This document shows positions 1-64,000 of a DNA stretch of 64,000 nt, one piece after another. Position numbers and translations under genes: made by a program. Below the pieces are notes generated by a model that worked only from the letters and a program-made list of their open reading frames with translations, did no database searches and was not told where the DNA came from. This DNA is from Bdellovibrionales bacterium (GTDB lineage: Bacteria; Bdellovibrionota; Bdellovibrionia; Bdellovibrionales; JAMPXM01): positions 1-64,000 of the forward strand of contig SYLX01000229.1 of the NCBI GenBank assembly GCA_005808505.1, given 5' to 3'. Position 1 is the stretch's first letter. Each line of letters starts with the position of its first letter.

Positions 1-815
1 ACGCAAAGACCTTCGTGTTTGGCGGGATCAAGTCCGTTGAGGCGCCAGTTTTCTTCCGCGAGATCAATCGCGCCGCGAGCGACGTCGAGGCTTGCAACAC
101 GCTTTGCTCCTCCGAGGCCTGCGTACATCGAGAATCCACCCGTATAGCTGAAGAGGTTGAGCACGGATTTTCCGCTGCTGATTTGCCCTACGAACTGGCG
201 ATTGTCGCGTTGATCGAGGAAGAAGCCTGTCTTCTGCCCTTTTTCGAGATTCACCTTAAAGCGCACGCCGTTTTCCAAGACGATGACGTCGGACTCTGTC
301 GGCTCTCCACCGAGAACGTGCATCGTGCGTTCGGCACTGCTTCGGCGCATTTTTTCGACGACGGTTTTGGCCGGTGTATTTTCGAGAAGCCATTTCGTGA
401 TGACTTCGCGATCCCAAAACTCTGAGGGACCTTGCCCATCGAACTGAACGACGGCAACTGTGCCGTACATGTCGCAAACGAGGCCGGGCAAAAGATCGCC
501 TTCGCCGTTGAAAAGTCGGTAGCAAGTCGTCTTCTCTGAGCGAACCGCCGAACGGAGCTCGTAGGCTTTAGCGAATTTGCGCGCGTAGTGCTGCGGATTC
601 GGCGGCGCGTTTTCAAACGAGAGAATGCGCAGGGAAAGCGGGCCGTGTGGGTCGTAGATGGCCCACGCGATCTCGCCTTTTGCGTCGCTGACCTGGCAGA
701 GCTGCGCGCGTTCTAACTTTGGAGCTTGGGCCAAAGCTTCTTTGTAGACCCACGGGTGTCCGCGCATGAGTGTCCGACGGAGGTTTCGAGCTAACTTGAT
801 CTTGAGCTTCGCCAT
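1..815 (-). CDS. rlmI: Class I SAM-dependent rRNA methyltransferase, RlmI-like (3' part cut by window edge)
   Basis: The reading frame opens at an ATG (complement of 813-815) with AAGGA seven bases upstream and runs off the left edge without a stop, giving 271 codons. The N-terminus (MAKLKIKLARNL..., then RGHPWVYKEA) looks like the PUA domain of the RlmI/RlmK family. It continues through GEGDLLPGLVCDMYG, the substrate-domain segment, and reaches the SAM-binding region with FFLDQRDNR followed by SVLNLFSYTGGFSMYA and an ASLDVARGAI acidic loop. These are diagnostic of 23S rRNA m5C1962 methyltransferase and close relatives. The catalytic Cys regions lie beyond the window, so RlmI cannot be separated from a paralogue here. 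Acts on 23S rRNA in the cytoplasm. Confidence 0.85.
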   Translation of the reverse strand, partial: MAKLKIKLARNLRRTLMRGHPWVYKEALAQAPKLERAQLCQVSDAKGEIAWAIYDPHGPLSLRILSFENAPPNPQHYARKFAKAYELRSAVRSEKTTCYRLFNGEGDLLPGLVCDMYGTVAVVQFDGQGPSEFWDREVITKWLLENTPAKTVVEKMRRSSAERTMHVLGGEPTESDVIVLENGVRFKVNLEKGQKTGFFLDQRDNRQFVGQISSGKSVLNLFSYTGGFSMYAGLGGAKRVASLDVARGAIDLAEENWRLNGLDPAKHEGLC

Positions 816-1037
816 GGCGGGTCCTTGTTTGAAGGACGCGACTATAAAGGGGATTGGGGGGAATGGCAGCGGAAAAGCTGGGGGCGTGGTGTACTTTCAC
901 GAAGTGGACTACATCATTGCAGATGAAGCTGCAAAAACACCTAGGGTGAGGATTGCAAATCCGCCAGAATCTTAGAGTTTTTTGGGTTCTACCCTAGGAT
1001 CAAGGGCTCACGCATCTGCAATAAAGTGCGCCAGTTC

Positions 1038-1517
1038 TCAGCGTGCGAATTGGAATTTCAATACCACAATCCGCTCCTCATCATCCGTCGCCGCCGCATC
1101 CGGATCGATAAAGATCGACTCCGGTGCCCCCGTAAAACGGTCGAACTTCGCCCGGAGTTCGGACGCCGGTTCCCGGCCCTTCTTGTTTCGCTCAACGATC
1201 TTAAAGAGTCGTTCGATCGTCATGGCTTCGGATTTTGAAGGTGCTGCGTCTGCAGGGATGGCGCTCACGGTCTGCACCCGCCCCTCGCGGTCGACCTTCA
1301 CGCTGACGACGGGAATGACTTCGCAGCGGCACTCCACCTTGTACGTCATCTCGTAACCGTTGTGTTTTGTGCTGGAGGCTTGCCACTTCTTCTGCGCTTC
1401 GGAAGCCGTTAGAGGTGCCGCGGTCGAAGGTGGCTTGCGCGAAGATTGGCAGGCCGAAAGGCTCATGAAAAGAATCGGAGCCAGGGATACAAGAATCGCA
1501 AAACTCACGGTTCTCAT
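1038..1517 (-). CDS. Putative lipoprotein with paired-cysteine core (DUF6174-like)
   Basis: 159 residues. The N-terminus is a lipoprotein signal peptide (MRTVSFAILVSLAPILFM, then LSAC with the lipidated Cys at 23). The mature part has YEMTYKVECRCEVIPVVSVKVDREGRV, where a tyrosine strand is followed by CxC. This resembles the small exported DUF6174 family from memory, and I cannot verify it here. Probably periplasmic and membrane-anchored; function unknown. It stands alone between the outward-reading rlmI-like gene and dadA, all on the minus strand, separated from dadA by 160 bases holding a strong hairpin. Confidence is for the gene and lipoprotein nature, not for the family name. Confidence 0.75.
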   Translation of the reverse strand: MRTVSFAILVSLAPILFMSLSACQSSRKPPSTAAPLTASEAQKKWQASSTKHNGYEMTYKVECRCEVIPVVSVKVDREGRVQTVSAIPADAAPSKSEAMTIERLFKIVERNKKGREPASELRAKFDRFTGAPESIFIDPDAAATDDEERIVVLKFQFAR

Positions 1518-1621
1518 CGTTCTGCCTCTCCGCTTTGAAAGCTTCGTCAGCAGATTCTATTTTCCCCCGTGCCAATGCACCGGGCCCCGTGAACTTTTCA
1601 AATGAACCGTGTTGAGACGCC

Positions 1622-1657
1622 AAGGATTAGTCACCTCTAGCGAAGTGACTAATCCTT
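1622..1657. repeat. Perfect 13-bp inverted repeat, 10-nt loop
   Basis: Arms AAGGATTAGTCAC (1622-1634) and GTGACTAATCCTT (1645-1657) are exact reverse complements around the loop CTCTAGCGAA. It lies 20 bases beyond the dadA stop, so it may act as transcript end or mRNA-stabilising structure for dadA, but no U-run follows on the minus strand. The sequence is unlike the GGTACC hairpin at 2994-3059. Confidence 0.8.
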
Positions 1658-1677
1658 CGACTTTGTCGGGCAAACGC

Positions 1678-2931
1678 TTATTCGAAGCGCTCAGGACGGA
1701 ACGGCCGCGCATCCGTAATTGGGCTGCGACCCGCGATGAGGTCGGCCGCAAGGCGCGCGGATCCCGGCGCCGATTGAAGGCCCAGCATCTGGTGCCCCAG
1801 GCTGTAGAAGAGATTCGGCCACTTCTTCGAGAAGCCCACCATCGGAACGCCGTCTGGCGTACAGGGGCGAAGACCGCGCCAAACTTCGCGGATCTCGGGT
1901 TCCGCTTGCATGTGCATGTACTCTTTGGATCCGTTGAGGATCGCGCGCACGCGGCGAGGCGTGATGCCCTCATCGCGATCGACGATCTCCATCGTGCCCG
2001 CAAGACGCACGGAATCCGCGCGAGGAGTGACGGCAATCTTACGCTCGACGATCATGATCGGATGCTGCGGCTTTTGTTCGAACGAGTTCGTGATGAGGCT
2101 ATAGCCTTTTCCGCCGAGGAGCGGAACGTTGACCTCAAGGCGACGAGCCATGTTCCGTGACCAGCTTCCCATCGCCATGACGACGAGATCAGGCTTGAAG
2201 CGACCACGTGTCGTGACGACCGTGTCGATCTTTCCGTTTTGGAATTCGAAGTCGAAGACTTCGGTGCGGCTCTGAACTTTTCCACCGGCTGCTTCGAATT
2301 CCTTTACGAGTGCTTTCACGGTTTCGAGTGGCTCGGCGTGCGCTTCCGTTGGGAAGTAAACACCACCCTTGATCAAAGACTTAAGCGCAGGTTCTTTTGC
2401 GCGAACTTGCTCGCCGTTCATGACTTCGCCGGGGATCCCGCGATCGTTCATGAGTTTCATCTCGAGTTCCGCCGCGCGAATACCTGTTTCAGTCGCGCTC
2501 ACAAGGAGCAATCCTTTTTGGTCAAAGCCAAAGGTTTGCGGGGCGCGGTCGGCGAGTTCTTTATAGAACTTCAAGCTGTACTTGGAAATATCGGTGAGGA
2601 CGGCGACCGACTCCGTGAGACGGCGCTGGTTCATTGCGAAAAGGAAGGACATCATCCAACGCGCAAGCAACCAGCTTGGCTGTGGCTTGATGTAAAGGGG
2701 GCTATCGGGATTCAGGAGCCAACCGATAGATTTCCAGAACATACCCGGCTGAGGGAGCGGCATCGCAAAGCAAGGAGTGATCCAACCTGCGTTGCCATAG
2801 GAGCAGCCCATGCCCGGCTCGCCGCGATCGATGAGGGTTACTTGGCGCCCCGAACGCTGCAGCTCGTGCGCAAGAGAAATCCCGATGATGCCGGCACCGA
2901 TGACGAGAACGTCGACTTTCGTGTCTTTCAT
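1678..2931 (-). CDS. dadA: D-amino acid dehydrogenase (FAD-dependent)
   Basis: About 417 residues, the usual DadA length. The N-terminus carries the FAD-binding Rossmann motif VIGAGIIGISLAHEL with the acidic end TLIDRG. Next comes CSYGNAGWITPCFAMPLPQPG, the DadA-type active-site region. The C-terminus has GLRPCTPDGVPMVG and LFYSLGHQMLG, typical of the DAO fold. The enzyme oxidatively deaminates D-amino acids (classically D-alanine) and passes electrons to the respiratory chain at the inner membrane. I prefer the ATG at 2931 (AAGG five bases upstream) over the GTG two codons earlier. No alanine racemase (dadX) is adjacent. The protein is monocistronic in this window. Confidence 0.9.
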   Translation of the reverse strand: MKDTKVDVLVIGAGIIGISLAHELQRSGRQVTLIDRGEPGMGCSYGNAGWITPCFAMPLPQPGMFWKSIGWLLNPDSPLYIKPQPSWLLARWMMSFLFAMNQRRLTESVAVLTDISKYSLKFYKELADRAPQTFGFDQKGLLLVSATETGIRAAELEMKLMNDRGIPGEVMNGEQVRAKEPALKSLIKGGVYFPTEAHAEPLETVKALVKEFEAAGGKVQSRTEVFDFEFQNGKIDTVVTTRGRFKPDLVVMAMGSWSRNMARRLEVNVPLLGGKGYSLITNSFEQKPQHPIMIVERKIAVTPRADSVRLAGTMEIVDRDEGITPRRVRAILNGSKEYMHMQAEPEIREVWRGLRPCTPDGVPMVGFSKKWPNLFYSLGHQMLGLQSAPGSARLAADLIAGRSPITDARPFRPERFE

Positions 2932-2993
2932 ATTCACCTTTTTGAGATGCCCCTAATATTGATGAACTAGGACACGAAACTCAAGTCGAGTTA

Positions 2994-3059
2994 GGTACCA
3001 CTTTCCCTTTGCAGAAGCGGTGCGTGCACGCGCCGCTTCTGCAAAGGGAAAGTGGTACC
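2994..3059. repeat. 66-bp near-perfect hairpin with GGTACC ends
   Basis: Positions 2994-3020 and 3033-3059 are exact reverse complements over 27 bp, each arm beginning or ending in GGTACC and containing CTTTGCAGAAGCGG or its complement. The 12-base centre holds its own palindrome GCGTGCACGC (3022-3031), so the whole unit can fold into a single stem of more than 30 bp. Single arms of the same sequence with small changes (AAACTGGTACC for AAAGTGGTACC) recur at 38724-38749 and 38858-38884. It lies between the divergent dadA (minus) and the coiled-coil gene (plus), so it is not a terminator for either. It looks like a mobile palindromic (REP/MITE-like) element. Confidence 0.85.
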
Positions 3060-3203
3060 CCAAAAACGTCACCGCCCCGAAGTTCTTTCAGGGCTCCGGG
3101 AGCCGTAAAACGCCTTATGGGAGCTAAAGGGAGGAATAGGCCTTGCTGTTATCCGCTGGCAAAGGGGCTAGCCCCGTTTCCACGCGTTTAATGAGGTATG
3201 ACG

Positions 3204-4001
3204 ATGAAAACGCTACTTTGGCTTCTCACCGCAGGCACCGTCCTCGTTTCCTTTGGCTCGATTTCGCGCGCCGAAGAGAGCGTCGATGACCTGATCATGG
3301 AAATGGGTCTAGCCGGCAAGCCACCAAAGAAGGCTCCTGCGCCCGTGCAACAGGCTGTCGATCCGATCGATGAGGATCTCTCGCGCCTCGATATCCCCGA
3401 GACGCCCAAATCGTCCAAAAAAGCGAAAACTCAGACGGTCGAAACGATGAAAGACGACAACGGCATGATGGCCGTTGAAGCGGAAGCCACCGAAGCCGAT
3501 ACCGATGCTTTCGAAAACTCGGCGCTCGAGTCGAACTTCGAATCAGACAAACTTAAGAGCGAAATTGCAGCGCTCGATCGCCAAATCCGCAATTTGAAAA
3601 GCGGTGCTGATCGCGCAAAGAAGCGCTCTGAGCTTGCGTACAAGCGTCTGCAGATGCTCGAAAAGCTCCAACGTGAACGCCAAACTCACATGGTGAAAGT
3701 TGAGCGCGCAAACAAACAAGCGAACTCGCATCTTGAGCGACTCAAACAGCGGACGTCGAGCCTTGAAGAACGCATGAGCGCAACCAAGCAACGCACGCAA
3801 GTGGCGAAGTCAGCGCTCGACCAATCGAACAAAGAGCGCATGGAACTTGAGCGCCGCATGAAGCGCGCTAACGCGCAAATCGCCCAAGAACAGCAGCGCC
3901 AAAAAGCGCTTCGCGAAAAGCGCGCGCGGGTTGAGCAGCAAAACCGCCGTATGAAGTCGGATGTTTCACGACTCGAGAAAAAAGCGGCACGACGCTCTTA
4001 A
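3204..4001 (+). CDS. Exported coiled-coil protein, function unknown
   Basis: 265 residues from the ATG at 3204, chosen because GAGG sits seven bases before it; the ATG at 3198 would leave only one base of spacing. A signal peptide (MKTLLWLLTAGTVLVSFGSISRA) is followed by a Pro/Lys-rich, acidic linker to about residue 110. From there to the end is a long, highly charged alpha-helical coiled coil (LKSEIAALDRQIRNLKSG... to SRLEKKAARRS) rich in Arg, Lys, Glu and Gln. The likely location is periplasm or outer-membrane inner face. The leader has a GGGGC-TA-GCCCC palindrome at 3164-3175. It is not recognised as a named family; the coiled-coil composition would allow a scaffold or cell-wall role but nothing shows this. 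Confidence 0.75.
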   Translation: MKTLLWLLTAGTVLVSFGSISRAEESVDDLIMEMGLAGKPPKKAPAPVQQAVDPIDEDLSRLDIPETPKSSKKAKTQTVETMKDDNGMMAVEAEATEADTDAFENSALESNFESDKLKSEIAALDRQIRNLKSGADRAKKRSELAYKRLQMLEKLQRERQTHMVKVERANKQANSHLERLKQRTSSLEERMSATKQRTQVAKSALDQSNKERMELERRMKRANAQIAQEQQRQKALREKRARVEQQNRRMKSDVSRLEKKAARRS

Positions 4002-4026
4002 CTTTGGCCTCAAGGCCTCACTGACC

Positions 4027-4410
4027 TCAGTGCTTTTGATCCAGCGGCTCCGCACGTACGTAGAGCCGCTCAGGCGCAACCCGGTAATACTTGAAAAGCG
4101 CCGGGCAAAGCCACCCTCGCCGACCGTCACTCGTGCGGTACCAAGTCCCTGAATACTCCGTCGACTCTCTCAAATATTCCGCCTGAAAACCCGGAAACGG
4201 ATTTGCCGAAAACAGAAGGCGAAAACCTTGTTGCGCGTTCGGAATAGCGCTCACGAGTGCCGTTAAAATCTCCGGCACACCCGAAACGAACGGCTCACGC
4301 ACCAAACCTACGCTCGGATCATCAAAGACCCACGTCCCGTGATTCCAGTAGGGAGCTATCACGAGAATCGCGTTAGAATTCTCCAGCTGACCACTTTCAA
4401 CTCGTTCCAT
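4027..4410 (-). CDS. Small conserved hypothetical protein (DUF6717-like)
   Basis: 127 residues from the ATG at 4410, which has GGAGG eight bases upstream; an earlier ATG at 4434 would swallow that ribosome-binding site. The core reads YWNHGTWVFDDPSVGLVREP and FVSGVPEILTALVSAIPNA, a pattern I associate with the DUF6717 family of small soluble proteins. It ends with an aromatic-rich GTWYRTSDGRRGWLCPALFKYY. There is no signal peptide or transmembrane segment, so it is probably cytoplasmic. Function unknown. The gene is convergent with the preceding coiled-coil gene, 25 bases away, and follows the amidotransferase gene on the same strand after about 107 bases. Confidence 0.7.
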   Translation of the reverse strand: MERVESGQLENSNAILVIAPYWNHGTWVFDDPSVGLVREPFVSGVPEILTALVSAIPNAQQGFRLLFSANPFPGFQAEYLRESTEYSGTWYRTSDGRRGWLCPALFKYYRVAPERLYVRAEPLDQKH

Positions 4411-4517
4411 GCAGGGCTCCTCCCTGCTGGTCAAAATAGGCGAGCTTCAGACGCTCCGCTTAGATCTCTGTTTGAGCTTTTCTGAATCCTAATCGAGGTC
4501 GTTCGACACGAGTGAAG

Positions 4518-5330
4518 TTAAGTCTTGCAGGCTTCTTCTTTCTCGACACCCGCAATCGTCTTTGCGGATTTGGTAGGTATGCCATCCCGAAAGAACCACA
4601 ACGTTCCTGGTTCAAGCGTTGTCCACGTCTCGTTGTCCGTCAAAGGTTGCGTCGCGATGACCGCCACGCGATCGATCTCTGTTGTGACCGAGCTAAAATC
4701 GACGGTCATTTCGCGATCCTTCAAACGCGCCGTCGAAAACGGAGCTTGGCGCACGATGTAGCTAAGCTTCGTTGAGCAATGCGCGAAGAGAAACTCGCCA
4801 TTGGAGAAAAGAAAGTTGAAGACTCCACGTGCACCGATGGATTTCGTCAGCTCCGTCATGAATTGAAAGAGAGTTTCGGAGCCGGGATAATCCGGAAACG
4901 TCTTGCGGAGTTCTTGCATGATGTAAGCAAACGCAAGCTCGCTATCCGTTGTGCCGACAGGGCGGTACGAACCATCGAGCTCCGGCTTGAAGTCTTTCAG
5001 ATCCCCGTTGTGCGCGAAGATCCAGTAGCGTCCCCAGAGCTCGCGCACGAAAGGATGCGTATTCTCGAGGTTGATCTCCCCTTGCGTCGCTTTACGAATG
5101 TGGGAAACCACGTTCTTCGATTTGATGGGATAACTGCGAATCAGCTCAGCTACTGGTGACTGGGCCGAGGGCTGCGGATCCAGGAACAACCTGACGCCGC
5201 GACCTTCAAAAAACGCGATGCCGAACCCGTCTTTGTGAACGTCGGTCTGACCACCGCGAGCTTGGAATCCCGAAAACGAGAAGATGATGTCGGTCGGAAC
5301 GTTGCAGTTCATCCCCAAAAGCTGACACAT
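4518..5330 (-). CDS. Class II glutamine amidotransferase (YafJ-like)
   Basis: 270 residues. The start is set at the ATG giving MCQLLGMNCN, because class II (Ntn) amidotransferases use an N-terminal Cys exposed after Met removal; the upstream ATG at 5342 would add four residues and directly abuts GGAGG. Visible motifs are DGFGIAFFEGRGVRLF, VSHIRKATQG, ENTHPFVRELWGRYWIFAHNGDL and GTTDSELAFAYIM. These match the stand-alone GATase_6/YafJ family, which has the glutaminase fold of GlmS and PurF but no known synthetase domain. The expected reaction is glutamine hydrolysis or amide/N-terminal hydrolysis of an unknown substrate in the cytoplasm. It is divergently oriented from the secreted protein gene at 5464. 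Confidence 0.85.
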   Translation of the reverse strand: MCQLLGMNCNVPTDIIFSFSGFQARGGQTDVHKDGFGIAFFEGRGVRLFLDPQPSAQSPVAELIRSYPIKSKNVVSHIRKATQGEINLENTHPFVRELWGRYWIFAHNGDLKDFKPELDGSYRPVGTTDSELAFAYIMQELRKTFPDYPGSETLFQFMTELTKSIGARGVFNFLFSNGEFLFAHCSTKLSYIVRQAPFSTARLKDREMTVDFSSVTTEIDRVAVIATQPLTDNETWTTLEPGTLWFFRDGIPTKSAKTIAGVEKEEACKT

Positions 5331-5463
5331 AGTTCCGGACATCCTCCCAAATGAACGTCACCCAAATGAAAATCAAAAGATACCTGAGGCCCTCAGAACC
5401 GCCAAGATCGAGTTGAGCGAAAAGGCGTTGGCTCAGACCCAGGGGCGTCGTTATGGACCGCCT

Positions 5464-6093
5464 ATGAAAAACCCAATTCTTAACCTCACGCTCTCGATCT
5501 TTGTCTTTGCTTCCACCCTGACAAGCGCTGCTGCATTGGTTTTCGCGGAGGAGCGCGTTCCCGTCATTAACCTGGAACAGCTTCACGAGGGTGCAAGCTG
5601 GACGTGGGATTATCTTACCGACGGAACAGAGATTTACTCCAGCGAGCGTTACACAATTATCGAAGTTAATGGCGCAACCGTCACGATCGAAATGGCGACT
5701 CAGCTTCCGGGCGAACCAGGTTACACGGCTCACACGCGTCTCCTCGTTCCTGTCGATCGCTGCTTAAAAGCGTACGCAAACAAAGTCGATCCCGAGCCCT
5801 GGTCGTTTCGCATGTTCATTCGGAACAAAGACAAGTGGGACGAAACTCCCGCCGTGAGCACGCTCGCATTTGAGGAGAAGTTCAACTGCAACGGCCACAT
5901 CTACACGAAGTCCAACGAGTTTGAGACTGTCTTCCACGATAGTGACTTTGGTCCCGTCTTTGAACACAAGAAGTGGCGAAAACTCCCGGGAAGCTGGTAC
6001 CGCATGAACGGCGATCACGCCGCGATCGCGGTTGAAAAACGCTTTGAGAAACCGCAAGGGCACTTCTACTTGATGAAACTCAAGACCCCATAA
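5464..6093 (+). CDS. Exported hypothetical protein
   Basis: 209 residues from the ATG at 5464. A signal peptide (MKNPILNLTLSIFVFASTL, then TSAAALVFA) is followed by an all-beta-looking mature domain with GASWTWDYLTDG, YTIIEVNGATVTIEM and paired cysteines around residues 100 and 140 (VDRCLKAYA, EKFNCNGHIY). It ends GSWYRMNGDHAAIAVEKRF. I do not recognise a family. Probably periplasmic. An in-frame upstream ATG-like start at 5413 would destroy the signal peptide and is rejected. Its last 14 bases overlap the convergent XRE regulator gene. Confidence 0.7.
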   Translation: MKNPILNLTLSIFVFASTLTSAAALVFAEERVPVINLEQLHEGASWTWDYLTDGTEIYSSERYTIIEVNGATVTIEMATQLPGEPGYTAHTRLLVPVDRCLKAYANKVDPEPWSFRMFIRNKDKWDETPAVSTLAFEEKFNCNGHIYTKSNEFETVFHDSDFGPVFEHKKWRKLPGSWYRMNGDHAAIAVEKRFEKPQGHFYLMKLKTP

Positions 6094-6817
6094 AGCTGGA
6101 GTCGTCGATCCCGGCGACCCAACGCAGATGCACGAGAGCCGGTGAGCCGGTTCTCATGTCCTGAATCCCGCGACGCACGAACTCAACTTCAAGCTCCCTT
6201 TGCGCACGAACGAGATCCTCGTACGTTTTTGGGAACACCTTCATGTAACGAATCAGAAAAAGCTTATGCGCTTCGAGATCGGGTTTTGCGACCGATTGAA
6301 GAAACTGGCCGCCCCATTCTCGGTAGAGTTTTTCGATGAGGGGTCCTGAACCCACCCAACGAATTTGCTGAACGGGCGGAACTTTTACTTTTCCCTCCGG
6401 GAGTAGCGTGATGAGGCCAAGATCGTCGAGCTGGCGCAAGATTTTGAAAGCTTCTTTGTCGTCGAGCTTCGCCATCTTTTGCGCAGACGAAAGTTCCATT
6501 CGCTCGTAAACCAAGCGCCAATATATAGCGAACGCTCTTGGATTCTTTAGCAAAAACTCTTGCGCGTCGATGGAGAACGTGAAGTCGGTCATCTCGCTTT
6601 TCAAGCCTTGAAAAAGCTCCGGCAACGTTGTGCCGGCGAGCCGACAGATTTGGGAGATTCGCTGGAATGAGCCATCTTCGGCGCTGAAGATTTTCTTTAC
6701 TCCAGATTCGGAGAGTCCGAGGGCTTTAGCGATGTCGCGATAGGTGAGCTTTTGGGCTCTGAGAATGTCCTTCAGCGCATCGATAGCAACTCGGTAATCA
6801 TTGCGGTCCGCGGCCAT
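6080..6817 (-). CDS. XRE-family transcriptional regulator with C-terminal sensor-like domain
   Basis: 245 residues. Residues 5-60 form a helix-turn-helix (LRAQKLTYRDIAKALGLSES, then GVKKIFSAEDGSFQRISQIC), of the lambda-repressor (XRE) type. The rest is mostly helical with KNPRAFAIYWRLVYERM, a winged-helix-like stretch (FKILRQLDDLGLITLLPEGKV) and a C-terminal region. This two-part layout recurs in regulators of predatory bacteria; I cannot name the C-terminal domain. It is divergent from the exported hydrolase gene at 6930 and probably controls that gene and itself from the shared 112-base intergenic region, which holds repeated GGTAC boxes and a CCATAG/CTATGG palindrome. Confidence 0.8.
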   Translation of the reverse strand: MAADRNDYRVAIDALKDILRAQKLTYRDIAKALGLSESGVKKIFSAEDGSFQRISQICRLAGTTLPELFQGLKSEMTDFTFSIDAQEFLLKNPRAFAIYWRLVYERMELSSAQKMAKLDDKEAFKILRQLDDLGLITLLPEGKVKVPPVQQIRWVGSGPLIEKLYREWGGQFLQSVAKPDLEAHKLFLIRYMKVFPKTYEDLVRAQRELEVEFVRRGIQDMRTGSPALVHLRWVAGIDDSSFMGS

Positions 6818-6833
6818 GTACTCACCTCCCCTA

Positions 6834-6895
6834 AAGGTACCCTATTAAGGTACTCCATAGCCACCTATGGCGCAATTATCCACGATAAAGTACCT
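6834..6895. promoter_or_regulatory. Divergent regulatory region with repeated GGTAC boxes and a palindrome
   Basis: Between the XRE regulator (start 6817) and the hydrolase (start 6930) lie two direct copies of AAGGTAC (6834-6840 and 6847-6853, 13 bases apart), an inverted GTACCT (6890-6895), and the palindrome CCATAGccacCTATGG (6855-6870). The arrangement fits operator sites for the adjacent regulator. Function is inferred from position and symmetry only. Confidence 0.45.
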
Positions 6896-6929
6896 CCTTA
6901 GGAAACCAAGCTGTCTCAAAGGAATACGC

Positions 6930-7916
6930 ATGAAACGCTCTGGCCATTTGTCATTGAAGTCGTTCGCGTCACGCACTCTCAGTCTGAGCTTGCTTCTCGC
7001 AACGCTTGCTCCACGCGCCTTCGCCGCTCAACCTGACGCGAAAGTTCTGGAGCTGATCGAAGCGACCTACAATCCCGCTATTACAGCTTCGACAAACGCC
7101 GACGGCTTTTCACTCACGGGCTGCGCGATCAACCAACTCGTGATCCGCGGTAAAGATCCGATCACGGGTCAAGATCGCTTGGTGCAAGTGAAACACTATC
7201 TTCCCGCCGACGGCGCAAGCCTGGATCAAGCGCCAAGCGTCTTGGTTCTGCCGCCGACCGGTGGTGAAAATATTCTCGACCGCGGCTACGCAAACGAAAT
7301 TTGCCAACAAGGGCTTCACGCCCTTCTCGTACAAAGCTGGGAGAACGACACGTTCGTAGAACTTGATCCCGCGATGCACGACCGCGGAGCTTTGCGCGCA
7401 CTCAGTGCGATTCGCCACGTAGTGGAGTATCTCGATACGAATCGCGCGCCCAACATCGGGATTCTCGGAACAAGCGTCGGTGCGATTAGCGCCACGTTTG
7501 CGATGGGAGTTGAAAGGCGAATCACGGCAGGCGCGTTGATTGTTGGCGGTGTCGGCATGAGCGACATCATCGCGGTCAGCACGGAGAAAGGCTTAACGGC
7601 CCTGCGCGCACAGAGAATGCAAAGCTTCGGATTCAAATCCGTTGAAGATTATCGTAAAGCGCTTGCGGCGAAGATCACGATTGAGCCGCGCGATTTCATC
7701 GGCTACTCGGGGCCGAAAAAAGTTCTTCAGATTTTAGCTTCGAAGGACACGACGGTTCCCACGTTTGCGCAAGAGGATCTCGCAGCCGCTTTCGAAGAAT
7801 CACAGGCCGAGCACGTAGTGATCACGCACAAAGATGACCACTTCAAAACGATTCTACATTCGTCATTCTTCTTCAAAAGCAGAATCGTGAAGTTTTTGAA
7901 ACGGTCGTTGAACTGA
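6930..7916 (+). CDS. Exported alpha/beta hydrolase
   Basis: 328 residues from the ATG at 6930, chosen because AAGGA lies six bases upstream and the frame then opens with a signal peptide (MKRSGHLSLKSFASRTL, cleaved near AFA-AQPD). The hydrolase fold is shown by SVLVLPPTGGENILDRGYA (oxyanion-hole strand), the nucleophile elbow GILGTSVGAISA (Ser in GTSVG), LQILASKDTTVPTF carrying the acid, and a late HKDDHFKTILHSS for the catalytic His. This resembles dienelactone-hydrolase or peptidase S9-like lipases and esterases; the substrate is unknown. Probably periplasmic or secreted. Divergently transcribed from the XRE regulator, which is its likely controller. It ends 12 bases from the convergent mreB. 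Confidence 0.8.
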   Translation: MKRSGHLSLKSFASRTLSLSLLLATLAPRAFAAQPDAKVLELIEATYNPAITASTNADGFSLTGCAINQLVIRGKDPITGQDRLVQVKHYLPADGASLDQAPSVLVLPPTGGENILDRGYANEICQQGLHALLVQSWENDTFVELDPAMHDRGALRALSAIRHVVEYLDTNRAPNIGILGTSVGAISATFAMGVERRITAGALIVGGVGMSDIIAVSTEKGLTALRAQRMQSFGFKSVEDYRKALAAKITIEPRDFIGYSGPKKVLQILASKDTTVPTFAQEDLAAAFEESQAEHVVITHKDDHFKTILHSSFFFKSRIVKFLKRSLN

Positions 7917-7928
7917 TTTGCTCGGAAT

Positions 7929-8954
7929 TTAGAGCGTGATTCGCTCGAGAAGATCCGCATCCTGAATCGCACGTTGACCACCGAGCGCGATGGTCAGGAG
8001 CGGATCCGTCGCGATGCGCACCGGAACGTTGAGCTCGCTCATCAAACGCTCCTCCATACCGTGAAGGAGCGCTCCGCCACCGGCGACCACGACCCCGTGC
8101 TTGATGATATCGGGCACAAGATCCGGTGGAGCCTGCTCAAGCGTGCGGCGAGCGGCTTCAAAGATGATATTGAGGTCACTTTCCAGCGCTTCGGAAACTT
8201 CGGCCGAAGTGATTTCGATCGAACGCGGGAGTCCTGAGACAAAGTCCACACCACGGATTTGCGACTTCCCGCCCATACCACCTGGAAGGGCGGAGCCAAG
8301 CGTGATCTTCAAGCGCTCGGCCGATTGATCCCCGACGATCAGATTGTAGTGACGACGGATGTACTGCACGATCGCGCGGTCGAACTTGTGACCACCGACG
8401 CGAACGGCTTCGCAGTGAACGATTCCGTAAAGTGAGATCAGCGCAATCTCGGTTGTTCCTCCACCGATATCGATGACCATGTTGCCTTGCGGTTGGTGTA
8501 CCGGAAGATCCGCGCCCATCGCCGCGGCCATCGGCTCGTCGATCAAAAGAACTTCCGCGGCGCCAGCCGCAAGACCCGCATCGCGCACGGCTTTTTTCTC
8601 GATGTCCGTAACACCGTAAGGAAGCGAAACAACAACGCGCGGCTTTTTCAAGCGCCACGTCTGCGCACGTTCGATGAAGTACCGAAGCATCTGCTCTGCA
8701 ATATCGAGTTCAGCGATTACGCCGTCGCGAAGCGGATGACCGGCAACGAGGTTGCCTGGCGTTTTCCCGATTTTGAGCTTTGCTTCTTCGCCAACCGCGA
8801 CAATGCGTTTGTGGCCTTCGCTGTCTTCGTAATACGCGATCACCGAGGGTTCGTTAACGACGATACCCTTAGAGCGAGAAACGACGAGAGTGTTCGCCGT
8901 GCCCAGATCAACGTAAAGATCAGCGCCGTGTTTTTTGCCTCCAAAAAATCCCAT
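7929..8954 (-). CDS. mreB: Rod shape-determining protein MreB
   Basis: 341 residues, standard MreB length. The actin-fold nucleotide motifs are all present: phosphate-1 DLGTANT at 16-22, phosphate-2 VIDIGGGTTEIALISL, and the adenosine motif VVVAGGGALLHGM. LLIDEPMAAAMGADLPV is the connect-1 region typical of MreB. It polymerises under the inner membrane and directs lateral peptidoglycan synthesis. mreC, mreD, pbpA and rodA are not adjacent. Instead, the gene follows an exported M14 carboxypeptidase gene after only eight bases, with its ribosome-binding site (AGGAT) inside the end of that gene, so the two are probably cotranscribed. This may be a second MreB copy, as seen in predatory bacteria; that cannot be judged from one window. 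Confidence 0.95.
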   Translation of the reverse strand: MGFFGGKKHGADLYVDLGTANTLVVSRSKGIVVNEPSVIAYYEDSEGHKRIVAVGEEAKLKIGKTPGNLVAGHPLRDGVIAELDIAEQMLRYFIERAQTWRLKKPRVVVSLPYGVTDIEKKAVRDAGLAAGAAEVLLIDEPMAAAMGADLPVHQPQGNMVIDIGGGTTEIALISLYGIVHCEAVRVGGHKFDRAIVQYIRRHYNLIVGDQSAERLKITLGSALPGGMGGKSQIRGVDFVSGLPRSIEITSAEVSEALESDLNIIFEAARRTLEQAPPDLVPDIIKHGVVVAGGGALLHGMEERLMSELNVPVRIATDPLLTIALGGQRAIQDADLLERITL

Positions 8955-8962
8955 GAACCATC

Positions 8963-9955
8963 CTACTCATCGCGACGATCGAGGTGGCGACGAGTGGTGT
9001 CGCAACGGCCGTCGAAGCTGTGTTGAGCGGCACGGCTTGTCGGTGCGTTCTCTAAAAGCCTGCGAAGGCCGGGAACGTTCACGCGGACAAGCTCCTTCAG
9101 CTGGTCAAGACTTGGCTGGTGCGTAGAGCCCAGCTCAAAGAGCATCGACCAGATGCCGTGTTTCCAGTATGCGTAATCTTCAAAGGTTCCGTTGGCAGGA
9201 TAGATGACTTCAGCGGAGTTTCCGACTTCGTAGAGGCTCAGTTCGGTTGCGGCTTTACCAAGATTGATAAAAAGCGCTTCATCGGGCGTGCGGAGATCTG
9301 GTGTCGAAAAGCCCCAGGGGTAAGTCACAGAGCCGTAAAACGTGTGCAACGTTGCGGCCGCAATGATGTTTTCGCGCTCCACGAACTCTGCGAGCGCCTT
9401 CGTGCTCTTCAGAACGAAAGGTCCTTGGCTACCGCAGGGCCCAGGATAATCACGATTCGGATCGACGAGTTGAGATAGTCCGCTGTTAACGAGGCTCTCT
9501 TCGCGGCGACCGGCGTTAAAACCCGAAACGTTGAGAACCGGCAAAACGAAGACCGTTTGGTTTTTGATCGGATCTTTCGCGAGCGACTCGGCAATACCGA
9601 GAGCCACTTCCGTTGAGCCGTACTCATTGCCGTGATGAGTCGCAACGATGAGGTTTTTCACCGATCCTTGAGCACCGGCAAGGACTTCTCTAGAGCCAAT
9701 CTTCAGGCCCCGGATCGTTTCTCCCGTTCCTGCCGTCCCGAGAGTGAAAAACTCCGAAGTGGCCGGATTCTCCTTTTGGATGCGCTCCAAAAGGGCCTGC
9801 ACTTTCTTATAATCCCGCGTCATGCTGATGGGCACGTCGCTCACCAAGAGGGGAACCTCTTGCGCGAAGGCTTTCGGCGCGCTCGCGGCAACCAAGACCA
9901 GCGAGGGAACCAATGCGCTCGATACGAAAGCCAAAAAATCGCGGGCTGCGATCAT
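8963..9955 (-). CDS. Exported M14-family zinc carboxypeptidase
   Basis: About 330 residues from the ATG at 9955, which has GGAG five bases upstream; an ATG at 9970 is also in frame. A signal peptide ends near AFA-QEVP. The zinc and catalytic residues of M14 peptidases are visible in order: ATHHGNEYGSTE (first His and Glu ligands), LVDPNRDYPGPCG (substrate-binding Asn-Arg), AATLHTFYGSVTYPWG (third ligand His) and MLFELGS (catalytic Glu). The family removes C-terminal residues from peptides, including peptidoglycan-type gamma-D-Glu-mDAP bonds in some members. It probably acts in the periplasm. It is cotranscribed with mreB, which makes a cell-wall substrate plausible but not shown. Confidence 0.85.
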   Translation of the reverse strand: MIAARDFLAFVSSALVPSLVLVAASAPKAFAQEVPLLVSDVPISMTRDYKKVQALLERIQKENPATSEFFTLGTAGTGETIRGLKIGSREVLAGAQGSVKNLIVATHHGNEYGSTEVALGIAESLAKDPIKNQTVFVLPVLNVSGFNAGRREESLVNSGLSQLVDPNRDYPGPCGSQGPFVLKSTKALAEFVERENIIAAATLHTFYGSVTYPWGFSTPDLRTPDEALFINLGKAATELSLYEVGNSAEVIYPANGTFEDYAYWKHGIWSMLFELGSTHQPSLDQLKELVRVNVPGLRRLLENAPTSRAAQHSFDGRCDTTRRHLDRRDE

Positions 9956-10089
9956 GCGAACTCCAATCATGACGATTAACGGGTTCGAGTCTCACAACGG
10001 CTGGAAATGAATGTCAAAGCCTGTGTTGCAGATTTCTCACACGCATTTTCAAGATGATTTTTGGTTGTTCAGCGCGAAGAGGAAGCTCG

Positions 10090-11229
10090 TTAAAACAAAC
10101 TCAGCTGACGCCCGGGATCAGGCTTCTGGAAATGGTCTGCGGAAAGACGAAATTCTTTCTCGTTGAGCCCTTCTCGACGTGAGTAAATGCGAAACATCTG
10201 CTCGAGATTAGAAGCAATCGCCCCTTCTCCTTTCATACGCGTACCGAAGCGAGGATCGTTCAACTTCCCACCTCGAAGCGAGCGGATGAGTTCAAGGACT
10301 TTGTCTTTCTTCTCGGGGCGATGAACTTCGAGCCACTCGCTAAAAAGAGGTGTGACAGAAAGCGGAAGTCGCACGGGAACGTAGCCTGCATGAGTGGCTC
10401 CGGCCTCGCGCGCGGCTTTCAAAATTGCGGGAATCTCGTGATCCGTAAGTCCTGGAATCACAGGCGCGATGTTAACGCCCACCGGAACGCCAGCTGCCGA
10501 AAGCTCGCGAATCGCCGCTAAGCGAGCCTCCGGGCGCGATGTGCGCGGCTCAAGCGCCTCGATCAACTTGGCGTCGAGTGAAGTGATAGAGAGATAAACC
10601 ATCGCGCCGTCAAATTTCGCAAACTTCGAGAGAAGATCGAGATCACGCGTAACGAGCTTGTTCTTCGTGATGATGCCGACGGGATTTTTGAATTCGAGTA
10701 AGACCTCGAGGCACTGACGCGTGAGTTGAAGTTTTCGCTCGATTGGCTGGTAGCAATCGGTGACTCCGCTCATCGCGATCGTTTCTGGCCGCCAAGACCG
10801 AGACATGAGTTTCTCGCGAAGAAGTTTTGGGGCATCCTCTTTGACGAAAATCTTCGACTCAAAATCAAGACCTGCCGAATAGCCGAGATACTCATGCGTG
10901 GGGCGCGCGTAGCAATAAGCGCATCCGTGCTCGCAACCACGGTACGGATTAACGGAAAACCGGAAACCGATATCGGGACTACTGTTTTCCGAAACCACCG
11001 ACTTCGACGAATCTTTGAAAAACTGCGTTCGCAGGAGTGGCTTTTCGCCACTCTCTTCGCCGGCGATATCCTGATGCCGCTCCGAAAAATCAAGCTCCAT
11101 CGTTAACTTCTCGAACCGAGGAGTTACGTTGCTGCTGGCACCACGCCCACGGATGTCATTTTTTAGATCCGAGCGGTGATCGAGATTGTCAGCTTTTAAA
11201 TTTTGTTTGCTTTGTTGGGGGCTCTTCAT
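10090..11229 (-). CDS. Radical SAM protein, PA0069 family (SplB-like fold)
   Basis: About 379 residues from the ATG at 11229; a TTG at 11274 would add 15. An IRGRGASSNVTPRFE segment near the start is a hallmark of the PA0069 family. The radical SAM cluster motif is NPYRGCEHGCAYCYARP (three Cys in CxxxCxxC). The later part has AMSGVTDCYQPIERK and VGIITKNKLVTRDLDLL, also shared with spore photoproduct lyase relatives, and GVPVGVNIAPVIPGLTDHE. The protein binds a 4Fe-4S cluster and cleaves SAM to a 5'-deoxyadenosyl radical; its substrate is not known. Such enzymes release 5'-deoxyadenosine, which the operon at 15.3-19.2 kb may recycle. It is monocistronic. Confidence 0.85.
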   Translation of the reverse strand: MKSPQQSKQNLKADNLDHRSDLKNDIRGRGASSNVTPRFEKLTMELDFSERHQDIAGEESGEKPLLRTQFFKDSSKSVVSENSSPDIGFRFSVNPYRGCEHGCAYCYARPTHEYLGYSAGLDFESKIFVKEDAPKLLREKLMSRSWRPETIAMSGVTDCYQPIERKLQLTRQCLEVLLEFKNPVGIITKNKLVTRDLDLLSKFAKFDGAMVYLSITSLDAKLIEALEPRTSRPEARLAAIRELSAAGVPVGVNIAPVIPGLTDHEIPAILKAAREAGATHAGYVPVRLPLSVTPLFSEWLEVHRPEKKDKVLELIRSLRGGKLNDPRFGTRMKGEGAIASNLEQMFRIYSRREGLNEKEFRLSADHFQKPDPGRQLSLF

Positions 11230-11436
11230 CGAGGCCCAGGAGTGTAGCAGATTTTCGGTTCTTCCGGGACCCAAAGTGGTCCGAAATGGGCGTGACGAGT
11301 TTTAATTCGGTATGAACCGTAACAAAGAGTTGAAGCTTCCCCGAGGATTTTTTCGGGCCTTGCGACGAATCTCACGGGCTTGGGGCGTGAGTGATAGCGC
11401 CCTTACCCTGAACACTTTGCGTTTGAAGGAGTCGCG

Positions 11437-12597
11437 ATGGCCACGAAGAAAAAAGAGAAAAAATCGAAATCGGCAGCAGCGGAGAAAAATTCAAGTAAAA
11501 TCCGCTACGCGCTTGTTGGCCTCGGCCACATTGCCCAAACAGCCGTTTTGCCTGGCTTCGCGAATGCGAAAGAAAACTCAGAAATTACGGCCCTCGTTTC
11601 AGACGATGAAGAGAAACTCAAAAAACTCGCCAAAAAGTACAAGATCAAACATACGTACACTTATGCGCAGTACGATGAGTGCTTGCAAAGTGGCGCCATC
11701 GACGCCGTCTACATCGCACTCCCGAACCATCTCCATCGCGAGTACACCGAGCGCGCGGCAAAGGCGGGCATCCACGTTCTTTGTGAGAAACCTCTGGCCG
11801 TCACCGCAAAAGACGCTCAGGCCATGATCGACGTCTGCCAAAAAAACAATGTGAAGCTTATGACGGCCTACCGTCTCCACTTTGAGCGCGCGAATCTAGA
11901 AGCCGTGCGAATCGCGCAGTCGGGCGACCTCGGTGAATTGAAAGCCTTCAACTCCTCTTTCGGATACACCGTTGATGCGGATAACATTCGCCTTTACGAT
12001 GAGGACATCGGCGGTGGCCCGGTTTACGACATCGGCGTCTACTGCATCAATGCTTCTCGCTACCTCTTCCGCGATGTTCCGACGGAAGTCTACGCGATCG
12101 GAACGAAGACGAATGACAAACGGACGCAAAAAATCGATGACACCGTAAGCGCCGTTCTTCGCTATCCTGGCGAACGAACCGCAAGCTTTACCGTCAGTTT
12201 CACTTCGGCCCCCGTTGCCTTCTTTGAAGTTCTCGGCACCAAAGGTGTGATGTGCCTTGAGCAAGCTTACGAGTACACAGAAACCCGTGAGCTTGAAATC
12301 GAGTTCGCAAATGGAAAGTCGAAGTCACGATCGTTTAAAAAAACGGATCAGTTCGGACCCGAACTCATCTACTTCTCGGAGTGCATTCTCGAAGACCGTT
12401 CGCCGGAACCCGGCGGTCTTGAAGGTTTGATTGACGTGAAAATCGTCGAAGCGATTCTTGAATCGATTGATAGCGGCCGCCCGGTGAAGGTGAATCTCGA
12501 AAAGAAACGTCAGAACCCGGATCCAGCGCAAGAGATCACTCGCCGCGCGATTCGCGAACCCAAGCCGGTCAACGCAAAGAATCCGTCGATAAACTAG
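11437..12597 (+). CDS. Gfo/Idh/MocA-family oxidoreductase
   Basis: 386 residues. GAAGGAG precedes the ATG at good spacing. After a Lys-rich N-terminal tail (residues 1-24) comes the NAD(P) Rossmann motif RYALVGLGHIAQTAVLPGF. The family signature AGIHVLCEKPLAVTAKDAQA, including the catalytic Lys of the EKP motif, and the C-terminal-domain motif GGGPVYDIGVYCINASRYLF follow. These enzymes oxidise or reduce sugars and sugar-like substrates; a glucose-fructose-oxidoreductase-like role is the closest analogy, but the substrate cannot be told. It is cytoplasmic as no signal peptide is present. Located alone on the plus strand and convergent with the barrel gene at 12628. Confidence 0.9.
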   Translation: MATKKKEKKSKSAAAEKNSSKIRYALVGLGHIAQTAVLPGFANAKENSEITALVSDDEEKLKKLAKKYKIKHTYTYAQYDECLQSGAIDAVYIALPNHLHREYTERAAKAGIHVLCEKPLAVTAKDAQAMIDVCQKNNVKLMTAYRLHFERANLEAVRIAQSGDLGELKAFNSSFGYTVDADNIRLYDEDIGGGPVYDIGVYCINASRYLFRDVPTEVYAIGTKTNDKRTQKIDDTVSAVLRYPGERTASFTVSFTSAPVAFFEVLGTKGVMCLEQAYEYTETRELEIEFANGKSKSRSFKKTDQFGPELIYFSECILEDRSPEPGGLEGLIDVKIVEAILESIDSGRPVKVNLEKKRQNPDPAQEITRRAIREPKPVNAKNPSIN

Positions 12598-12627
12598 GAG
12601 AGCAGTCTGTCGCCCGCGGCGTCGGCC

Positions 12628-13269
12628 TTAGAAAGAGACCCCGATGCCGCCGGCGTAGCTTTGATAGCTTTCGCCGATGTAGTTGAAAAAGGTATAGCGA
12701 CCCGAAAGAAAAACGTATGGATTGAAAAGAAAAAGGTCGAACCCGATCCCGTACTTCGGCGCCGTGCCGGCGATCCGAATGTTTGTCGTCAAATCGAGTG
12801 AATCGAACTTCAGAACTTCGCCGAAGATGAAAGTGTTGAGGGGATACCGTTTCGCTTCGCGCGAGGAATCCTGTTTGTTCGACGAGATGAAAAAGAAACC
12901 TGGAAGATCGATCTTCATTCCCGCGCCGGCCGCTTGAATTTTGTTAGGAAGAAAAGCGGTATCTTCGACATTGGGGTCTTGAAACTTCGAGTAGATCAAC
13001 GTGAGACTGAAGATCGTGTTGAACCGAAGCGCGATTTCTAAATCGATGCTTGGGCTCATGTTCTTGGATGCATCCGCACCAAAACCAAGTTGCGCGTAGT
13101 TGGAGTAGTAAGACGTGAGCGCAAAACGTTCGCGTTGTTTCCCCTTCGACTGCGCTACGGCTGACGTCGCGAAGAGGACGACGGCAAAAAAGGGGATCGT
13201 CAGAAGTAAAACCTGAGCCAATCCCTTCCCCATTCTAAACGTCTTCTGTAGAGTGAAGCTCAGTCCCAT
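12628..13269 (-). CDS. Exported beta-barrel-like hypothetical protein
   Basis: 213 residues from the ATG at 13269, supported by AGGA five bases upstream. This start also leaves 27 bases to the divergent gene at 13297, whereas earlier in-frame starts would overlap it. The N-terminus has a signal peptide (region RMGKGLAQVLLLTIPFF, cleavage near AVA-QSKG). The mature chain alternates hydrophobic and polar residues with repeated aromatics (YYSNYAQLGFG, FNTIFSLTLIYSKF, YVFLSGRYTFFNYIG) and ends in GGIGVSF, an outer-membrane barrel C-terminus with terminal Phe. Function unknown. Confidence 0.75.
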   Translation of the reverse strand: MGLSFTLQKTFRMGKGLAQVLLLTIPFFAVVLFATSAVAQSKGKQRERFALTSYYSNYAQLGFGADASKNMSPSIDLEIALRFNTIFSLTLIYSKFQDPNVEDTAFLPNKIQAAGAGMKIDLPGFFFISSNKQDSSREAKRYPLNTFIFGEVLKFDSLDLTTNIRIAGTAPKYGIGFDLFLFNPYVFLSGRYTFFNYIGESYQSYAGGIGVSF

Positions 13270-13296
13270 GAACATCCTGCTGACAGGTGAAACTAC

Positions 13297-13656
13297 TTGC
13301 GCGTTAAGGCTGTATTCAGAATAGCATCGTTGCTTTCGGTTCTGTACGCCCTTTGGTCGGGATTCCCTGCCCACGCCCAAGAGAGTCCCGCCCAGGAGAA
13401 GACTTTTTGGTCACCTGATCGTCAGCAACATGCCGTTTATTCCGCGGCGATTGCCGCCACGACCTACGTCTATGCACGCAAGTATCAACTTACCAAATGG
13501 GAAGCTTTCGCCATGAGCTTTGGGACCACCCTCTTCATCGGCTTCGCGAAAGAAGCGTTTGATCCCAAGATCGACACCGAAGATCTAAAAGCTGATGCGA
13601 TCGGGACGGTGGCCGGAGGAGGCTTTTTCTTCGCCGTCGATCTCATTGCGTTTTAA
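13297..13656 (+). CDS. Small exported protein, YfiM/DUF2279-like
   Basis: 119 residues with a TTG start supported by AGGTG seven bases upstream. A signal peptide ends near AHA-QESP. The mature part reads FWSPDRQQHAVYSAAIAATT, then WEAFAMSFGTTLFIGFAKEA and FDPKIDTEDLKADAIGTVAG, closing with a hydrophobic glycine-rich helix. The Asp/His 'D-x-x-x-H' opening, the 'KE-x-x-D' segment and the Gly-rich end resemble YfiM/DUF2279 envelope proteins from memory. Function unknown. It shares a very short (27-base) divergent promoter region with the barrel gene at 12628-13269, suggesting co-control. Confidence 0.65.
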   Translation: MRVKAVFRIASLLSVLYALWSGFPAHAQESPAQEKTFWSPDRQQHAVYSAAIAATTYVYARKYQLTKWEAFAMSFGTTLFIGFAKEAFDPKIDTEDLKADAIGTVAGGGFFFAVDLIAF

Positions 13657-13720
13657 AGCTTCGGGGCCAAAAGCTTAGCGCTGTTTCCAAAGTGCCGTAA
13701 GCGTGTTTGAATTGAAGGGC

Positions 13721-14401
13721 ATGCCCAAGAATTCCCAAACTCCTTATAACCTGCTTTGCGTCGCTCACCCCGATGATGAAACTCTGTTTTTTGGCGGGCT
13801 TCTCCAGCGCAAAAAGGGCAACTGGCGAGTTGTGTGCGTTACGGACGCCAACGCCGACGGCCAAGGTGCGATGCGGAGAAAACAATTCGAAAAAGCCATG
13901 CGGTTGCTGGGAGTCGCCCACAACGATTGGCTCGGCTTTCCAGATATCTATGAAAATCGTTTGGATGTGGATCGTCTGATCAACGAATTGCGCTCACTCC
14001 CCGCTCCGAAAGAAATCTACACGCACGGAATTCTGGGCGAGTATGGACATCCTCATCACCAAGACGTGAGTTACTCAGTTCACGAGGCTTTCCCCGCGAG
14101 CGAGCGACTTTACTCTTCGGCTTACAATGCATTCCCGGAAGTGAAAATCGCGCTCTCACAAAAAGAATTCGAGTTGAAGTGCCGGATCTTGACCGAGGTT
14201 TACGGAACGGAAACAAGTCGATTCCTCAATCTGCTCCCGGCGACGTCGAGCGAAGGTTTTGTCAAACTCGATCGTAAAGAAGTGCGCGCGATTTATGACT
14301 TTGTAGCCCACAACGAGCCGCTAAAAACACGGCAACTGAAGACTTATCGCTGGCTTACGGAGTTTATCAGCACTCATCGCGCGTTTCCGCGGCCTTTTTA
14401 A
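13721..14401 (+). CDS. PIG-L/LmbE-family deacetylase
   Basis: 226 residues from the ATG at 13721; a GTG at 13703 would add six. The zinc motif AHPDDETLFFGG (His-Pro-Asp-Asp) near the start and THGILGEYGHPHHQDVS (third ligand HxxH) are those of the LmbE family, which deacetylates N-acetylglucosaminyl or related N-acyl sugars. The substrate is unknown: bacillithiol, mycothiol and antibiotic pathways all use such enzymes, but no partner genes are nearby. Cytoplasmic, monocistronic. Confidence 0.85.
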   Translation: MPKNSQTPYNLLCVAHPDDETLFFGGLLQRKKGNWRVVCVTDANADGQGAMRRKQFEKAMRLLGVAHNDWLGFPDIYENRLDVDRLINELRSLPAPKEIYTHGILGEYGHPHHQDVSYSVHEAFPASERLYSSAYNAFPEVKIALSQKEFELKCRILTEVYGTETSRFLNLLPATSSEGFVKLDRKEVRAIYDFVAHNEPLKTRQLKTYRWLTEFISTHRAFPRPF

Positions 14402-14530
14402 TCCTCCCTGCAGACTCCTCAAACATTCAAATCAAAACCATCAGACCTCTACCCGAACGCGGGAGATTAGAGTACGAGTAGAAGCGTCTGTTTTTGACTG
14501 GTCGTTCTCGACGGTTTGTGAGGAGTCGCC

Positions 14531-15091
14531 ATGACTAAACAACGCACCCTACTCATCATCGCCGCGATCGCTTTGATCGGTGGCCTCGTCGCTCAAGCGC
14601 GCAACACCGGCGATTCAAAGCAAGAGCCGGCACCGATCGCGACCGAAGAAGGTACTGGCTCAGTTTCGGGCGGATCTTCCGGCGCAGGAGTCAATCCAGC
14701 ACCGGCCGCGGAAACGTCAGAGGTTGCGGAGCCCTCGGAGACCGACGACTCTTCGTCATCAGTCCGACCGGCACCCCAAACAGGTTCCTCATCCGGGTCG
14801 ACGCGGGCGCTGGATGAAGACACTCCCGACACGCAAGCCGATAACTTTGTTCCACCCCGTCGGCCTCCGCTCGATCGCGATGTGCCGATGGGCGACCTTG
14901 ACCCGTCTCGCCGTCCGGGCGTTCCGCCGGATGATTTCATGGAAGACATGGAGCCTGAAGACGAAGAAGGCCTTGAAGAGGACGAATGGATCGAAGACGG
15001 CGTCAATGGCTGGGTTGAAGATCCCTACGGCAACGTCACCGAGGATCCCGAAGCTCGCTACTACGATCGTCAAGGACCACCTGGCCCCTAA
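14531..15091 (+). CDS. Secreted or membrane-anchored low-complexity acidic protein
   Basis: 186 residues with GAGGAG five bases before the ATG. One hydrophobic N-terminal segment (TLLIIAAIALIGGLVAQA) could be a signal peptide or anchor. The remainder is predicted disordered: Ser/Gly/Pro/Glu-rich to about residue 110, then VPPRRPPLDRDVPMGDLDPS, and an acidic run (MEDMEPEDEEGLEEDEWIED) before NGWVEDPYGNVTEDPEARYY. No domain is recognised. Such proteins may bind cations or act as spacers; nothing more can be said. Confidence 0.6.
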   Translation: MTKQRTLLIIAAIALIGGLVAQARNTGDSKQEPAPIATEEGTGSVSGGSSGAGVNPAPAAETSEVAEPSETDDSSSSVRPAPQTGSSSGSTRALDEDTPDTQADNFVPPRRPPLDRDVPMGDLDPSRRPGVPPDDFMEDMEPEDEEGLEEDEWIEDGVNGWVEDPYGNVTEDPEARYYDRQGPPGP

Positions 15092-15136
15092 ATTGATTTG
15101 ATTTATCTCATCCTACCTTCGCGGACTCAAGGCACG

Positions 15137-15175
15137 AAAAAGCCCCTGAGTCTCCATGCGCAACGACCCAGGGGC
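15137..15175 (-). terminator. Rho-independent terminator reading leftward
   Basis: GCCCCTG (15142-15148) pairs with CAGGGGC (15169-15175), and on the minus strand the stem is followed by five U (15137-15141). It lies about 170 bases past the stop of mtnA and would end the four-gene operon transcript. The rest of 15092-15345 holds no gene I can support; it includes a short AGATTTTCT-type stem near 15210 only. Confidence 0.6.
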
Positions 15176-15345
15176 AGCGATTTGAAGGAGGATAACAGAT
15201 TCGAACGCGTAGAAAATCTACGACTAATGGCAAGAGTGATCCTACTCTCTTCAACGATGATTGCAATTTAGCGTTTCCGATAGCTCATCTAAGCGTACCT
15301 TATATCTTCGGCGGAGCCTCACGAGCCACGGCTTTGCTCGAGAAC

Positions 15346-16302
15346 TCAAAAAATTCGTGAGTCCGAGACAATCGCGGTGATCAATTTTTTCGGTGTGACA
15401 TCAAAGGCCGGGTTCCAAACGGCCGAGCTCTGATTCGCCTGGCGACCGGAAACTTCTTCCGCTTTTCTTTCTTCGATCGGAATGGCGGCGCCATCCTTAC
15501 AAGACTCATCAAAAGTTGTTTGTGGAGCCACGACGTAAAATTTAACGCCGTGATGGTGCGCGAGCACGGCTAAGCCGTAAGTTCCGATCTTATTCGCGGC
15601 ATCGCCATTTCGAGCGATCCGATCTGCACCGACAAAAACTTTTTGAACGCGCCCCTGAGCCATCAAGGCCCCTGCCATGTTATCGCAAATCAAAGTGTGC
15701 GGAATGCCGAGTTTCGAGAGTTCCCACGCGGTTAGACGAGCCCCTTGGAGAAGGGGTCGTGTTTCATCAACAAAGACGTGGATCCTTTTGCCTTGCTCGT
15801 GCGCTCGGCGGATCGCACCTAAAGCTGTGCCAACGCCCGCAGTCGCGAGCCCGCCGGTATTGCAATGTGTGAGGATTTGGTCGCCGTCCGCGATGAGACT
15901 TGCGCCGTTATCGGCCATGGCTTCGCAAAGAGCGACGTCCTCGATGAAAATGGCTTCAGCTTCGCTGATCAAGCGGCCGCGTTCAAAGGGATTGAGTGTG
16001 AGTTTGAGACGATCGATCGCGGCGGCTAAATTGACGGCTGTGGGACGAGCTTCGCGAAGCTCATCAGCAGCGATCGTCAACGCCTCGGCGGAAGCTCCTT
16101 TCTCCGCCGCTTGCGCTAGCGCTAGGGCTGCGGCTACCCCGATCAAGGGCGCACCGCGAACCGCAAGACGTTGAATCAACTGAATCATATCCCGCGGCTC
16201 GCGACATTCGATCCACTTCTCTTCGTGAGGGAGAAGCGTTTGGTCCAAGACAAAAAGGCGATCACCTTCAGCACGAAGCGCAAGGGAGTCGAGAGTCTTC
16301 AT
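15346..16302 (-). CDS. mtnA: S-methyl-5-thioribose-1-phosphate isomerase
   Basis: 318 residues. The family landmarks are RGAPLIGVAAALALA (substrate phosphate region), the catalytic Cys in ILTHCNTGGLATAGVGTALG, and KVFVGADRIARNGDAANKIG with the catalytic Asp. MtnA interconverts 5-methylthioribose-1-phosphate and 5-methylthioribulose-1-phosphate, and accepts 5-deoxyribose-1-phosphate in some organisms. It is the last gene of a four-gene operon; its ATG overlaps the aldolase stop by four bases (ATGA). In this context it supplies the ketose for the aldolase. eIF2B-like homologues are excluded by the Cys/Asp pair. Confidence 0.92.
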   Translation of the reverse strand: MKTLDSLALRAEGDRLFVLDQTLLPHEEKWIECREPRDMIQLIQRLAVRGAPLIGVAAALALAQAAEKGASAEALTIAADELREARPTAVNLAAAIDRLKLTLNPFERGRLISEAEAIFIEDVALCEAMADNGASLIADGDQILTHCNTGGLATAGVGTALGAIRRAHEQGKRIHVFVDETRPLLQGARLTAWELSKLGIPHTLICDNMAGALMAQGRVQKVFVGADRIARNGDAANKIGTYGLAVLAHHHGVKFYVVAPQTTFDESCKDGAAIPIEERKAEEVSGRQANQSSAVWNPAFDVTPKKLITAIVSDSRIF

Positions 16303-16949
16303 AATGTTCTGGGTCCTAGTTTTTTTCTCATCTCTTCTAAGACAGCGATCTCGACCGAAGGCAATGCGGTCAATCCGCCAATCTCCACCGCTGATTTGAG
16401 AATGAGGGCCGCGTGTTCAAGGCGTTCCATTCCGTTGTAGGCCTCTGAGAGATCTTCTCCCCAGCTGAGAGCTCCGTGACGTGCGAGAATCATCACGCGA
16501 TGATCCGGCAACAAAGGCTCAAGGACTTCACCCATAGCGGCCGTTCCCGGCCGCGCGTAGGGTGCAATTGGCACGCGCCCGACAGCAAGAATCAATTCCG
16601 ACATCGAATCTTTCGGAAGCTCCTTGAGATCGGGTCGCGCAATGGTCCAAGCGATAGCCGTTGGTGGATGCGCATGTACGACCGCCCGCGCGTGAGGGGC
16701 GCTCGCATAGATTTTTAAGTGCATCGCCCGTTCGCTCGATGGTTTGCCCGAAACTACGGTGCCATCAAGTTTGACGACCGCGAGATCTTCAGGAGCTAAC
16801 TCCGCTTTATTTACACCTGCAGGTGTGATCAAGATTCTGTCGTCGCTCATTCGGTAGCTGACGTTTCCGTCGGCCGAAGCGAGATAATTCTTGGCGTTGA
16901 GCCGTTGGCAGATCGAAACGATTTTGGCGGCGACTTGTTCTTGCGTCAC
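16299..16949 (-). CDS. Class II aldolase/adducin-family protein, probable Ald2-type aldolase
   Basis: 216 residues, GTG start overlapping the deaminase stop by four bases. The zinc site is AVVHAHPPTAIAWTI plus ARHGALSWGEDLSEAYNGM, and the N-terminal phosphate pocket reads SADGNVSYRMSDDRILITPA. The sequence is closer to fuculose-phosphate or Ald2 aldolases than to MtnB dehydratase, since MtnB normally has a different N-terminal motif and partner genes (mtnC, mtnD) that are absent here. As Ald2, it would split 5-methylthioribulose-1-phosphate or 5-deoxyribulose-1-phosphate into DHAP and 2-methylthioacetaldehyde or acetaldehyde. The exact reaction is inferred from the operon. Confidence 0.8.
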   Translation of the reverse strand: MTQEQVAAKIVSICQRLNAKNYLASADGNVSYRMSDDRILITPAGVNKAELAPEDLAVVKLDGTVVSGKPSSERAMHLKIYASAPHARAVVHAHPPTAIAWTIARPDLKELPKDSMSELILAVGRVPIAPYARPGTAAMGEVLEPLLPDHRVMILARHGALSWGEDLSEAYNGMERLEHAALILKSAVEIGGLTALPSVEIAVLEEMRKKLGPRTL

Positions 16950-18310
16950 GCCTGCCCTCGGCTAGTAAATCTCTTCAGCGAAGCCTGGATCTTTTCGCGA
17001 ATCGCGTCTGCTTCCTTTAAGACTCGAGCTTTCTCGATCGAGAGAACTTCTTTTTTCCTCATCAACGCACGCCCTCGGCAAAAGACCGTATCCACTTCAA
17101 GCCCTTGAGTTGAATAAACAAGTTGGCTGCGGAGATCGTGAAGTGGCTGCAGGTGCGCGTGATCAAGATCGATCAAAATGAGATCAGCATCTTTGCCAAC
17201 TTCGAGACTGCCGATTTTGTCTTGGAGGCCCAGAGCCTTCGCGCCGCCCCAGGTGGCGGCGACCAACGCATCGGAAGCCACCATCGCCGTGTTGTCGCCG
17301 GATGCTAGTTTTTGAATCTTCGTTCCAAGATCCATCGCACCAAAGATCGAGAGATCGTTGTTGCTGGCCGCACCGTCGGTTCCCATTGCGACCGTGATTC
17401 CTTCACGCAAATAGCGAGCGATAGGCGCAACTCCGGAGCTGAGTTTCAAATTTGAATCTGGATTGTAAACAACCGACGCTCCCGATCTCTTAAAAATTTC
17501 GATGTCATCGTCGGTGAAGTGCACGCAGTGAGCCGCGATTGTGCGAGGACCTAGGATGCCCAAGTCGGCGAGACGTCGAACCGAAGTTTTTCCGTGAAGC
17601 TTGAGTGACTCTTCTTGCTCGTGCTTCGTCTCGGCTACATGGGTATGGATGAAGCCTGAGAGTTCATTCGCAACGTCGGAGACTTTGCGCAACGTCAAAT
17701 CGCTGCAGGTATAGGGCGCATGCGGCCCAAGAGCGGGCACGATGCGTTCGTGCCCGGAGTACCGTTGATGGAACTCTCGATAGAGTTTGAACTTATCTTT
17801 TCCTAACTCTGCGTCTTCGGGGAGTGGACCGTCCGCCAAGACCTGCGCGATCCAGGCGCGAGTACCTGCGCGCTCAACACAATCAGCCACCGTATTGGCG
17901 AAGAAATACATGTCCGCGGTAGACGTCACGCCAAAGCGGATCGATTCGAGTAGCGCTAGTTCAGTTCCAACGCGAACGAAATCACGATCGACGAGTTTCG
18001 CTTCGAGCGGCAAAATCCGTTCAAACAGCCATTTGTGAAAAGGAACGTCATCTTCAAGGCCGCGAAAGAGCGTCATCGCAAGATGCGTGTGTGCATTGAC
18101 GAGCCCAGGCATGACCGCCATTGAAGACGCGTCGATGAACTCATCCGCAAGTTTCGATTTTTCGGATGACCAGGGACTGACTTCAGTGATTTTACCACCG
18201 GAGAACTGCAGGTAGACGTCGCGCTCAACCGCCTGTTCGCCGCTCGCGCGACCACCTTTCATCGATAAAAAGTAGCCACAACGAAGGCCGGTGCTTACTT
18301 CTCCAACCAT
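16946..18310 (-). CDS. MTA/SAH/5'-deoxyadenosine deaminase (amidohydrolase)
   Basis: 454 residues from the ATG at 18310, which has AGGGA upstream at good spacing and overlaps the phosphorylase stop by 16 bases. Metal and substrate motifs of the MtaD/DadD amidohydrolase family are present: PGLVNAHTHLAMTLFRG, FIHTHVAETKHEQEES, TIAAHCVHFTDDD, and VYNPDSNLKLSSG followed by MGTDGAASNND. These enzymes deaminate the adenine of methylthioadenosine, S-adenosylhomocysteine or 5'-deoxyadenosine, giving the inosine analogue. That product suits the 6-oxopurine-type phosphorylase encoded just upstream. Cytoplasmic. Which nucleoside is preferred cannot be read from sequence. Confidence 0.88.
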   Translation of the reverse strand: MVGEVSTGLRCGYFLSMKGGRASGEQAVERDVYLQFSGGKITEVSPWSSEKSKLADEFIDASSMAVMPGLVNAHTHLAMTLFRGLEDDVPFHKWLFERILPLEAKLVDRDFVRVGTELALLESIRFGVTSTADMYFFANTVADCVERAGTRAWIAQVLADGPLPEDAELGKDKFKLYREFHQRYSGHERIVPALGPHAPYTCSDLTLRKVSDVANELSGFIHTHVAETKHEQEESLKLHGKTSVRRLADLGILGPRTIAAHCVHFTDDDIEIFKRSGASVVYNPDSNLKLSSGVAPIARYLREGITVAMGTDGAASNNDLSIFGAMDLGTKIQKLASGDNTAMVASDALVAATWGGAKALGLQDKIGSLEVGKDADLILIDLDHAHLQPLHDLRSQLVYSTQGLEVDTVFCRGRALMRKKEVLSIEKARVLKEADAIREKIQASLKRFTSRGQA

Positions 18311-19221
18311 TTCAAAATCCCTTTGACGATCCTCAACGCGGAGGCGCGGCACGTCTCGAGGATTTTTTCGTGATCGAGCGGCTGACCGTCACCAAGACCG
18401 CAGGCCGCGTTGCTTATGAGCGAAAGACCCGCAAGCTGTGCGCCTGAATGTTTGAGCGCGATCGCTTCCCACACAGTCGACATTCCAACGGCGTGAACAC
18501 CCCAACGCCCGTAGAGCTCAACTTCCGAAGGAGTTTCGAAACTTGGTCCAAGGAGGCCCATGTAGATTCCGCGGTGGCATTTCACTCCTTCAACCTGAAG
18601 GAGTTTTTCAATCTCGCTCATCCACTGCGGCTCGTAAACTTGGCTGAGATCAGGAAAGCGAGGCCCCAGTTCCCGGCCATTGGGCATTACGGGATTTTCG
18701 CCCGTCAGGGGATTTTGTCCGGTCATGTTCACGTGATCGCGAATGATCATCACGTCGCCCGCCGTGTGAGCACGATCGATTCCACCGGCAGCATTCGAGA
18801 GCAAGAATCGCGATGTGCCTGCCAGACGCGAAATCATGACCGGAACAACGGCTTCGCGCGCGGAGTGTCCTTCGTAGCCGTGAAGACGCCCGCTTTGGAA
18901 AACGATTTTTTTCCCCGTCTTCGTGTTTTCAACGAAACGGTACTTTCCCGCGTGATCTTGGACGGTCGAAACCGGAAGACCTGGGATCTCGTCAAAGCTA
19001 AGCTCGCCCATGAGGCGCCACGCATTCGTCTCTTTCAAGATGGAATCGAGCGCGGCCCCGAAACCTGAGCCGAGCACCATGTGAAAATCAGGAGCGCTAT
19101 TTAAACCAACGCGCTTAAGTGCGCCTTGAAACGCGGCGAGCGCTTCGGATGTCACGTAAGAATTTTTCGAATGAGCGGTCACGGATGAATCAGAGACTTT
19201 AGTCGACATGCATTCGAACAT
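18295..19221 (-). CDS. Purine nucleoside phosphorylase family (trimeric PNP type)
   Basis: About 309 residues. The start is uncertain (ATG at 19221 or 19209, TTG at 19239; none has a good ribosome-binding site). Family motifs: VLGSGFGAALD (phosphate loop), FQSGRLHGYEGHSA, LLSNAAGGIDRAHTAGDVM, and the active-site MGLLGPSFETPSEVELYG followed by VGMSTVWEAIALKH and SLISNAACG. The Asn in the last motif is the residue that favours 6-oxopurines in trimeric PNP; MTA phosphorylases differ here. So hypoxanthine-containing substrates are expected, consistent with prior deamination by the next gene. First gene of the operon. Confidence 0.85.
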   Translation of the reverse strand: MFECMSTKVSDSSVTAHSKNSYVTSEALAAFQGALKRVGLNSAPDFHMVLGSGFGAALDSILKETNAWRLMGELSFDEIPGLPVSTVQDHAGKYRFVENTKTGKKIVFQSGRLHGYEGHSAREAVVPVMISRLAGTSRFLLSNAAGGIDRAHTAGDVMIIRDHVNMTGQNPLTGENPVMPNGRELGPRFPDLSQVYEPQWMSEIEKLLQVEGVKCHRGIYMGLLGPSFETPSEVELYGRWGVHAVGMSTVWEAIALKHSGAQLAGLSLISNAACGLGDGQPLDHEKILETCRASALRIVKGILKWLEK

Positions 19222-19333
19222 TTCATAGATCTGCGCCAAGCGTCAAGGACAGCGCTTTACGAGTCTAGGGAGATACGTCAGGCTTTTAAAAACGGGAATT
19301 CGGTGAACACGTTTTCGATGACGGGAGAGACAA

Positions 19334-19909
19334 ATGAGCGATGCGGCTTCTTCCAACTCAGCTCCGCAAAGTTATTGGCGCAAATGCAGCTCTTGCAAAA
19401 AGCCAATTGGTCTCGGTGCCCAGTATTTTATCTGCAGCGTCTCAACGTGTAATAACCCGCGCACGGGTTACGCTTTTTGTAGTGTTCACTGTTTTGAAAG
19501 GCATCTGCCTGGTGCAAGACATAAAGATGCGGGAGCGATCGAGAAGACGGCTCCCCATATTCCGCACGACGCTCCGGCCGCGAGCACGCCAGCTTCATCC
19601 ACAGCTTCATCGACTTCTTCACAAGGGGCCCAAGCCGAAGCTCGAACTCCGAATCGTGTGTTTGCGAAGTCCCCTTCGGCTACCGCTTCTTCACCGCGAC
19701 CTGGCGCAAATCTTCCGCGCGAAGTTCTCGTGATCGCCTCGCGCTTGAAGGACTACATCGCCGCGAGATCCGAGTTCAACACCTCGGGCTCGGTGATGGA
19801 TGTGCTTTCGGACCATTTGCGAATCATCTGTGATCGCGCGATCGACAACGCTCGTGCCGACGGAAGAAAAACCGTCATGGATCGTGACTTCGAATTTTTG
19901 AAAAAATAG
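19334..19909 (+). CDS. Zinc-binding domain plus C-terminal histone-fold protein
   Basis: 191 residues, ATG preceded by GGGAG. Residues 15-65 form a compact Cys/His domain with C18, C21, C34, C39, C49, C53, H57 and H63 (KCSSCKKPIG, ICSVSTC, YAFCSVHCFERHLPGARH), enough for two zinc ions. A Ser/Ala/Pro/Thr-rich linker of about 60 residues follows. Residues 127-191 are a histone fold: helix (VLVIASRLKDYIAARSEF), long central helix (MDVLSDHLRIICDRAIDNAR), then GRKTVMDRDFEFLKK. The R178-x-T180 and D185 spacing equals the archaeal histone RKT...D motif. Probably a DNA-binding, chromosome-organising or regulatory protein of the cytoplasm; DNA binding itself is inferred. Related Bdellovibrio histones (Bd0055) are only the short fold. 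Monocistronic with its own terminator. Confidence 0.85.
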   Translation: MSDAASSNSAPQSYWRKCSSCKKPIGLGAQYFICSVSTCNNPRTGYAFCSVHCFERHLPGARHKDAGAIEKTAPHIPHDAPAASTPASSTASSTSSQGAQAEARTPNRVFAKSPSATASSPRPGANLPREVLVIASRLKDYIAARSEFNTSGSVMDVLSDHLRIICDRAIDNARADGRKTVMDRDFEFLKK

Positions 19910-19911
19910 AA

Positions 19912-19936
19912 AGCGCGAGGTGACTTTCCTCGCGCT
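19912..19936. terminator. Bidirectional terminator between histone-fold and GST genes
   Basis: AGCGCGAGG (19912-19920) and CCTCGCGCT (19928-19936) are exact complements around TGACTTT. On the minus strand the stem is followed by TTCTATTTTTT, a strong U-run for the GST transcript. On the plus strand the tail (CTTACAATT) is weaker. It sits between the convergent stops at 19909 and 19944. Confidence 0.85.
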
Positions 19937-19943
19937 CTTACAA

Positions 19944-20546
19944 TTACATCAAGCCTTCAGCTTTCAATGTCGATTGTACGGCAGGACGTGATCCCACACG
20001 CTCCATGTAAGATTTCAACTCGGGCCATTTGCCCATGTCGATCTTGTGAAAGTTCGTCCAGTTCAAAACCGTGAAGAGATAAGCATCCGGCGCGGAGAAC
20101 TGTTGTCCCATCAAAAACGAATTCGTTTTGAAGTGCTTTGCGAGGAAGTCGAACTTCTTTCCTAAATTTTCAACGGCTTGCTGGCGAGCTTCGGGAAGCG
20201 TGTTCGGATTCCAAAGTGGGCCGAAACCTTTATGAAGTTCCGTTGCGATGAAGTTGAGCCATTCCATGGCGCGGTAACGCTCCAGCGTTCCGGCTTTGGG
20301 GAGCAAACCAGCTTCCTGCGTTTGATCACAGATGTACTGAATCACGACAGCGTTTTCTGTTAATAGCTGCCCGTTGTCGAGCTCCAACGCAGGCACCGAT
20401 CCTTTCGGATTGATCTTGTAATAGTCGCTACCGCCGACTTGGTGAGTTTTCAGATTCACCGCTTCGGCCGCGTGCTTCATTCCGGCTTCTTGAAGAACAA
20501 TATGAGGCGCCATCGAGCAGGCACCGGGACTGTAATAGAGTTTCAT
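19944..20546 (-). CDS. Glutathione S-transferase, beta-class-like
   Basis: 200 residues, the usual GST length. The thioredoxin-like N-terminal domain begins MKLYYSPGACSMAPHIVLQE, with the beta-class Cys at 10, and has NPKGSVPALELDNGQLLTEN (cis-Pro and gamma-Glu binding). The helical C-terminal domain contains NSFLMGQQFSAPDAYLFTVL, the N-capping box. It conjugates or reduces electrophiles with glutathione in the cytoplasm. Monocistronic; terminates at the shared hairpin. Confidence 0.92.
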   Translation of the reverse strand: MKLYYSPGACSMAPHIVLQEAGMKHAAEAVNLKTHQVGGSDYYKINPKGSVPALELDNGQLLTENAVVIQYICDQTQEAGLLPKAGTLERYRAMEWLNFIATELHKGFGPLWNPNTLPEARQQAVENLGKKFDFLAKHFKTNSFLMGQQFSAPDAYLFTVLNWTNFHKIDMGKWPELKSYMERVGSRPAVQSTLKAEGLM

Positions 20547-20893
20547 GCTGGACTCCTTCTTGATCGGGCTTGGGTCTGACTCTGATCAAGTGAAAGCTTC
20601 CTCCCACCCTCACTCTCAACTCAAGCCATGACACAGCAAACAAAACCCCAATGAGGTCCCGGCAAAAACGTCGCAAACTTTCACCAAAAGATCGTCGCAT
20701 GGATACCGCGTTGACGTCCCAAAACGATGCGCTGTTTTCGCACGCGATTTTTCCCATACGAGTCGCTGACTTGCACGGGTGTCAGCGGAAATAACGCCTG
20801 TCGCTTGCGGCACCGATGTTGCCCCTTTTGGTCACATACACAGTGACTAGGCAGCCGCCTCAAAAGCGGACGCACGATTCAGGAGGAACGGGA
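20547..20893. other. Intergenic region, 347 bases
   Basis: No gene is supported. It contains the divergent start regions of the GST gene and of the vWA lipoprotein gene. The only symmetry I see is GTCAC (20831-20835) and GTGAC (20843-20847), separated by seven bases, about 50 bases upstream of the vWA start; it could be an operator. No promoter hexamers are convincing. Confidence 0.4.
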
Positions 20894-21907
20894 ATGCGCA
20901 GCCAATTGACTCTCAAAGAAAACATTCGGGATTTCAGCTTGAAGCTCGCTCTTACTTTCATAGCGTCATCGCTCGCTGCTTGCAGCTCTGCTCTTCAGTT
21001 CTCCGAAGTTGAGAAGCCGAATATCGAAGTCTTCGAAACTTCGTCGAAGTTCAGCTCGTATAGCGTAAAGCCGCTCGACATTGTGTGGGTCATCGACAAC
21101 TCAGGTTCGATGGGCGAAGAAGCCGCCCACGTCCGCACGAATCTCGCGGCTTTCTTAGGTGTTGTCCAAACCGGCACGGCGCTTCGCATGGCGCTGATCT
21201 CGGCAAAAGGCAACAGCGGAACAAACGTCAGCATCCCGGCGAGTGCCTCATCGAATCCAAATTTTCTTCACATCGAAAAAACCGTCGGCAGCACGGATCC
21301 TGTTCAGATCGCGGCCTCAGCTCTCTGCCCCTCACAACCGGACGCAACGAGCAAATGTAAAGATTCAAAGATCACGGGCTACACGGATGTGCGCAGCAAG
21401 CTCTTGAACTTCCTTCGCCCGGATTCGAAAAAAGTTTTTGTCTTCGTGACGGATGATGAATCGAATCTTCCCGCAGCGACTTTCATTTCGGTCTTTAAAG
21501 AAGCTTTCCCAGGTGAAACGCCCACAACCTTTGGCTTTGTAGGCCTCGGAGCTTCAAGCCCCTGCCAAGCACGCGCCGGCTCGGTTTACAAAACACTCGC
21601 AGATCTGACAGGCGGCGCTGTTTTCAATATCTGCGACGCTAGCTGGACGTCCCGCTTTGCGACCCTCGCCGAAAACGTTGTCAAACTCGCAAGCGATGAA
21701 ATCAGATTACCCGCGGCGGTTCTCGAAGCTTTCATGTCTGGCAAAATTCTTACCGTTGAAGTCGGCGGACGCCTGATGCACGCCGCCCAATACGTCATCG
21801 AAAACGGTATCATCAAATTCGACCCTGAAGCGGTGGCAGGAATTGAATCCGCGCAAGTGCGGATTACCTATTCCCTTCCAGAGCCGGAGCCCGTGCAGCC
21901 GAAGTAA
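20894..21907 (+). CDS. vWA-domain lipoprotein
   Basis: 337 residues from the ATG at 20894 (AGGAGG seven bases upstream). A lipoprotein signal (KLALTFIASSLAAC) precedes a von Willebrand A domain with the MIDAS motif IVWVIDNSGSMGEE, a central KVFVFVTDDESNLPAATF carrying the later MIDAS aspartate, and LTGGAVFNICDASWTSRFA. Cys residues suggest disulphides. The C-terminal part (GKILTVEVGGRLMHAAQYVI) is a small beta domain. It is probably an envelope adhesion or assembly protein. A second vWA lipoprotein with the same arrangement lies at 60440-61594. The last 44 bases overlap the convergent TVP38-like gene. Confidence 0.85.
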   Translation: MRSQLTLKENIRDFSLKLALTFIASSLAACSSALQFSEVEKPNIEVFETSSKFSSYSVKPLDIVWVIDNSGSMGEEAAHVRTNLAAFLGVVQTGTALRMALISAKGNSGTNVSIPASASSNPNFLHIEKTVGSTDPVQIAASALCPSQPDATSKCKDSKITGYTDVRSKLLNFLRPDSKKVFVFVTDDESNLPAATFISVFKEAFPGETPTTFGFVGLGASSPCQARAGSVYKTLADLTGGAVFNICDASWTSRFATLAENVVKLASDEIRLPAAVLEAFMSGKILTVEVGGRLMHAAQYVIENGIIKFDPEAVAGIESAQVRITYSLPEPEPVQPK

Positions 21908-22706
21908 AAGAGGCTGACGAATATGCATCTGTGAAAGGCTCTCTCGATTTAGCGCCCGCCTCGGAATCCTGAGGACGGGCGATTGTATTTGGGTCGCCCT
22001 CTTTCTCCGCGCGAATCGCCGACTTGATGCGTTTGGTGAAAAGCGGAAGCAAAAAGAGGATCACGACAAAGCCAAGCACACTCAGAACAGCGCCAAGGCT
22101 CGGATCCTGAAAGAGCTGACGAACTTCGCGGCCTAAAAAGTTCAGGACGATTAAGCCCGGTAAAAATCCAATCGTGGTGGCAATCAAAAGCTTCCACAAT
22201 GGAACGCGGCAAATTCCTGCAGCTAAGTTCACGAACGTATTGGGAGCCACCGGAACAAGCCCCAGCGCAATCAAAGCGGGCAAGCCGTGATCGCGCATCT
22301 CGTGAGAGATCGCTTTGAAACGATCTCCAAAGGTGCGCTCAGCCGTCTTGGCTCCGAGCGATCGGCCAAGCGAATGCTCAAGGATCGCCGCGATCCACGC
22401 ACCGCAGAGCCCGCAAATAAATCCTTTCCATCCGGGATAAACCATCGCGACGGCCATCAGGAGAAGATTAATCGGAACGAGAAAGACATTCGCAAGACCA
22501 ATGAAGAACGAGAATACGGGCAACGCAAAGTCATTGTGTCGGGCAAAATCGCGCATCAAGACAAAGAGGCGGCGCGGTTGAAGGTACTCGGCAAGTGGCG
22601 TGAATCTCCAAACGATCGCCAACACGATCAAAACGGCGAGCACCGAAATCCACACGGCCCAAGCACGGGTTTTTTCTCTTGATCGGAGGCTCGGCGTTTT
22701 TGACAT
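21864..22706 (-). CDS. TVP38/TMEM64 (VTT/DedA-like) inner-membrane protein
   Basis: 280 residues from the ATG at 22706 (AAGG eight bases upstream). Hydrophobic segments cover most of the chain: AVWISVLAVLIVLAIVW, VFSFFIGLANVFLVPINLLL, PGWKGFICGLCGAWIAAILE, PNTFVNLAAGICRVPLWKLL and VLSVLGFVVILFLLPLF. The conserved family core is GLVPVAPNTFVNLAAGI followed by LGRSLG. Members are lipid scramblases or small-molecule carriers of uncertain substrate. A 60-residue polar C-terminal tail is cytoplasmic or periplasmic. The gene's 3' end overlaps the vWA gene by 44 bases, head-on. Confidence 0.85.
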   Translation of the reverse strand: MSKTPSLRSREKTRAWAVWISVLAVLIVLAIVWRFTPLAEYLQPRRLFVLMRDFARHNDFALPVFSFFIGLANVFLVPINLLLMAVAMVYPGWKGFICGLCGAWIAAILEHSLGRSLGAKTAERTFGDRFKAISHEMRDHGLPALIALGLVPVAPNTFVNLAAGICRVPLWKLLIATTIGFLPGLIVLNFLGREVRQLFQDPSLGAVLSVLGFVVILFLLPLFTKRIKSAIRAEKEGDPNTIARPQDSEAGAKSREPFTDAYSSASFTSAARAPALEGNR

Positions 22707-22900
22707 CTGTGGGACCTTCATATGAATGGGAGCATTTGGAGAACGGGGGAAAAGCCAACCCATTCAATAGCGGTCTATCGACACAGTTACATGTCGAAAT
22801 CGTCACCGATTTACGTCGGTTTCTTCAATCCGCGTCTTAAGGTGAGATGAATCCGCCTGGAAGCTCACGACCCCTCTGCCGCTAGCGTAAAATCAGGAGA

Positions 22901-23734
22901 ATGGACCACTCCAAAAACGCAACCAGAGGCGCCACTAAAAGCGCGGCCCCGACTGCCACGAAACGCCTTTTGAGATGGAGCCTCTTTCTTGGACTTCTTT
23001 CAATCGCCCTCCCGGGCTTTGCCCTTGAAGGCACCTACCAGGTTGCGATCAAAAAACAGGAAGAAAAGAAACAGTCTCGGTGGTCACTCACCGACTGGCT
23101 CGCGCAAAAACAAAAAAACCGGATGATGGATCTGTGGCTGGCGAAGAACTCACAGTCCAGCCCGTTTGAATTCTTTCTCGAGCTTGAATCCGTCAATTAC
23201 GGCGCAAACTTGAGTGCGTTTCCCGATGAAGTCTCAAATCGCAACGTCTACTCCGGTAGACTTGCAGCCTACGCCGGCTTGGCGGGGCTTCGCGGAGGAT
23301 ACGCCCAAGACACGGAAGAACGCTCCCATTGGAACGCAAGCTTGAATTTGCGGCTCTTTGGAAAAGCTCTCCAAGACACGCACCTCAATCTTGAATACGG
23401 CTTACGTGGATTGACTCGCAAAAACCTGACTTCGGAGAGCGAAGTTTTTCAAAACCAGTTTGGCGCCGCCACGCTCAATCTTTACTTCACGAAATATTTC
23501 GGCATCGAAGGTGTCTACCGAAAACTCCTGCCCGTCGCCTCTGATCGCAAGACATCGCTAGAAGGCGAGAGCGTCGATGCGGGAGTCTTTATCGATTTCT
23601 CTCTTTTACGCGTCTACGGGACTTGGAGAAAAGAGTCGCTCAAGTTCGACAACCCTGCTCAGGGATCGACGCCGGGATCCACCACCCAAGAAAGCCGCGA
23701 AGGCTTTGGTGGTGGACTCAGACTTTATTTTTGA
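22901..23734 (+). CDS. Outer-membrane beta-barrel protein
   Basis: 277 residues. The N-terminus has positive charges then a signal peptide (RLLRWSLFLGLLSIALPGFA-LEG). The mature protein begins with a charged helical stretch (KKQEEKKQSRWSLTDWLAQK), then a series of amphipathic strands (FEFFLELESVNYGANLSAF, HLNLEYGLRGLTRK, AATLNLYFTKYFGIEGVYRK) and ends GFGGGLRLYF, with the terminal Phe that BamA recognises. Function unknown. AGGAGA lies only one base from the ATG, so the start may be a few codons later. Ten bases overlap the convergent ceramidase-like gene. Confidence 0.75.
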   Translation: MDHSKNATRGATKSAAPTATKRLLRWSLFLGLLSIALPGFALEGTYQVAIKKQEEKKQSRWSLTDWLAQKQKNRMMDLWLAKNSQSSPFEFFLELESVNYGANLSAFPDEVSNRNVYSGRLAAYAGLAGLRGGYAQDTEERSHWNASLNLRLFGKALQDTHLNLEYGLRGLTRKNLTSESEVFQNQFGAATLNLYFTKYFGIEGVYRKLLPVASDRKTSLEGESVDAGVFIDFSLLRVYGTWRKESLKFDNPAQGSTPGSTTQESREGFGGGLRLYF

Positions 23735-24501
23735 TCACTCTTTCGAACTGGCCCGTAAGCGAGAAACACGCACGCTAATGCGGCCGCGGCGACGAAATGC
23801 TTGAGGGTGTGTCCACTTACAAAGTGCGTAAGTTCAAAGACCGCTCCGTCGGTCATTTCAAAAAATTTCGCAAGCGCGTAGAGCAAAAGCATCCCGACAA
23901 ATCTTTGATTCGAAATCAGACCTCTCGGGAACTGCCACGCAAGAACCGCGAGCAACAAGGCTCCACCGTATTGAAGAAGGACGTACGACTTCAAAGTTCC
24001 GGCCCCTAAATGCCAACCCACGAGGTTGATGAAGGAAACCGCGCCGATCAGGGCGCCTGATAGGAGCCCGAAGCGTGCATTTACACGGTCCGCGATAAAA
24101 AGACCGATGAGGGCCGAGAACAAAGCAACCATCGGCAACCGATCCCAAAAGAGCAGCGCTTCGCTCGGGGACCAATGATAAAGGCCAGAGCCAAAGGCCG
24201 TAAGAAATGCAGAACCCGCAAGGGCGTAACCAAGCCAGCGATGTTCATTTGGCACATTTCCGGCTTCACGAATCCTCTTAATGCCCCAAAGGCCGATCCA
24301 AACAAACGCGAGGTTTGAAACGACGTCTAAAAAGTTAGGAATCCCCCACAACCCGCGCTGATCGGCATAGGCTACGAACCAACTGCCGTCGCGAGCCGGG
24401 AGGTGAGGCCAAAGCAAGCCAGCGGCGGCGGCAAACAAAATGAGCAAAAAGGTAAGACGGCGGGTGCGAGGTTGGGCTTCAGCTAATGAAAAAGCGGCCA
24501 T
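23725..24501 (-). CDS. Ceramidase-family (CREST) multipass membrane protein
   Basis: 258 residues with about seven membrane segments. The metal-site residues of the alkaline ceramidase/CREST superfamily are visible: DVVSNLAF (Asp/Ser region), AFGSGLYHWSPSEALLFWDR (Ser and His with Asp), and the paired His in SGHTLKHFVAAAALA. These families hydrolyse amide bonds in lipids; the substrate is not known here. Inner membrane. The upstream region contains the palindrome GTTACAATGTAAC at 24564-24576, a candidate operator. Confidence 0.8.
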   Translation of the reverse strand: MAAFSLAEAQPRTRRLTFLLILFAAAAGLLWPHLPARDGSWFVAYADQRGLWGIPNFLDVVSNLAFVWIGLWGIKRIREAGNVPNEHRWLGYALAGSAFLTAFGSGLYHWSPSEALLFWDRLPMVALFSALIGLFIADRVNARFGLLSGALIGAVSFINLVGWHLGAGTLKSYVLLQYGGALLLAVLAWQFPRGLISNQRFVGMLLLYALAKFFEMTDGAVFELTHFVSGHTLKHFVAAAALACVFLAYGPVRKSDQK

Positions 24502-24563
24502 ATTCGACTCCTGTTTAGTAAATCCAGGATATCGCTACGACCGCCTCAATGGTCACAGGCGGC

Positions 24564-24576
24564 GTTACAATGTAAC
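24564..24576. promoter_or_regulatory. Palindrome GTTACAATGTAAC, candidate operator
   Basis: It lies 63-75 bases upstream of the ceramidase-like start. The same motif, GTTACTATGTAAC, recurs at 24637-24649 within a longer hairpin 60 bases away. Two matching palindromes in one gap suggest a dimeric repressor such as a TetR or MarR type. No such regulator is adjacent. Confidence 0.4.
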
Positions 24577-24626
24577 AAGAGAGCAGAAATTCTAGAATTG
24601 CGACGGAAAGATCGACTCAGTTCTAA

Positions 24627-24659
24627 GACCGTCTTTGTTACTATGTAACAAAGACGGTC
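24627..24659. repeat. Perfect 15-bp hairpin, 3-nt loop
   Basis: GACCGTCTTTGTTAC (24627-24641) and its exact complement (24645-24659) flank TAT. It begins seven bases after the msrB stop, so it may terminate or stabilise that transcript, though no U-run follows. The inner part is the GTTAC-TAT-GTAAC palindrome also seen at 24564-24576. Confidence 0.8.
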
Positions 24660-24665
24660 GCCGTA

Positions 24666-25220
24666 CTAGGGGCTCTTTTTGAAGAGATGAGCGAATTCTC
24701 CGTAACCTTCCTTCTCCAGGTCCTCGACCGGGATAAAGCGAAGAGCTGCCGAGTTGATGCAGTAACGTTGTCCTGTTGGCTGGGGACCATCTTCAAAAAC
24801 GTGTCCCAAATGCGAGTCTGCGTGTTTACTCCGAACTTCCGTACGGGTCATGAAAAGGGAGCGATCCGTTTTCTCCGTCACGTTTTCCTTTTTCAAGGGA
24901 CGCGTGAAGCTCGGCCAGCCGCTTCCGGAATCATATTTATCGAGCGAGCTAAAAAGAGGCTCACCCGAAACGACATCAACGTAAATACCGGGACGCTTGT
25001 TATCCCAGAATTCGTTTTGGAAGGCGCGCTCAGTTCCCTCTTTCTGCGTCACTTTGAACTGAAGAGGCGAGAGTTTCGATTCAAGATCACCAACGCCGGG
25101 TTTTTTGAATTTTGTTGAGTCCCAAGCCATCACTTCTCCTCCGTAAAATCCGCAGACGAAGGCCAATAACAAGGCAGCTCTCCGCCAATTACACCTTTGT
25201 CCTCGATCATTTTGGGCCAT
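24666..25220 (-). CDS. msrB: Exported peptide-methionine (R)-sulfoxide reductase
   Basis: 184 residues from the ATG at 25220, which has GAGGAGG five bases upstream. A signal peptide ([19 protein letters not shown]) precedes the MsrB fold. The signature [14 protein letters not shown], the [14 protein letters not shown] segment and the catalytic Cys in [13 protein letters not shown] are all present. The pair of CxxC zinc-binding motifs found in many MsrB proteins is missing (the position before PLFSS reads VDVVSGE), so this is the zinc-free form. It reduces methionine-R-sulfoxide in oxidised envelope proteins. No msrA or electron-donor gene is adjacent. Confidence 0.9.
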
Positions 25221-25404
25221 TGCGACCTCCTCAGAATCCGCGATCAACATAGATCATACGCTGTCATGAGGCGAACGGTTACAGGCCCCCAAAACTTACG
25301 AGATTCAATAGTTTGAATTAGCCGAACCGTAACCTTTTCCAACCCTCTCGTCCATTTTGATACCGGTTGACAGAAATCCACCCTCGTTCCAGATTGCGCA
25401 CGTC

Positions 25405-27582
25405 GTGCAACGAAGAAAAACGGCCTTTTTCCAATACATGCCTCTTTTGTTTGCGGTTGTTGCCGGCTACTTTCTCGTGGGCCCAACGGCCCATGCCCAC
25501 ACATCGGCAACTAAAGAACAGCATCTTCATGTTCGAGTCGGAACGGAAACTGATTTCCCGCCCTACCAGATGGTTGACGCTCAAGGAAACCCGCAAGGTT
25601 ACGCGATCGATTTGATCCGCGCGGTGGCGAAGCAATCGAATCTGGAACTCGAGTTCACCGTCGGACCTTGGGCGGAAATTCGCCAAGATGTTGAAGACGC
25701 GAAAATCGACGTGCTTCCGCTGATGACAAAATCGCCGGAGCGACAGGGACGCGTCGACTTCTCCGACACGCACATCATCGCTTACGATGCGATCTTCGTT
25801 CACAAAGACTCGGCTTCGGTGATCAAGTCGGATCGCGATTTGTTTGGTAAACGCATTGTCGTTATTAAGGGCGACTATGCCGAAGATTACTTGAAAAGTG
25901 GTGATCATCGGAATCGTTATGATGCGCAGATCATTGCGGCGAGAACTTTGTTTGATGCGCTGAAGCTGCTGTCAATGGGCGAAGGCGACGCACTTGTTTG
26001 CTCTCAAGTCGCAGGCTTGAGCGCGATTCAACACAAAGGCTTCGAATCGATTCAGCTCGCCGAGCGTCCCTTGTTCGGAACTTACTCTCGTGAGTATGCT
26101 TTCGCGGTCCGAAAAGGTGACCGTGAACTTCTCAATCGCCTCAACGAAGGCCTCAAAGCTGTTATCGCAAATGGCGAATACGGCGGCATCTACGAGAAAT
26201 GGTTCTCGCACCTTGATCCAAACACCCGGCGCCAAGCCGAACTCCAAAGGCGCATGAGCATCGTTCTGCTCATCGCGATCGCGATCGCCGCGATCTCGAC
26301 GATTGCCGTTTTCTTCTTCAAACGAGAAGTGAATCGTAAAACACGATCTCTCATGCACGCACAAACGCAGTTTAAGCGTCTGGTCGACAATCTTCCCGGC
26401 GCTGTCTTCCGTTCTTGCCGTCGCGACGGCGAATGGTACTTCGAGTATCTGAGCGATGCGACCGAGAGGATCATGGGGTATCCCGCGAGTGAGTTTATCG
26501 GCGCAGGTAATCCGCGCTTCCGGGAGATTGTCCATCCCGAGGATCTCGCACTCATCGACCGCGTCTGTCGCGAAAGCTCCTCGGGTCCGTTCCGGCGCTT
26601 CGAGATCGACTTCCGCGTTATCGCAAAAGACGGAACAACCCGTTGGTTACATGCACGCGGAACGTCGCTCACTGACGACGGCATTGGGAATTCCGGCGCG
26701 AATCATCCGGTTGAAACCACGACGCTTGATGGCATCGTGCTCGATATCACCGAGCAAAAACGCGTAGCTGATCTTCTTACTCAACAACAATCGAAGATGG
26801 CGTCTTCTGCTCGCCTATCGGCTCTCGGCGAAATGGCGGGCGGGATCGCGCACGAAATCAATAACCCCTTGGCGATCATCAATCTCCGTACGCATCAGCT
26901 CTCGCAACTGGCTGAAAAAGGCGACGTTCGCTCACGAGACGCGCTTACGATCGCGCAAGGAATCGAATCCACCTCGATCCGCATTTCAAAAATCATCAAA
27001 TCACTTCAGACCGTCGCTCGAGAATCGGAGCATGATCCGTTTGAGCGTGTTCCTTTGAAAGCCATCATCGGCGATGCGTTCGAGCTCTGTTATCAGCGCA
27101 TGAAAAAGCACGGAATCGACGTCATCGTCGATGAGTTCCCCGGTGAGATCGAAGTCGATTGCAAGCGCGTGCAGATCTCGCAAGTTTTGATCAATCTGCT
27201 CAATAACGCGTTTGATGCCGTCGTAAACCTGCCCCAACGTTACATCAGAATTTCGGCGCGCGATCTCGGGGCCCTTGTTGAGATTGCGATTGAAGACAGC
27301 GGTGGCGGCATCCAACCGGCCGTGGCGGAAAAGATTTTCCAGCCTTTCTACACCACAAAAGGCGTCGGCAAAGGCACGGGCCTTGGCTTGAGCATCTCAA
27401 AAGGAATGATCGAAACTCACGGAGGCGAGATCTGGTTAGACACCGATGCTCTCCATACCCGTTTCGTTTTGACACTTCCGAAGCAGCAAAGATTCAATGT
27501 TGAGAGCTTAGGTCAGGAGGTCTCCGCGAACCGTTTCGGCGCTAAACGAAACGTCAGCCATCCTGAACTCACATCCCTTTGA
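25405..27582 (+). CDS. Sensor histidine kinase with periplasmic solute-binding domain and PAS
   Basis: About 725 residues. The GTG at 25405 gives a sensible signal or anchor peptide (RRKTAFFQYMPLLFAVVAG), while a TTG at 25357 is also in frame; neither has a clear ribosome-binding site. Domains: a periplasmic family-3 solute-binding domain (VGTETDFPPYQMVDAQGNPQ ... NGEYGGIYEKWF), a transmembrane helix (MSIVLLIAIAIAAISTIAVF), a PAS domain ending in GIVLDITEQK, and a kinase core with H-box GEMAGGIAHEINNPLA, N-box QVLINLLNNAFDAV and G-box GKGTGLGLSISKGM. The periplasmic domain probably senses an amino acid. No response regulator is adjacent, so its partner is elsewhere. Confidence 0.9.
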   Translation: MQRRKTAFFQYMPLLFAVVAGYFLVGPTAHAHTSATKEQHLHVRVGTETDFPPYQMVDAQGNPQGYAIDLIRAVAKQSNLELEFTVGPWAEIRQDVEDAKIDVLPLMTKSPERQGRVDFSDTHIIAYDAIFVHKDSASVIKSDRDLFGKRIVVIKGDYAEDYLKSGDHRNRYDAQIIAARTLFDALKLLSMGEGDALVCSQVAGLSAIQHKGFESIQLAERPLFGTYSREYAFAVRKGDRELLNRLNEGLKAVIANGEYGGIYEKWFSHLDPNTRRQAELQRRMSIVLLIAIAIAAISTIAVFFFKREVNRKTRSLMHAQTQFKRLVDNLPGAVFRSCRRDGEWYFEYLSDATERIMGYPASEFIGAGNPRFREIVHPEDLALIDRVCRESSSGPFRRFEIDFRVIAKDGTTRWLHARGTSLTDDGIGNSGANHPVETTTLDGIVLDITEQKRVADLLTQQQSKMASSARLSALGEMAGGIAHEINNPLAIINLRTHQLSQLAEKGDVRSRDALTIAQGIESTSIRISKIIKSLQTVARESEHDPFERVPLKAIIGDAFELCYQRMKKHGIDVIVDEFPGEIEVDCKRVQISQVLINLLNNAFDAVVNLPQRYIRISARDLGALVEIAIEDSGGGIQPAVAEKIFQPFYTTKGVGKGTGLGLSISKGMIETHGGEIWLDTDALHTRFVLTLPKQQRFNVESLGQEVSANRFGAKRNVSHPELTSL

Positions 27583-27839
27583 GACCTCTCTAACTTCCAT
27601 CCGCTTCACTCCGTTTAGGCGCACCGCTTAATGTCTCATCTCGAGACGGGGTCGCGTTCGTCAACAAGCTCGACAGTTTCTCGATCTCCATCGGACTAAA
27701 ACGGTCTAGTTCAGTGCTGAATTAGAGAAAAACCGGGGCGAATCGGGATTTCTTCATTTTTCCAACTAGACCCTGCGAGAACCATCCGAAGAAATAGGCG
27801 TCACAAACGACAATCGAACCCTAACAGGAGTGCGGAGCT

Positions 27840-28091
27840 ATGAAACGTTTCAGATACTTTGCCTACGCGGCGATCTGGCTCGTGATCTTCGGATGGAGCC
27901 GCAGTTCCGAAACAAAGACCGTCGTTGGCTACAACGAACACGGTCAGCGCGTAGAAAGAGCGGCCGCTCGCTCGGGCGAACTTTGCGCGGCTTCGGGTTC
28001 CTATTTTGCGGCTATGTGCGAAGACTCAGGCTTTGAAGTCCTGATCGCGTCGAAATGCCAAACCCTTTGCTCGGGCCCGGTAGATCCCTAA
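27840..28091 (+). CDS. Small exported cysteine-containing protein
   Basis: 83 residues, AGGAG nine bases before the ATG. A signal-like N-terminus (MKRFRYFAYAAIWLVIFGWS) precedes a short mature part with four Cys (GELCAAS, AAMCEDS, ASKCQTLC), suited to two disulphides. Function unknown. The 257 bases upstream contain only a weak near-palindrome, CTAGTTCAG/CTGAATTAG, at about 27706-27725. Confidence 0.6.
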   Translation: MKRFRYFAYAAIWLVIFGWSRSSETKTVVGYNEHGQRVERAAARSGELCAASGSYFAAMCEDSGFEVLIASKCQTLCSGPVDP

Positions 28092-28179
28092 TCATTTGGT
28101 TCGCCGAGCTGTGAGCCGTCTCCTGATAAGCGAACACTTGAGTTGGTGAACTCGCTCCCATCGGGTATAGTCCCGACCA

Positions 28180-29793
<1,614 letters not shown>

Positions 29794-29799
<6 letters not shown>

Positions 29800-30789
29800 T
29801 TCCGTCAAAACACCGAGAACTCCGTTAACGACTTCGGCCATGCGGCCGAAGTCGAGCGTATCGGGAGTATCGGTTTCTTTGTGGTAATTGTCGTTCCGGA
29901 ACATAGCCGTGTCCGTGATCATCACGGCCGGAATACCGCGATGCCAGTAATTCACGTGATCACTTAAACCGACGCCCGGGAAGCGCCCCGGTGCATTGAG
30001 CGATTCTACGGGAATCGAAGCCCGACTTCTCATCAAGGTTTTCACCTGTCTCGTCACCATCCAACTTTTCGGATTGCCGATGACGGCGATGAAATTTCCG
30101 ACGTTCGGGTAAAGGTATTTGAGCGAAGGAACTGGAAAGTTCTGCGAGTTCGGTTGATCGCTGAAGTACCCAATCATCTCCAAGCTGATCATGAGTTTTA
30201 TCTTCGCTTTTTCCGGAAGCAGACTTTCGGCATGAACCGCACTCCCCATTTGATTCGTTCCGAAAAACGGGGGCTCTTCCGTCGTGTACGCGACGAAATC
30301 AATCCTCTTATCACTCGGCGTGCGGGGCTTCATGAGACGCGTGAGTTCTAAGAGACCCGCTACGCCGCTGGCATTGTCGTCTGCTCCGGGCTGCTCTTCG
30401 TGGACGTCGTAATGGGCCCCCACGACGATCCGACTGGGCGCATCTTCGGGACCAACGGTGACGATCAGGTTTTCGTAAGTGGCGCCACCGGCTTCAAAGC
30501 GCTGCGAGGTCACGACGTACCCTTGATCCGACCAAACTTTTTTTATGTACTCGCCTGCCCTCGATAGGGATTGCTGATTCCGAAAATTGCGCGCCGGAGA
30601 AATCGAAGCGAGCTGTCTCACATGTCGTTCGAGGTCCTGAGAGCTCGCTTCTTTGAGTCGATCCGTAGGGCGCGCGGTGCTGGACTCGAATTCTGGATTC
30701 GTCAGGAAGGCCACGACCAATGGAATGAGAATGAGAAAAAGAAAAAACCCCTTCACGATCGCGCGACGGAGATCATCGAAAAAACTCAA
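29794..30789 (-). CDS. M28-family zinc peptidase, membrane-anchored or exported
   Basis: 331 residues with a TTG start supported by GAGAGGAG six bases upstream; TTG overlaps the MBL gene's stop (TTGA). One N-terminal hydrophobic helix (VKGFFLFLILIPLVVAFL) anchors or exports it. The two-zinc site is complete: VGAHYDVH, PGADDNASGVAG, YTTEEPPFFG and YHKETDTPDTLDF. The family includes aminopeptidases and glutaminyl cyclases. It is translationally coupled to the upstream MBL-fold lipoprotein, so both probably serve the envelope. Confidence 0.88.
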
Positions 30790-31871
30790 CTGCCGCTCCT
30801 CTCAAAATGATTCTCGGACCCTTTGTAGCGAACCGTTTCACCGGTTTCAGGCGCAAGAAACTCGCTCGTTTTAACGCTGGCCGAATCCTCGGTCGAAGGC
30901 TGCGCGCGGAGAAGTTTTAAACCCTCCGTTAACACAGTCGCTGGCTCATCGATGCCTTCGTTTGTCAGTTGGAAGGTTCCGTAATGAGTTCCGAGAGCCC
31001 TAGGATGACCTAAATCTTTCCAAGCGAGAAGCGCATCTTCAGGACTCATGTGCGCTTCCTTCATAAACCAACGCGGCTCGTAGGCGCCGATCGGGAGAAT
31101 CGAAAGCTGAAACAAACCCAACCGATCCCGAATGGCTTTGAAATGCGGTCCGTAACCAGTGTCGCCCGCAAAGAGCGTTTTGACGCCGCCGGCTTCAAAG
31201 ACCCAAGACGACCAAAGAGCTTCGTTTCGATCGAATAGACCGCGAGCCGACCAGTGCTGACTAGGTGTCGCCGTGATTCTTACGTTTGAGCCGATGGCTC
31301 GCGATTCCCACCAATCGAGCTCTTCAACGTTGGGGAGGTCTTTGAGAAGTTTTTTGTTCCCGAGCGGAACGAGGATAAGAGTTTTGTCTCGCTCGGAGAT
31401 CGCGCGAATAGAGGCAACGTCGAGATGATCGTAGTGGTTATGGCTGACGACTATGACATCGATGGGTGGAAGTTCATTTATCGTGAGCCCCGGTGGTCGC
31501 ACTCGCTTGGGTCCGGCCCACGATACAGGGCTCGCACGCTCCGAGAAGATCGGGTCGGTCAACACGTTGAAGGGGCGTTCTTGATCAACGCTTGAAAACT
31601 GAAGAAGATGAGTGGCGTGTCCGATGAAAGTGATGTGCGCATCACCTGTCGCGACCTTGTGAGGCAGCTTGGGCTGCTCCCGGTTATCGAGACGCTCGGG
31701 CCAACCTTTCACGCCGCCTGCCATCTTCCAGCGAACGAGATCAAGAAAGCCTTTTTCCACCTTTACGCCGGGATTGAAAAACTTCTTTCCGTCGAAATGA
31801 TCTGATTTCGAATAAGGAGGAGTTGAACATCCCGTGGCGAAAAAAAGCATGAGAGAAGCTACGCGACCCAT
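30786..31871 (-). CDS. MBL-fold lipoprotein hydrolase (NAPE-PLD/UlaG-like)
   Basis: About 361 residues from the ATG at 31871, which has AAGAG upstream at six bases; an ATG two codons earlier abuts it. A lipobox FFATGC puts the acylated Cys at residue 15. The metallo-beta-lactamase fold is shown by FIGHATHLLQF, VSHNHYDHLDVASI (HxHxDH), ATPSQHWSARGLFDR, LFAGDTGYGPHF and LGTHYGTFQL. The layout resembles N-acylphosphatidylethanolamine phospholipase D and outer-membrane ComEC/UlaG relatives, so a lipid or phosphodiester substrate is likely. Coupled to the M28 peptidase gene by a four-base overlap. Confidence 0.85.
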   Translation of the reverse strand: MGRVASLMLFFATGCSTPPYSKSDHFDGKKFFNPGVKVEKGFLDLVRWKMAGGVKGWPERLDNREQPKLPHKVATGDAHITFIGHATHLLQFSSVDQERPFNVLTDPIFSERASPVSWAGPKRVRPPGLTINELPPIDVIVVSHNHYDHLDVASIRAISERDKTLILVPLGNKKLLKDLPNVEELDWWESRAIGSNVRITATPSQHWSARGLFDRNEALWSSWVFEAGGVKTLFAGDTGYGPHFKAIRDRLGLFQLSILPIGAYEPRWFMKEAHMSPEDALLAWKDLGHPRALGTHYGTFQLTNEGIDEPATVLTEGLKLLRAQPSTEDSASVKTSEFLAPETGETVRYKGSENHFERSGS

Positions 31872-31917
31872 CGTCATCTCTTCATCATCGGCTGAGGCGA
31901 CCTAGGCGTCAACGTTC

Positions 31918-33273
31918 TCAGAAGATCAAGGTAGCTCCGACCCAACTCGAAAAATTGCGATCGAGGTACACATTGCCCGCAACCCAACCATCGGTTTTCG
32001 CCTCGAGACCCCAGTGAGTTTCGAAATTTTTAGAAATAGGATATCCCAGCTCAACCGACGCGAGGGCGCCTAGGTCGTCTTCCGTTGATTTCACCCGCTG
32101 GTTACGGGGTTGCAGCCAAACGTTTGCTTTAGCGGAGATATTGTAACGACCATCGGAAAGCGGATATCTGATGAGCTCGGCGCTGAGACCCGGAAAATAG
32201 CGAACAGCGTTGACGAAGTTCTGCAACTTAAAGAGCCAATTCTTTTCTGCCTGCTTGAGAAAAAGGTTTCCTTCGATGCTGTAACCAAACGAAGTGATAT
32301 GGTGGCGTAGGTTGAGATTCCATTTGTCACCGTAGCCGAAGATTCCGCCTTGAAATTCATCAAAGTAGATGAGGAAAGGATCTAGCAAGTTGATCAGCGA
32401 CAAGTTGGCTTGGAGTCTGAGGAACGACTTCTCCTCTTCGGAGAGATCCGAAAACTTCCGGTAGCGATTGATGCCGACACCCGAAGGATGAGGTCCGCGA
32501 GCTGAGTAAGGTTCGTCGGGGCGGTAAAGATCATAGACCCATGCCGTACAATCGAGTCCCGTGAAGTCCCGCTTGAGAAGATTGACTCCGTCGGCTTCGT
32601 TTTCCTCTTCCGTGATCGAATCTGCCGCCCCCGAGGCGCAGGTCTGTAAATAAAAAATATTGTTCACGTGGTTCATCCAGAGAACTAGCTTGTCCCAACT
32701 TGGCGTTTGGAAGAAAAATCGACGCTTCTCAAGAAGTAGATTCTGCTCGTACTGCGACTCGATGCCAGCGGTGCTCAATCGAGCTTGTTCGGCGGGATGA
32801 TCACGCTTGAGTCTTTCTAAATCTTCATCTCGAACGTGACTGACGGCGATCACACTTTGTCCAATTGGAAAGTTGTAGGTGTCGTTGTAGCTCCCGATTT
32901 TGCGCCGACTCATGACGGCGCGGTGCCACTCTTCGTGCAGCCACGTTGAACTTAACGGCAGCGTTGCGGTGACAAGATCGAAGAGCGCGATACCGAGGCG
33001 TGGTCCGAGCGTTGGTTCTTCCGATCGACCGATCGCAAAGTGCACGCCTTGATAAAAGTTGGTCGAAAGTGAAAGCGATTGACGCATGCTCGGGAACTCG
33101 AAGCCACTGCCGATCGAATTAAATGGAACGTCGAGCAAAGGAAAGTCGAGGATCAAAGGAGCTCGCTCGTGCGCATCGTTCGATTCCTGACTCTGCGCCT
33201 TCTGGGCGTAGGTCGAGAGCATCGCAAAAAGTGCGTAAGAAGAAATCAGGATCGAAGCCTTCATCTTTTTCAT
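31918..33273 (-). CDS. Exported barrel-like protein with an HExxH motif
   Basis: 451 residues. A signal peptide (MKKMKASILISSYALFAMLS, ending near SQE) leads a mature chain with LSSTWLHEEWHRAVMSRRK, a potential zinc-peptidase HExxH at 113-117. A soluble segment (residues about 140-270) holds Cys residues and a Glu-rich run (ITEEENEADG). The C-terminal half consists of amphipathic strands (WNLNLRHHITSFGYSIEGNL, RYNISAKANVWLQPR) and ends WVGATLIF, typical of outer-membrane barrels. I do not recognise the family. HExxH could be structural rather than catalytic. Confidence 0.7.
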   Translation of the reverse strand: MKKMKASILISSYALFAMLSTYAQKAQSQESNDAHERAPLILDFPLLDVPFNSIGSGFEFPSMRQSLSLSTNFYQGVHFAIGRSEEPTLGPRLGIALFDLVTATLPLSSTWLHEEWHRAVMSRRKIGSYNDTYNFPIGQSVIAVSHVRDEDLERLKRDHPAEQARLSTAGIESQYEQNLLLEKRRFFFQTPSWDKLVLWMNHVNNIFYLQTCASGAADSITEEENEADGVNLLKRDFTGLDCTAWVYDLYRPDEPYSARGPHPSGVGINRYRKFSDLSEEEKSFLRLQANLSLINLLDPFLIYFDEFQGGIFGYGDKWNLNLRHHITSFGYSIEGNLFLKQAEKNWLFKLQNFVNAVRYFPGLSAELIRYPLSDGRYNISAKANVWLQPRNQRVKSTEDDLGALASVELGYPISKNFETHWGLEAKTDGWVAGNVYLDRNFSSWVGATLIF

Positions 33274-33494
33274 GTTTCGAGGTTTAGCACGGAGTTTCCG
33301 CGTTGGCGACTTCGGGGAAATCCGAATTTGTGTGGCGTGCGTTGACGTTCGATCACTGCGGGACCCCGACTTTGGACGTGTCGCAGGCGAATCGATGGAG
33401 GAAGCTTGCCGTGACCATTTGTCACCTCGGCGTTAGGCCTCTTCAGTAACCGGGTTGTTTCGCCGATCCGTTATTGATCTCAGGAGGTTGGAAG

Positions 33495-34592
33495 TTGAAA
33501 CAATGGGTACAAAAGCTGATCGATCAGCTCGACTTGGGTGCTTCCGAGAAATCGAAAAGCCGTCCAAAACTTTCCGATGAGCGCGCAACGCTCCTCTACC
33601 TCATCGACATCTACAACAAGAACCTCGTCGACATCGACACTCATCCGATTCGTCGCGTACGCGAACAACTTGATGAGTTCACGCGTGAACTCGTCGGCGC
33701 GGGTAAAGAAGAGTCGGAAAAGGTGCTCTTCCGTTTCCGCCAGTTTTTCTCCGGTTACCGCGTGGCTGAATACACTTACATTCGCAAAAACTTCGAGGAC
33801 TTCAAAGGTATCATTTGGAACTTCGTTGAGCACATGAGCGAAGACTTCCAACATGAACAAACGGATGACAAGGAAGTTCAATCGAATCTCGAGCAGCTGA
33901 AAGAAGCGGTGGAGACGGATTCGATCGATCTCTTGCGAGCTAAGTCGAAGGAGTTCATTCACTTCTACGTTGAGCATCAGACGAAGCGTGAGCAGCGCCG
34001 CTCAAAGCGCATGAAGAACGTGCGCAAGAACTTAGATCAAGTGAAGAAACAACTCGTCGAAGCTGATCGCACGATGCGTTTGGACCACCTCACCCAAGCT
34101 TACAACCGCCGTAGCTTCGATGAGCAGATGAAGCAGCAGTTCAACTTGCACACGCTTGAAGAGGCGCCGGTTACCCTCGTGTCGATGGACATCGACTTCT
34201 TCAAAAAGATTAATGATACCTACGGCCACGACATCGGCGATTTCGTATTGAAAGAATGCGTACGCATTCTACAAGGTGTTTTTGCCCAGGAAACCGATTT
34301 CGTAGCCCGTATCGGTGGCGAAGAGTTTGCGATCGTTCTTGCGGATCACGCACTTCCCCAAGCGATCAAGCGCGCGGAAGAAGCGATGACGAAGATCCGC
34401 AAAGAAGTTTTCGTGAAAGACAACATGGAACTTCGATTCACGGTTTCAATGGGGATTGCGCAGCTCAACACTGGCGAGACGGTTGATCAATGGATGAAGC
34501 GCGCTGATAGCGCTCTCTATGAATCGAAGAACTCCGGTCGCAACCGGTATACGGTTTCGCCCTCGCCCGCAGAGATGGACAAGGTCGCTTAA
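33495..34592 (+). CDS. Diguanylate cyclase (GGEEF)
   Basis: 365 residues from the TTG at 33495, which has AGGAGG seven bases upstream and fits better than the upstream TTG at 33474. The N-terminal 190 residues are helical and charged without membrane segments, so the protein is cytosolic and the input is unknown. The GGDEF domain has DHLTQAYNRRSFDEQM, MDIDFFKKINDTYGHDIGDF and the active-site RIGGEEFAIVL (GGEEF at 274-278). The product-inhibition I-site (RxxD five residues before) is absent (QETD), so no RxxD feedback is expected. It makes c-di-GMP. The last four bases overlap the convergent gene at 34589. Confidence 0.92.
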   Translation: MKQWVQKLIDQLDLGASEKSKSRPKLSDERATLLYLIDIYNKNLVDIDTHPIRRVREQLDEFTRELVGAGKEESEKVLFRFRQFFSGYRVAEYTYIRKNFEDFKGIIWNFVEHMSEDFQHEQTDDKEVQSNLEQLKEAVETDSIDLLRAKSKEFIHFYVEHQTKREQRRSKRMKNVRKNLDQVKKQLVEADRTMRLDHLTQAYNRRSFDEQMKQQFNLHTLEEAPVTLVSMDIDFFKKINDTYGHDIGDFVLKECVRILQGVFAQETDFVARIGGEEFAIVLADHALPQAIKRAEEAMTKIRKEVFVKDNMELRFTVSMGIAQLNTGETVDQWMKRADSALYESKNSGRNRYTVSPSPAEMDKVA

Positions 34593-34897
34593 AAGTCGTT
34601 CCAACGGTAGATATCGAGACGTAGAGGCCGATGTTCTGCCTTGAGCAGGCAAAAGATACTGCCGTCCGGAAACGACGAAACAATGAAGATGTCGTCATCT
34701 TCCACGGTCACGTTCTTCCCGATTCCCTGAACGAACGGAATGATGAACGCGAGCACATCTGTGACTTCGAAAGCCGGCTCCGCGAAAAAGATGGCGCCGT
34801 CGCGATCGACGTACCTAGCGCTGCCAGGGCGGAACTGAATCGCGATGGCGTCTTCAGGAATGCTTCGGACCCAATTGGCCACTCTCTCGCTCGACAT
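34589..34897 (-). CDS. Small hypothetical protein
   Basis: 102 residues with GAGAGGAG five bases before the ATG, a strong ribosome-binding site that supports a real gene. The sequence (WVRSIPEDAIAIQFRPGSAR, YVDRDGAIFFAEPAFEV, VLAFIIPFVQGIGKNVTVED, ending RLDIYRWNDF) is soluble-looking with no signal peptide. No family is recognised. The stop overlaps the diguanylate cyclase stop by four bases (TTAA). Confidence 0.65.
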   Translation of the reverse strand: MSSERVANWVRSIPEDAIAIQFRPGSARYVDRDGAIFFAEPAFEVTDVLAFIIPFVQGIGKNVTVEDDDIFIVSSFPDGSIFCLLKAEHRPLRLDIYRWNDF

Positions 34898-34946
34898 CTA
34901 AACTCCTCTCGTCTCACTGATTGTGCAATCGAATCGCATCGTTACA

Positions 34947-34985
34947 GCGAGTGTCAAATCTTTAGACACCTGCTTTGCGAGTGTC
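34947..34985 (+). promoter_or_regulatory. Direct repeat GCGAGTGTC, 30 bases apart
   Basis: GCGAGTGTC occurs at 34947-34955 and again at 34977-34985, about three helical turns apart, and GTGTC (34951-34955) can pair with GACAC (34965-34969) between them. They lie 117-155 bases upstream of the RHS-type gene at 35102. Candidate activator sites; no factor can be named. Confidence 0.35.
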
Positions 34986-35101
34986 GATCGAGAATTCGAA
35001 GTTACACCCTCAGAAATCTGACAACAGTCGATCAGGGTTGTCCACTTCTCCTCGTATAAAAGGGCATTCGGCGCGGCTCCGACGTTGCACTAGCGGCGGG
35101 C

Positions 35102-36205
35102 ATGAAGACAAAAAGATTCAAAACGATTCTCAACGCCTCGGTTCTGGGAGCGGGGCTCACAACAACTCTCAGCACTCCAGATTCAGCGCACGCACTCGTT
35201 AATATGCGCGATGCAAACTACTTCGGCTCGTGGACGGATGTCGATGGAAGCCGCCTTCATCCCGATCTCAAAGCTCGCCGGTTTTACTCCTCTCGCTCGC
35301 GCCATCAGGGGATGTACGGATTCGGTTGGTGTTCTGATTTCGAAACGAGTGTACGCAAAACACACGACGGTCGCGTGATGCTCTTTGAGTGCGGCTCATC
35401 GACGGAACTCTCCTACTCCCCTGTTCGCAATCGGGGTGGCGTTTACACATCACCCACGCGCCCAAAAGATGAAATCTATCAAGGGGCTGGATTTTATACG
35501 CGAGTTTCGGCAGAAGGCGTGGTTCAAAAATTCAACTCTGACGGAAAGCTTCTCGCGATCGCAGATAAGTCAGGCCGCTTACTAACGATTGTTCGCGATC
35601 GTCGCGGCAAGGTGAGCGAAACGCAGATTGAAGGCGGAGCTTGGATTCGGTTTCAATATCAAGGTGATCGCGTCGCTGAGATTCAAGATCATACGGGAGA
35701 AAAAATCAGCTACCGTTATCAAGGTGATGATTTGGTTGAAGTAAAATCATCTTCAGGTCGCTCTCTCCACGCTTACTCTTATGATGAGTTCCACAATATG
35801 GTCCGCGTGGATCAACTTGGGCAAACGCGCGAGCGAATCGCGTACGACCCAGAACGAGATCAAGTCGCAAGCCTTGAAGCGAGCGATGGATGCAAAGAGA
35901 AGTACACTTTCACGGCCGGCACCCCCGGCCGTTTTGTTTCGGAGGCAAGGAAGACCTGCCCAGGAAAATCATTAGATAAATCATCGACGCTTGCGCGCTT
36001 TGACTTCTGGTACAGCTTGGATCCCATGACGAACGAACATTCTCTCGCCCGCATGCGAATCACGCTGCCCCAACAAACGACGGAGATTGTGTTCCATCCC
36101 CGCTTCGGTCAACCGGTCTTGGTGGACCGCGGAGGAAAACGGATACGTTACACCTACGACATTTTCGGAACTCTCCTCAATGAAACGAAGGAGGTCGCGC
36201 AGTGA
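35102..36205 (+). CDS. RHS/YD-repeat-type exported protein
   Basis: 367 residues. A signal peptide (FKTILNASVLGAGLTTTLST) is followed by the N-terminal RHS module (RFYSSRSRHQGMYGFGWCSD, GRVMLFECGSSTELSYSP) and several YD-type units: FNSDGKLLAIADKSGRLLTI, YQGDRVAEIQDHTGEKISYR, YSYDEFHNMVRVDQLGQ and IRYTYDIFGTLLNETK at the end. It is short and has no C-terminal toxin tip, unlike large RHS effectors, so it may be a stand-alone shell fragment. Its stop overlaps the start of the subtilisin-like gene (GTGA). Ribosome-binding site is weak. Confidence 0.8.
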   Translation: MKTKRFKTILNASVLGAGLTTTLSTPDSAHALVNMRDANYFGSWTDVDGSRLHPDLKARRFYSSRSRHQGMYGFGWCSDFETSVRKTHDGRVMLFECGSSTELSYSPVRNRGGVYTSPTRPKDEIYQGAGFYTRVSAEGVVQKFNSDGKLLAIADKSGRLLTIVRDRRGKVSETQIEGGAWIRFQYQGDRVAEIQDHTGEKISYRYQGDDLVEVKSSSGRSLHAYSYDEFHNMVRVDQLGQTRERIAYDPERDQVASLEASDGCKEKYTFTAGTPGRFVSEARKTCPGKSLDKSSTLARFDFWYSLDPMTNEHSLARMRITLPQQTTEIVFHPRFGQPVLVDRGGKRIRYTYDIFGTLLNETKEVAQ

Positions 36206-37437
36206 AGCTGCGACACTCTCTCCAAGCCGGCTGCGGCCTTGCGGTTGGCATCTCTCTCGCTCTTGCAGCGACATCGAAAACGGAACCACGAGAAAAAGCG
36301 GCGGTTCCAGCTCCGGTAGAGGTCAGTGGTCTTGAAGATCCGATCACGGATCAAAGCTGGGGCTTGCACGCAAGTGCTTCGGCACGGAGCTGGACGCTCA
36401 TGAAAGGAAGTCGCGACATCATCGTCGCGGTGATCGATACGGGTGCGGATCTTAATCACCCTGATCTGCGCGCGAATCTCTGGAAGAATGCCGGCGAGTC
36501 AGGAGTTGTCGACTCTGCTGAATGTCGGCGGCTTCTTACTCCTAAATGCAGAAAGGAAACGAACGGAATCGACGACGATGGAAACGGATTCATCGACGAC
36601 ATCCATGGATGGAATTTTGTTTCGAACTCTGACGATCTCACCGATCGCCACGGCCACGGCACGCACATTGCGGGCATCGTCGGTGCGGTCGGTGGAAACG
36701 GTACGGGCTTGAGCGGTGTCGCACCGGAAGTGAGCCTGATGATCTTGAAATATTATGATCCACACGCGAGCGAAGAAGAGTCGATCGCGAACACGGTGAA
36801 CGCGATCGACTACGCGGTGAAGATGGGCGCGCAGATCATCAATTACTCGGCAGGAGGACTGAAGCCTCATCCGCTTGAGCGGGCAGCGATTGAACGTGCT
36901 CGGGCGCGCGGGGTTTTGTTTGTTGCGGCTGCGGGGAATGAATCGAGCAACTCGGATCTTCGCGGCTACTACCCTGCCGACTACGGACTCTCGAATATAC
37001 TTTCGGTCACGGCGGTTGATCCTCGCGAGCGCGTGCTTGCTAGTAGCAATTACGGAACGCAGACGGTTCGGCTCGCGGCTCCTGGCGAGGAGATCTTGTC
37101 GACACTACCGGGCGGTCGCTACGGTTACATGACGGGCACATCGCAAGCGACGGCTTTCGCAAGTGGTGCGGCGGCGATGCTCCTCGCGAGCGACCCGCAC
37201 TTTATCGGCGAGCCGGAGCGGATCATCGAGCAGCTCGTGAACTCCGGGCGCCACGCCGAGACTTTGCGAGGAAAAACTCGACACGGAAAACTACTCAACG
37301 CGTACGCAGCCCTCGTGATCCGCGATGCGGAGACGACACTGGGAGGGTTCGTCTCCGCAAATGCGGGAGGACAACGAGCGGAGCTGTTCGCACGCGAAAC
37401 ATGGGGTGAAGACATCACGGCATGGACGCCGCGATGA
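36202..37437 (+). CDS. Subtilisin-like serine protease (S8), exported
   Basis: 411 residues, GTG start with AAGGAGG seven bases upstream, overlapping the RHS-type gene by four. A signal peptide (LQAGCGLAVGISLALAATS) precedes the S8 domain. Catalytic residues are D79 in VAVIDTGADLNHPDL, H152 in RHGHGTHIAGIVG, N246 in VAAAGNESSN and S314 in MTGTSQATAFASGAAAM. A Ca-binding-like stretch, NGIDDDGNGFIDDIHGWNF, precedes the His region. There is no long propeptide (residues 25-50). The C-terminal 50 residues (TTLGGFVSANAGGQRAEL) are outside the fold. Transcription ends at the terminator downstream. Confidence 0.92.
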   Translation: MKLRHSLQAGCGLAVGISLALAATSKTEPREKAAVPAPVEVSGLEDPITDQSWGLHASASARSWTLMKGSRDIIVAVIDTGADLNHPDLRANLWKNAGESGVVDSAECRRLLTPKCRKETNGIDDDGNGFIDDIHGWNFVSNSDDLTDRHGHGTHIAGIVGAVGGNGTGLSGVAPEVSLMILKYYDPHASEEESIANTVNAIDYAVKMGAQIINYSAGGLKPHPLERAAIERARARGVLFVAAAGNESSNSDLRGYYPADYGLSNILSVTAVDPRERVLASSNYGTQTVRLAAPGEEILSTLPGGRYGYMTGTSQATAFASGAAAMLLASDPHFIGEPERIIEQLVNSGRHAETLRGKTRHGKLLNAYAALVIRDAETTLGGFVSANAGGQRAELFARETWGEDITAWTPR

Positions 37438-37511
37438 GGGGGTTTGGGGGTTAGTGCGGCTAGGATGGCGGCTCGCGCCTCACGGATGAGGCTTCTTCAA
37501 GGATGAAGTTT

Positions 37512-37540
37512 ATCGGCCAAGGACGGCCGATTTTTTTGTT
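37512..37540 (+). terminator. Rho-independent terminator of the RHS-protease operon
   Basis: ATCGGCC (37512-37518), loop AAGGAC, GGCCGAT (37525-37531), then seven T (37531-37537). It lies 75 bases after the protease stop and ends where the convergent HNH gene stops. Confidence 0.9.
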
Positions 37541-38421
37541 TAGTGAGAGAGCGCGACAGGTTCTCTGATCGTGCGAAACTTCTGCATATGATTTTTGCCG
37601 TAGTGGGCTTCGGCCACGTGGCGGTTGTGTTGCCCACAGAGGCATCTCAAGTTTGAAATGTCGTTCGTTCCGCCTTTGGCTACTGGCGTGATGTGGTCGA
37701 CTTGCAGATCGCGAGTTGAGTCGCAACGCTGTTTCGTAACGGGATCTACGTACTCGCAAGTTTGCGCGCGTTGGATGACGTAGCGACGAAGTTTCCTCGG
37801 AACGCGCACCGCTACGGTTGCGCTTGGCGGCGTGGTTTGCTGCGGATCGATCGTCGCGAGGAGCAGATCGAGCGCTTGCTTCAGGACATCTGCTGTTTGC
37901 GCGTTGAGGAGGTCCTTCGCACGATCGAGTTTGGTGCGGAGCTCTTGGGGGATGTCAACGGTAAGCCTTGAGTCGGTGCTTGAGAGCGTGCGTAGGGAAT
38001 CTTTGCCGATCGTGGTGTCGGGAAACTCGGCGCGGAGGAGTTGTTCGGTCTGTGCTGCTGTCTTTTTGTGGATCTTCGCGATTACGAGACGCTTATCGAT
38101 TTTCGCGCCTGTGCGTTTCTCCTCCGCACGCGTAATGACCGACACTTGGTGGAGTGTCGTGAGGTTGAGTTCTCCTGCGAGGAATTTTTCTTCCGCTTCG
38201 GGAACTTCGGTCAGCAAACGTGACGCTTGAATCCGCCGATTCGCAGCAGTTTCTGAGTAGCCGTGACGTTTCACTAGCCAGTCGAGTGTCGTGCGGAAGC
38301 CGAGCACGAGATGATAACGTTCGCGCTCGCACTTGCGAATGTCGGTGAGAACTTCGTGGGTTGCGATTCTTTCGCTCTTAACTTTGCGCGAGAAATTACG
38401 ATCGAATTCGTGTGCATTCAT
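37540..38421 (-). CDS. HNH endonuclease-domain protein
   Basis: 293 residues. The N-terminal two thirds are helical and charged (ERYHLVLGFRTTLDWLVKRH, LPTEVPEAEEKFLAG-like run), a layout common in DUF222/HNH proteins of predatory bacteria, often in many copies. The C-terminal HNH domain has CEYVDPVTKQRCDSTRDLQV, then DHITPVAKGGTNDISNLRCL and CGQHNRHVAEAHYG: the catalytic His in VDHI, the Asn-bearing loop, the final His, and two Cys pairs for zinc. Probable DNA nuclease; the target is unknown. Cytoplasmic. No restriction methyltransferase is adjacent. Confidence 0.85.
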   Translation of the reverse strand: MNAHEFDRNFSRKVKSERIATHEVLTDIRKCERERYHLVLGFRTTLDWLVKRHGYSETAANRRIQASRLLTEVPEAEEKFLAGELNLTTLHQVSVITRAEEKRTGAKIDKRLVIAKIHKKTAAQTEQLLRAEFPDTTIGKDSLRTLSSTDSRLTVDIPQELRTKLDRAKDLLNAQTADVLKQALDLLLATIDPQQTTPPSATVAVRVPRKLRRYVIQRAQTCEYVDPVTKQRCDSTRDLQVDHITPVAKGGTNDISNLRCLCGQHNRHVAEAHYGKNHMQKFRTIREPVALSH

Positions 38422-38723
38422 GGGAGGACGATAACACGGGTTTTACGCGGCAATTTTTGGTGGCTGGCCGTCTTACGCTTGGAATTTCGAATCGAAGACG
38501 CGATCGACCGCGTATTCGCTGCAAGCTCTCGGAATCGTGACGCTTGCGACTCATGCGATAGCCTCTGAAGCAACACCTAGGCAGTTGCATGCCGCCGACA
38601 ATTTCGACCTGAGCACCCCCGCAAGCACAAAATTAAAATTATTTACGGCTGTCCGACTCCCGGACTCCGATGCCCAACATCGACCGCAACCAACCCAAAC
38701 ACCGCACCGCACCGCTTGCGCAT

Positions 38724-38749
38724 CGCTTCTGCAAAAGGAAACTGGTACC
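38724..38749 (+). repeat. GGTACC-type repeat arm 1
   Basis: CGCTTCTGCAAAAGG followed by AAACTGGTACC. It matches the right arm of the hairpin at 2994-3059 except for one A/G change and C for G in AAACTGG. No complementary left arm is adjacent, so it is a solo half-unit. Confidence 0.8.
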
Positions 38750-38808
38750 ACCGAATTCCCCGCTCCGCCCCACGCCCACCCACACCGCTCCGGTTTCGCA
38801 TCGCATCC

Positions 38809-38833
38809 CGCAAAGGTGCCAGGCACCTTTGCG
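38809..38833. repeat. Perfect 12-bp palindrome with GGTGCC core
   Basis: CGCAAAGGTGCC (38809-38820), one A, then the exact complement GGCACCTTTGCG (38822-38833). It stands midway between the two GGTACC-type arms and shares the CGCAAAGG opening, so it looks like a related member of one repeat family. Confidence 0.85.
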
Positions 38834-38857
38834 CACCCGCACCCCAAACCCACCGCG

Positions 38858-38884
38858 CCGCTTCTGCAAAGGGAAACTGGTACC
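38858..38884 (+). repeat. GGTACC-type repeat arm 2
   Basis: CCGCTTCTGCAAAGGG followed by AAACTGGTACC. It differs from the right arm of the 2994-3059 hairpin at a single position (C for G). It is in the same orientation as the arm at 38724, 134 bases apart. Confidence 0.8.
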
Positions 38885-38915
38885 GCGATCCCACCTCCCC
38901 AAGTACGCTTGAGCC

Positions 38916-40292
38916 ATGAAAACTCTTGCGCTCGCGACCATCACGACCCTCACCCTAGCAACAACCGCCAACGCGCAACCCGTACCCGCAGCGCAAGCCC
39001 CAGCCCCGGCCCAAACCACAAACACAACGCAGACTGAAACCCCGCCCGCCACGCAAATCCAGCCCACGCCCACACCCGCTCCCCCAACCCCAACCCCAAC
39101 GCTCCAACGCCAAATCAACGCAAACTACCCCTCTGCGCGCCGGAACGCCGATCTCCTAGAGGAAATCCAGAACGATCCAAATCGCCTCATTCCTTCCACC
39201 CAAATGTTTTCGTTTGCGGTTGATGGCGACACGTTCTGGCGGATGGACAGCAGCGAAGAGTTCTATCACGGCATCGGTTACTGGCTGCAGGCGCGGAGCG
39301 AAGCGCGAGTGCTCAACTCCTTCAAACTCAACGTGCGCTCCGTGTTCTTCGCGGGGTCGTTCAGCGCAGGGTACGCAGCTCCGAGCGGAAACTACCACCT
39401 GGTCGCCGCAACTTTCGAAACGAAAGATGCGTGGCTCGGCGGTCGCGTCTTCGTACGCGCTGGTGATCTCGATCGCCAGACCGTCGGCGCAGGCACGATG
39501 ATCGAAGACAAAGAATTCAACGGCGGCTTCGTTCGCTATTCATCGCTTGAAGGTGATCACTCACTCACCCTCCGCATCGACGGAACCGGCGTCCTTCTTT
39601 TAAACGACGACTTCTACAATCTCGAAGCAAAACTCTGGAACGGATATTTCGGCGGAGGCGTCGGGTATTGGCCCTTCGGTGTTTCGCAGGCGTTTCTGCC
39701 CAAGATTCGCGAGCCGCTCTACTACATCTTCACTCAACACCAATACGACCGATTCAGTTACGCAGCCGAAGTCAGCAGCCGCGCGAATGCGCTCGCGTTC
39801 CTTGCGCGCGTTGGAATGAAGTTCCAACCCTTCGCCGACTTCGAGATCGAAACAAAACTCGAAGGTCGCAAGTACGGGGATGGGTTCGGCGAAAATTTCG
39901 TCGGGAATATCCAGCAACAGTACACCGCGTACGATCAGTACGATAAAGCGTTCACGAACGCGGCCAATATTTTCCCGACCGATGATGATGTCACCGTCGC
40001 GGCCGCGCAGATCGATGCGCGTTGGAAGATTTCACAACTCTGGCGACTCCATTCGCTCAACGAAGTCGGCCGCTTCGACTTCGCGACGGCAAGCGATCTC
40101 CCCTATTACTTTTTCCGCCACGGCGTTGAGTACTGTCCGCTGCCGGAGCGCGAAGACTGCCTCAATTTGTTTTTCTCAAATAAAATTCTCTTAAACAGCG
40201 ATGCGACTCCGCCGCGGAATCTAGCTCTCGCAAACGAAGCTCTCTTCAAAATGGTTCCGTTTTTCGGGATCGAGGGGCGCTTCCGCTTCTAA
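38916..40292 (+). CDS. Outer-membrane porin-like barrel with Pro/Thr-rich N-terminal linker
   Basis: 458 residues. A signal peptide (MKTLALATITTLTLATTANA) is followed by a 45-residue Ala/Pro/Thr/Gln linker (PAAQAPAPAQTTNTTQTETP ... PTPTPAPPTPTPTLQ). The barrel starts near residue 90 and has many aromatic-capped strands (FYHGIGYWLQARSEARVLN, LNVRSVFFAGSFSAG, EAKLWNGYFGGGVGYWPFGV) ending FFGIEGRFRF. Function is unknown; the long central section with LGGRVFVRAGDLDRQTVG suggests a phosphate- or sugar-porin relative at most. First of three co-oriented barrel genes, although gaps of 112 bases or so allow separate promoters. Confidence 0.75.
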   Translation: MKTLALATITTLTLATTANAQPVPAAQAPAPAQTTNTTQTETPPATQIQPTPTPAPPTPTPTLQRQINANYPSARRNADLLEEIQNDPNRLIPSTQMFSFAVDGDTFWRMDSSEEFYHGIGYWLQARSEARVLNSFKLNVRSVFFAGSFSAGYAAPSGNYHLVAATFETKDAWLGGRVFVRAGDLDRQTVGAGTMIEDKEFNGGFVRYSSLEGDHSLTLRIDGTGVLLLNDDFYNLEAKLWNGYFGGGVGYWPFGVSQAFLPKIREPLYYIFTQHQYDRFSYAAEVSSRANALAFLARVGMKFQPFADFEIETKLEGRKYGDGFGENFVGNIQQQYTAYDQYDKAFTNAANIFPTDDDVTVAAAQIDARWKISQLWRLHSLNEVGRFDFATASDLPYYFFRHGVEYCPLPEREDCLNLFFSNKILLNSDATPPRNLALANEALFKMVPFFGIEGRFRF

Positions 40293-40404
40293 ATCCTACG
40301 CCGCGAGAGTCGCCCTGGTCCTGAATCGCGGTCACTCAAGGCGCGGAGTTTGACGCGAGAGTTTGCCTTCGTTCACACTGGATGAAAGGAATTTCATCCA
40401 ACAC

Positions 40405-41583
40405 ATGTACAAGCATCTGGCATTCCTTCTTGTTGCTTCCGGCTTACTCTTCGCACGCGCTGAAAAAGCCATCGCGTATCCGGAGTTCATTGGTTACGGT
40501 TACTCGTCGTGCGTGACTTGCCACTACAACACCCAAGGCATGGGCCCGCTCAACGATTACGGACGCGCCCTCTTTGCAGCAGAGATTTCTTCACGCGCGC
40601 TCTTTGACGAATCGACTACGGACGAACAGCTAGGTGAATCGGCAGGATTTCTTGGGAAGAAACAACTTCCCTTCTGGTTCCGCCCGAGCATCAAGTACCG
40701 CGGTCTCTGGTTCAACACAGATCCCGGCTCCATCGAAAACCGCAAACGCTTCGTCGTCATGCAACAGGATCTCAACCTCGCTTTGCATGACCGCGAACAA
40801 CGCTTCACTTTCGTCGGGAATCTTGGATGGGCCCAACGAGCCGGAGCTGGACCTTACCGGTCGGAAGTCTGGCTTTCACGCGAACATTACCTTCGTTGGC
40901 AGATGTCGAAAGAATGGTGGCTCTCGGTCGGAATGCTCGACAAAGTTTTCGGAATCCGCCAGATCGATCACACGGCGTACAGCCGCGAAAAGCTTGGACT
41001 CAACAACTACCGAACGACGGAATACACGCTCACTCACGGCGCCGTTCTTCAATGGAACCAAGCCGAGCGTGAAATTACGCTTCACGCGTTTCTTGGAAAT
41101 TACAACGAACTCGAAGACCTTCGTCAAAAAGGTGCGTCTCTGATGGCGGAGTGGCAGACGGCGGAGAACTCACGCACCGGTGGCTCGCTTCTGTACTCGA
41201 CCTCAGAAAACGTTGTGCAAACACGCTATGCGCTTCACCAAAGATTAGGATTGAGCCACGGCTCATCACTTCTCGCCGAAGCCGGATACCACCGCGACGA
41301 GAATAAAAACGCGCAGACTTGGGCAACTGGTTACTACGCATACACGCAGTCGAATATCCTGCTCACGCGCGGATACAACTTCGTAAGTCTCGCGGAATAT
41401 TACATGGGGAAGACAAACCAAGGTGCCGCACCCGATCAGTTCCGGTGGGGTCTAGGTTTTCTTACTTTCCCGCTTCCTCGCGTAGAAATTCGATTGATGG
41501 CGATCGACATTCGCCAGTGGTCACCGGATAAAGGAGTTAAGGACACGTGGCAAGCGCAAGGTCAGCTCCACTTATCTCTTTGA
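40405..41583 (+). CDS. Monohaem c-type cytochrome motif fused to outer-membrane barrel
   Basis: 392 residues from the ATG at 40405. A signal peptide (MYKHLAFLLVASGLLFARAE) ends near AIA-YPEF. Immediately after it is a c-type haem site C36-VT-C39-H40 (SSCVTCHYNTQG), preceded by YPEFIGYGY. The rest is a barrel: alternating strands such as FRPSIKYRGLWFNTD, FTFVGNLGWAQRAG, EYLRWQ-like AND SLAEYYMGKTNQ, closing with ...GQLHLSL. A covalently bound haem close to a barrel suggests electron transfer across or near the outer membrane. The haem needs cytochrome c maturation proteins, not seen in the window. Its end overlaps the next barrel gene by 37 bases. Confidence 0.8.
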   Translation: MYKHLAFLLVASGLLFARAEKAIAYPEFIGYGYSSCVTCHYNTQGMGPLNDYGRALFAAEISSRALFDESTTDEQLGESAGFLGKKQLPFWFRPSIKYRGLWFNTDPGSIENRKRFVVMQQDLNLALHDREQRFTFVGNLGWAQRAGAGPYRSEVWLSREHYLRWQMSKEWWLSVGMLDKVFGIRQIDHTAYSREKLGLNNYRTTEYTLTHGAVLQWNQAEREITLHAFLGNYNELEDLRQKGASLMAEWQTAENSRTGGSLLYSTSENVVQTRYALHQRLGLSHGSSLLAEAGYHRDENKNAQTWATGYYAYTQSNILLTRGYNFVSLAEYYMGKTNQGAAPDQFRWGLGFLTFPLPRVEIRLMAIDIRQWSPDKGVKDTWQAQGQLHLSL

Positions 41584-42158
41584 TCGCGTCTCGTCTTGCG
41601 GTCGCGGCTTTTTGCGCTCTTCCGCTCGCGCGTGCGCACGCTGTCCCCGAAACCGGTTGGGTTTCGCGTTTAGGCATGGCGCTCACGACTTGGCAGGAGC
41701 CGCTTCGCCTTCAGCTTCCCTCTGGTTCGACAGAGTTGAGCGTCGCGAACTACAAAGGCTACTTCATCTCTTACGAGCAGCAACGTCGCTTTAAAGGCGG
41801 CGGCTTTTCGGCGAACTTCTCCTTCGGATCAGGACAAGCTTCGGGCGGAGGAACTTCGCCTAGCTTCGATTACCAACGCGGCTCGATCGCGTGGACGTCG
41901 TTCCAAGTTCAGCCGCGCTTTATCTACGCTCTGACCGAACGCATCGATGCGGGCATCAGCGTCGCCGGAGTGTATCGCTCTGCAAGCTGGCCCGAAACCG
42001 ACGCGATGAAGGTAACACCTTCACGTCAGATCTACGCTCTGTTTTTATTGGAAGCCGATTTCGCGCTGACCGAGCGCTGGGGATTCCGCCAATCGCTGGG
42101 GATCGGCACTCTTGAAGTAGGCCCCTTCTGGCGTTGGGGCTTGTCGTACGATCTTTGA
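41547..42158 (+). CDS. Outer-membrane beta-barrel protein
   Basis: 203 residues, GTG start with AAGGA a few bases upstream, beginning 37 bases inside the haem-barrel gene, so the two are translationally coupled. A signal peptide ends near ARAHA-VPE. The barrel has strands like YFISYEQQRRFKGGGFSANF, WTSFQVQPRFIYALTERIDA, YALFLLEADFALTERWGFRQ, ending GPFWRWGLSYDL. The coupling suggests it works with the cytochrome-barrel protein. No family recognised. Confidence 0.75.
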   Translation: MASARSAPLISLIASRLAVAAFCALPLARAHAVPETGWVSRLGMALTTWQEPLRLQLPSGSTELSVANYKGYFISYEQQRRFKGGGFSANFSFGSGQASGGGTSPSFDYQRGSIAWTSFQVQPRFIYALTERIDAGISVAGVYRSASWPETDAMKVTPSRQIYALFLLEADFALTERWGFRQSLGIGTLEVGPFWRWGLSYDL

Positions 42159-42169
42159 TCGGCGATCTG

Positions 42170-42202
42170 CAAAAGAAAACGGCGAGCTCTATGAGCTCGC
42201 CG
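42170..42202 (-). terminator. Rho-independent terminator of the YceI gene
   Basis: CGGCGAGCTC (42180-42189) and GAGCTCGCCG (42193-42202) pair around TAT. On the minus strand the stem is followed by TTTTCTTTT, a strong U-run. It starts seven bases after the YceI stop. On the plus strand it may also end the barrel transcript that stops at 42158. Confidence 0.9.
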
Positions 42203-42209
42203 CAAGTTC

Positions 42210-42710
42210 TTACTTCTTCTTCACCGGAACAGTCACTGTGAGCTTCACTTGGTCGTCAACGCCGACACCCATGTACTTGATGCCCGTGATGCCATAATCC
42301 GAAAGCTTGATCGGGAAGTTTGCCGTCAAGTTGCCGCCATCAACTTTGTAAGTTCCTTCGACGTCCTTTTCGATGTTCCGGATCTTCAAGCGACCTTTAC
42401 CTTTGCCGCCTTTGCCGATCGCCTTCGTCAAAACGGCGTCGGGGAATTTCTTCGTTTCGAGGTATTTATCTTTCGCGTGTTTATCGCGAAGAGGAATTCC
42501 TGTCTTCAACGAATCGAGCTTCACCACGATGTTCTCCGCTTTCACGGTGTCACCTTCTTGAATCGCTTCGCCAGCGACTTCCTCGGTTTTCGCAACGAAA
42601 CTACCTGCGGGCGAAAGAGCCACGTCGGCAGCCGCGTTTCCTTTGGCTTGCGCAAGCGATGCCGCGAAGGTTGTGGAAAGGATCATCATCGAGAGACTGA
42701 GATGTTTCAT
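42210..42710 (-). CDS. YceI-family periplasmic protein
   Basis: 166 residues. A signal peptide (MKHLSLSMMILSTTFAASLA-QA) is followed by the YceI domain: LKTGIPLRDKHAKDKYLETK with FPDAVL, the family core, then IEKDVEGTYKVDGG and FPIKLSDYGITGIKYMGVGV. YceI proteins fold as a lipocalin-like barrel that binds amphiphiles such as polyisoprenoids. Located in the periplasm. Monocistronic between the barrel gene and the LamG-cytochrome gene; it ends at its own hairpin. Confidence 0.9.
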   Translation of the reverse strand: MKHLSLSMMILSTTFAASLAQAKGNAAADVALSPAGSFVAKTEEVAGEAIQEGDTVKAENIVVKLDSLKTGIPLRDKHAKDKYLETKKFPDAVLTKAIGKGGKGKGRLKIRNIEKDVEGTYKVDGGNLTANFPIKLSDYGITGIKYMGVGVDDQVKLTVTVPVKKK

Positions 42711-42747
42711 GACGTACTACTCCTGTGTCGAAACATATGGCTGGGTC

Positions 42748-44004
42748 TTACTTCAAACCTTGAATCCAATTTTTAATGGCTTCGCTCTCAGCAGCAGAAA
42801 TACTTCCGCCTTGAGGCATATCTTTCGCGCCGAGATCCCCCGGCGCATCCGAGACTTGGAGACGATAGTAAACCGGTGAGACAATCGCGTTGCCCGGTAC
42901 TACACGGCCCGTTTTCTTAAAGTCATCGGCCTTAAAATTGTACCACGCCGTGTGTGCGCCCGAATGGCAATTTGCGCACTTGTTATTGATGATCGTACGA
43001 ACGGCTGGAGGTAAGTCATCCGTCGAGCCAGGTCCACCGATCGGGAAAAGTTCCGGATCAAAGTAGATATCTTTAAGCCCCCAACGCTCCCCTACATATC
43101 GAGAAACTGTGTTGAGCTCCGCTTGCGAAAGCGCCTCGTTGATAACGAGCACCTCCGCGACTTTGAAAGCGCTGCCGGTTCCACCGAGCGTGAAGTAACG
43201 TGATGAGCTCGTTGATCCCTCGGGGTCACCGGTTTTCTCAACCGTGTCGCGCGCGACTCGACCATCGACCTGAACCAAGACGCGCCCAGGAGCATCGTCG
43301 AAAGAAACCGCAACGACCGTCGCGCGAGAAAGAGTTCCGTCGAAGGCGGTCTTGAGTTCCTCACTTTGACCTGCGGTCCGTTGGCGCTTCGCCGTCAGGA
43401 AGCCCCCATCAACACTCACCGTGCGTTCGTCGGTTCCAACCGTACCTGCATTGATCGTGATCAGACGGCCCGATACCGGACCTTCGACGAGTGCGATCAT
43501 CGAGTAGGCGGAGCCAATAAGTGGCGATGAGGTTGGCGACTTCGTGATGCGGTTGTCGCGGAACTCAAAGACAGCGTTACCGAGGGCCGGCGAAGAGACG
43601 ATGGAAGGTCCGGTTTCGCTTGAGCCTGGCGTGAGTGTCACTCCGTCATTATTTAGTGAGGAAATCGAACTCGCTTGGCCACCACTCGTTTGGTAGAGAG
43701 ATTCTTTCGCGGAAATCCAAACTTTGAGTGTTGGTGAAGTCTTCAACCGATCAAGCGTTTGTTTGTCGCGAATGTAGCGGAACTCGTAGCTCGATTGGCT
43801 TGAGACCGCTTCGTTTGATGGACGAAGCTCTCCGCAATTTTGGTAGCTCAGCAGAGCTGCGCCACCGATTGCTACGAGGGCAAATGAATAGAATTTAGTG
43901 CGCCCGTTCGTGCGCGCGACTTGGCGCGCGCGCGCGAACTTTGAACCGTGATCGTTCAAGCTTCCCCCGAAATGACCTGTCGCCCTCTGAATATCGTATC
44001 GCAT
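42748..44004 (-). CDS. LamG-like lipoprotein with C-terminal c-type cytochrome
   Basis: 418 residues from ATG at 44004; a TTG at 43959 following GGGGGA is an alternative start. Lipobox FALVAIGGAALLSYQNC. The middle is a concanavalin/LamG-like beta sandwich (LKVWISAKESLYQTSGG, VSVDGGFLTAKRQRTAGQSE, VAVSFDDAPGRVLVQVDGRV) ending in a short WGLKD segment. The last 100 residues have a c-type haem site NNKCANCHSGAH and a Met ligand in AKDMPQGG. This resembles the planctomycete/myxobacterial PSCyt1 architecture. Probably anchored in the envelope; role unknown. A redox link with the haem-barrel gene nearby is possible. Confidence 0.85.
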   Translation of the reverse strand: MRYDIQRATGHFGGSLNDHGSKFARARQVARTNGRTKFYSFALVAIGGAALLSYQNCGELRPSNEAVSSQSSYEFRYIRDKQTLDRLKTSPTLKVWISAKESLYQTSGGQASSISSLNNDGVTLTPGSSETGPSIVSSPALGNAVFEFRDNRITKSPTSSPLIGSAYSMIALVEGPVSGRLITINAGTVGTDERTVSVDGGFLTAKRQRTAGQSEELKTAFDGTLSRATVVAVSFDDAPGRVLVQVDGRVARDTVEKTGDPEGSTSSSRYFTLGGTGSAFKVAEVLVINEALSQAELNTVSRYVGERWGLKDIYFDPELFPIGGPGSTDDLPPAVRTIINNKCANCHSGAHTAWYNFKADDFKKTGRVVPGNAIVSPVYYRLQVSDAPGDLGAKDMPQGGSISAAESEAIKNWIQGLK

Positions 44005-44079
44005 TCATCGCGAATTACGAAACCCGAGCCAGTCAGAAGTCATGAAATCACTGAGGAATCTAGGCGCCGACGTTCAAGA

Positions 44080-45096
44080 ATGAGACACTCGAACAGAGTG
44101 AAAATCCAGCTACGTTCCCTCATCGCTGTTTGTAGTGCTCGCGCTAACTGCTCAACGCGGTTGTCGCGCTCCGTTCTCACGCTCCTTCTGCCGCTTGTGA
44201 TCGTCGCGGTGACCCCGACCGAATCACAGGCCGCGAAGGTCAAAGCTGCGCGCTCAACGAAAGCCCTGTTGAACCTTAGCGATTCCGAATCGGTAAACAT
44301 CGGCGACGTCTTCATCGTGAAAAACGGGGATGCGCAATCTGTACTCGTCGTGACCGCGGTGAAAGGTTCGCAAGCGATGTGCGAAATCCGCTCAGGGAAA
44401 GTTCGCGCCGGCGATGAAGCAAACCTCGCCGATCGCGCTACGGCGGAAAAGGTCGCCTCAGGCGAAACGCCCACTGAAGCGGCTCCTGAAAAGACTCCCG
44501 AGAAAATATCTGAAAAAGAAACTCCTTCGACGAAGTCCGCGAAAGCGGCTCTTCGCACCGGACCTCGTAAGTACAAGCAGATCTCGGTCGGCGGCGCGAT
44601 GAATCCCCAAACCGTGAAGTTGACCGAAGCGGCCGAAGTCTCTCTGAGCGGAATGTCGTTCTTCGCGAAAGCGGATTACGGATCAACCGCGATCGCGGAT
44701 CTTGAGAAGTTAGGCTGGGAAGCAGGCTTCGCTCTTGAAATGATCAGCACCAAAGGAACAATTCAAACGAGCGCATGTAAAGGCTCATCGGGTTGCGTCT
44801 TTGAAACGATCGCGCTAACGCCGGGAGCACGGCTCAATTACCTGCCGTTTGGTCGCAAGATGATGGATCTGCATCTAAGAACGGGTGTTGAGATGTTGAT
44901 TCCCCTCACCTTCAACAGCAACGTCATCGACGCGCCGACATTTACACCGCTCATGTTCGGGACTGTTGGTTTAGGATTTCGTTTGCCGCTGTCGGGATCA
45001 AAGTTCATCCCGTTTGGCTTCGACTTCGGGATGCACTTCGGAAACGCGGACGTCTCTTACTACCGCATAGCCTTCAACTTGGGCTACGGTTGGTAG
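44080..45096 (+). CDS. Exported hypothetical barrel-like protein
   Basis: 338 residues from the ATG at 44080. A signal peptide (RSVLTLLLPLVIVAVTPTES, ending QAAKVKA) precedes a segment NLSDSESVNIGDVFIVKNGD, followed by a small beta domain, a Glu/Lys/Pro linker (AEKVASGETPTEAAPEKTPE), and a C-terminal set of amphipathic strands (GWEAGFALEMISTKGTIQT, LPFGRKMMDLHLRTGVEMLI) ending YYRIAFNLGYGW. Probably an envelope protein with an outer-membrane barrel. Divergent from the LamG-cytochrome gene, about 75 bases away. No family recognised. Confidence 0.7.
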   Translation: MRHSNRVKIQLRSLIAVCSARANCSTRLSRSVLTLLLPLVIVAVTPTESQAAKVKAARSTKALLNLSDSESVNIGDVFIVKNGDAQSVLVVTAVKGSQAMCEIRSGKVRAGDEANLADRATAEKVASGETPTEAAPEKTPEKISEKETPSTKSAKAALRTGPRKYKQISVGGAMNPQTVKLTEAAEVSLSGMSFFAKADYGSTAIADLEKLGWEAGFALEMISTKGTIQTSACKGSSGCVFETIALTPGARLNYLPFGRKMMDLHLRTGVEMLIPLTFNSNVIDAPTFTPLMFGTVGLGFRLPLSGSKFIPFGFDFGMHFGNADVSYYRIAFNLGYGW

Positions 45097-45108
45097 GCGG
45101 TCTTAGGC

Positions 45109-45912
45109 TTACCGCTCTTCCGTCTCCATCAGATCGTCAATGCCTCGCAGCTTCACCAAAAGCACAACGAGTCCGATTGAAACCAAAAGCATGATCGACG
45201 AGAGAGCTTGAATCTTCGGGCTCAGACCCGTTTTCATGAGTGAGTAGAGTCGTACGGGTAAGGTATCGGCACCTGCGCCGTTGGTGTAAAACGTCACCAA
45301 GAAGTCATCAAACGAGAGTAAGAACGCTAAGAGAAACGCCGTCACGATCGAAGGTTTCAACAGCGGAAGCGTCACTCGCTTCAAGACTTCGACGTCGGTT
45401 GCGCCCAAATCTTTTGCGGCATCATCGAACGACCGATCAAGACCCTTCAAGCGCGCGCCGATCACGAGGATGACGAATGGCAAAGTGAGTGTCACGTGCG
45501 CGATCGTAACCGTCACGAGGCTGAGTTCAAGCTTCAGAACCGAAAACCACGAGAGAAGCGAAAGTGCGAGCACAAGCTCCGGAAGCATTAGCGAGACGAG
45601 CGAAAGTGTTTGCAGCGAGCGCTTACCCCAAAAATCCCAGCGGTCCAAAGCGAGCGCGCCGAGTAAACCAAAGAAGGTGCTAACGATCGCCGTGCCCAAC
45701 GCAACCAGAAGGCTCCGGCCCAGCGACGCCCAAAGCTCAGGATCGTTGAAAACTTCTTCGTACCAACGCGAAGTTAAACCGCTCTCTCGTCCACCGAGAT
45801 CTAAGAACGAGCCCGCAACCATCACGACGAGCGGCAAATACAGAGCGATGAGCGCGACCGGCAGAATCGCGCGTAACGACGCTGGTGGCTTGGGACGACG
45901 GCTCTCACTCAC
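45109..45912 (-). CDS. potC: Spermidine/putrescine ABC transporter permease
   Basis: 267 residues with six membrane helices (AILPVALIALYLPLVVMVAG through IMLLVSIGLVVLLVKL). The EAA-loop signature FDDAAKDLGATDVEVLKRVT (with the conserved G) contacts PotA. The family landmark LLSFDDFLVTFYTNG is typical of PotC. GTG start, overlapping the potB stop by eight bases. It forms the inner-membrane channel with PotB for polyamine uptake. Confidence 0.9.
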   Translation of the reverse strand: MSESRRPKPPASLRAILPVALIALYLPLVVMVAGSFLDLGGRESGLTSRWYEEVFNDPELWASLGRSLLVALGTAIVSTFFGLLGALALDRWDFWGKRSLQTLSLVSLMLPELVLALSLLSWFSVLKLELSLVTVTIAHVTLTLPFVILVIGARLKGLDRSFDDAAKDLGATDVEVLKRVTLPLLKPSIVTAFLLAFLLSFDDFLVTFYTNGAGADTLPVRLYSLMKTGLSPKIQALSSIMLLVSIGLVVLLVKLRGIDDLMETEER

Positions 45913-46822
45913 GCGTGCCTCGATTCTCCCAGCGATGGATCATGAAAATGAAGAGACCCAAAATCACCATTAATACGACCGACAGGGCTGACCCGAACGG
46001 CCAATCGCGGCTTTTCAAAAACTGCTCGGAGATTAAATTGCCCGTGAGCATCGCCTTTGCCCCGCCGAGAAGATCGGGAATCACGAACTCACCTAAGCTC
46101 GGAATAAAAACGAGCAAGAAGCCCGAAGCCAAGGGCTTACGAAGGAGCGGCAAAACCACGCGCGAGAGCACTTGCAAGTAATTAGCGCCGAGATCTTGCC
46201 CCGCTTCGATCAGCGAGAAATCAAAACGCTCAAGCGCTCCGTACAAGGGAAAAACCATGAAAGGCAAATAAGTTGTCACCATCCCGTAGAACACGAGCGG
46301 CAGATTTTGTGAAAGCGAGAAAGGATCAAACTGAACTCCGAGAGCTGTTAGCAAAAACGCGAGCGGCCCTTCAGTGGCCGTCAAAGCTTTTAGCGCGCAG
46401 ATCCGAATGATGAGGTTCGTAAGAAAAGGAATCGCGAGAAGCAAAATGTAGAGCGAACGTGCCCGCGGAGTTGCCGTTGCCATCGCAAGCGCCATCGGAA
46501 ACCCGATCGCAAAACAAAGGGCGGAAGTCACAAGCGCAAGCCAAACGCTGCGGAACAAAATCTTCGCGTAGAGCGGGTCAAACGAGCGCGTGAAATTTTC
46601 GAAGGAGAGAGACCAGTCGATGCCACCGTAAAGCCCGCGGGTCGCGAGACTTGTTGCAAAGACCATCGCGAGCGGACCCAAAAGAAAAACGACGTACCAT
46701 AGAACCGGCGCCCATCCTAAAGACGAAAGCGCTGGCGTTCGCCACGCCCTCGCGGGAGGCTCAGCCTTTGCGGCGTCTTCAGTCACGCTTGCGGAACCCG
46801 CCGCAGCTGACGGAGATCTCAC
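45905..46822 (-). CDS. potB: Spermidine/putrescine ABC transporter permease
   Basis: 305 residues with six membrane helices. After a non-hydrophobic N-terminal 45 residues comes APVLWYVVFLLGPLAMVFAT, then the permease core with EAA loop LIEAGQDLGANYLQVLSRVV and IPSLGEFVIPDLLGGAKAML, the PotB hallmark. Its start overlaps the potA stop by four bases. With PotC it forms the channel for polyamines. Confidence 0.9.
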   Translation of the reverse strand: MRSPSAAAGSASVTEDAAKAEPPARAWRTPALSSLGWAPVLWYVVFLLGPLAMVFATSLATRGLYGGIDWSLSFENFTRSFDPLYAKILFRSVWLALVTSALCFAIGFPMALAMATATPRARSLYILLLAIPFLTNLIIRICALKALTATEGPLAFLLTALGVQFDPFSLSQNLPLVFYGMVTTYLPFMVFPLYGALERFDFSLIEAGQDLGANYLQVLSRVVLPLLRKPLASGFLLVFIPSLGEFVIPDLLGGAKAMLTGNLISEQFLKSRDWPFGSALSVVLMVILGLFIFMIHRWENRGTRE

Positions 46823-47913
46823 TGCGGCACCGCCAAAAAGACGTGAGTTTCTTCCGGAGGGAACTCCAGTCCAACGCGTTCGCCCACGCTCAAATTTTGA
46901 ACGGAATCCAAGTCACTTAAGACGCGGAGATAGCGTGATTCACCTAAATCTACAGTCATCTCGGAGCTAGCACCCCGGAAGAGAATCTGCACGACCGCAC
47001 CTTCGAGATGATTCAATCCTGGTGTCACTCCACGTGAGCCGGTCAACACGCGAACCCGCTCAGGCGGAACAAAAACGTGCGCCCCACCACGGCCTTGCTC
47101 GTTCAAACGCTCGCAGGCCGAGCGACCTTTTAAACGCGAAACGCCCAGGGCGAGATCAACCCAACCATCGCGGGATTCGATCGCGTCGACATCGAGCTCA
47201 TTGCGGCGACCGATGAAACGAGCGCTAAAGAGAGAGCCCGGTCGCTCATAGAGGAAGCGAGGTTCACTCACCTGCTCGACGCGGCCCCCGTTCATGACGG
47301 CAATGCGGTCCGAGAGAAGCATGGCTTCTTCTTGATCGTGAGTGACGAAGATAAAAGTCAGATCGAGGCGACGCTGGAGGAGGCGAAGTTCCGTCTGCAT
47401 GTGCTCGCGAAGCTTCTGATCGAGCGCCGTCAACGGTTCATCGAGCAAGACGATCTGCGGCCGATTGACCAAAGCGCGCGCGAGCGCGACCCGTTGGGAT
47501 TGGCCTCCCGAAAGGGTTTCGGGTAAGCGTCGCTCAAAGCCTTTGAGATTGACGAGATCGAGGGCTTCGCGCACACGGCTCTCGATCTCAGCTTTGCCAA
47601 GCTTCTGGAGCTTGAGTCCAAAGGCAACGTTTTCGAAGACGCTCAAATGAGGAAAGAGCGCGTATTTCTGAAAGACCATGTTGAAAGGCCGCTCGCGAGC
47701 CGGGAGATTCTGGATGGGTTGTCCTTCCCAGAGGATTTCGCCGGAAGTTGCGGGCTCAAGGCCCGCCAAGATTCGAAGCAACGTCGATTTGCCGCAACCG
47801 CTTGGACCTAAAAGAGAGAAAAACTCTCCCTTGCGAATCTCAAGGTCGATCGACGACAGCGCCGTTTGACTGCCGAAGCTTTTCTGGATATTTCGGATTT
47901 GCAAGCCACTCAT
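46819..47913 (-). CDS. potA: Spermidine/putrescine ABC transporter ATPase
   Basis: About 364 residues from the ATG at 47913; a GTG three codons earlier is also in frame. Motifs: Walker A GPSGCGKSTLLRI, Q-loop MVFQKYALFPHLSV, signature ETLSGGQSQRVALA, Walker B IVLLDEPLTALDQK and the switch FVTHDQEEAMLLS. A C-terminal TOBE domain (GRRNELDVDAIESRDGWVDL, FVPPERVRVL) is typical of PotA. It drives uptake through PotB and PotC. First gene of potABC, divergent from potD across 38 bases. Confidence 0.93.
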   Translation of the reverse strand: MSGLQIRNIQKSFGSQTALSSIDLEIRKGEFFSLLGPSGCGKSTLLRILAGLEPATSGEILWEGQPIQNLPARERPFNMVFQKYALFPHLSVFENVAFGLKLQKLGKAEIESRVREALDLVNLKGFERRLPETLSGGQSQRVALARALVNRPQIVLLDEPLTALDQKLREHMQTELRLLQRRLDLTFIFVTHDQEEAMLLSDRIAVMNGGRVEQVSEPRFLYERPGSLFSARFIGRRNELDVDAIESRDGWVDLALGVSRLKGRSACERLNEQGRGGAHVFVPPERVRVLTGSRGVTPGLNHLEGAVVQILFRGASSEMTVDLGESRYLRVLSDLDSVQNLSVGERVGLEFPPEETHVFLAVPQ

Positions 47914-47951
47914 TTTTGACACAGGCCGGAATCTAAAAGAACGAGGTTCAA

Positions 47952-49127
47952 ATGTCGAGGTCTCTTCTCTTCCGTGAGCGCGGTCTTGAAAAAACGGTTC
48001 GGCTGTCCAAGAGTTCTACAGCTCGGCCGCGCCGGCTAACGACTCTCTTTCTGGCTCTCGCCGTTTTCGGATCAGCTATCGGCTGCACCAAACGCGGTGA
48101 CTCGGGAACCTCTTCCGACAACCAAAAGTCCGCAACCGGTGCTGCGGGCAAAGACGCCGAGAATCGCGAAGTTCATCTCGCGATTTGGGCAAACTACCTC
48201 TCGCCAGAAATGCAGCGGAAGTTCACGGAATCCACGGGGATTAAGATCCGCGTTTCTAACTACTCTTCGAATGAGGAACTCCTCGCCAAGGTTCAAGCCG
48301 GCGCAACCGGGATCGACGTGGCCGTTCCCTCCGACTATATGGTCGAAGTCATGACGAAAAGCGGGTTTCTCCGCCCGCTTGATGTCGCTAAGATTCCTAA
48401 CAAAGACGGGCTTGCCGAGAGTTTCTTAAAGCAGGAGTACGACCCGGAAAATAAGTTCTCCCTCCCCTACGCCTGGACAACGGCGGGGATCGCGGTGAAT
48501 CGTGATCTCTTCAAGGGTTCGATCAAAGGGTGGAAAGATCTCTTCACCCAAAAGGAACTCAACGGAAAGATCGCGCTTCTCGACGACGCTCGCGAGACCA
48601 TCGCACTGGCACTCAAGTTCAATGGCTTCTCGGTTAACACCGCAAAGTCAGAAGAGCTCAACAAAGCCAAAGAGACTTTGAAAGAGCTCAGAGGCCGCGT
48701 GAAAATGTTTCGCTCGGATTCGATTGATCCGCTCGTAAATAAAGAGATCATCGTGGCTCACGCCTACTCGCCCGATGCTCTGCAAGCGGCCCGTAAATCG
48801 AACGGAAAGATTGAGTACATCCTGCCCGAAGAAGGTGGCACTCGCGCTATCGACAACGTCGTCATCCTCAAAAACGCGAAGAATGTGGAGGAGGCGCACA
48901 TTTTAATCAACTTCCTCCTCTCTCGCGAGGCCAACGTCTCTTTTGTGCAATCCGTTTTCGGTGGCCCGGTCGTCGTGGCGACTAAAGATCTTCTACCGAA
49001 GGAGCTTCAAGACAACGCCTCCCTCTTCCCGGCCGCAGGTACCCTCTCAAAGTTTGAGAGGATTCGCGATATCGGTCAAGCCACGCGCGCCTACGACCGT
49101 CTTTGGACGGAGATCAAATCCGAATAG
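47952..49127 (+). CDS. potD: Polyamine-binding lipoprotein
   Basis: 391 residues, ATG after GAGG. A long positively charged N-terminus (residues 1-30) leads to a hydrophobic segment and lipobox FGSAIGC with acylated Cys at 45. The mature protein shows PotD/PotF features: LAIWANYLSPEMQRKFTESTG, VSNYSSNEELLAKVQAGATG, VAVPSDYMVEVMTKSGFLRP and FSLPYAWTTAGIAVNRDLFK. It captures spermidine or putrescine for PotABC. Unusually it faces away from potABC instead of ending the operon. A terminator-like structure follows at 49261-49299. Confidence 0.88.
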   Translation: MSRSLLFRERGLEKTVRLSKSSTARPRRLTTLFLALAVFGSAIGCTKRGDSGTSSDNQKSATGAAGKDAENREVHLAIWANYLSPEMQRKFTESTGIKIRVSNYSSNEELLAKVQAGATGIDVAVPSDYMVEVMTKSGFLRPLDVAKIPNKDGLAESFLKQEYDPENKFSLPYAWTTAGIAVNRDLFKGSIKGWKDLFTQKELNGKIALLDDARETIALALKFNGFSVNTAKSEELNKAKETLKELRGRVKMFRSDSIDPLVNKEIIVAHAYSPDALQAARKSNGKIEYILPEEGGTRAIDNVVILKNAKNVEEAHILINFLLSREANVSFVQSVFGGPVVVATKDLLPKELQDNASLFPAAGTLSKFERIRDIGQATRAYDRLWTEIKSE

Positions 49128-49147
49128 TTGTTGAGCCGATCCCGGTT

Positions 49148-49299
49148 CGGGTGCCTAACAAAAGTTGGCACCTCTGTTCTGTCAGTTCGATCAAACCCTT
49201 GAAATCACGATGATCACCATCACGTCAGCGACGCCGGAAGCGGCACGCGCTTTGATAAGTAAGCAGTTGAGGCACCCGACTTCAATTGGGCTGCTTTTT
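49148..49299 (+). repeat. GGTGCC inverted elements and terminator-like stem after potD
   Basis: GGTGCC (49150-49155) and GGCACC (49167-49172) form a short hairpin. CGGGTGCCT (49148-49156) also pairs exactly with AGGCACCCG at 49270-49278. The right part sits inside AAGCAG (49261-49266) and CTGCTT (49291-49296), followed by a T-run to 49299. That last stem probably terminates potD. The GGTGCC core is shared with the palindrome at 38809-38833. Confidence 0.55.
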
Positions 49300-49315
49300 G
49301 TTTATGGAGACGGTG

Positions 49316-50233
49316 ATGAGCAAGTCCCTTCGGAAATTGGTTTATCCTTTAGCTTCGATCGCGGTGATCGGGATGCTCACGCTCGCTTGCCAATCTAAAA
49401 ACTCAGAGAAGACCCCCGACATCGGTGACGATGGAAAATCTGCTCTCGCCAATCGCCTCCAGAAGAAATCGGCTGCCGATGAGCTGATTGACGAAGCTCT
49501 TCGTCATGTTGATCTCTTAAAGCGAGTTCTAGATCTTTATCGCCAAACGCAGACGACTGGCGCGGTTGAATACACGCCGCTCGACTTCTTCACCGACGTC
49601 TCTAAAGAATTGAAAAAACCTCTTCCCCGCAAGCTCCGCGGAACTTACGTGAGCGAGACGACTCTCAATCTCTCAACGATTTCGGCCGTTCCGGAAGACT
49701 GCCGTACGATCGATGCCCGCATGACGTCCGATCATTCGGTTCAACAGGCGAAAGACAAAACGATCCATGATAAAGTGCAAATGCGCGTGAGCCTCCGGAC
49801 TTGTTCCACAGATGGCGCATTTGTGCCCGCCTTCAAATTCGTTCGCGAAAAAGGGATCGGAACCCTCCAGATTGATTACAAATCGCTCCGCAAGGTTTTC
49901 GCCAAGATGCTCAAGCCTGTTCAGGTGAAAGACGCAAACTGTGCAATCGAGCTCGGGGCGCAAGACCGCACCGAGAGCATCTCGTGCGCGAACATGATTA
50001 TGTCGTTGGGCCCAAATCGAAATGCCTTGATTGAAAGCCTCGTTCTTTCACCCGAGCAGACGGCCGAACCCGTAAAGCTCTCGGCGATCGTCTTTGAGAA
50101 CGAAGTTGCGAAAGTCCGCGTTGTCGGCAGCATCAAACCTGGTGCCGCTCCCAATTTAAAGTTCGAGTCCATCGATAGCGTACGCCCGCCGCAGGCTGCG
50201 CAGAACGGAACAGATGGACCTCCACAGAAATAA
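49316..50233 (+). CDS. Lipoprotein of unknown function
   Basis: 305 residues from the ATG at 49316 (GGAG six bases upstream). Lipobox GMLTLAC, acylated Cys at 25. The mature part starts charged and helical (KKSADELIDEA-like ADELIDEALRHVDLLKRVLD), then a beta-rich middle with ETTLNLSTISAVPEDCRTID and Cys residues, and a Pro/Gln-rich end. No family recognised. First of four genes (to 52811) in the same direction with overlaps or gaps of a few bases, so an operon. Confidence 0.75.
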   Translation: MSKSLRKLVYPLASIAVIGMLTLACQSKNSEKTPDIGDDGKSALANRLQKKSAADELIDEALRHVDLLKRVLDLYRQTQTTGAVEYTPLDFFTDVSKELKKPLPRKLRGTYVSETTLNLSTISAVPEDCRTIDARMTSDHSVQQAKDKTIHDKVQMRVSLRTCSTDGAFVPAFKFVREKGIGTLQIDYKSLRKVFAKMLKPVQVKDANCAIELGAQDRTESISCANMIMSLGPNRNALIESLVLSPEQTAEPVKLSAIVFENEVAKVRVVGSIKPGAAPNLKFESIDSVRPPQAAQNGTDGPPQK

Positions 50234-51113
50234 AAAAAGCAGCGGTTGGCTTGTCGACTTAACGCTAGTATTGATCGCCGGCGTCGTTTTGGTTTTGAGC
50301 GCCTGCGCCCCAGCACCGAAGCAAGAAAGCGATTTAACTCGCGCGTACCGTCTGATCGACGCGCAGAGAAGTGATGAAGCTATCGCTCTGCTCGAAAAAA
50401 TCACCGACGACGAACCGAAAAACGATCAATACCGAATTGCTCTCGCTTCCGCTTACGCGAACAAAGCGGGCGTGAAAGTCCAAAAGATTTGGTCGCTCGT
50501 GAAAATCTCAAAAAACGCCAAGCAGCTCACTGAGGCTCTCGGCGCCGCTGAGCCTGGAGAGAAGGAGCCGAGCGAAAAAGTCGACGATGCGCTTGACCAA
50601 GTCGCCGACACTCTGGCCCGTTTTGCATTGATCATGAAAATCTACGTCGCGATTCCGAACGTGGAGCTTTCCAACCGACCCTACCTTGCGCATGCGGTGA
50701 CTCTGCTCGCGTCGATCGAAAACATCCCGCAGGGCGATGCGATGTTTCGCGCACTCTTGAGAATCATCGAGTTTAAATCAGACCTCGCGGTTCAACTCAT
50801 CGCTACTCCGAAGAAGACCCAACGAGCGCAACAGGTCGAAGGTTGTGCCGTCGACTTCGAGCGCATGAGCTCAGCTATCGCTACGCAAAGCGCGCAGCTC
50901 GGCGCGATTCTCGAGGATCTCAGCATCGCGCTTCCGGACCAAGCCGAACAGCTGAACGAGGTCCGCACTAAGATCGCGCAGACCGCTGCCGAATTGACAA
51001 AAAATATGACTTCCCTCATCGTGATGGAGAAGTCAGCAAGCGTTGCGCTCAAGCAATCGATCATCGACAACAACTTCGGAAAGCTTCTTCGATGCGGGGG
51101 ATCTCGTCCCTAA
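50214..51113 (+). CDS. TPR-like lipoprotein
   Basis: 299 residues. Hydrophobic segment and lipobox VLVLSAC give an acylated Cys at 31. The mature part begins with a TPR-like repeat (LTRAYRLIDAQRSDEAIALL, EKITDDEPKNDQYRIALASA) then long helices (EKVDDALDQVADTLARFALI, AAELTKNMTSLIVMEKSASV). The start overlaps the previous gene by 20 bases and its end overlaps the next by 22. Probably an outer-membrane-attached scaffold in the same complex as its neighbours. Confidence 0.78.
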   Translation: MDLHRNKKSSGWLVDLTLVLIAGVVLVLSACAPAPKQESDLTRAYRLIDAQRSDEAIALLEKITDDEPKNDQYRIALASAYANKAGVKVQKIWSLVKISKNAKQLTEALGAAEPGEKEPSEKVDDALDQVADTLARFALIMKIYVAIPNVELSNRPYLAHAVTLLASIENIPQGDAMFRALLRIIEFKSDLAVQLIATPKKTQRAQQVEGCAVDFERMSSAIATQSAQLGAILEDLSIALPDQAEQLNEVRTKIAQTAAELTKNMTSLIVMEKSASVALKQSIIDNNFGKLLRCGGSRP

Positions 51114-52180
51114 GAAAGTTCGCGCTCGGCGCACTGGGGTGCGCCCTCTTCTCGCACCAAACTCTCGCCGCAACTTCCGAGCTAGCCTTTAGTCGCAACG
51201 CCCGCACGTTTGAAACGACGCAATCCAGTCTCCTCGCTAAAGGCATGGCGCACGCCTGTTTGACGTCGCTCTTACCCGATAGTCTCCCCTGTAATCCCGC
51301 GCTCACGGCCCTAATTAAAAAACCGCGACTGAGTGCCACGGGTCTACTTTCAAACGGTTACCCCACGCTTGAGCGAATGAAGAAGCTTCTTGGCGGCGAT
51401 ATTCAGCAAGAAACCATTGACGCTCTTTTTTCTTCCGAGCGTGTCTTGCAAGTTGAAGCGAATGCCGAACTCGCCTTTAGCGCAAAAAACCTTTCCGCTA
51501 AATACACTCCTTTAGCTGTTCGCTACTTTTCGGTCATCCGGAACGAAACGAACCCCGACGTCGAGCTCTACGCCGTCGAAGAAAAGAACTTCACGGCGCA
51601 AACGGGCTTTGAAGTCCTTCGTCGAGTTTACGCCGGCCTCCAGATCCGTCACGTCGAACGCAAGTTCATCAAAAAGAGATTCAAACTTTTTGATCTCGCG
51701 ACTCCGGCAGGAAAAGACCTGCTGAAATCGCAAACCGAAACCATTACGTACGTGGAACCTGGTGTTTTCACGGCTCTTCCATCGGAATGGCTGGGAGATT
51801 GGCGTTGGCGCGGGTCACTGATGCTCGTCAACGGCGGCTTCGCGCAAGAAGATCATCCCGATATCGAAGCCGCTATGGAGCTTCAAGGCGCCATTGGCTT
51901 TTCGCCGCCGATGCCTTGGGGCAAACTCGATATCGAAATCGCTTACCGAGGCCTAACCGCGGAAGAAGAAGCGTCCGAAAAGTTCCGCTTCGGCGGCATG
52001 TATCAGTTCGGTGCCATGTCGGTTGTCGGCGGCGTAGACTCGGAAGGTGTCTCGGGCGGAGTTTTCCACGGAATGGATCAGCTCAACGCCGGAATCGTTT
52101 ACTCGACGACGCAAGTGCCTTGGCGTTCACTCGACTACTACGCGCAAACAGTTTACGTTCAGCTCGGCTGGCAACTCTAA
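51092..52180 (+). CDS. Exported protein, partly beta-barrel-like
   Basis: 362 residues. A signal peptide (LRKFALGALGCALFSHQTLA-A). Two Cys near residues 55-66. The middle has LFSSERVLQVEANAELAF, YAVEEKNFTAQTGFEVLRRV and the basic VERKFIKKRFKLFDLA. The C-terminal third is strand-rich with RWRGSLMLVNGGFAQEDHPD, WGKLDIEIAYRGLTAEEE and AQTVYVQLGWQL at the end. An outer-membrane barrel is likely. Part of the four-gene operon. No family recognised. Confidence 0.72.
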   Translation: MRGISSLRKFALGALGCALFSHQTLAATSELAFSRNARTFETTQSSLLAKGMAHACLTSLLPDSLPCNPALTALIKKPRLSATGLLSNGYPTLERMKKLLGGDIQQETIDALFSSERVLQVEANAELAFSAKNLSAKYTPLAVRYFSVIRNETNPDVELYAVEEKNFTAQTGFEVLRRVYAGLQIRHVERKFIKKRFKLFDLATPAGKDLLKSQTETITYVEPGVFTALPSEWLGDWRWRGSLMLVNGGFAQEDHPDIEAAMELQGAIGFSPPMPWGKLDIEIAYRGLTAEEEASEKFRFGGMYQFGAMSVVGGVDSEGVSGGVFHGMDQLNAGIVYSTTQVPWRSLDYYAQTVYVQLGWQL

Positions 52181-52187
52181 GAGACGG

Positions 52188-52811
52188 ATGAAGGTAATGC
52201 ATTTTATCAAAACGGATCTTGGTAAGCTTGCTTTGCAGATGGTGATTACGCTCTTTGCGGCGACCGCATTCGCGGCCCCCGCGCCCCTGCCGCCGTCAGG
52301 TCCAGTTGGCTCTCCGACTTCGCGCCAACTCGAATCGGACTGGGAGCGTTTTGAAACGTTCTCAAAGAACAAAACAAGAAACGATTACCTCAACGGTTTA
52401 AGCTACATCATCAGCGGCTCTCTGGCTTATGTCGGCGGTCAGTTCGGCCAAAGTGCTTCGAACGATCAGATCGAAAAAGGGGTGTTCTCCGTTTTTCAAA
52501 CCATCGGAATCGCGAGTATCGGCTACGGTGCTTACACCTGGAAGGTTGGAGGCGATGACCGCCTCCTCTACGAAACTTTGCAAGAAGCTCCAGGTCTCGA
52601 CGAGCGCGATCGTGCCGCCATCGTTCGCAGCTATTTCTCTAGCCGCCGCGAACGGGAAAAGCGCGAACGCCTCGTCAAAGCGATCACTCACGGGATCATC
52701 GCGGCTCACAGTCTCTACACCGCAACTCAACAGACGAATGAGTCGATCAAAAACGCCTTCTTCTTTATCGGTGGCGTTAACGTGCTCGCAACCATCTCGT
52801 ACTCGTTCTAA
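52188..52811 (+). CDS. Exported small protein with hydrophobic segments
   Basis: 207 residues from the ATG at 52188 (alternative ATG at 52197). A signal peptide (KLALQMVITLFAATAFA-AP) precedes a Pro-rich linker (APLPPSGPVGSP). Two or three hydrophobic stretches follow (YIISGSLAYVGGQFGQS, FQTIGIASIGYGAYTW, HGIIAAHSLYTATQQ) alternating with a highly charged one (YFSSRREREKRERLVKAI). The pattern suggests a membrane or outer-membrane protein. Last gene of the four-gene operon; its stop overlaps the convergent gene by four bases. Confidence 0.7.
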   Translation: MKVMHFIKTDLGKLALQMVITLFAATAFAAPAPLPPSGPVGSPTSRQLESDWERFETFSKNKTRNDYLNGLSYIISGSLAYVGGQFGQSASNDQIEKGVFSVFQTIGIASIGYGAYTWKVGGDDRLLYETLQEAPGLDERDRAAIVRSYFSSRREREKRERLVKAITHGIIAAHSLYTATQQTNESIKNAFFFIGGVNVLATISYSF

Positions 52812-53491
52812 TGGCTGAGATCGCTGAACTCTAAGTAGATCTCTTTTACGCTGAACGATTCACCATGATCTATGCTTGTTAGCTGAGTCGCCGTCGTAGG
52901 CTCGTCTTTTCCGACTTCCTGAAGATTCAGCGAGACGGTTTTTGATTTCTGAAGTGCTTCCGTCAAAGCGCTTCCGGACGGCAAACTCGAGACTTTCAAG
53001 ACATGGTCGAAGTTGGGCTTCCGTCCGACAGGATGGAACAAGAAGACATCACTCCCTTGCCCGAAAATTACGTATTCGCCTCCGAATGTTGATTCGAGCT
53101 TGGGATTCAGCTTTTCGAAGTGCACGATCGACTTCACTTGAACTTGGATCTTAGCGATCTCGGTGCCACCTCTCTCGAAGTGACCTTTGTAGAGCGAGGC
53201 CTGAAACGAAGTTTTCCCTTTCAGAAGATCGGGGAGGACGAACGCCTCAGGTGCGAGAGTGAAGTAGACGCCGTCTTGTTGATTAGCTAAGTAAATACCC
53301 TTGGCCTTTTCACCTAGGTCGATTTCCAATATGACCTGATAATCGTGAGGATTATGGAACATCGGCAAGTGCGACGCATAGATCGTGTCGTGACCTACGA
53401 TGAGCATCCCGTGGACCGATGCGGGATCCAGTTTGGCCGAAGCCGTGGTACCGAGTAAGAGCGCAGATAGACTCATCATCAGTTTCAACAT
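52808..53491 (-). CDS. Exported hypothetical protein
   Basis: 227 residues, GAAGGAGG before the ATG at good spacing. A signal peptide (MLKLMMSLSALLLGTTASA) leads a mature domain that begins KLDPASVHGMLIVGHDTIYA and HLPMFHNPHDYQVILEIDLG. Such 'HG-x-L-x-x-G...YASHLPMF' segments recur in small exported proteins of Bdellovibrionota, but I cannot name a family. Divergent from the LysR gene across 93 bases that contain an operator-like palindrome, so it is a likely target of that regulator. Confidence 0.72.
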   Translation of the reverse strand: MLKLMMSLSALLLGTTASAKLDPASVHGMLIVGHDTIYASHLPMFHNPHDYQVILEIDLGEKAKGIYLANQQDGVYFTLAPEAFVLPDLLKGKTSFQASLYKGHFERGGTEIAKIQVQVKSIVHFEKLNPKLESTFGGEYVIFGQGSDVFLFHPVGRKPNFDHVLKVSSLPSGSALTEALQKSKTVSLNLQEVGKDEPTTATQLTSIDHGESFSVKEIYLEFSDLSH

Positions 53492-53540
53492 TGGAAACCT
53501 CCTTCAACGCCCGCACTTGTACGCAATACTCATCCATTAT

Positions 53541-53558
53541 TGAAATCGTTTGATTTCA
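53541..53558. promoter_or_regulatory. Palindrome TGAAATCgtttGATTTCA, probable LysR operator
   Basis: Seven-base perfect arms with a four-base centre, in an AT-rich 93-base gap between the divergent exported-protein gene and the LysR gene. It fits the T-N11-A box of LysR regulators. Immediately downstream, AATCGAT occurs twice (around 53565 and 53575), possibly a second half-site or the promoter. Confidence 0.65.
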
Positions 53559-53584
53559 TATATCAATCGATCTAATCGATAATC

Positions 53585-54454
53585 ATGAGTCTTTCATCGA
53601 TCCAGCTCGAAGCTTTTCTGGCCTTAGCGCAAACTCGGAACTTCACGAAAGCCGCCGAAAAGATCCACGTCACCCAGTCCGCCCTCTCGCAGCGGATTTT
53701 AAATTTAGAAGGTGAGCTTGCGACCACGCTTTTCATCCGTGATCGAGCTGGAGTCCAACTCACGGAAGTCGCGACCGAACTTCTTCGTTACTGTCAGATG
53801 AAAGAAAAACTTGAAGCAGACTTCCTCTCAAGGCTTCAAGCTCAAACTCAGAATGAACTCACGGGTGTCGTCAGGATCTCTGGTTTTTCTTCGGTCATGA
53901 ACTCCGTGGTACTCGCCTCACTCGCTGATCTTTTTTCCGATAACGCGCGTTTGGGGCTTGAGAGTTCTACGCGCGAGATGAATGAACTTCCAGATCTGCT
54001 CAAAAAGGGAGTCACGGATTTCATCGTTCTCGACCATAAACTGGATCGCGAAGAACTCGTGGCGGTCGACTTAGGTGAAGAGCGAAATGTCTTAGTCGAG
54101 AAAAAAGGCTATAAGGGTGGCGACGTCTTTCTCGATCACGACGAGAACGACCTCACAACTCTCCGTTACCTCAAGCTCGCTAAGAGGAAATCCGCTCGTA
54201 TCGAAAGACGCTATCTCGATGACATTCACGGATTACTCGAAGGAGTAAAGCTCGGATTAGGACGAGCCGTCGTGCCAATGCACTTGATCCGCAAGGCTGA
54301 TGGCATTCGCGTGATCGATCCCGAAGTAATCTTAAAGATTCCGGTTATCCTTCACTATTACCAACAGCCTTACTACTCAAAGTTGCATCAAAGCGTCACG
54401 CAGGCGCTCGAATCGCGAGCGCCCCGTCTGCTTCAATGTAAAGACAATCCTTGA
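53585..54454 (+). CDS. LysR-family transcriptional regulator
   Basis: 289 residues. The N-terminal winged HTH is LysR type: LEAFLALAQTRNFTKAAEKI, HVTQSALSQRILNLEGELAT and LFIRDRAGVQLTEVA. The C-terminal substrate-binding domain begins near residue 90 (GVVRISGFSSVMNSVVLASL). The effector is unknown. No ribosome-binding site precedes the ATG, so translation may be leaderless. It most likely controls the divergent gene 52808-53491 and itself. Its 3' end overlaps the convergent MBL gene by 22 bases. Confidence 0.92.
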   Translation: MSLSSIQLEAFLALAQTRNFTKAAEKIHVTQSALSQRILNLEGELATTLFIRDRAGVQLTEVATELLRYCQMKEKLEADFLSRLQAQTQNELTGVVRISGFSSVMNSVVLASLADLFSDNARLGLESSTREMNELPDLLKKGVTDFIVLDHKLDREELVAVDLGEERNVLVEKKGYKGGDVFLDHDENDLTTLRYLKLAKRKSARIERRYLDDIHGLLEGVKLGLGRAVVPMHLIRKADGIRVIDPEVILKIPVILHYYQQPYYSKLHQSVTQALESRAPRLLQCKDNP

Positions 54455-55347
54455 TCAGCGGGCTGAGGCTTGCGGCGAAGAAGCCCTGGGGTGAGTTCAG
54501 TCCCGTCTGACAAAAACTCGCTCATTGAGCGCGCAGCTTCAAACTCCTTGTGATCGTGCGCGCAGATGATCCGCACGTCATCACCGTGATCTCGCTTGAG
54601 CGCGCGAAGACGATCCTGATTCCAAAGGCGCGAACGACGATCGACTTCCATGGCCGTCTGGTAAGCGCGAAGACCTGGTGTGCAGTAGGGATTTTCGACT
54701 CTCATCTCGTCTCGGTAGAAGTAAGCATCACCTGCATGCAAGAGCCAACCGTCACCGGTGTCGACCGCGATGCCCGAGTGTCCAAACGTGTGACCCACTA
54801 ATGGCACAATTAAGATCTCGGGCGGGAGGCCCTCAAGATCGCGCACGCATTCAAAGCCAAACCAGTTCTCACCACCGACTTCGTACTTGTTCCAGAGTGA
54901 GGGCTTCGTCCACTGCTGCGGGCGGAAACGTAGTACATCCTTGATTGTCCTTGCGTACATGGCGTGGCGATATTCCTCAGCCAAGAGATGCACTTTCGCT
55001 TTTGGGAAATCGGTGATGCCGCCGGCGTGATCAAAATCAAGGTGAGTCAGAAGAATATGCCGAACGTCATCGCGTTTAAAACCGAGCCGCTCGATTTGTC
55101 GAGCCGCAGTCTCTTGCTCGCGAAGTTTGATGTTGTTCACGTAGTAGAAGAAATCACTGAGCCTTCGGTGCGGGTCACGGATGTCCTCGAGTCCGAATCC
55201 AGTATCGACGAGCACGAGCCCATCGTTGGTTTCGATCAGAAGGCAGTGGCACGTTAACGTGCAGGGCCCGAGGCCCGGCGTTGAGCCGTCCATCAGATGA
55301 CCGCCGATTGGACATTCTGTTCCGCAATTGATGTGGTGAATGCGCAT
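54433..55347 (-). CDS. MBL-fold hydrolase, lactonase (AiiA/AttM)-like
   Basis: 304 residues with GGAGA just upstream of the ATG. The fold begins MRIHHINCGTECPIGGHLMD and VLVDTGFGLEDI. The metal motif HxHxDH is LLTHLDFDHAGGITDF, followed by PLVGHTFGHSGIAVDTG, LLHAGDAYF and IICAHDH near the end. This arrangement, including the 'HxDxDH' reading, is typical of the N-acyl-homoserine-lactonase branch and related enzymes. A lactone substrate is possible but other MBL hydrolases share it. There is no signal peptide, so cytoplasmic. Confidence 0.85.
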   Translation of the reverse strand: MRIHHINCGTECPIGGHLMDGSTPGLGPCTLTCHCLLIETNDGLVLVDTGFGLEDIRDPHRRLSDFFYYVNNIKLREQETAARQIERLGFKRDDVRHILLTHLDFDHAGGITDFPKAKVHLLAEEYRHAMYARTIKDVLRFRPQQWTKPSLWNKYEVGGENWFGFECVRDLEGLPPEILIVPLVGHTFGHSGIAVDTGDGWLLHAGDAYFYRDEMRVENPYCTPGLRAYQTAMEVDRRSRLWNQDRLRALKRDHGDDVRIICAHDHKEFEAARSMSEFLSDGTELTPGLLRRKPQPADQGLSLH

Positions 55348-55581
55348 GAAGTCTCCTCTTTTCCGGAGACGAGTTTGCCACGTCCGGTCTGTGAGCCTTG
55401 TTTTGAGAAAAATGAGAATTTGTGCAGTTCACTGAAAATGAAATTCGGTTCGCCTTGGATCTAACGGCTTCCCTCCCACGGACGTCTCATTTTGGCCATC
55501 ACGACTGGAAAAAACCAACCAGAGGCGTAAAGTCCAACTCTCCAGATTCCGAACTTCAAGGTAGCGGAAAGGTCGAAGGAC

Positions 55582-56004
55582 ATGGCAAAAGCTGGTTTAA
55601 AGATCCTCATCGTTGACGATTTTGAGACGGTACGTCTTCTCTTCATTAAATGTCTTGGCGAGCTCGGTTACTCGACCGTCCACGAGGCGGATAATGGTGA
55701 AGATGCACTTCGCATGATTAAAGCGGCCTCGGATCAGAAGATCCCGTACGACTTGATCTTCTGCGATTGGAACATGCCTTTGATGAATGGCCTCGAGACT
55801 TTAGTGACTCTCCGAAAATGGGAGCGCAAGGGCGAGAGCCAGACGATTCCCTTTGTGATGGTCACGGCGAATTCCGATGAGAGCGCCGTCATCGATGCCA
55901 TGCGCGAAGGTGTTTCCGAATACCTCGTTAAGCCGTTTGATGCGGGAAGCCTGCAAAAAACGATTGAGCGTGTGCTCAACCGACTAACTCAGCACGTAGC
56001 TTAA
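55582..56004 (+). CDS. Single-domain response regulator (CheY-like)
   Basis: 140 residues, just a receiver domain with no output domain. The phosphorylation site is Asp in IFCDWNMPLMNGLE; the acidic pair is VDDFE; switch residues are VMVTANSD and the Lys in YLVKPFDA. It receives phosphate from a histidine kinase, possibly the orphan sensor kinase at 25405, although distance gives no support for that. AAGGA precedes the ATG closely. Likely a chemotaxis- or relay-type regulator. Confidence 0.9.
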   Translation: MAKAGLKILIVDDFETVRLLFIKCLGELGYSTVHEADNGEDALRMIKAASDQKIPYDLIFCDWNMPLMNGLETLVTLRKWERKGESQTIPFVMVTANSDESAVIDAMREGVSEYLVKPFDAGSLQKTIERVLNRLTQHVA

Positions 56005-56025
56005 TTCCAACCGTTCGATCTTGAG

Positions 56026-56748
56026 TTGCGACGCCTGCGCGAAAATGTCATAACGGCGCCGTTGAAACCATTATCTCAATCGACAACTCAGAATTTTCCG
56101 CGCATCGATGATTCGCCCGACCGCAAGTTTACCTATCGGTACGCGCAGCCGGAAGCGTATCACTTCTGTCAGGACTCGATCCTATTTCCGCTGTTTGTAG
56201 CCACTCGGGTGCGGTCCGCCGGAGCTTCTCCGGCCTCAGCTCTCGATCTTTGCGCCGGTTGCGGCGTGATCGGATTTGAACTCGCGCATCACCTGTCGAG
56301 CGTTGCGACCTGCGATTTTGTCGAAATTCAGGATGTGTTTCGACCGTATTTCGAGCGAAATCTCGAGATCACGGGTCGCTCAGCGAACGACTTTCGATTT
56401 TTACAAACCAACTACGTGACGTTGCTCACTCCAGAATACGCAGACCGCTACGATGTCATCGTCGCGAACCCGCCGTATTTTTTTCCGAATGAAGGCAAGC
56501 TGTCCCCGTCTGAAGTGAAAAACCGTTGTCGCTTCTTTCTCGATAGCGACCTGCAAACTTTGCTGCGTGTAATCCTTCACGCCCTCAAACTCAAAGGCGA
56601 AGCGTACCTGCTTGCAAAACCCGGCGAGAAACACGGCCGCGATTCGATCGGCGAGATTTCGAGTTTTGTAGCCGAGCTTGGCGCAACTTGCGAGATCGTC
56701 GCCGACATCCGAGGGACTTACGCGCTGCTATTGACGAAGCAACTTTAG
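56026..56748 (+). CDS. tRNA1(Val) N6-methyltransferase-like (TrmN6 family)
   Basis: 240 residues from a TTG at 56026; the true start may lie up to 40 codons later because the first 38 residues are unusual for the family. SAM motif I is ALDLCAGCGVIGFELAHHL; the amino-methyltransferase motif IV is VIVANPPYFFPNEGK, where NPPY binds the target adenine. Motif YRYAQPEAYHFCQDSILFPL is the family N-terminal anchor. The enzyme methylates a tRNA adenine at N6, or a similar substrate. Follows the cheY-like gene by 21 bases but is probably its own unit. Confidence 0.82.
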   Translation: MRRLRENVITAPLKPLSQSTTQNFPRIDDSPDRKFTYRYAQPEAYHFCQDSILFPLFVATRVRSAGASPASALDLCAGCGVIGFELAHHLSSVATCDFVEIQDVFRPYFERNLEITGRSANDFRFLQTNYVTLLTPEYADRYDVIVANPPYFFPNEGKLSPSEVKNRCRFFLDSDLQTLLRVILHALKLKGEAYLLAKPGEKHGRDSIGEISSFVAELGATCEIVADIRGTYALLLTKQL

Positions 56749-56843
56749 AGCTGCTCCATGCGTTTCAGGGAACAGCTTTGCATGGAGATCAATTCCCCTC
56801 AGAAACCCGTGTAAGTTCGGCCCTGCACAGTCCCGCTATACTC

Positions 56844-57362
56844 TCAAGCAACGTTGCAGGTAGAAGTCGTCACGCTCCCCGTGAGTTGACCATTCTTGAT
56901 CGCGATATTCCCGGTAAAGCCTGACACACTTCCGACGTTTCCGTTGACGACGTTGATGTTGCTTCCCGTATTTGTAGTGGAGGAAGAAACACTCGCGATA
57001 CTCGGACCGCAGACCTGCAGATTTCCGGTGAACGATCCGGAGACCGTCACGGAGCCGGTTCCGGTGATCCAAATATTCCCGTATCCTCCAGCAACGGTCG
57101 TTGAGCCGCCCGAGAGCGTATAGGTGTTGTTCACAGGAGATGAAGACGTGCCGGCATTAATTGTCGTCGGAGCCGCACCCATCGCATTTCCTGAGGACGA
57201 GGATGAACACAGCGTTTGGGCCGAATTAATGAGTGATTGTGCAGCCGCTTGAGTCATCGCCGTAAATGAAGGTGTAACTTGGTTCCCACCGTTTGAACTG
57301 CTGCAGCCGACCATTGCCGCACTCATGAACGCCACGAAAGAAAACTGCACGCTTGTGTTCAC
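56844..57362 (-). CDS. Lipoprotein with Gly/Ser/Thr-rich repeats
   Basis: About 172 residues from the GTG at 57362, where GGAG lies six bases upstream and a lipobox (FMSAAMVGC) gives an acylated Cys at 20; an ATG at 57413 would add 17 residues. The mature chain is low-complexity: TPSFTAMTQAAAQSLINSAQ, then repeats such as TYTLSGGSTTVAGG, GNIWITGTGSVTVSGSFTGN and NVGSVSGFTGNIAIKNGQL. The TG/SVxVSGxFTGN rhythm suggests a short parallel beta-helix. Cell-surface location is plausible. No family recognised. Confidence 0.65.
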   Translation of the reverse strand: MNTSVQFSFVAFMSAAMVGCSSSNGGNQVTPSFTAMTQAAAQSLINSAQTLCSSSSSGNAMGAAPTTINAGTSSSPVNNTYTLSGGSTTVAGGYGNIWITGTGSVTVSGSFTGNLQVCGPSIASVSSSTTNTGSNINVVNGNVGSVSGFTGNIAIKNGQLTGSVTTSTCNVA

Positions 57363-57495
57363 TACTAACTCCACTCGACGATGATTTGGATTGGGGAAAT
57401 CTTTCACCTCCATTCTACAAAGAATTCGACCTTCCGCACGATTGTTCTGGTCTAGAAAATCAGTTTAGGAAGGCTTAAAATTGACCGAGCTCCTT

Positions 57496-58542
57496 TTAAG
57501 TTTCCTTTTCGATTAAACAGACATCCCCGAATTCATGCCAGAGGTAGCCTCGCGCTTTCGCCTCAGCGTAGGCTTGGTTCAACTTTCTCTCGGCGATAAA
57601 AGCATGCAGTAAACTCAAGTGACTAGCGCCTGCTTCGTGGAGTCCTGTGAGAATCCCATCGACCACCCCTAACTTCGTTTCCGGCGTGATCTTGAGGTTC
57701 GAGATGAACTCGGCATCGACAGGTGTCCCATGGGCTCTTCCTCCCCACGTCTCAAGCGCGCGTGTGACACCTGTTCCGATTGCCCACACTTTCTTCCCTC
57801 CGCTTCGTGCTTTCAGGATCGCTCGCTGAGTTTCGTGCGGAATTCGCGACCGCTCCGGAAAAGGAAGTCGTCGATTGATCGCGCGATCACCCGTATCCGA
57901 AACTCCCGTTGCGTGGGTGAGGCTCACAATGTGAACCCCTTTGTTGAGAAGTCGAAAGACGAGCTCCCAACTCAGCGGGAAGGCAGCTGACGGAGGCTCA
58001 AGCGCTACTGGAGGACCTGAGAAGATCGTTTGTTGATCCCAAGAATGAAGATCCTCTTTCAAATACGAATATTGAATCGGTCTTCCGCTGCGGTAGATGG
58101 CCTGCCAAAGCGGTACATCCTTCGGTTCAAGCTTCACATCGACAAGACGATCCGAAATATCTTGATGCACTCGCGTGACGATCGCCTTCAAGAAATCACC
58201 GAGAAACAATTGATCTCCAGCTATGAGCTTCGGTGCTGGCGCGCGCTTTTCAGTCGGAGTTCGCCAATCGCCTTCGCCGAAAACCACCACGCGCCATTCG
58301 CGTTCATTCTTCAAGTTCATCAAGAGGCGAATTTCGATCGATGCACCCGTTCCCGCGTGCATCCCGCGAAAACTCGCCGGCAAAGTTGCGGCATCGTTCA
58401 CGACGACGACGTCTTCCGAAGAAATGTACGACGTAAGATCCAGTACCTGCGCGTGTTCGATCGATTCATTCACGACGAGAAGTTTCGTGCTTCGCTCGGC
58501 GCGCTCCCTGGCTTCTGAAAGCGGAGTTGCGACTGAATTCAT
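57496..58542 (-). CDS. QueA-like S-adenosylmethionine:tRNA ribosyltransferase-isomerase-domain protein
   Basis: 348 residues. It carries the queuosine-synthesis fold: VVVVNDAATLPASFRGMHAG, RPIQYSYLKEDLHSWDQQTI, ALEPPSAAFPLSWELVFRLL, SLTHATGVSDTGD, VWAIGTGVTRALETWGG, and HAFIAERKLNQAYAEA. The middle motifs match a QueA-like branch. In true QueA the segment before the substrate loop reads differently, so tRNA epoxyqueuosine synthesis is not certain. No tgt or queG is adjacent. Its start overlaps the SDR stop by four bases, forming a two-gene operon. Confidence 0.82.
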   Translation of the reverse strand: MNSVATPLSEARERAERSTKLLVVNESIEHAQVLDLTSYISSEDVVVVNDAATLPASFRGMHAGTGASIEIRLLMNLKNEREWRVVVFGEGDWRTPTEKRAPAPKLIAGDQLFLGDFLKAIVTRVHQDISDRLVDVKLEPKDVPLWQAIYRSGRPIQYSYLKEDLHSWDQQTIFSGPPVALEPPSAAFPLSWELVFRLLNKGVHIVSLTHATGVSDTGDRAINRRLPFPERSRIPHETQRAILKARSGGKKVWAIGTGVTRALETWGGRAHGTPVDAEFISNLKITPETKLGVVDGILTGLHEAGASHLSLLHAFIAERKLNQAYAEAKARGYLWHEFGDVCLIEKET

Positions 58543-59228
58543 ACGGCCTTCCTTTGTCCGCTATCGGGTTGCTGCGCGATCCACGCTAGAACATCTTTTG
58601 CCGAGCTTTGCGGGTCCTTGAGTCGGCTGAAGTCCGCATCGGGAACCGCTTGCCGATGCAGAGGTGTCGCCATATCTCCGGGATCAATCGATAAAAGACT
58701 GACGCCGCGACTTCGCACTTCCTCGGCCCAAATTCTGGTCAAATGATCGAGAGAAGCTTTCGAAGCTCCGTAAGCACCCCATTTCGCATAAGCATTCACC
58801 GCAGCGTCACTCGAGATGTTGATGATCGTCCCGGATCCTTGCAGGAGTAGTGACGGCATCACCGCTTTGATCAGACGAAATGCGGCGACAACATTTGTTT
58901 GCAGAGCGATTTCTAAACTTTCGCAATCTGTATCCAGAAGGAGCTGCAAACGATCAGGCCCCAGTGAGCTTGCGTTGTTTACGAGGTAATCAATGCGACC
59001 GAGCTGCGCGAACGCTTGGCCCGCGATTTTGTAGGTGTCTTCTTTATTGGCCACATCACCCGCGATCGCGACGGCTCCCGTTTTCTGGGCGGCCTCGAAG
59101 AGCGAGCGTTCATTTCGCGCGACAATCGCAACCTTGGCGCCTTGAGCGCTCAAATTTTCGGCAAGAGCGAAACCGAGACCGGATGAGCCGCCGGTAATGA
59201 GCCAATTTGTGTTCGAGAATGAGTTCAT
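58539..59228 (-). CDS. Short-chain dehydrogenase/reductase
   Basis: 229 residues from the ATG at 59228 (AAAGG nine bases upstream; a longer in-frame start at 59312 has no support). The cofactor motif LITGGSSGLGFALAENL, the NNASSLG segment and the catalytic INISSDAA...YGASKASLDHL (Ser, then Tyr-x-x-x-Lys) are complete. The substrate is unknown. Overlaps the QueA-like gene by four bases, and is divergent from the XRE-cupin regulator. Confidence 0.88.
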   Translation of the reverse strand: MNSFSNTNWLITGGSSGLGFALAENLSAQGAKVAIVARNERSLFEAAQKTGAVAIAGDVANKEDTYKIAGQAFAQLGRIDYLVNNASSLGPDRLQLLLDTDCESLEIALQTNVVAAFRLIKAVMPSLLLQGSGTIINISSDAAVNAYAKWGAYGASKASLDHLTRIWAEEVRSRGVSLLSIDPGDMATPLHRQAVPDADFSRLKDPQSSAKDVLAWIAQQPDSGQRKAV

Positions 59229-59293
59229 AGAACTAAACCTTTCAAGTAAACCCCCTGCTTCGATGCAGGCGTACTCCCAAGATAAAGCCTTTG

Positions 59294-59304
59294 GACAACT
59301 TGTC
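59294..59304. promoter_or_regulatory. Palindrome GACAACTTGTC, candidate operator
   Basis: Five-base arms around one C in the 101-base gap between the SDR gene (start 59228) and the XRE-cupin gene (start 59330). It lies 26-36 bases before the regulator's ATG. GGCTAAT occurs twice nearby (about 59313 and 59334). A site for the adjacent XRE regulator is plausible. Confidence 0.45.
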
Positions 59305-59329
59305 GTCCTCACGGCTAATATATTGACCT

Positions 59330-59902
59330 ATGGCTAATGAGTTAGATTCAGTCTCAAAACATTTGGCTCAAAATATCGAGTCTCTCCGAAAGAAGCGTCA
59401 GCTCACACAAGCCCAGCTTTCTCGGCAAGCGGGGCTTCCGCGTTCGACTCTTACCTACTTAGAATCCGGCGAAGGAAATCCAAGCCTTCTCAACTTAGTG
59501 AAAATCGCGGGCGCACTTCAGGTTTCGATTGAGGAGCTTCTCGCCGCTCCTCGAGCCTCGTATACACTTGTAAAAGCTGAGGATGTCGTCACCTCCGTCC
59601 GCGGCCAGGGTGGCGTGAGAGTCTTCAACCTTCTTCCCGACCCGATCCCTGGAATGCACTTCGATCGCATGGAGCTTGAGGCCGGTGCCCGCATGCCGGG
59701 CGTACCGCACGTCAATGGGACAAAAGAGTACATGCTCTGTCTCACCGGAGAGATCACGGTAAAGCTAGCGGCCGGGACTTTTCGTGTTGGCAAAGGCGAT
59801 GTTTTCGCGTTTCCTGGAGATCAGCCGCACTCGTACCAAAATTCCGGCAACGGAAAAGCGGTCGGAGTCAGCGTCGTGGTCATCGCGCCTGCGGGGTTGT
59901 GA
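59330..59902 (+). CDS. XRE-family regulator with C-terminal cupin
   Basis: 190 residues. The N-terminal HTH reads RKKRQLTQAQLSRQAGLPRS, then TLTYLESGEGNPSLLNLVKI, of the PuuR/SutR type. A linker leads to a cupin barrel with MHFDRMELEAGARMPGVPHV, GTKEYMLCLTGEITVKLAAG and VFAFPGDQPHSYQNSGN. Such proteins bind a small ligand in the cupin and repress or activate nearby genes. The divergent SDR-QueA-like pair is the expected target. It is 38 bases from the Nudix gene, which may be cotranscribed. Confidence 0.9.
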   Translation: MANELDSVSKHLAQNIESLRKKRQLTQAQLSRQAGLPRSTLTYLESGEGNPSLLNLVKIAGALQVSIEELLAAPRASYTLVKAEDVVTSVRGQGGVRVFNLLPDPIPGMHFDRMELEAGARMPGVPHVNGTKEYMLCLTGEITVKLAAGTFRVGKGDVFAFPGDQPHSYQNSGNGKAVGVSVVVIAPAGL

Positions 59903-59939
59903 CTGGGATTTCGAACACAGATAGAAGTGGGAGGGCGAA

Positions 59940-60437
59940 ATGACAAAGAAGATCGCAAGTCGCCCCTCCTCGCCGCAAAGACCGCCCCCTAAACAAAAGA
60001 AGTTGTCTTCGGGCATTGTTCCTATTTATCGGCCCCCGATTCACCAACCGGATGCCGCAAACGACTTCAAAGAAGATCTCTTTCTTCTCCTTCGCTGCTA
60101 CAATTACTGGGATTTTCCAAAAGGTGGCGTTGATCTCGGCGAAACGCCGTTGCAAGCAGCGCTTCGCGAACTCCAAGAAGAAACCGCAATCACAAAAGCT
60201 AATTTAGTTTGGGGAGAAGAGTTTCGAGAAACGGCGGTCTACGCCGGAGGGAAAGTCGCTCGCTACTACGTGGGTCTCGTCGACACTCTCGACGTTGTTC
60301 TTCTCGACAATCCGCTTTTAGGGCGCCCCGAGCATCACGAGTTTCGGTGGGTCACATATAAAAATGCCCGATCGCTGTTAGGCGATCGGGTCAGAGAGAT
60401 CCTAGACTGGGCTCACGAACTCACGCGTGGTGGTTAG
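59940..60437 (+). CDS. Nudix hydrolase
   Basis: 165 residues. The Nudix box is complete: GGVDLGETPLQAALRELQEE followed by TAI (GX5EX7REUXEEXGU pattern with U as A/I). The N-terminal 30 residues are basic and Pro-rich. The end has ARYYVGLVDTLDVVLL and HHEFRWVTYKNARSLL, where aromatic residues shape the substrate pocket. The likely reaction is hydrolysis of a nucleoside diphosphate linked to another moiety; Ap4A-type hydrolases look like this. A perfect 9-bp hairpin in the coding region (60367-60390) is noted but has no obvious role. Confidence 0.88.
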   Translation: MTKKIASRPSSPQRPPPKQKKLSSGIVPIYRPPIHQPDAANDFKEDLFLLLRCYNYWDFPKGGVDLGETPLQAALRELQEETAITKANLVWGEEFRETAVYAGGKVARYYVGLVDTLDVVLLDNPLLGRPEHHEFRWVTYKNARSLLGDRVREILDWAHELTRGG

Positions 60438-60439
60438 GC

Positions 60440-61594
60440 TCAAGAGCCGACCGGAATCACGCGTCCCTTCGAAAGTTTTGTCGGATCCACAGGCGTAAAT
60501 TCAACTCCAATTGTTCCACCCGGTTGCTTCGCAATGGCGGGTTGGTCCACGTGAACTTCCACGCGGTTGTAAGTCGCATCGTAGGACCAGTCGCGACCTT
60601 GCTTCAGAGCTTGGCCGTTGTAAGTCACAACGATCGTGCCGGGGCTCGGAAGGCTTGGGCTCAAAGAGATCTTCACGTCTTGTGCGGAAGTCTTCTCTTG
60701 AATCACGCGACCGATTTCACCGAGCTTGCGACCGAAAGTGGGTTTGCCCTCTTTGTCTTTTCCGCAGAGGTCAACCGCTTTACCTTTCGTGATCTCGATA
60801 AGCTCTTCAAGTTTCACGGGTCTGTTGATCTTCTTCGTCTCACCGTCGATCAAAGACTTATCGACTTGCGAGCACGTGAAAGCCAACGCACCGTGAACGG
60901 AGACGAGACTTTCTTTTCCACCTTTGAGCGCAACGAGATCGCTTTTCACCATCTTCGCTGTTTTGCCCATCGTCGCGTCTTCAGCATCCGTGATGAACAC
61001 GACAGCCAAATGCGCGTCGGGACGGTAGAAGCCTTCGTTTTGTGAACCGAGGGCCGGCAAGATCGGCGAGAAGAGTTCTTCGTACTCAGGTCCGCCGAGA
61101 TCTTTTCCGCTATCGTCCATACGGGGTTCGATTCCGAGCTTCAGCGTTCCGCCGAGGATCTTTTCGAAACCTTCTGAACGAGTGACGAACTGCGGTCCTG
61201 CCACGGGCTGACCGTTGTTCTTAACGGGGCGGAGCTTACCGATCGGCATCGGAGCCTGAACAACAGGCTGCGCGCCACCGTAACGAACCGAGTCCCAAGC
61301 CGATACGGCGCCGATATGGAAATCGACTTCCGCGTGCTGCTTGAAGGCCTCAACGAACTTATCGATGTTCTTCTCGAGGTTCTCTTGGTGAGTTCCCATC
61401 GAGCCAGACGTATCGATCACGAAGAGGATATCGACTTTCGGTTCGTGCTTCACTTCAGCGGCAACGTTTCCGGCTTTGGAAACGCGACCCTGAGGGAGAT
61501 CACGAACTTCAAGATCTGAACTTGCGGGAGCGCAAGCCGAAAGCATCGAACCCAAAGACAATGCTAAACCTAAGGACTTAAGCTGCGTTTTCAT
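60440..61594 (-). CDS. vWA-domain lipoprotein
   Basis: 384 residues, lipobox SLGSMLSAC with acylated Cys at 21. The vWA domain has MIDAS motif ILFVIDTSGSMGTHQENLEK and a later FITDAEDATMGK. Cys pairs around SSGSTQ-type loops are absent; FTCSQVDKSLIDGETK and AVDLCGKDKEGKP supply two Cys for one disulphide. The C-terminal region (GTIVVTYNGQALKQGRDWSY) is a beta domain. It is the last gene of a coupled operon with the TPR and barrel genes and resembles the lipoprotein at 20894-21907, without its position in an operon. Confidence 0.87.
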   Translation of the reverse strand: MKTQLKSLGLALSLGSMLSACAPASSDLEVRDLPQGRVSKAGNVAAEVKHEPKVDILFVIDTSGSMGTHQENLEKNIDKFVEAFKQHAEVDFHIGAVSAWDSVRYGGAQPVVQAPMPIGKLRPVKNNGQPVAGPQFVTRSEGFEKILGGTLKLGIEPRMDDSGKDLGGPEYEELFSPILPALGSQNEGFYRPDAHLAVVFITDAEDATMGKTAKMVKSDLVALKGGKESLVSVHGALAFTCSQVDKSLIDGETKKINRPVKLEELIEITKGKAVDLCGKDKEGKPTFGRKLGEIGRVIQEKTSAQDVKISLSPSLPSPGTIVVTYNGQALKQGRDWSYDATYNRVEVHVDQPAIAKQPGGTIGVEFTPVDPTKLSKGRVIPVGS

Positions 61595-62535
61595 TCGAGG
61601 TCTCCGTCTTTCTGCGCGATCGTTTCGTTCACTACCTGCGGGCAGCCTTTGATGCTGACGCGGTAATCGTCGACTTCATCGAGCCAGACTTCTTTTTCTT
61701 CGAGATCAGGAGTGCTCGGGAACGTGAGCTGGTGACGCTCTTTTGCGATCTTCGGCACCGAACCTGACTGGCGTTTTCCCGCTTCGTCGAGGTACAGACG
61801 CTGAATCGCTTCAGCTTCGACCAAGTTCAGCTTTTGAATCGTTTCGCTCGTTTCGCGGAGACGAAGTTTCGACGACTCATCACCCGCTTGCTCCCACCCC
61901 TGCACTTTCGTGCGGAAGCGAGTTTTGAAAAGCTCAAGCGTACGGAACACCGACTTGTAATCGCAAACGCGCAGGTGCGCGAGCGATGCCAAGAAGTAAG
62001 GCTCCGACAAAATACGATCTTGGAAGAGAGGTGTGAAAACCGTCTTCAAGCTCGCGAGAGCTTCTTGCGGTTGACCCAAACGCATCTGGGCAGTCGCACG
62101 CTCTTCAAGAGCTTCGAGCCAGCTAGGTCCGCCTTTGCGAACTTCTTTGTACGCATCGACCGCCGACATGTCGTTACCGAGTTGGTAATGCACGCGTCCG
62201 ATCGAGAGATAAACGCGATCGCGTTCATCCGCAGGAAGTTGCAAAGACAAAAGAGAGTTCAACGCTTGGATCGCACCTTTCGCGTCGCCCGAGAGCGCGC
62301 GATCAAGTGCAGCCATATGGCGAGCTTGGTAGTTCCCCATGTTGAACTTAGGTGCAGCGGGAGCTGCGGGTGCACCGTTTGTTTTAACAGCCGAGCGCTG
62401 AGGCGTGATCGACGATTCATACGGAGAAACGGGAATCAAAAGAGTTTTCCGTTCGTCCGCGTGAGCAGTCTTCACGCTCATCACCGCGCTCACCACAACT
62501 GCGCTGTGGATTGTGAGGCGACGAAGGTTCATCAT
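61591..62535 (-). CDS. TPR-repeat exported protein
   Basis: 314 residues. A signal peptide (LRRLTIHSAVVVSAVMSVKT, ending HA-DER). A linker with repeated Ala/Pro (APAAPAAPKFN) leads to TPR units: ARHMAALDRALSGDAKGAIQ, LSIGRVHYQLGNDMSAVDAY, WLEALEERATAQMRLGQPQE and FLASLAHLRVCDYKSVFRTL. The C-terminus is coiled. TPR proteins next to a small barrel of this kind occur in gliding-machinery (Glt) operons of Myxococcus and Bdellovibrio, but the sequence evidence is not enough to assign gltC or gltE. Overlaps both neighbours by four bases. Confidence 0.85.
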   Translation of the reverse strand: MMNLRRLTIHSAVVVSAVMSVKTAHADERKTLLIPVSPYESSITPQRSAVKTNGAPAAPAAPKFNMGNYQARHMAALDRALSGDAKGAIQALNSLLSLQLPADERDRVYLSIGRVHYQLGNDMSAVDAYKEVRKGGPSWLEALEERATAQMRLGQPQEALASLKTVFTPLFQDRILSEPYFLASLAHLRVCDYKSVFRTLELFKTRFRTKVQGWEQAGDESSKLRLRETSETIQKLNLVEAEAIQRLYLDEAGKRQSGSVPKIAKERHQLTFPSTPDLEEKEVWLDEVDDYRVSIKGCPQVVNETIAQKDGDLE

Positions 62536-63269
62536 AACAACACTCCAAGACCGAAGTTTGCGACTACGAGGTTCAAGTCGCGCGATTCGTTGTTGTTCAA
62601 AGGAGCTGCATAGTTCTGGTAACGGAGCTCAAAGCGCGTCGAAACGTGCTGGCTCAACCAGAAACCAACGCCGCCACCCGCTGTCCAAGTGCCAACCGAA
62701 GTTGAAGTGTCTTGACCGTTGTAACGAGTCGCCACTTTCACTTGGCCGTAACCAGCGAGCGAGTAGATGTCGAACTGGACTACGCGCCAGTCGAACATGT
62801 TGATCTTTCCGTATGTCATGTACCAGTTTACGAGGCCGAGGATCGACTCTTCGGGCCAGCTCACCTGGGGAGCACGATCCGAAACACCGTTCGAAACGGC
62901 GTCGTAACGAGACTTGCCTTCAGCGTTCAGCGAGTTGACCGAAGTGTTGTACTGCGCGCCAACCGAGAACTTAGGCGTGATGTGGAGGTTCAAACCAAGA
63001 CCGAAGCTGTGGGTTTGAACGTAAGGATCGCCGTATGCAACGGGACCGTAGTTCGCACCGAGCTCAAAGCGCCAGTCGCGATCGACCGCGCGGCCTTGGA
63101 CGATGCCAACACGCGTGCGGTTTTCGAGACGTGATACGCGCTCGTTAACGCTTTTGTTGTTACCGAGGTTTTCGAGCTGCGAGCTCACTTGAGCTTGCGC
63201 CGTAACCGAAAGGCCGAGTGTCAACGCGGCAACAGAAAGGAGGCTTTGGAAGAGTGTGGGGGTTTTCAT
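62532..63269 (-). CDS. Outer-membrane beta-barrel protein (OMP_myx_plus-like)
   Basis: 245 residues. A signal peptide (SVAALTLGLSVTAQA), then SVNERVSRLENRTRVGIVQG, a short helical segment that resembles the outer-membrane proteins called OMP_myx_plus from memory. Strands follow: FELGANYGPVAYG, SFGLGLNLHITPKFSVGAQY, IYSLAGYGQVKVATRYNGQ, WTAGGGVGFWLSQH and LVVANFGLGVLL at the end. One base of its start overlaps the upstream stop (TAATG). Likely part of an envelope complex with the TPR and vWA proteins. Confidence 0.82.
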   Translation of the reverse strand: MKTPTLFQSLLSVAALTLGLSVTAQAQVSSQLENLGNNKSVNERVSRLENRTRVGIVQGRAVDRDWRFELGANYGPVAYGDPYVQTHSFGLGLNLHITPKFSVGAQYNTSVNSLNAEGKSRYDAVSNGVSDRAPQVSWPEESILGLVNWYMTYGKINMFDWRVVQFDIYSLAGYGQVKVATRYNGQDTSTSVGTWTAGGGVGFWLSQHVSTRFELRYQNYAAPLNNNESRDLNLVVANFGLGVLL

Positions 63270-64000
63270 TACTTGGATCCTTTCTTAGCGGGAGCACCGG
63301 GGGTTGCGGGCTTTTCGCTCGAAGCTTTTTTCAGAATCGTGATCTGTTCTGTGATCTCCGCCGTTTGCGAAGAGCTGCGGCCCGTGACTTTCACGCCAAG
63401 GACGCCAACAACAGAAGTCTTTCCCGAAGGAATCGAAACGTTCGAGGAATCAACCAAACCTTTGAAGACGAACTTGCCGTTCTCTTCTTGAGCTTTGTTG
63501 AACTTCACGTGTTTCGAGAGGCTAACGGTTTGAACTTCCGCCGAACCGCCAACGTCGAAGACTTTCAATGTGGGAGGATTCGACTTCGTGTTACCGGGAG
63601 AAGCGACAACAACCGTGACTTCAACTTTCGAGCCTTGCTCGATTTCTTTTGAAGCGGCCGCGATTCTTTCGATCACGAGCCCTTGGTTGGCGCAGTGAAG
63701 AGCGATGTTAAACGCCGTCGTGCTTCCGTTCAAGGGAGCTACGATTTCGGCAGCTTTGCCGCTCGCGCTCGTGATTTCGAGAGCGAGAACAAGCGGGATG
63801 TCGCGAAGACAGAACTCAGATTCCATCAACGTGCCCATGCGGGGCGTCCAGCTGAGGACGAAGTCTCCGTTTTCGCCGGCATTGAACGAAGCTCCTTCAG
63901 GAAGCTCAACCGGAACGTAACGGTAGCCAACACCTGGCATCGTCGTGCTTGTTTTGAAAGTGTACGAACGCGACTCGCCTTCGAAGAAGTTCAAGACTTG
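63269..64000 (-). CDS. Exported-complex protein, 5' end beyond window
   Basis: The frame is open to the right edge, so only the C-terminal 243 residues are seen. The part present begins VLNFFEGESRSYTFKTSTTM and includes an Ig-like or beta-sandwich stretch (VGYRYVPVELPEGASFNAGE, WTPRMGTLMESEFCLRDIPL), then KAAEIVAPLNGSTTAFNIAL and VVVASPGNTKSNPPTLKVFD, ending in KKASSEKPATPGAPAKKGSK. A Cys pair (ESEFCLRD, ALHCANQG) may form a disulphide. It is coupled to the barrel gene. The fold suggests an extracytoplasmic structural protein; its N-terminus would show whether it has a signal peptide. Confidence 0.7.
   Translation of the reverse strand, partial: QVLNFFEGESRSYTFKTSTTMPGVGYRYVPVELPEGASFNAGENGDFVLSWTPRMGTLMESEFCLRDIPLVLALEITSASGKAAEIVAPLNGSTTAFNIALHCANQGLVIERIAAASKEIEQGSKVEVTVVVASPGNTKSNPPTLKVFDVGGSAEVQTVSLSKHVKFNKAQEENGKFVFKGLVDSSNVSIPSGKTSVVGVLGVKVTGRSSSQTAEITEQITILKKASSEKPATPGAPAKKGSK

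Follow-up and report, generated by a model that had tools for sequence, protein, structure and literature searches.

Genes and features at the locus

The gene examined here lies in a 64,000-nucleotide stretch of bacterial DNA, which we call the window. It stands alone and forms no operon with the adjoining genes (Table 1). The divergent gene upstream, whose start lies 95 bases away, is of the purine nucleoside phosphorylase type. Downstream, a convergent glutathione-S-transferase (GST)-like gene ends past a hairpin that separates the two genes. This hairpin is likely a terminator shared by both, with a presumed role on the plus strand. A four-gene run on the minus strand (15346-19239) encodes a purine nucleoside phosphorylase, an amidohydrolase, a class II aldolase, and an MtnA isomerase. 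The amidohydrolase is like 5'-deoxyadenosine/MTA deaminases, and the run resembles a shunt salvaging the ribose of 5'-deoxynucleosides.

Table 1. Features of the ZZ histone gene and its flanks, in window coordinates
Feature	Position	Strand	Basis or remark
Shine-Dalgarno-like GGGAG	19323..19327	+	Six bases 5' of the ATG, by sequence reading
ZZ histone gene, 191 residues plus stop	19334..19909	+	Open reading frame with start codon ATG at 19334; full-length homologues in 65 deduplicated relatives
ZZ-type zinc module, residues 14-75	19373..19558	+	Ligand invariance, pLDDT of the model, Foldseek match to the p62 ZZ domain
Disordered linker, residues 76-128	19559..19717	+	pLDDT < 50 at 81-92; motif enriched in the family
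Histone fold, residues 129-191	19718..19906	+	phmmer, AlphaFold2, and Foldseek; RKT loop 178-180; R178-D185 clamp
11-pair hairpin	19910..19938		Terminator-like site on the minus strand

A bacterial histone fold with conserved DNA contacts

An earlier note on this DNA had proposed a histone fold at the C-terminal end of the protein, and both sequence and structure comparisons bear this out. When we searched PDB sequences with phmmer, similarity to bacterial histones was significant: residues 129 to 186 matched HBb of Bdellovibrio (8cmp, E = 7e-11; 8fvx, E = 8e-11), and HLp of Leptospira was matched at E = 5e-5. The match of the window open reading frame (ORF) to the NCBIfam archaeal histone profile lay below the profile's cut-off. 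An AlphaFold2 model of the monomer, built with 65 homologues, contains the three-helix histone arrangement (helices 135-146, 152-175, and 183-189) at high confidence. Using Foldseek, we superposed the modelled histone half on HBb at 0.6 to 0.8 Å over 57 residues (0.6 Å for DNA-bound HBb structures) and on FtF histones at about 1 Å. The earlier note had staked its proposal on this fold and on detectable similarity to histones, and neither was missing.

The likeness to HBb (Bd0055; 8cmp, 8fvx, 9ezz, and 9f0e) extends to the residues that touch DNA. According to the available text of PMC11317129, HBb contacts DNA through S9, K10, K12, T23, S24, K52, T53, and R57, with a clamp between R51 and D58 and further contacts at T8 and A25. 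The counterparts of the first eight in the window protein are S136, R137, K139, T150, S151, K179, T180, and R184, and the clamp corresponds to R178-D185. Only two contacts change in type (T8 to A135 and A25 to G152). Across the 65 homologues, the DNA-contact positions are almost invariant, and few positions anywhere in the protein are better conserved. The histone folds of the two proteins are 46% identical and have the RKT...D loop in common, with ARDI in HBb replaced by DRDF in the window protein. HBb, however, is a short, abundant, single-domain protein. Judged as a member of the HBb-type class, the window protein keeps the DNA-contact residues and the RD clamp but departs from the short single-domain build, having 191 residues with a zinc module and a linker. 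The net charge of its histone half is +1, compared with +3 for HBb and +5 for its own zinc half.

FtF histones (HLp of Leptospira, 9qt0; HTkC, 9f2c) share the histone fold with the window protein but differ in the residues used for assembly. In the phmmer alignment, the HLp tetramer residues R49 and N53 are replaced by N172 and D176. With these residues missing, there is no basis for proposing a tetramer. A tree of the histone halves, based on 58 columns, was mostly unresolved and for that reason was not used to date fusion or fission.

The host genome assembly encodes three kinds of histone. Besides the window protein, there is an HBb-type histone (L002, G000:C41:2448-2627), which matches Pfam at threshold, and an FtF-type histone with a Lys-rich N-terminus (L003, G000:C85:6422-6634), which matches HLp at E = 9e-12. 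Since the assembly has a completeness of 93% and a contamination of 7%, either of these two could be foreign.

A ZZ-type zinc module at the N terminus

Residues 1 to 65 contain six Cys (18, 21, 34, 39, 49, and 53) and three His. Two of the latter, His57 and His63, form a conserved pair, whereas His52 is not conserved among the 65 homologues. The predicted zinc ligands follow the spacing C-x2-C-x12-C-x4-C-x9-C-x3-C-x3-H-x5-H and fall into a C4 site (C18, C21, C49, and C53) and a C2H2 site (C34, C39, H57, and H63), paired here according to the scheme of Schwab et al. (PMC11390915). In the 65 deduplicated homologues, seven ligands never vary and the eighth, C49, is present in 63, a degree of conservation far above chance. 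The six Cys and two His that the earlier note had assigned to two zinc ions are thus near-invariant in the family. The two relatives that depart from this pattern have Asp at the C49 position (L008/L091, FDSVGC; L013/L101, FDSVHC), which may still bind zinc.

The isolated zinc domain was modelled with a pLDDT of 84, and values within the full-length AlphaFold2 model were mostly > 90. In a Foldseek search of the PDB, the best match of the modelled domain was the ZZ domain of p62 (probability 0.99, E = 0.014, TM by target 0.62), an E value that is not < 0.001. It was followed by the ZZ domains of BIG, KCMF1, and PRT1, with MYND domains lower. Profile searches of sequence did not add to this. Pfam ZZ was not listed for the window protein in a search to E = 10 and was absent among the commonest 25 of the 49 weak families matched by the 65 members. 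A profile of the zinc module had no significant match among PDB sequences, and we found no Pfam family covering the module in its fused form. Because no sequence profile supports the assignment, "ZZ" is used here as a statement about the predicted fold. We also considered the module as MYND, HIT, or FLZ/FCS and rejected these candidates; the zf-FLZ, C1, and zf-FCS profiles were subthreshold, and the fold search ranks ZZ first. Viral relatives of the module were limited to matches of 28 residues at 39%.

Eukaryotic ZZ domains, such as those of p62/SQSTM1, BIG, PRT1, KCMF1, and p300, have C-x2-C at the third ligand pair. The window module is like them in predicted fold but has C-x3-C at that place and lacks the acidic reading pocket. 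It is also basic, with a charge of +5 that equals the family median and with conserved basic residues at K22 (63/65), R/K16, and R/K64.

The two halves are joined by a linker that the earlier note had described as disordered and roughly 60 residues long. Its disorder agrees with the model, but its length is closer to 53 residues. Across the family, the linker is of low complexity, and with the cut used its length ranges from 21 to 78 residues (median, 43). A motif in which RR directly precedes Ile, Val, Leu, or Met occurs in 29 of the 65 sequences, whereas 500 shuffles gave 1.8 on average and never more than 6, relatedness not being removed from this comparison. At the place of this basic-hydrophobic motif, the window protein has N-R-V-F-A-K (107-112). 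The suggestion that the protein might be tethered to the membrane finds no support. The model holds nothing besides the zinc domain, the histone fold, and the disordered linker between them, and no membrane segment is apparent in the sequence.

A member of a named but uncharacterized class

The window protein is a ZZ histone, an ordinary member of a class already named but uncharacterized. ZZ histones were defined by Schwab et al. in 2024 and are present in Bdellovibrio bacteriovorus, where their expression is low; the available text of that paper (PMC11390915) gives them no function. Both halves of the window protein fit this class, which the earlier note had correctly suggested by name. Like D0LYE7 of Haliangium and the Bdellovibrio ZZ histone, it combines an N-terminal ZZ-like module of C4 and C2H2 sites with a C-terminal histone fold resembling the bacterial dimer type. 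Ligand spacing from the first Cys is equal at seven of eight positions. The one difference found is that the published sixth ligand stands two residues after the fifth (C51 and C53), whereas here it stands four after (C49 and C53); the published C51/C53 is probably a numbering slip.

A second and longer histone, Bd3044, was reported by Hocher et al. in 2023 (PMC10627809) from 37% of Bdellovibrionota genomes, and the text available states that it cannot readily replace Bd0055. Bd3044 appears to be the Bdellovibrio ZZ histone. According to an excerpt of a review (PMC11318664), deletion of Bd3044 is lethal, whereas the excerpted primary paper (PMC10627809) describes deletion attempts for Bd0055 only. 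We found no paper after Schwab et al. 2024 that adds a function for ZZ histones. In our own search, a zinc-module profile matched 60 of the 144 genomes of the window's class (one of them weakly) and 174 of the 369 genomes of the phylum.

The zinc module occurs without the histone

The zinc module is separable from the histone, an observation that is new here with respect to the available text of the literature on the class. Short ORFs with the module came from a profile search of the phylum and were then fetched (labels denote loci, L; genomes, G; families, f; and genera, g). At least 23 related genomes encode the module without a histone fold (L125-L144, L162-L181, and L198-L200), with 12 of the proteins in families f20/f25/f26, eight in f14, and three more. 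This number leaves out three short ORFs of the window's class in G001, G142, and G036, which may be truncated. The eight zinc ligands occurred in identical spacing in all 20 histone-free relatives tested. Fifteen of the histone-free proteins, those of the f20/f25/f26 type, carry a basic tail with [IL][LIV]R[RK] at its end. The eight from f14 are mostly 72 to 75 residues long and end just after the module, without a basic tail.

The histone content of these genomes also varied. A separate KTVMDRDF-type histone was encoded elsewhere in each of the 11 f25/f26 genomes first tested. Because nearly all f26 genomes have such a histone, its presence alongside zinc-only proteins says little about a partnership. 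Among the eight f14 genomes, no histone was detected at E = 0.001 or better, with no match in seven and a match at E = 0.009 in one.

Fused and split forms can occur within a single genus. In one genus, the gene is fused in G352 and split in G353. In genus g140, the fused genes of G305, G313, and G316 have an in-frame ATG shortly before the histone fold, with a Shine-Dalgarno-like AAAGGG or AAAAGGAG immediately 5' of it. The genes of G307 and G311 comprise the histone alone; they begin at the counterpart of this ATG and are preceded by a matching sequence. Six fused genes have AAAGGGA, in which the Arg codon is AGG, a codon that makes up 2 to 9% of local Arg codons; because these genes are related, they do not represent six independent events. 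Judging from these sequences, translation likely also starts internally at the in-frame ATG of the fused g140 genes. The clade with the internal ATG comprises fused L015-L017, L020, L023, L024, L035, and L203-L205 and histone-only L054, L061, L062, L064, L201, and L202. The ZZ histone gene of the window has no internal ATG ahead of its histone fold.

Gene neighborhoods

Genes adjacent to ZZ histones were not conserved between lineages, and no operon partner was found. We therefore rejected the identification of a partner from conserved neighborhoods, as all synteny was local to clades. In one clade, for example, SMC is the fourth gene along, beyond genes on the opposite strand, and in one Bacteriovorax-like group a NUDIX-like gene comes next to the ZZ histone. 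The zinc-only genes of f26 had no neighbors in common. Those of two f14 genera precede genes that read as a membrane pyrophosphatase and ExbB/ExbD, a placement that may be mere synteny. In Oligoflexia-like genomes, the gene directly ahead of a stand-alone KTVMDRDF histone often reads as an FKBP-type peptidyl-prolyl isomerase (L051, L053, L055-L057, L065-L068, L070, L073, L075, L076, L079, L081, L083, and L084; the histone motif is present in L146 and L149-L151 as well).

Function of the ZZ histone

The best explanation as a whole, and one that we hold with modest confidence, is that the protein forms a DNA-binding ZZ histone dimer whose two zinc heads recruit a nonhistone partner, acting as an accessory rather than a bulk packager. 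The histone folds would pair into a dimer, and this dimer, like HBb, would bind the backbone of DNA irrespective of its sequence. Each dimer would therefore carry two mobile zinc-finger heads. The target of these heads would be a nonhistone partner, most probably a protein, which would thereby be brought to the nucleoid or bridged to DNA. In the literature, the ZZ histone of Bdellovibrio is scarce and HBb is abundant, which points to an accessory recruiter rather than to bulk chromatin. In addition, relatives that carry the halves as separate proteins suggest that the zinc finger is an adaptor whose task does not depend on the histone. Since the module is free or split from the histone in related lineages, the fusion represents one way of arranging two parts that can also be separate.

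The distribution of charge, with a weakly charged histone half and a strongly basic zinc half, leaves room for the zinc half itself to bind nucleic acid. A dimer of this kind would bridge strands through four DNA or RNA contact points. The conserved basic residues at 16, 22, and 64 are in keeping with this alternative, as are the basic tails of the f20/f25/f26 zinc-only relatives. However, the f14 proteins lack such a tail, and the closest folds are those of ZZ domains, followed by MYND domains, both of which are protein-binding modules in known cases. We regard a nucleic-acid-binding head as improbable but worth serious consideration.

It is very unlikely that the histone half serves only for dimerization, in the manner of a TAF, and not for DNA. 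Its net charge is weak, and excerpts of PMC11390915 describe DUF1931 and transmembrane categories of histones that lost their DNA contacts, but the DNA-contact residues are kept almost completely in the 65 homologues.

A further alternative is that the zinc module reads histone tails or free N-termini, as eukaryotic ZZ domains do. Its best fold matches are to ZZ domains that hold degrons or N-terminal residues (p62, BIG, PRT1, and KCMF1), and the host genome has HBb-type and FtF-type histones, the latter with a Lys-rich N-terminus. However, the aspartates of the p62 pocket that hold N-terminal residues, which we take to be D129, D147, and D149, map by ligand spacing to positions 19 (Ser/Gly), 45 (Gly), and 47 (Val/Ala), which are acidic in only about 2 of 65 sequences. 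The module is also basic, and it persists in f14 genomes where almost no histone is detectable, which argues against a reader of histone tails and for an independent partner. The available text of PMC11390915 likewise judges that the ZZ pocket is not conserved and that histone-tail reading is unlikely. Our estimate of the chances of tail reading is correspondingly low. Very improbable is a zinc sensor or store that regulates genes through the histone half: each chain has two predicted zinc sites, but the eight near-invariant ligands have the spacing of a structural zinc finger, and no metal-transport genes recurred nearby among the neighborhoods compared.

We tentatively raise the possibility that ZZ histones represent one form of a bacterial chromatin-adaptor system with two parts, in which a free adaptor and a free histone would cooperate in some lineages and be fused in others; in one genus, a single gene would make both the fusion and the free histone by way of an internal start. 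The free zinc adaptor, which in f20/f25/f26 ends in [IL][LIV]R[RK], would then be a new protein family, a proposal that shares the same tentative standing.

ZZ histones are among the prokaryotic histones without an assigned function, and the separable module is the feature most worth following. It offers a way in, as the histone-free proteins allow a search for partners without the DNA-binding half, and the fused and split pairs within a genus provide a natural comparison. If the recruiting role is true, a bacterial histone that carries its own zinc-finger adaptor would offer a simple parallel to the modules that read chromatin or recruit to it in eukaryotes.
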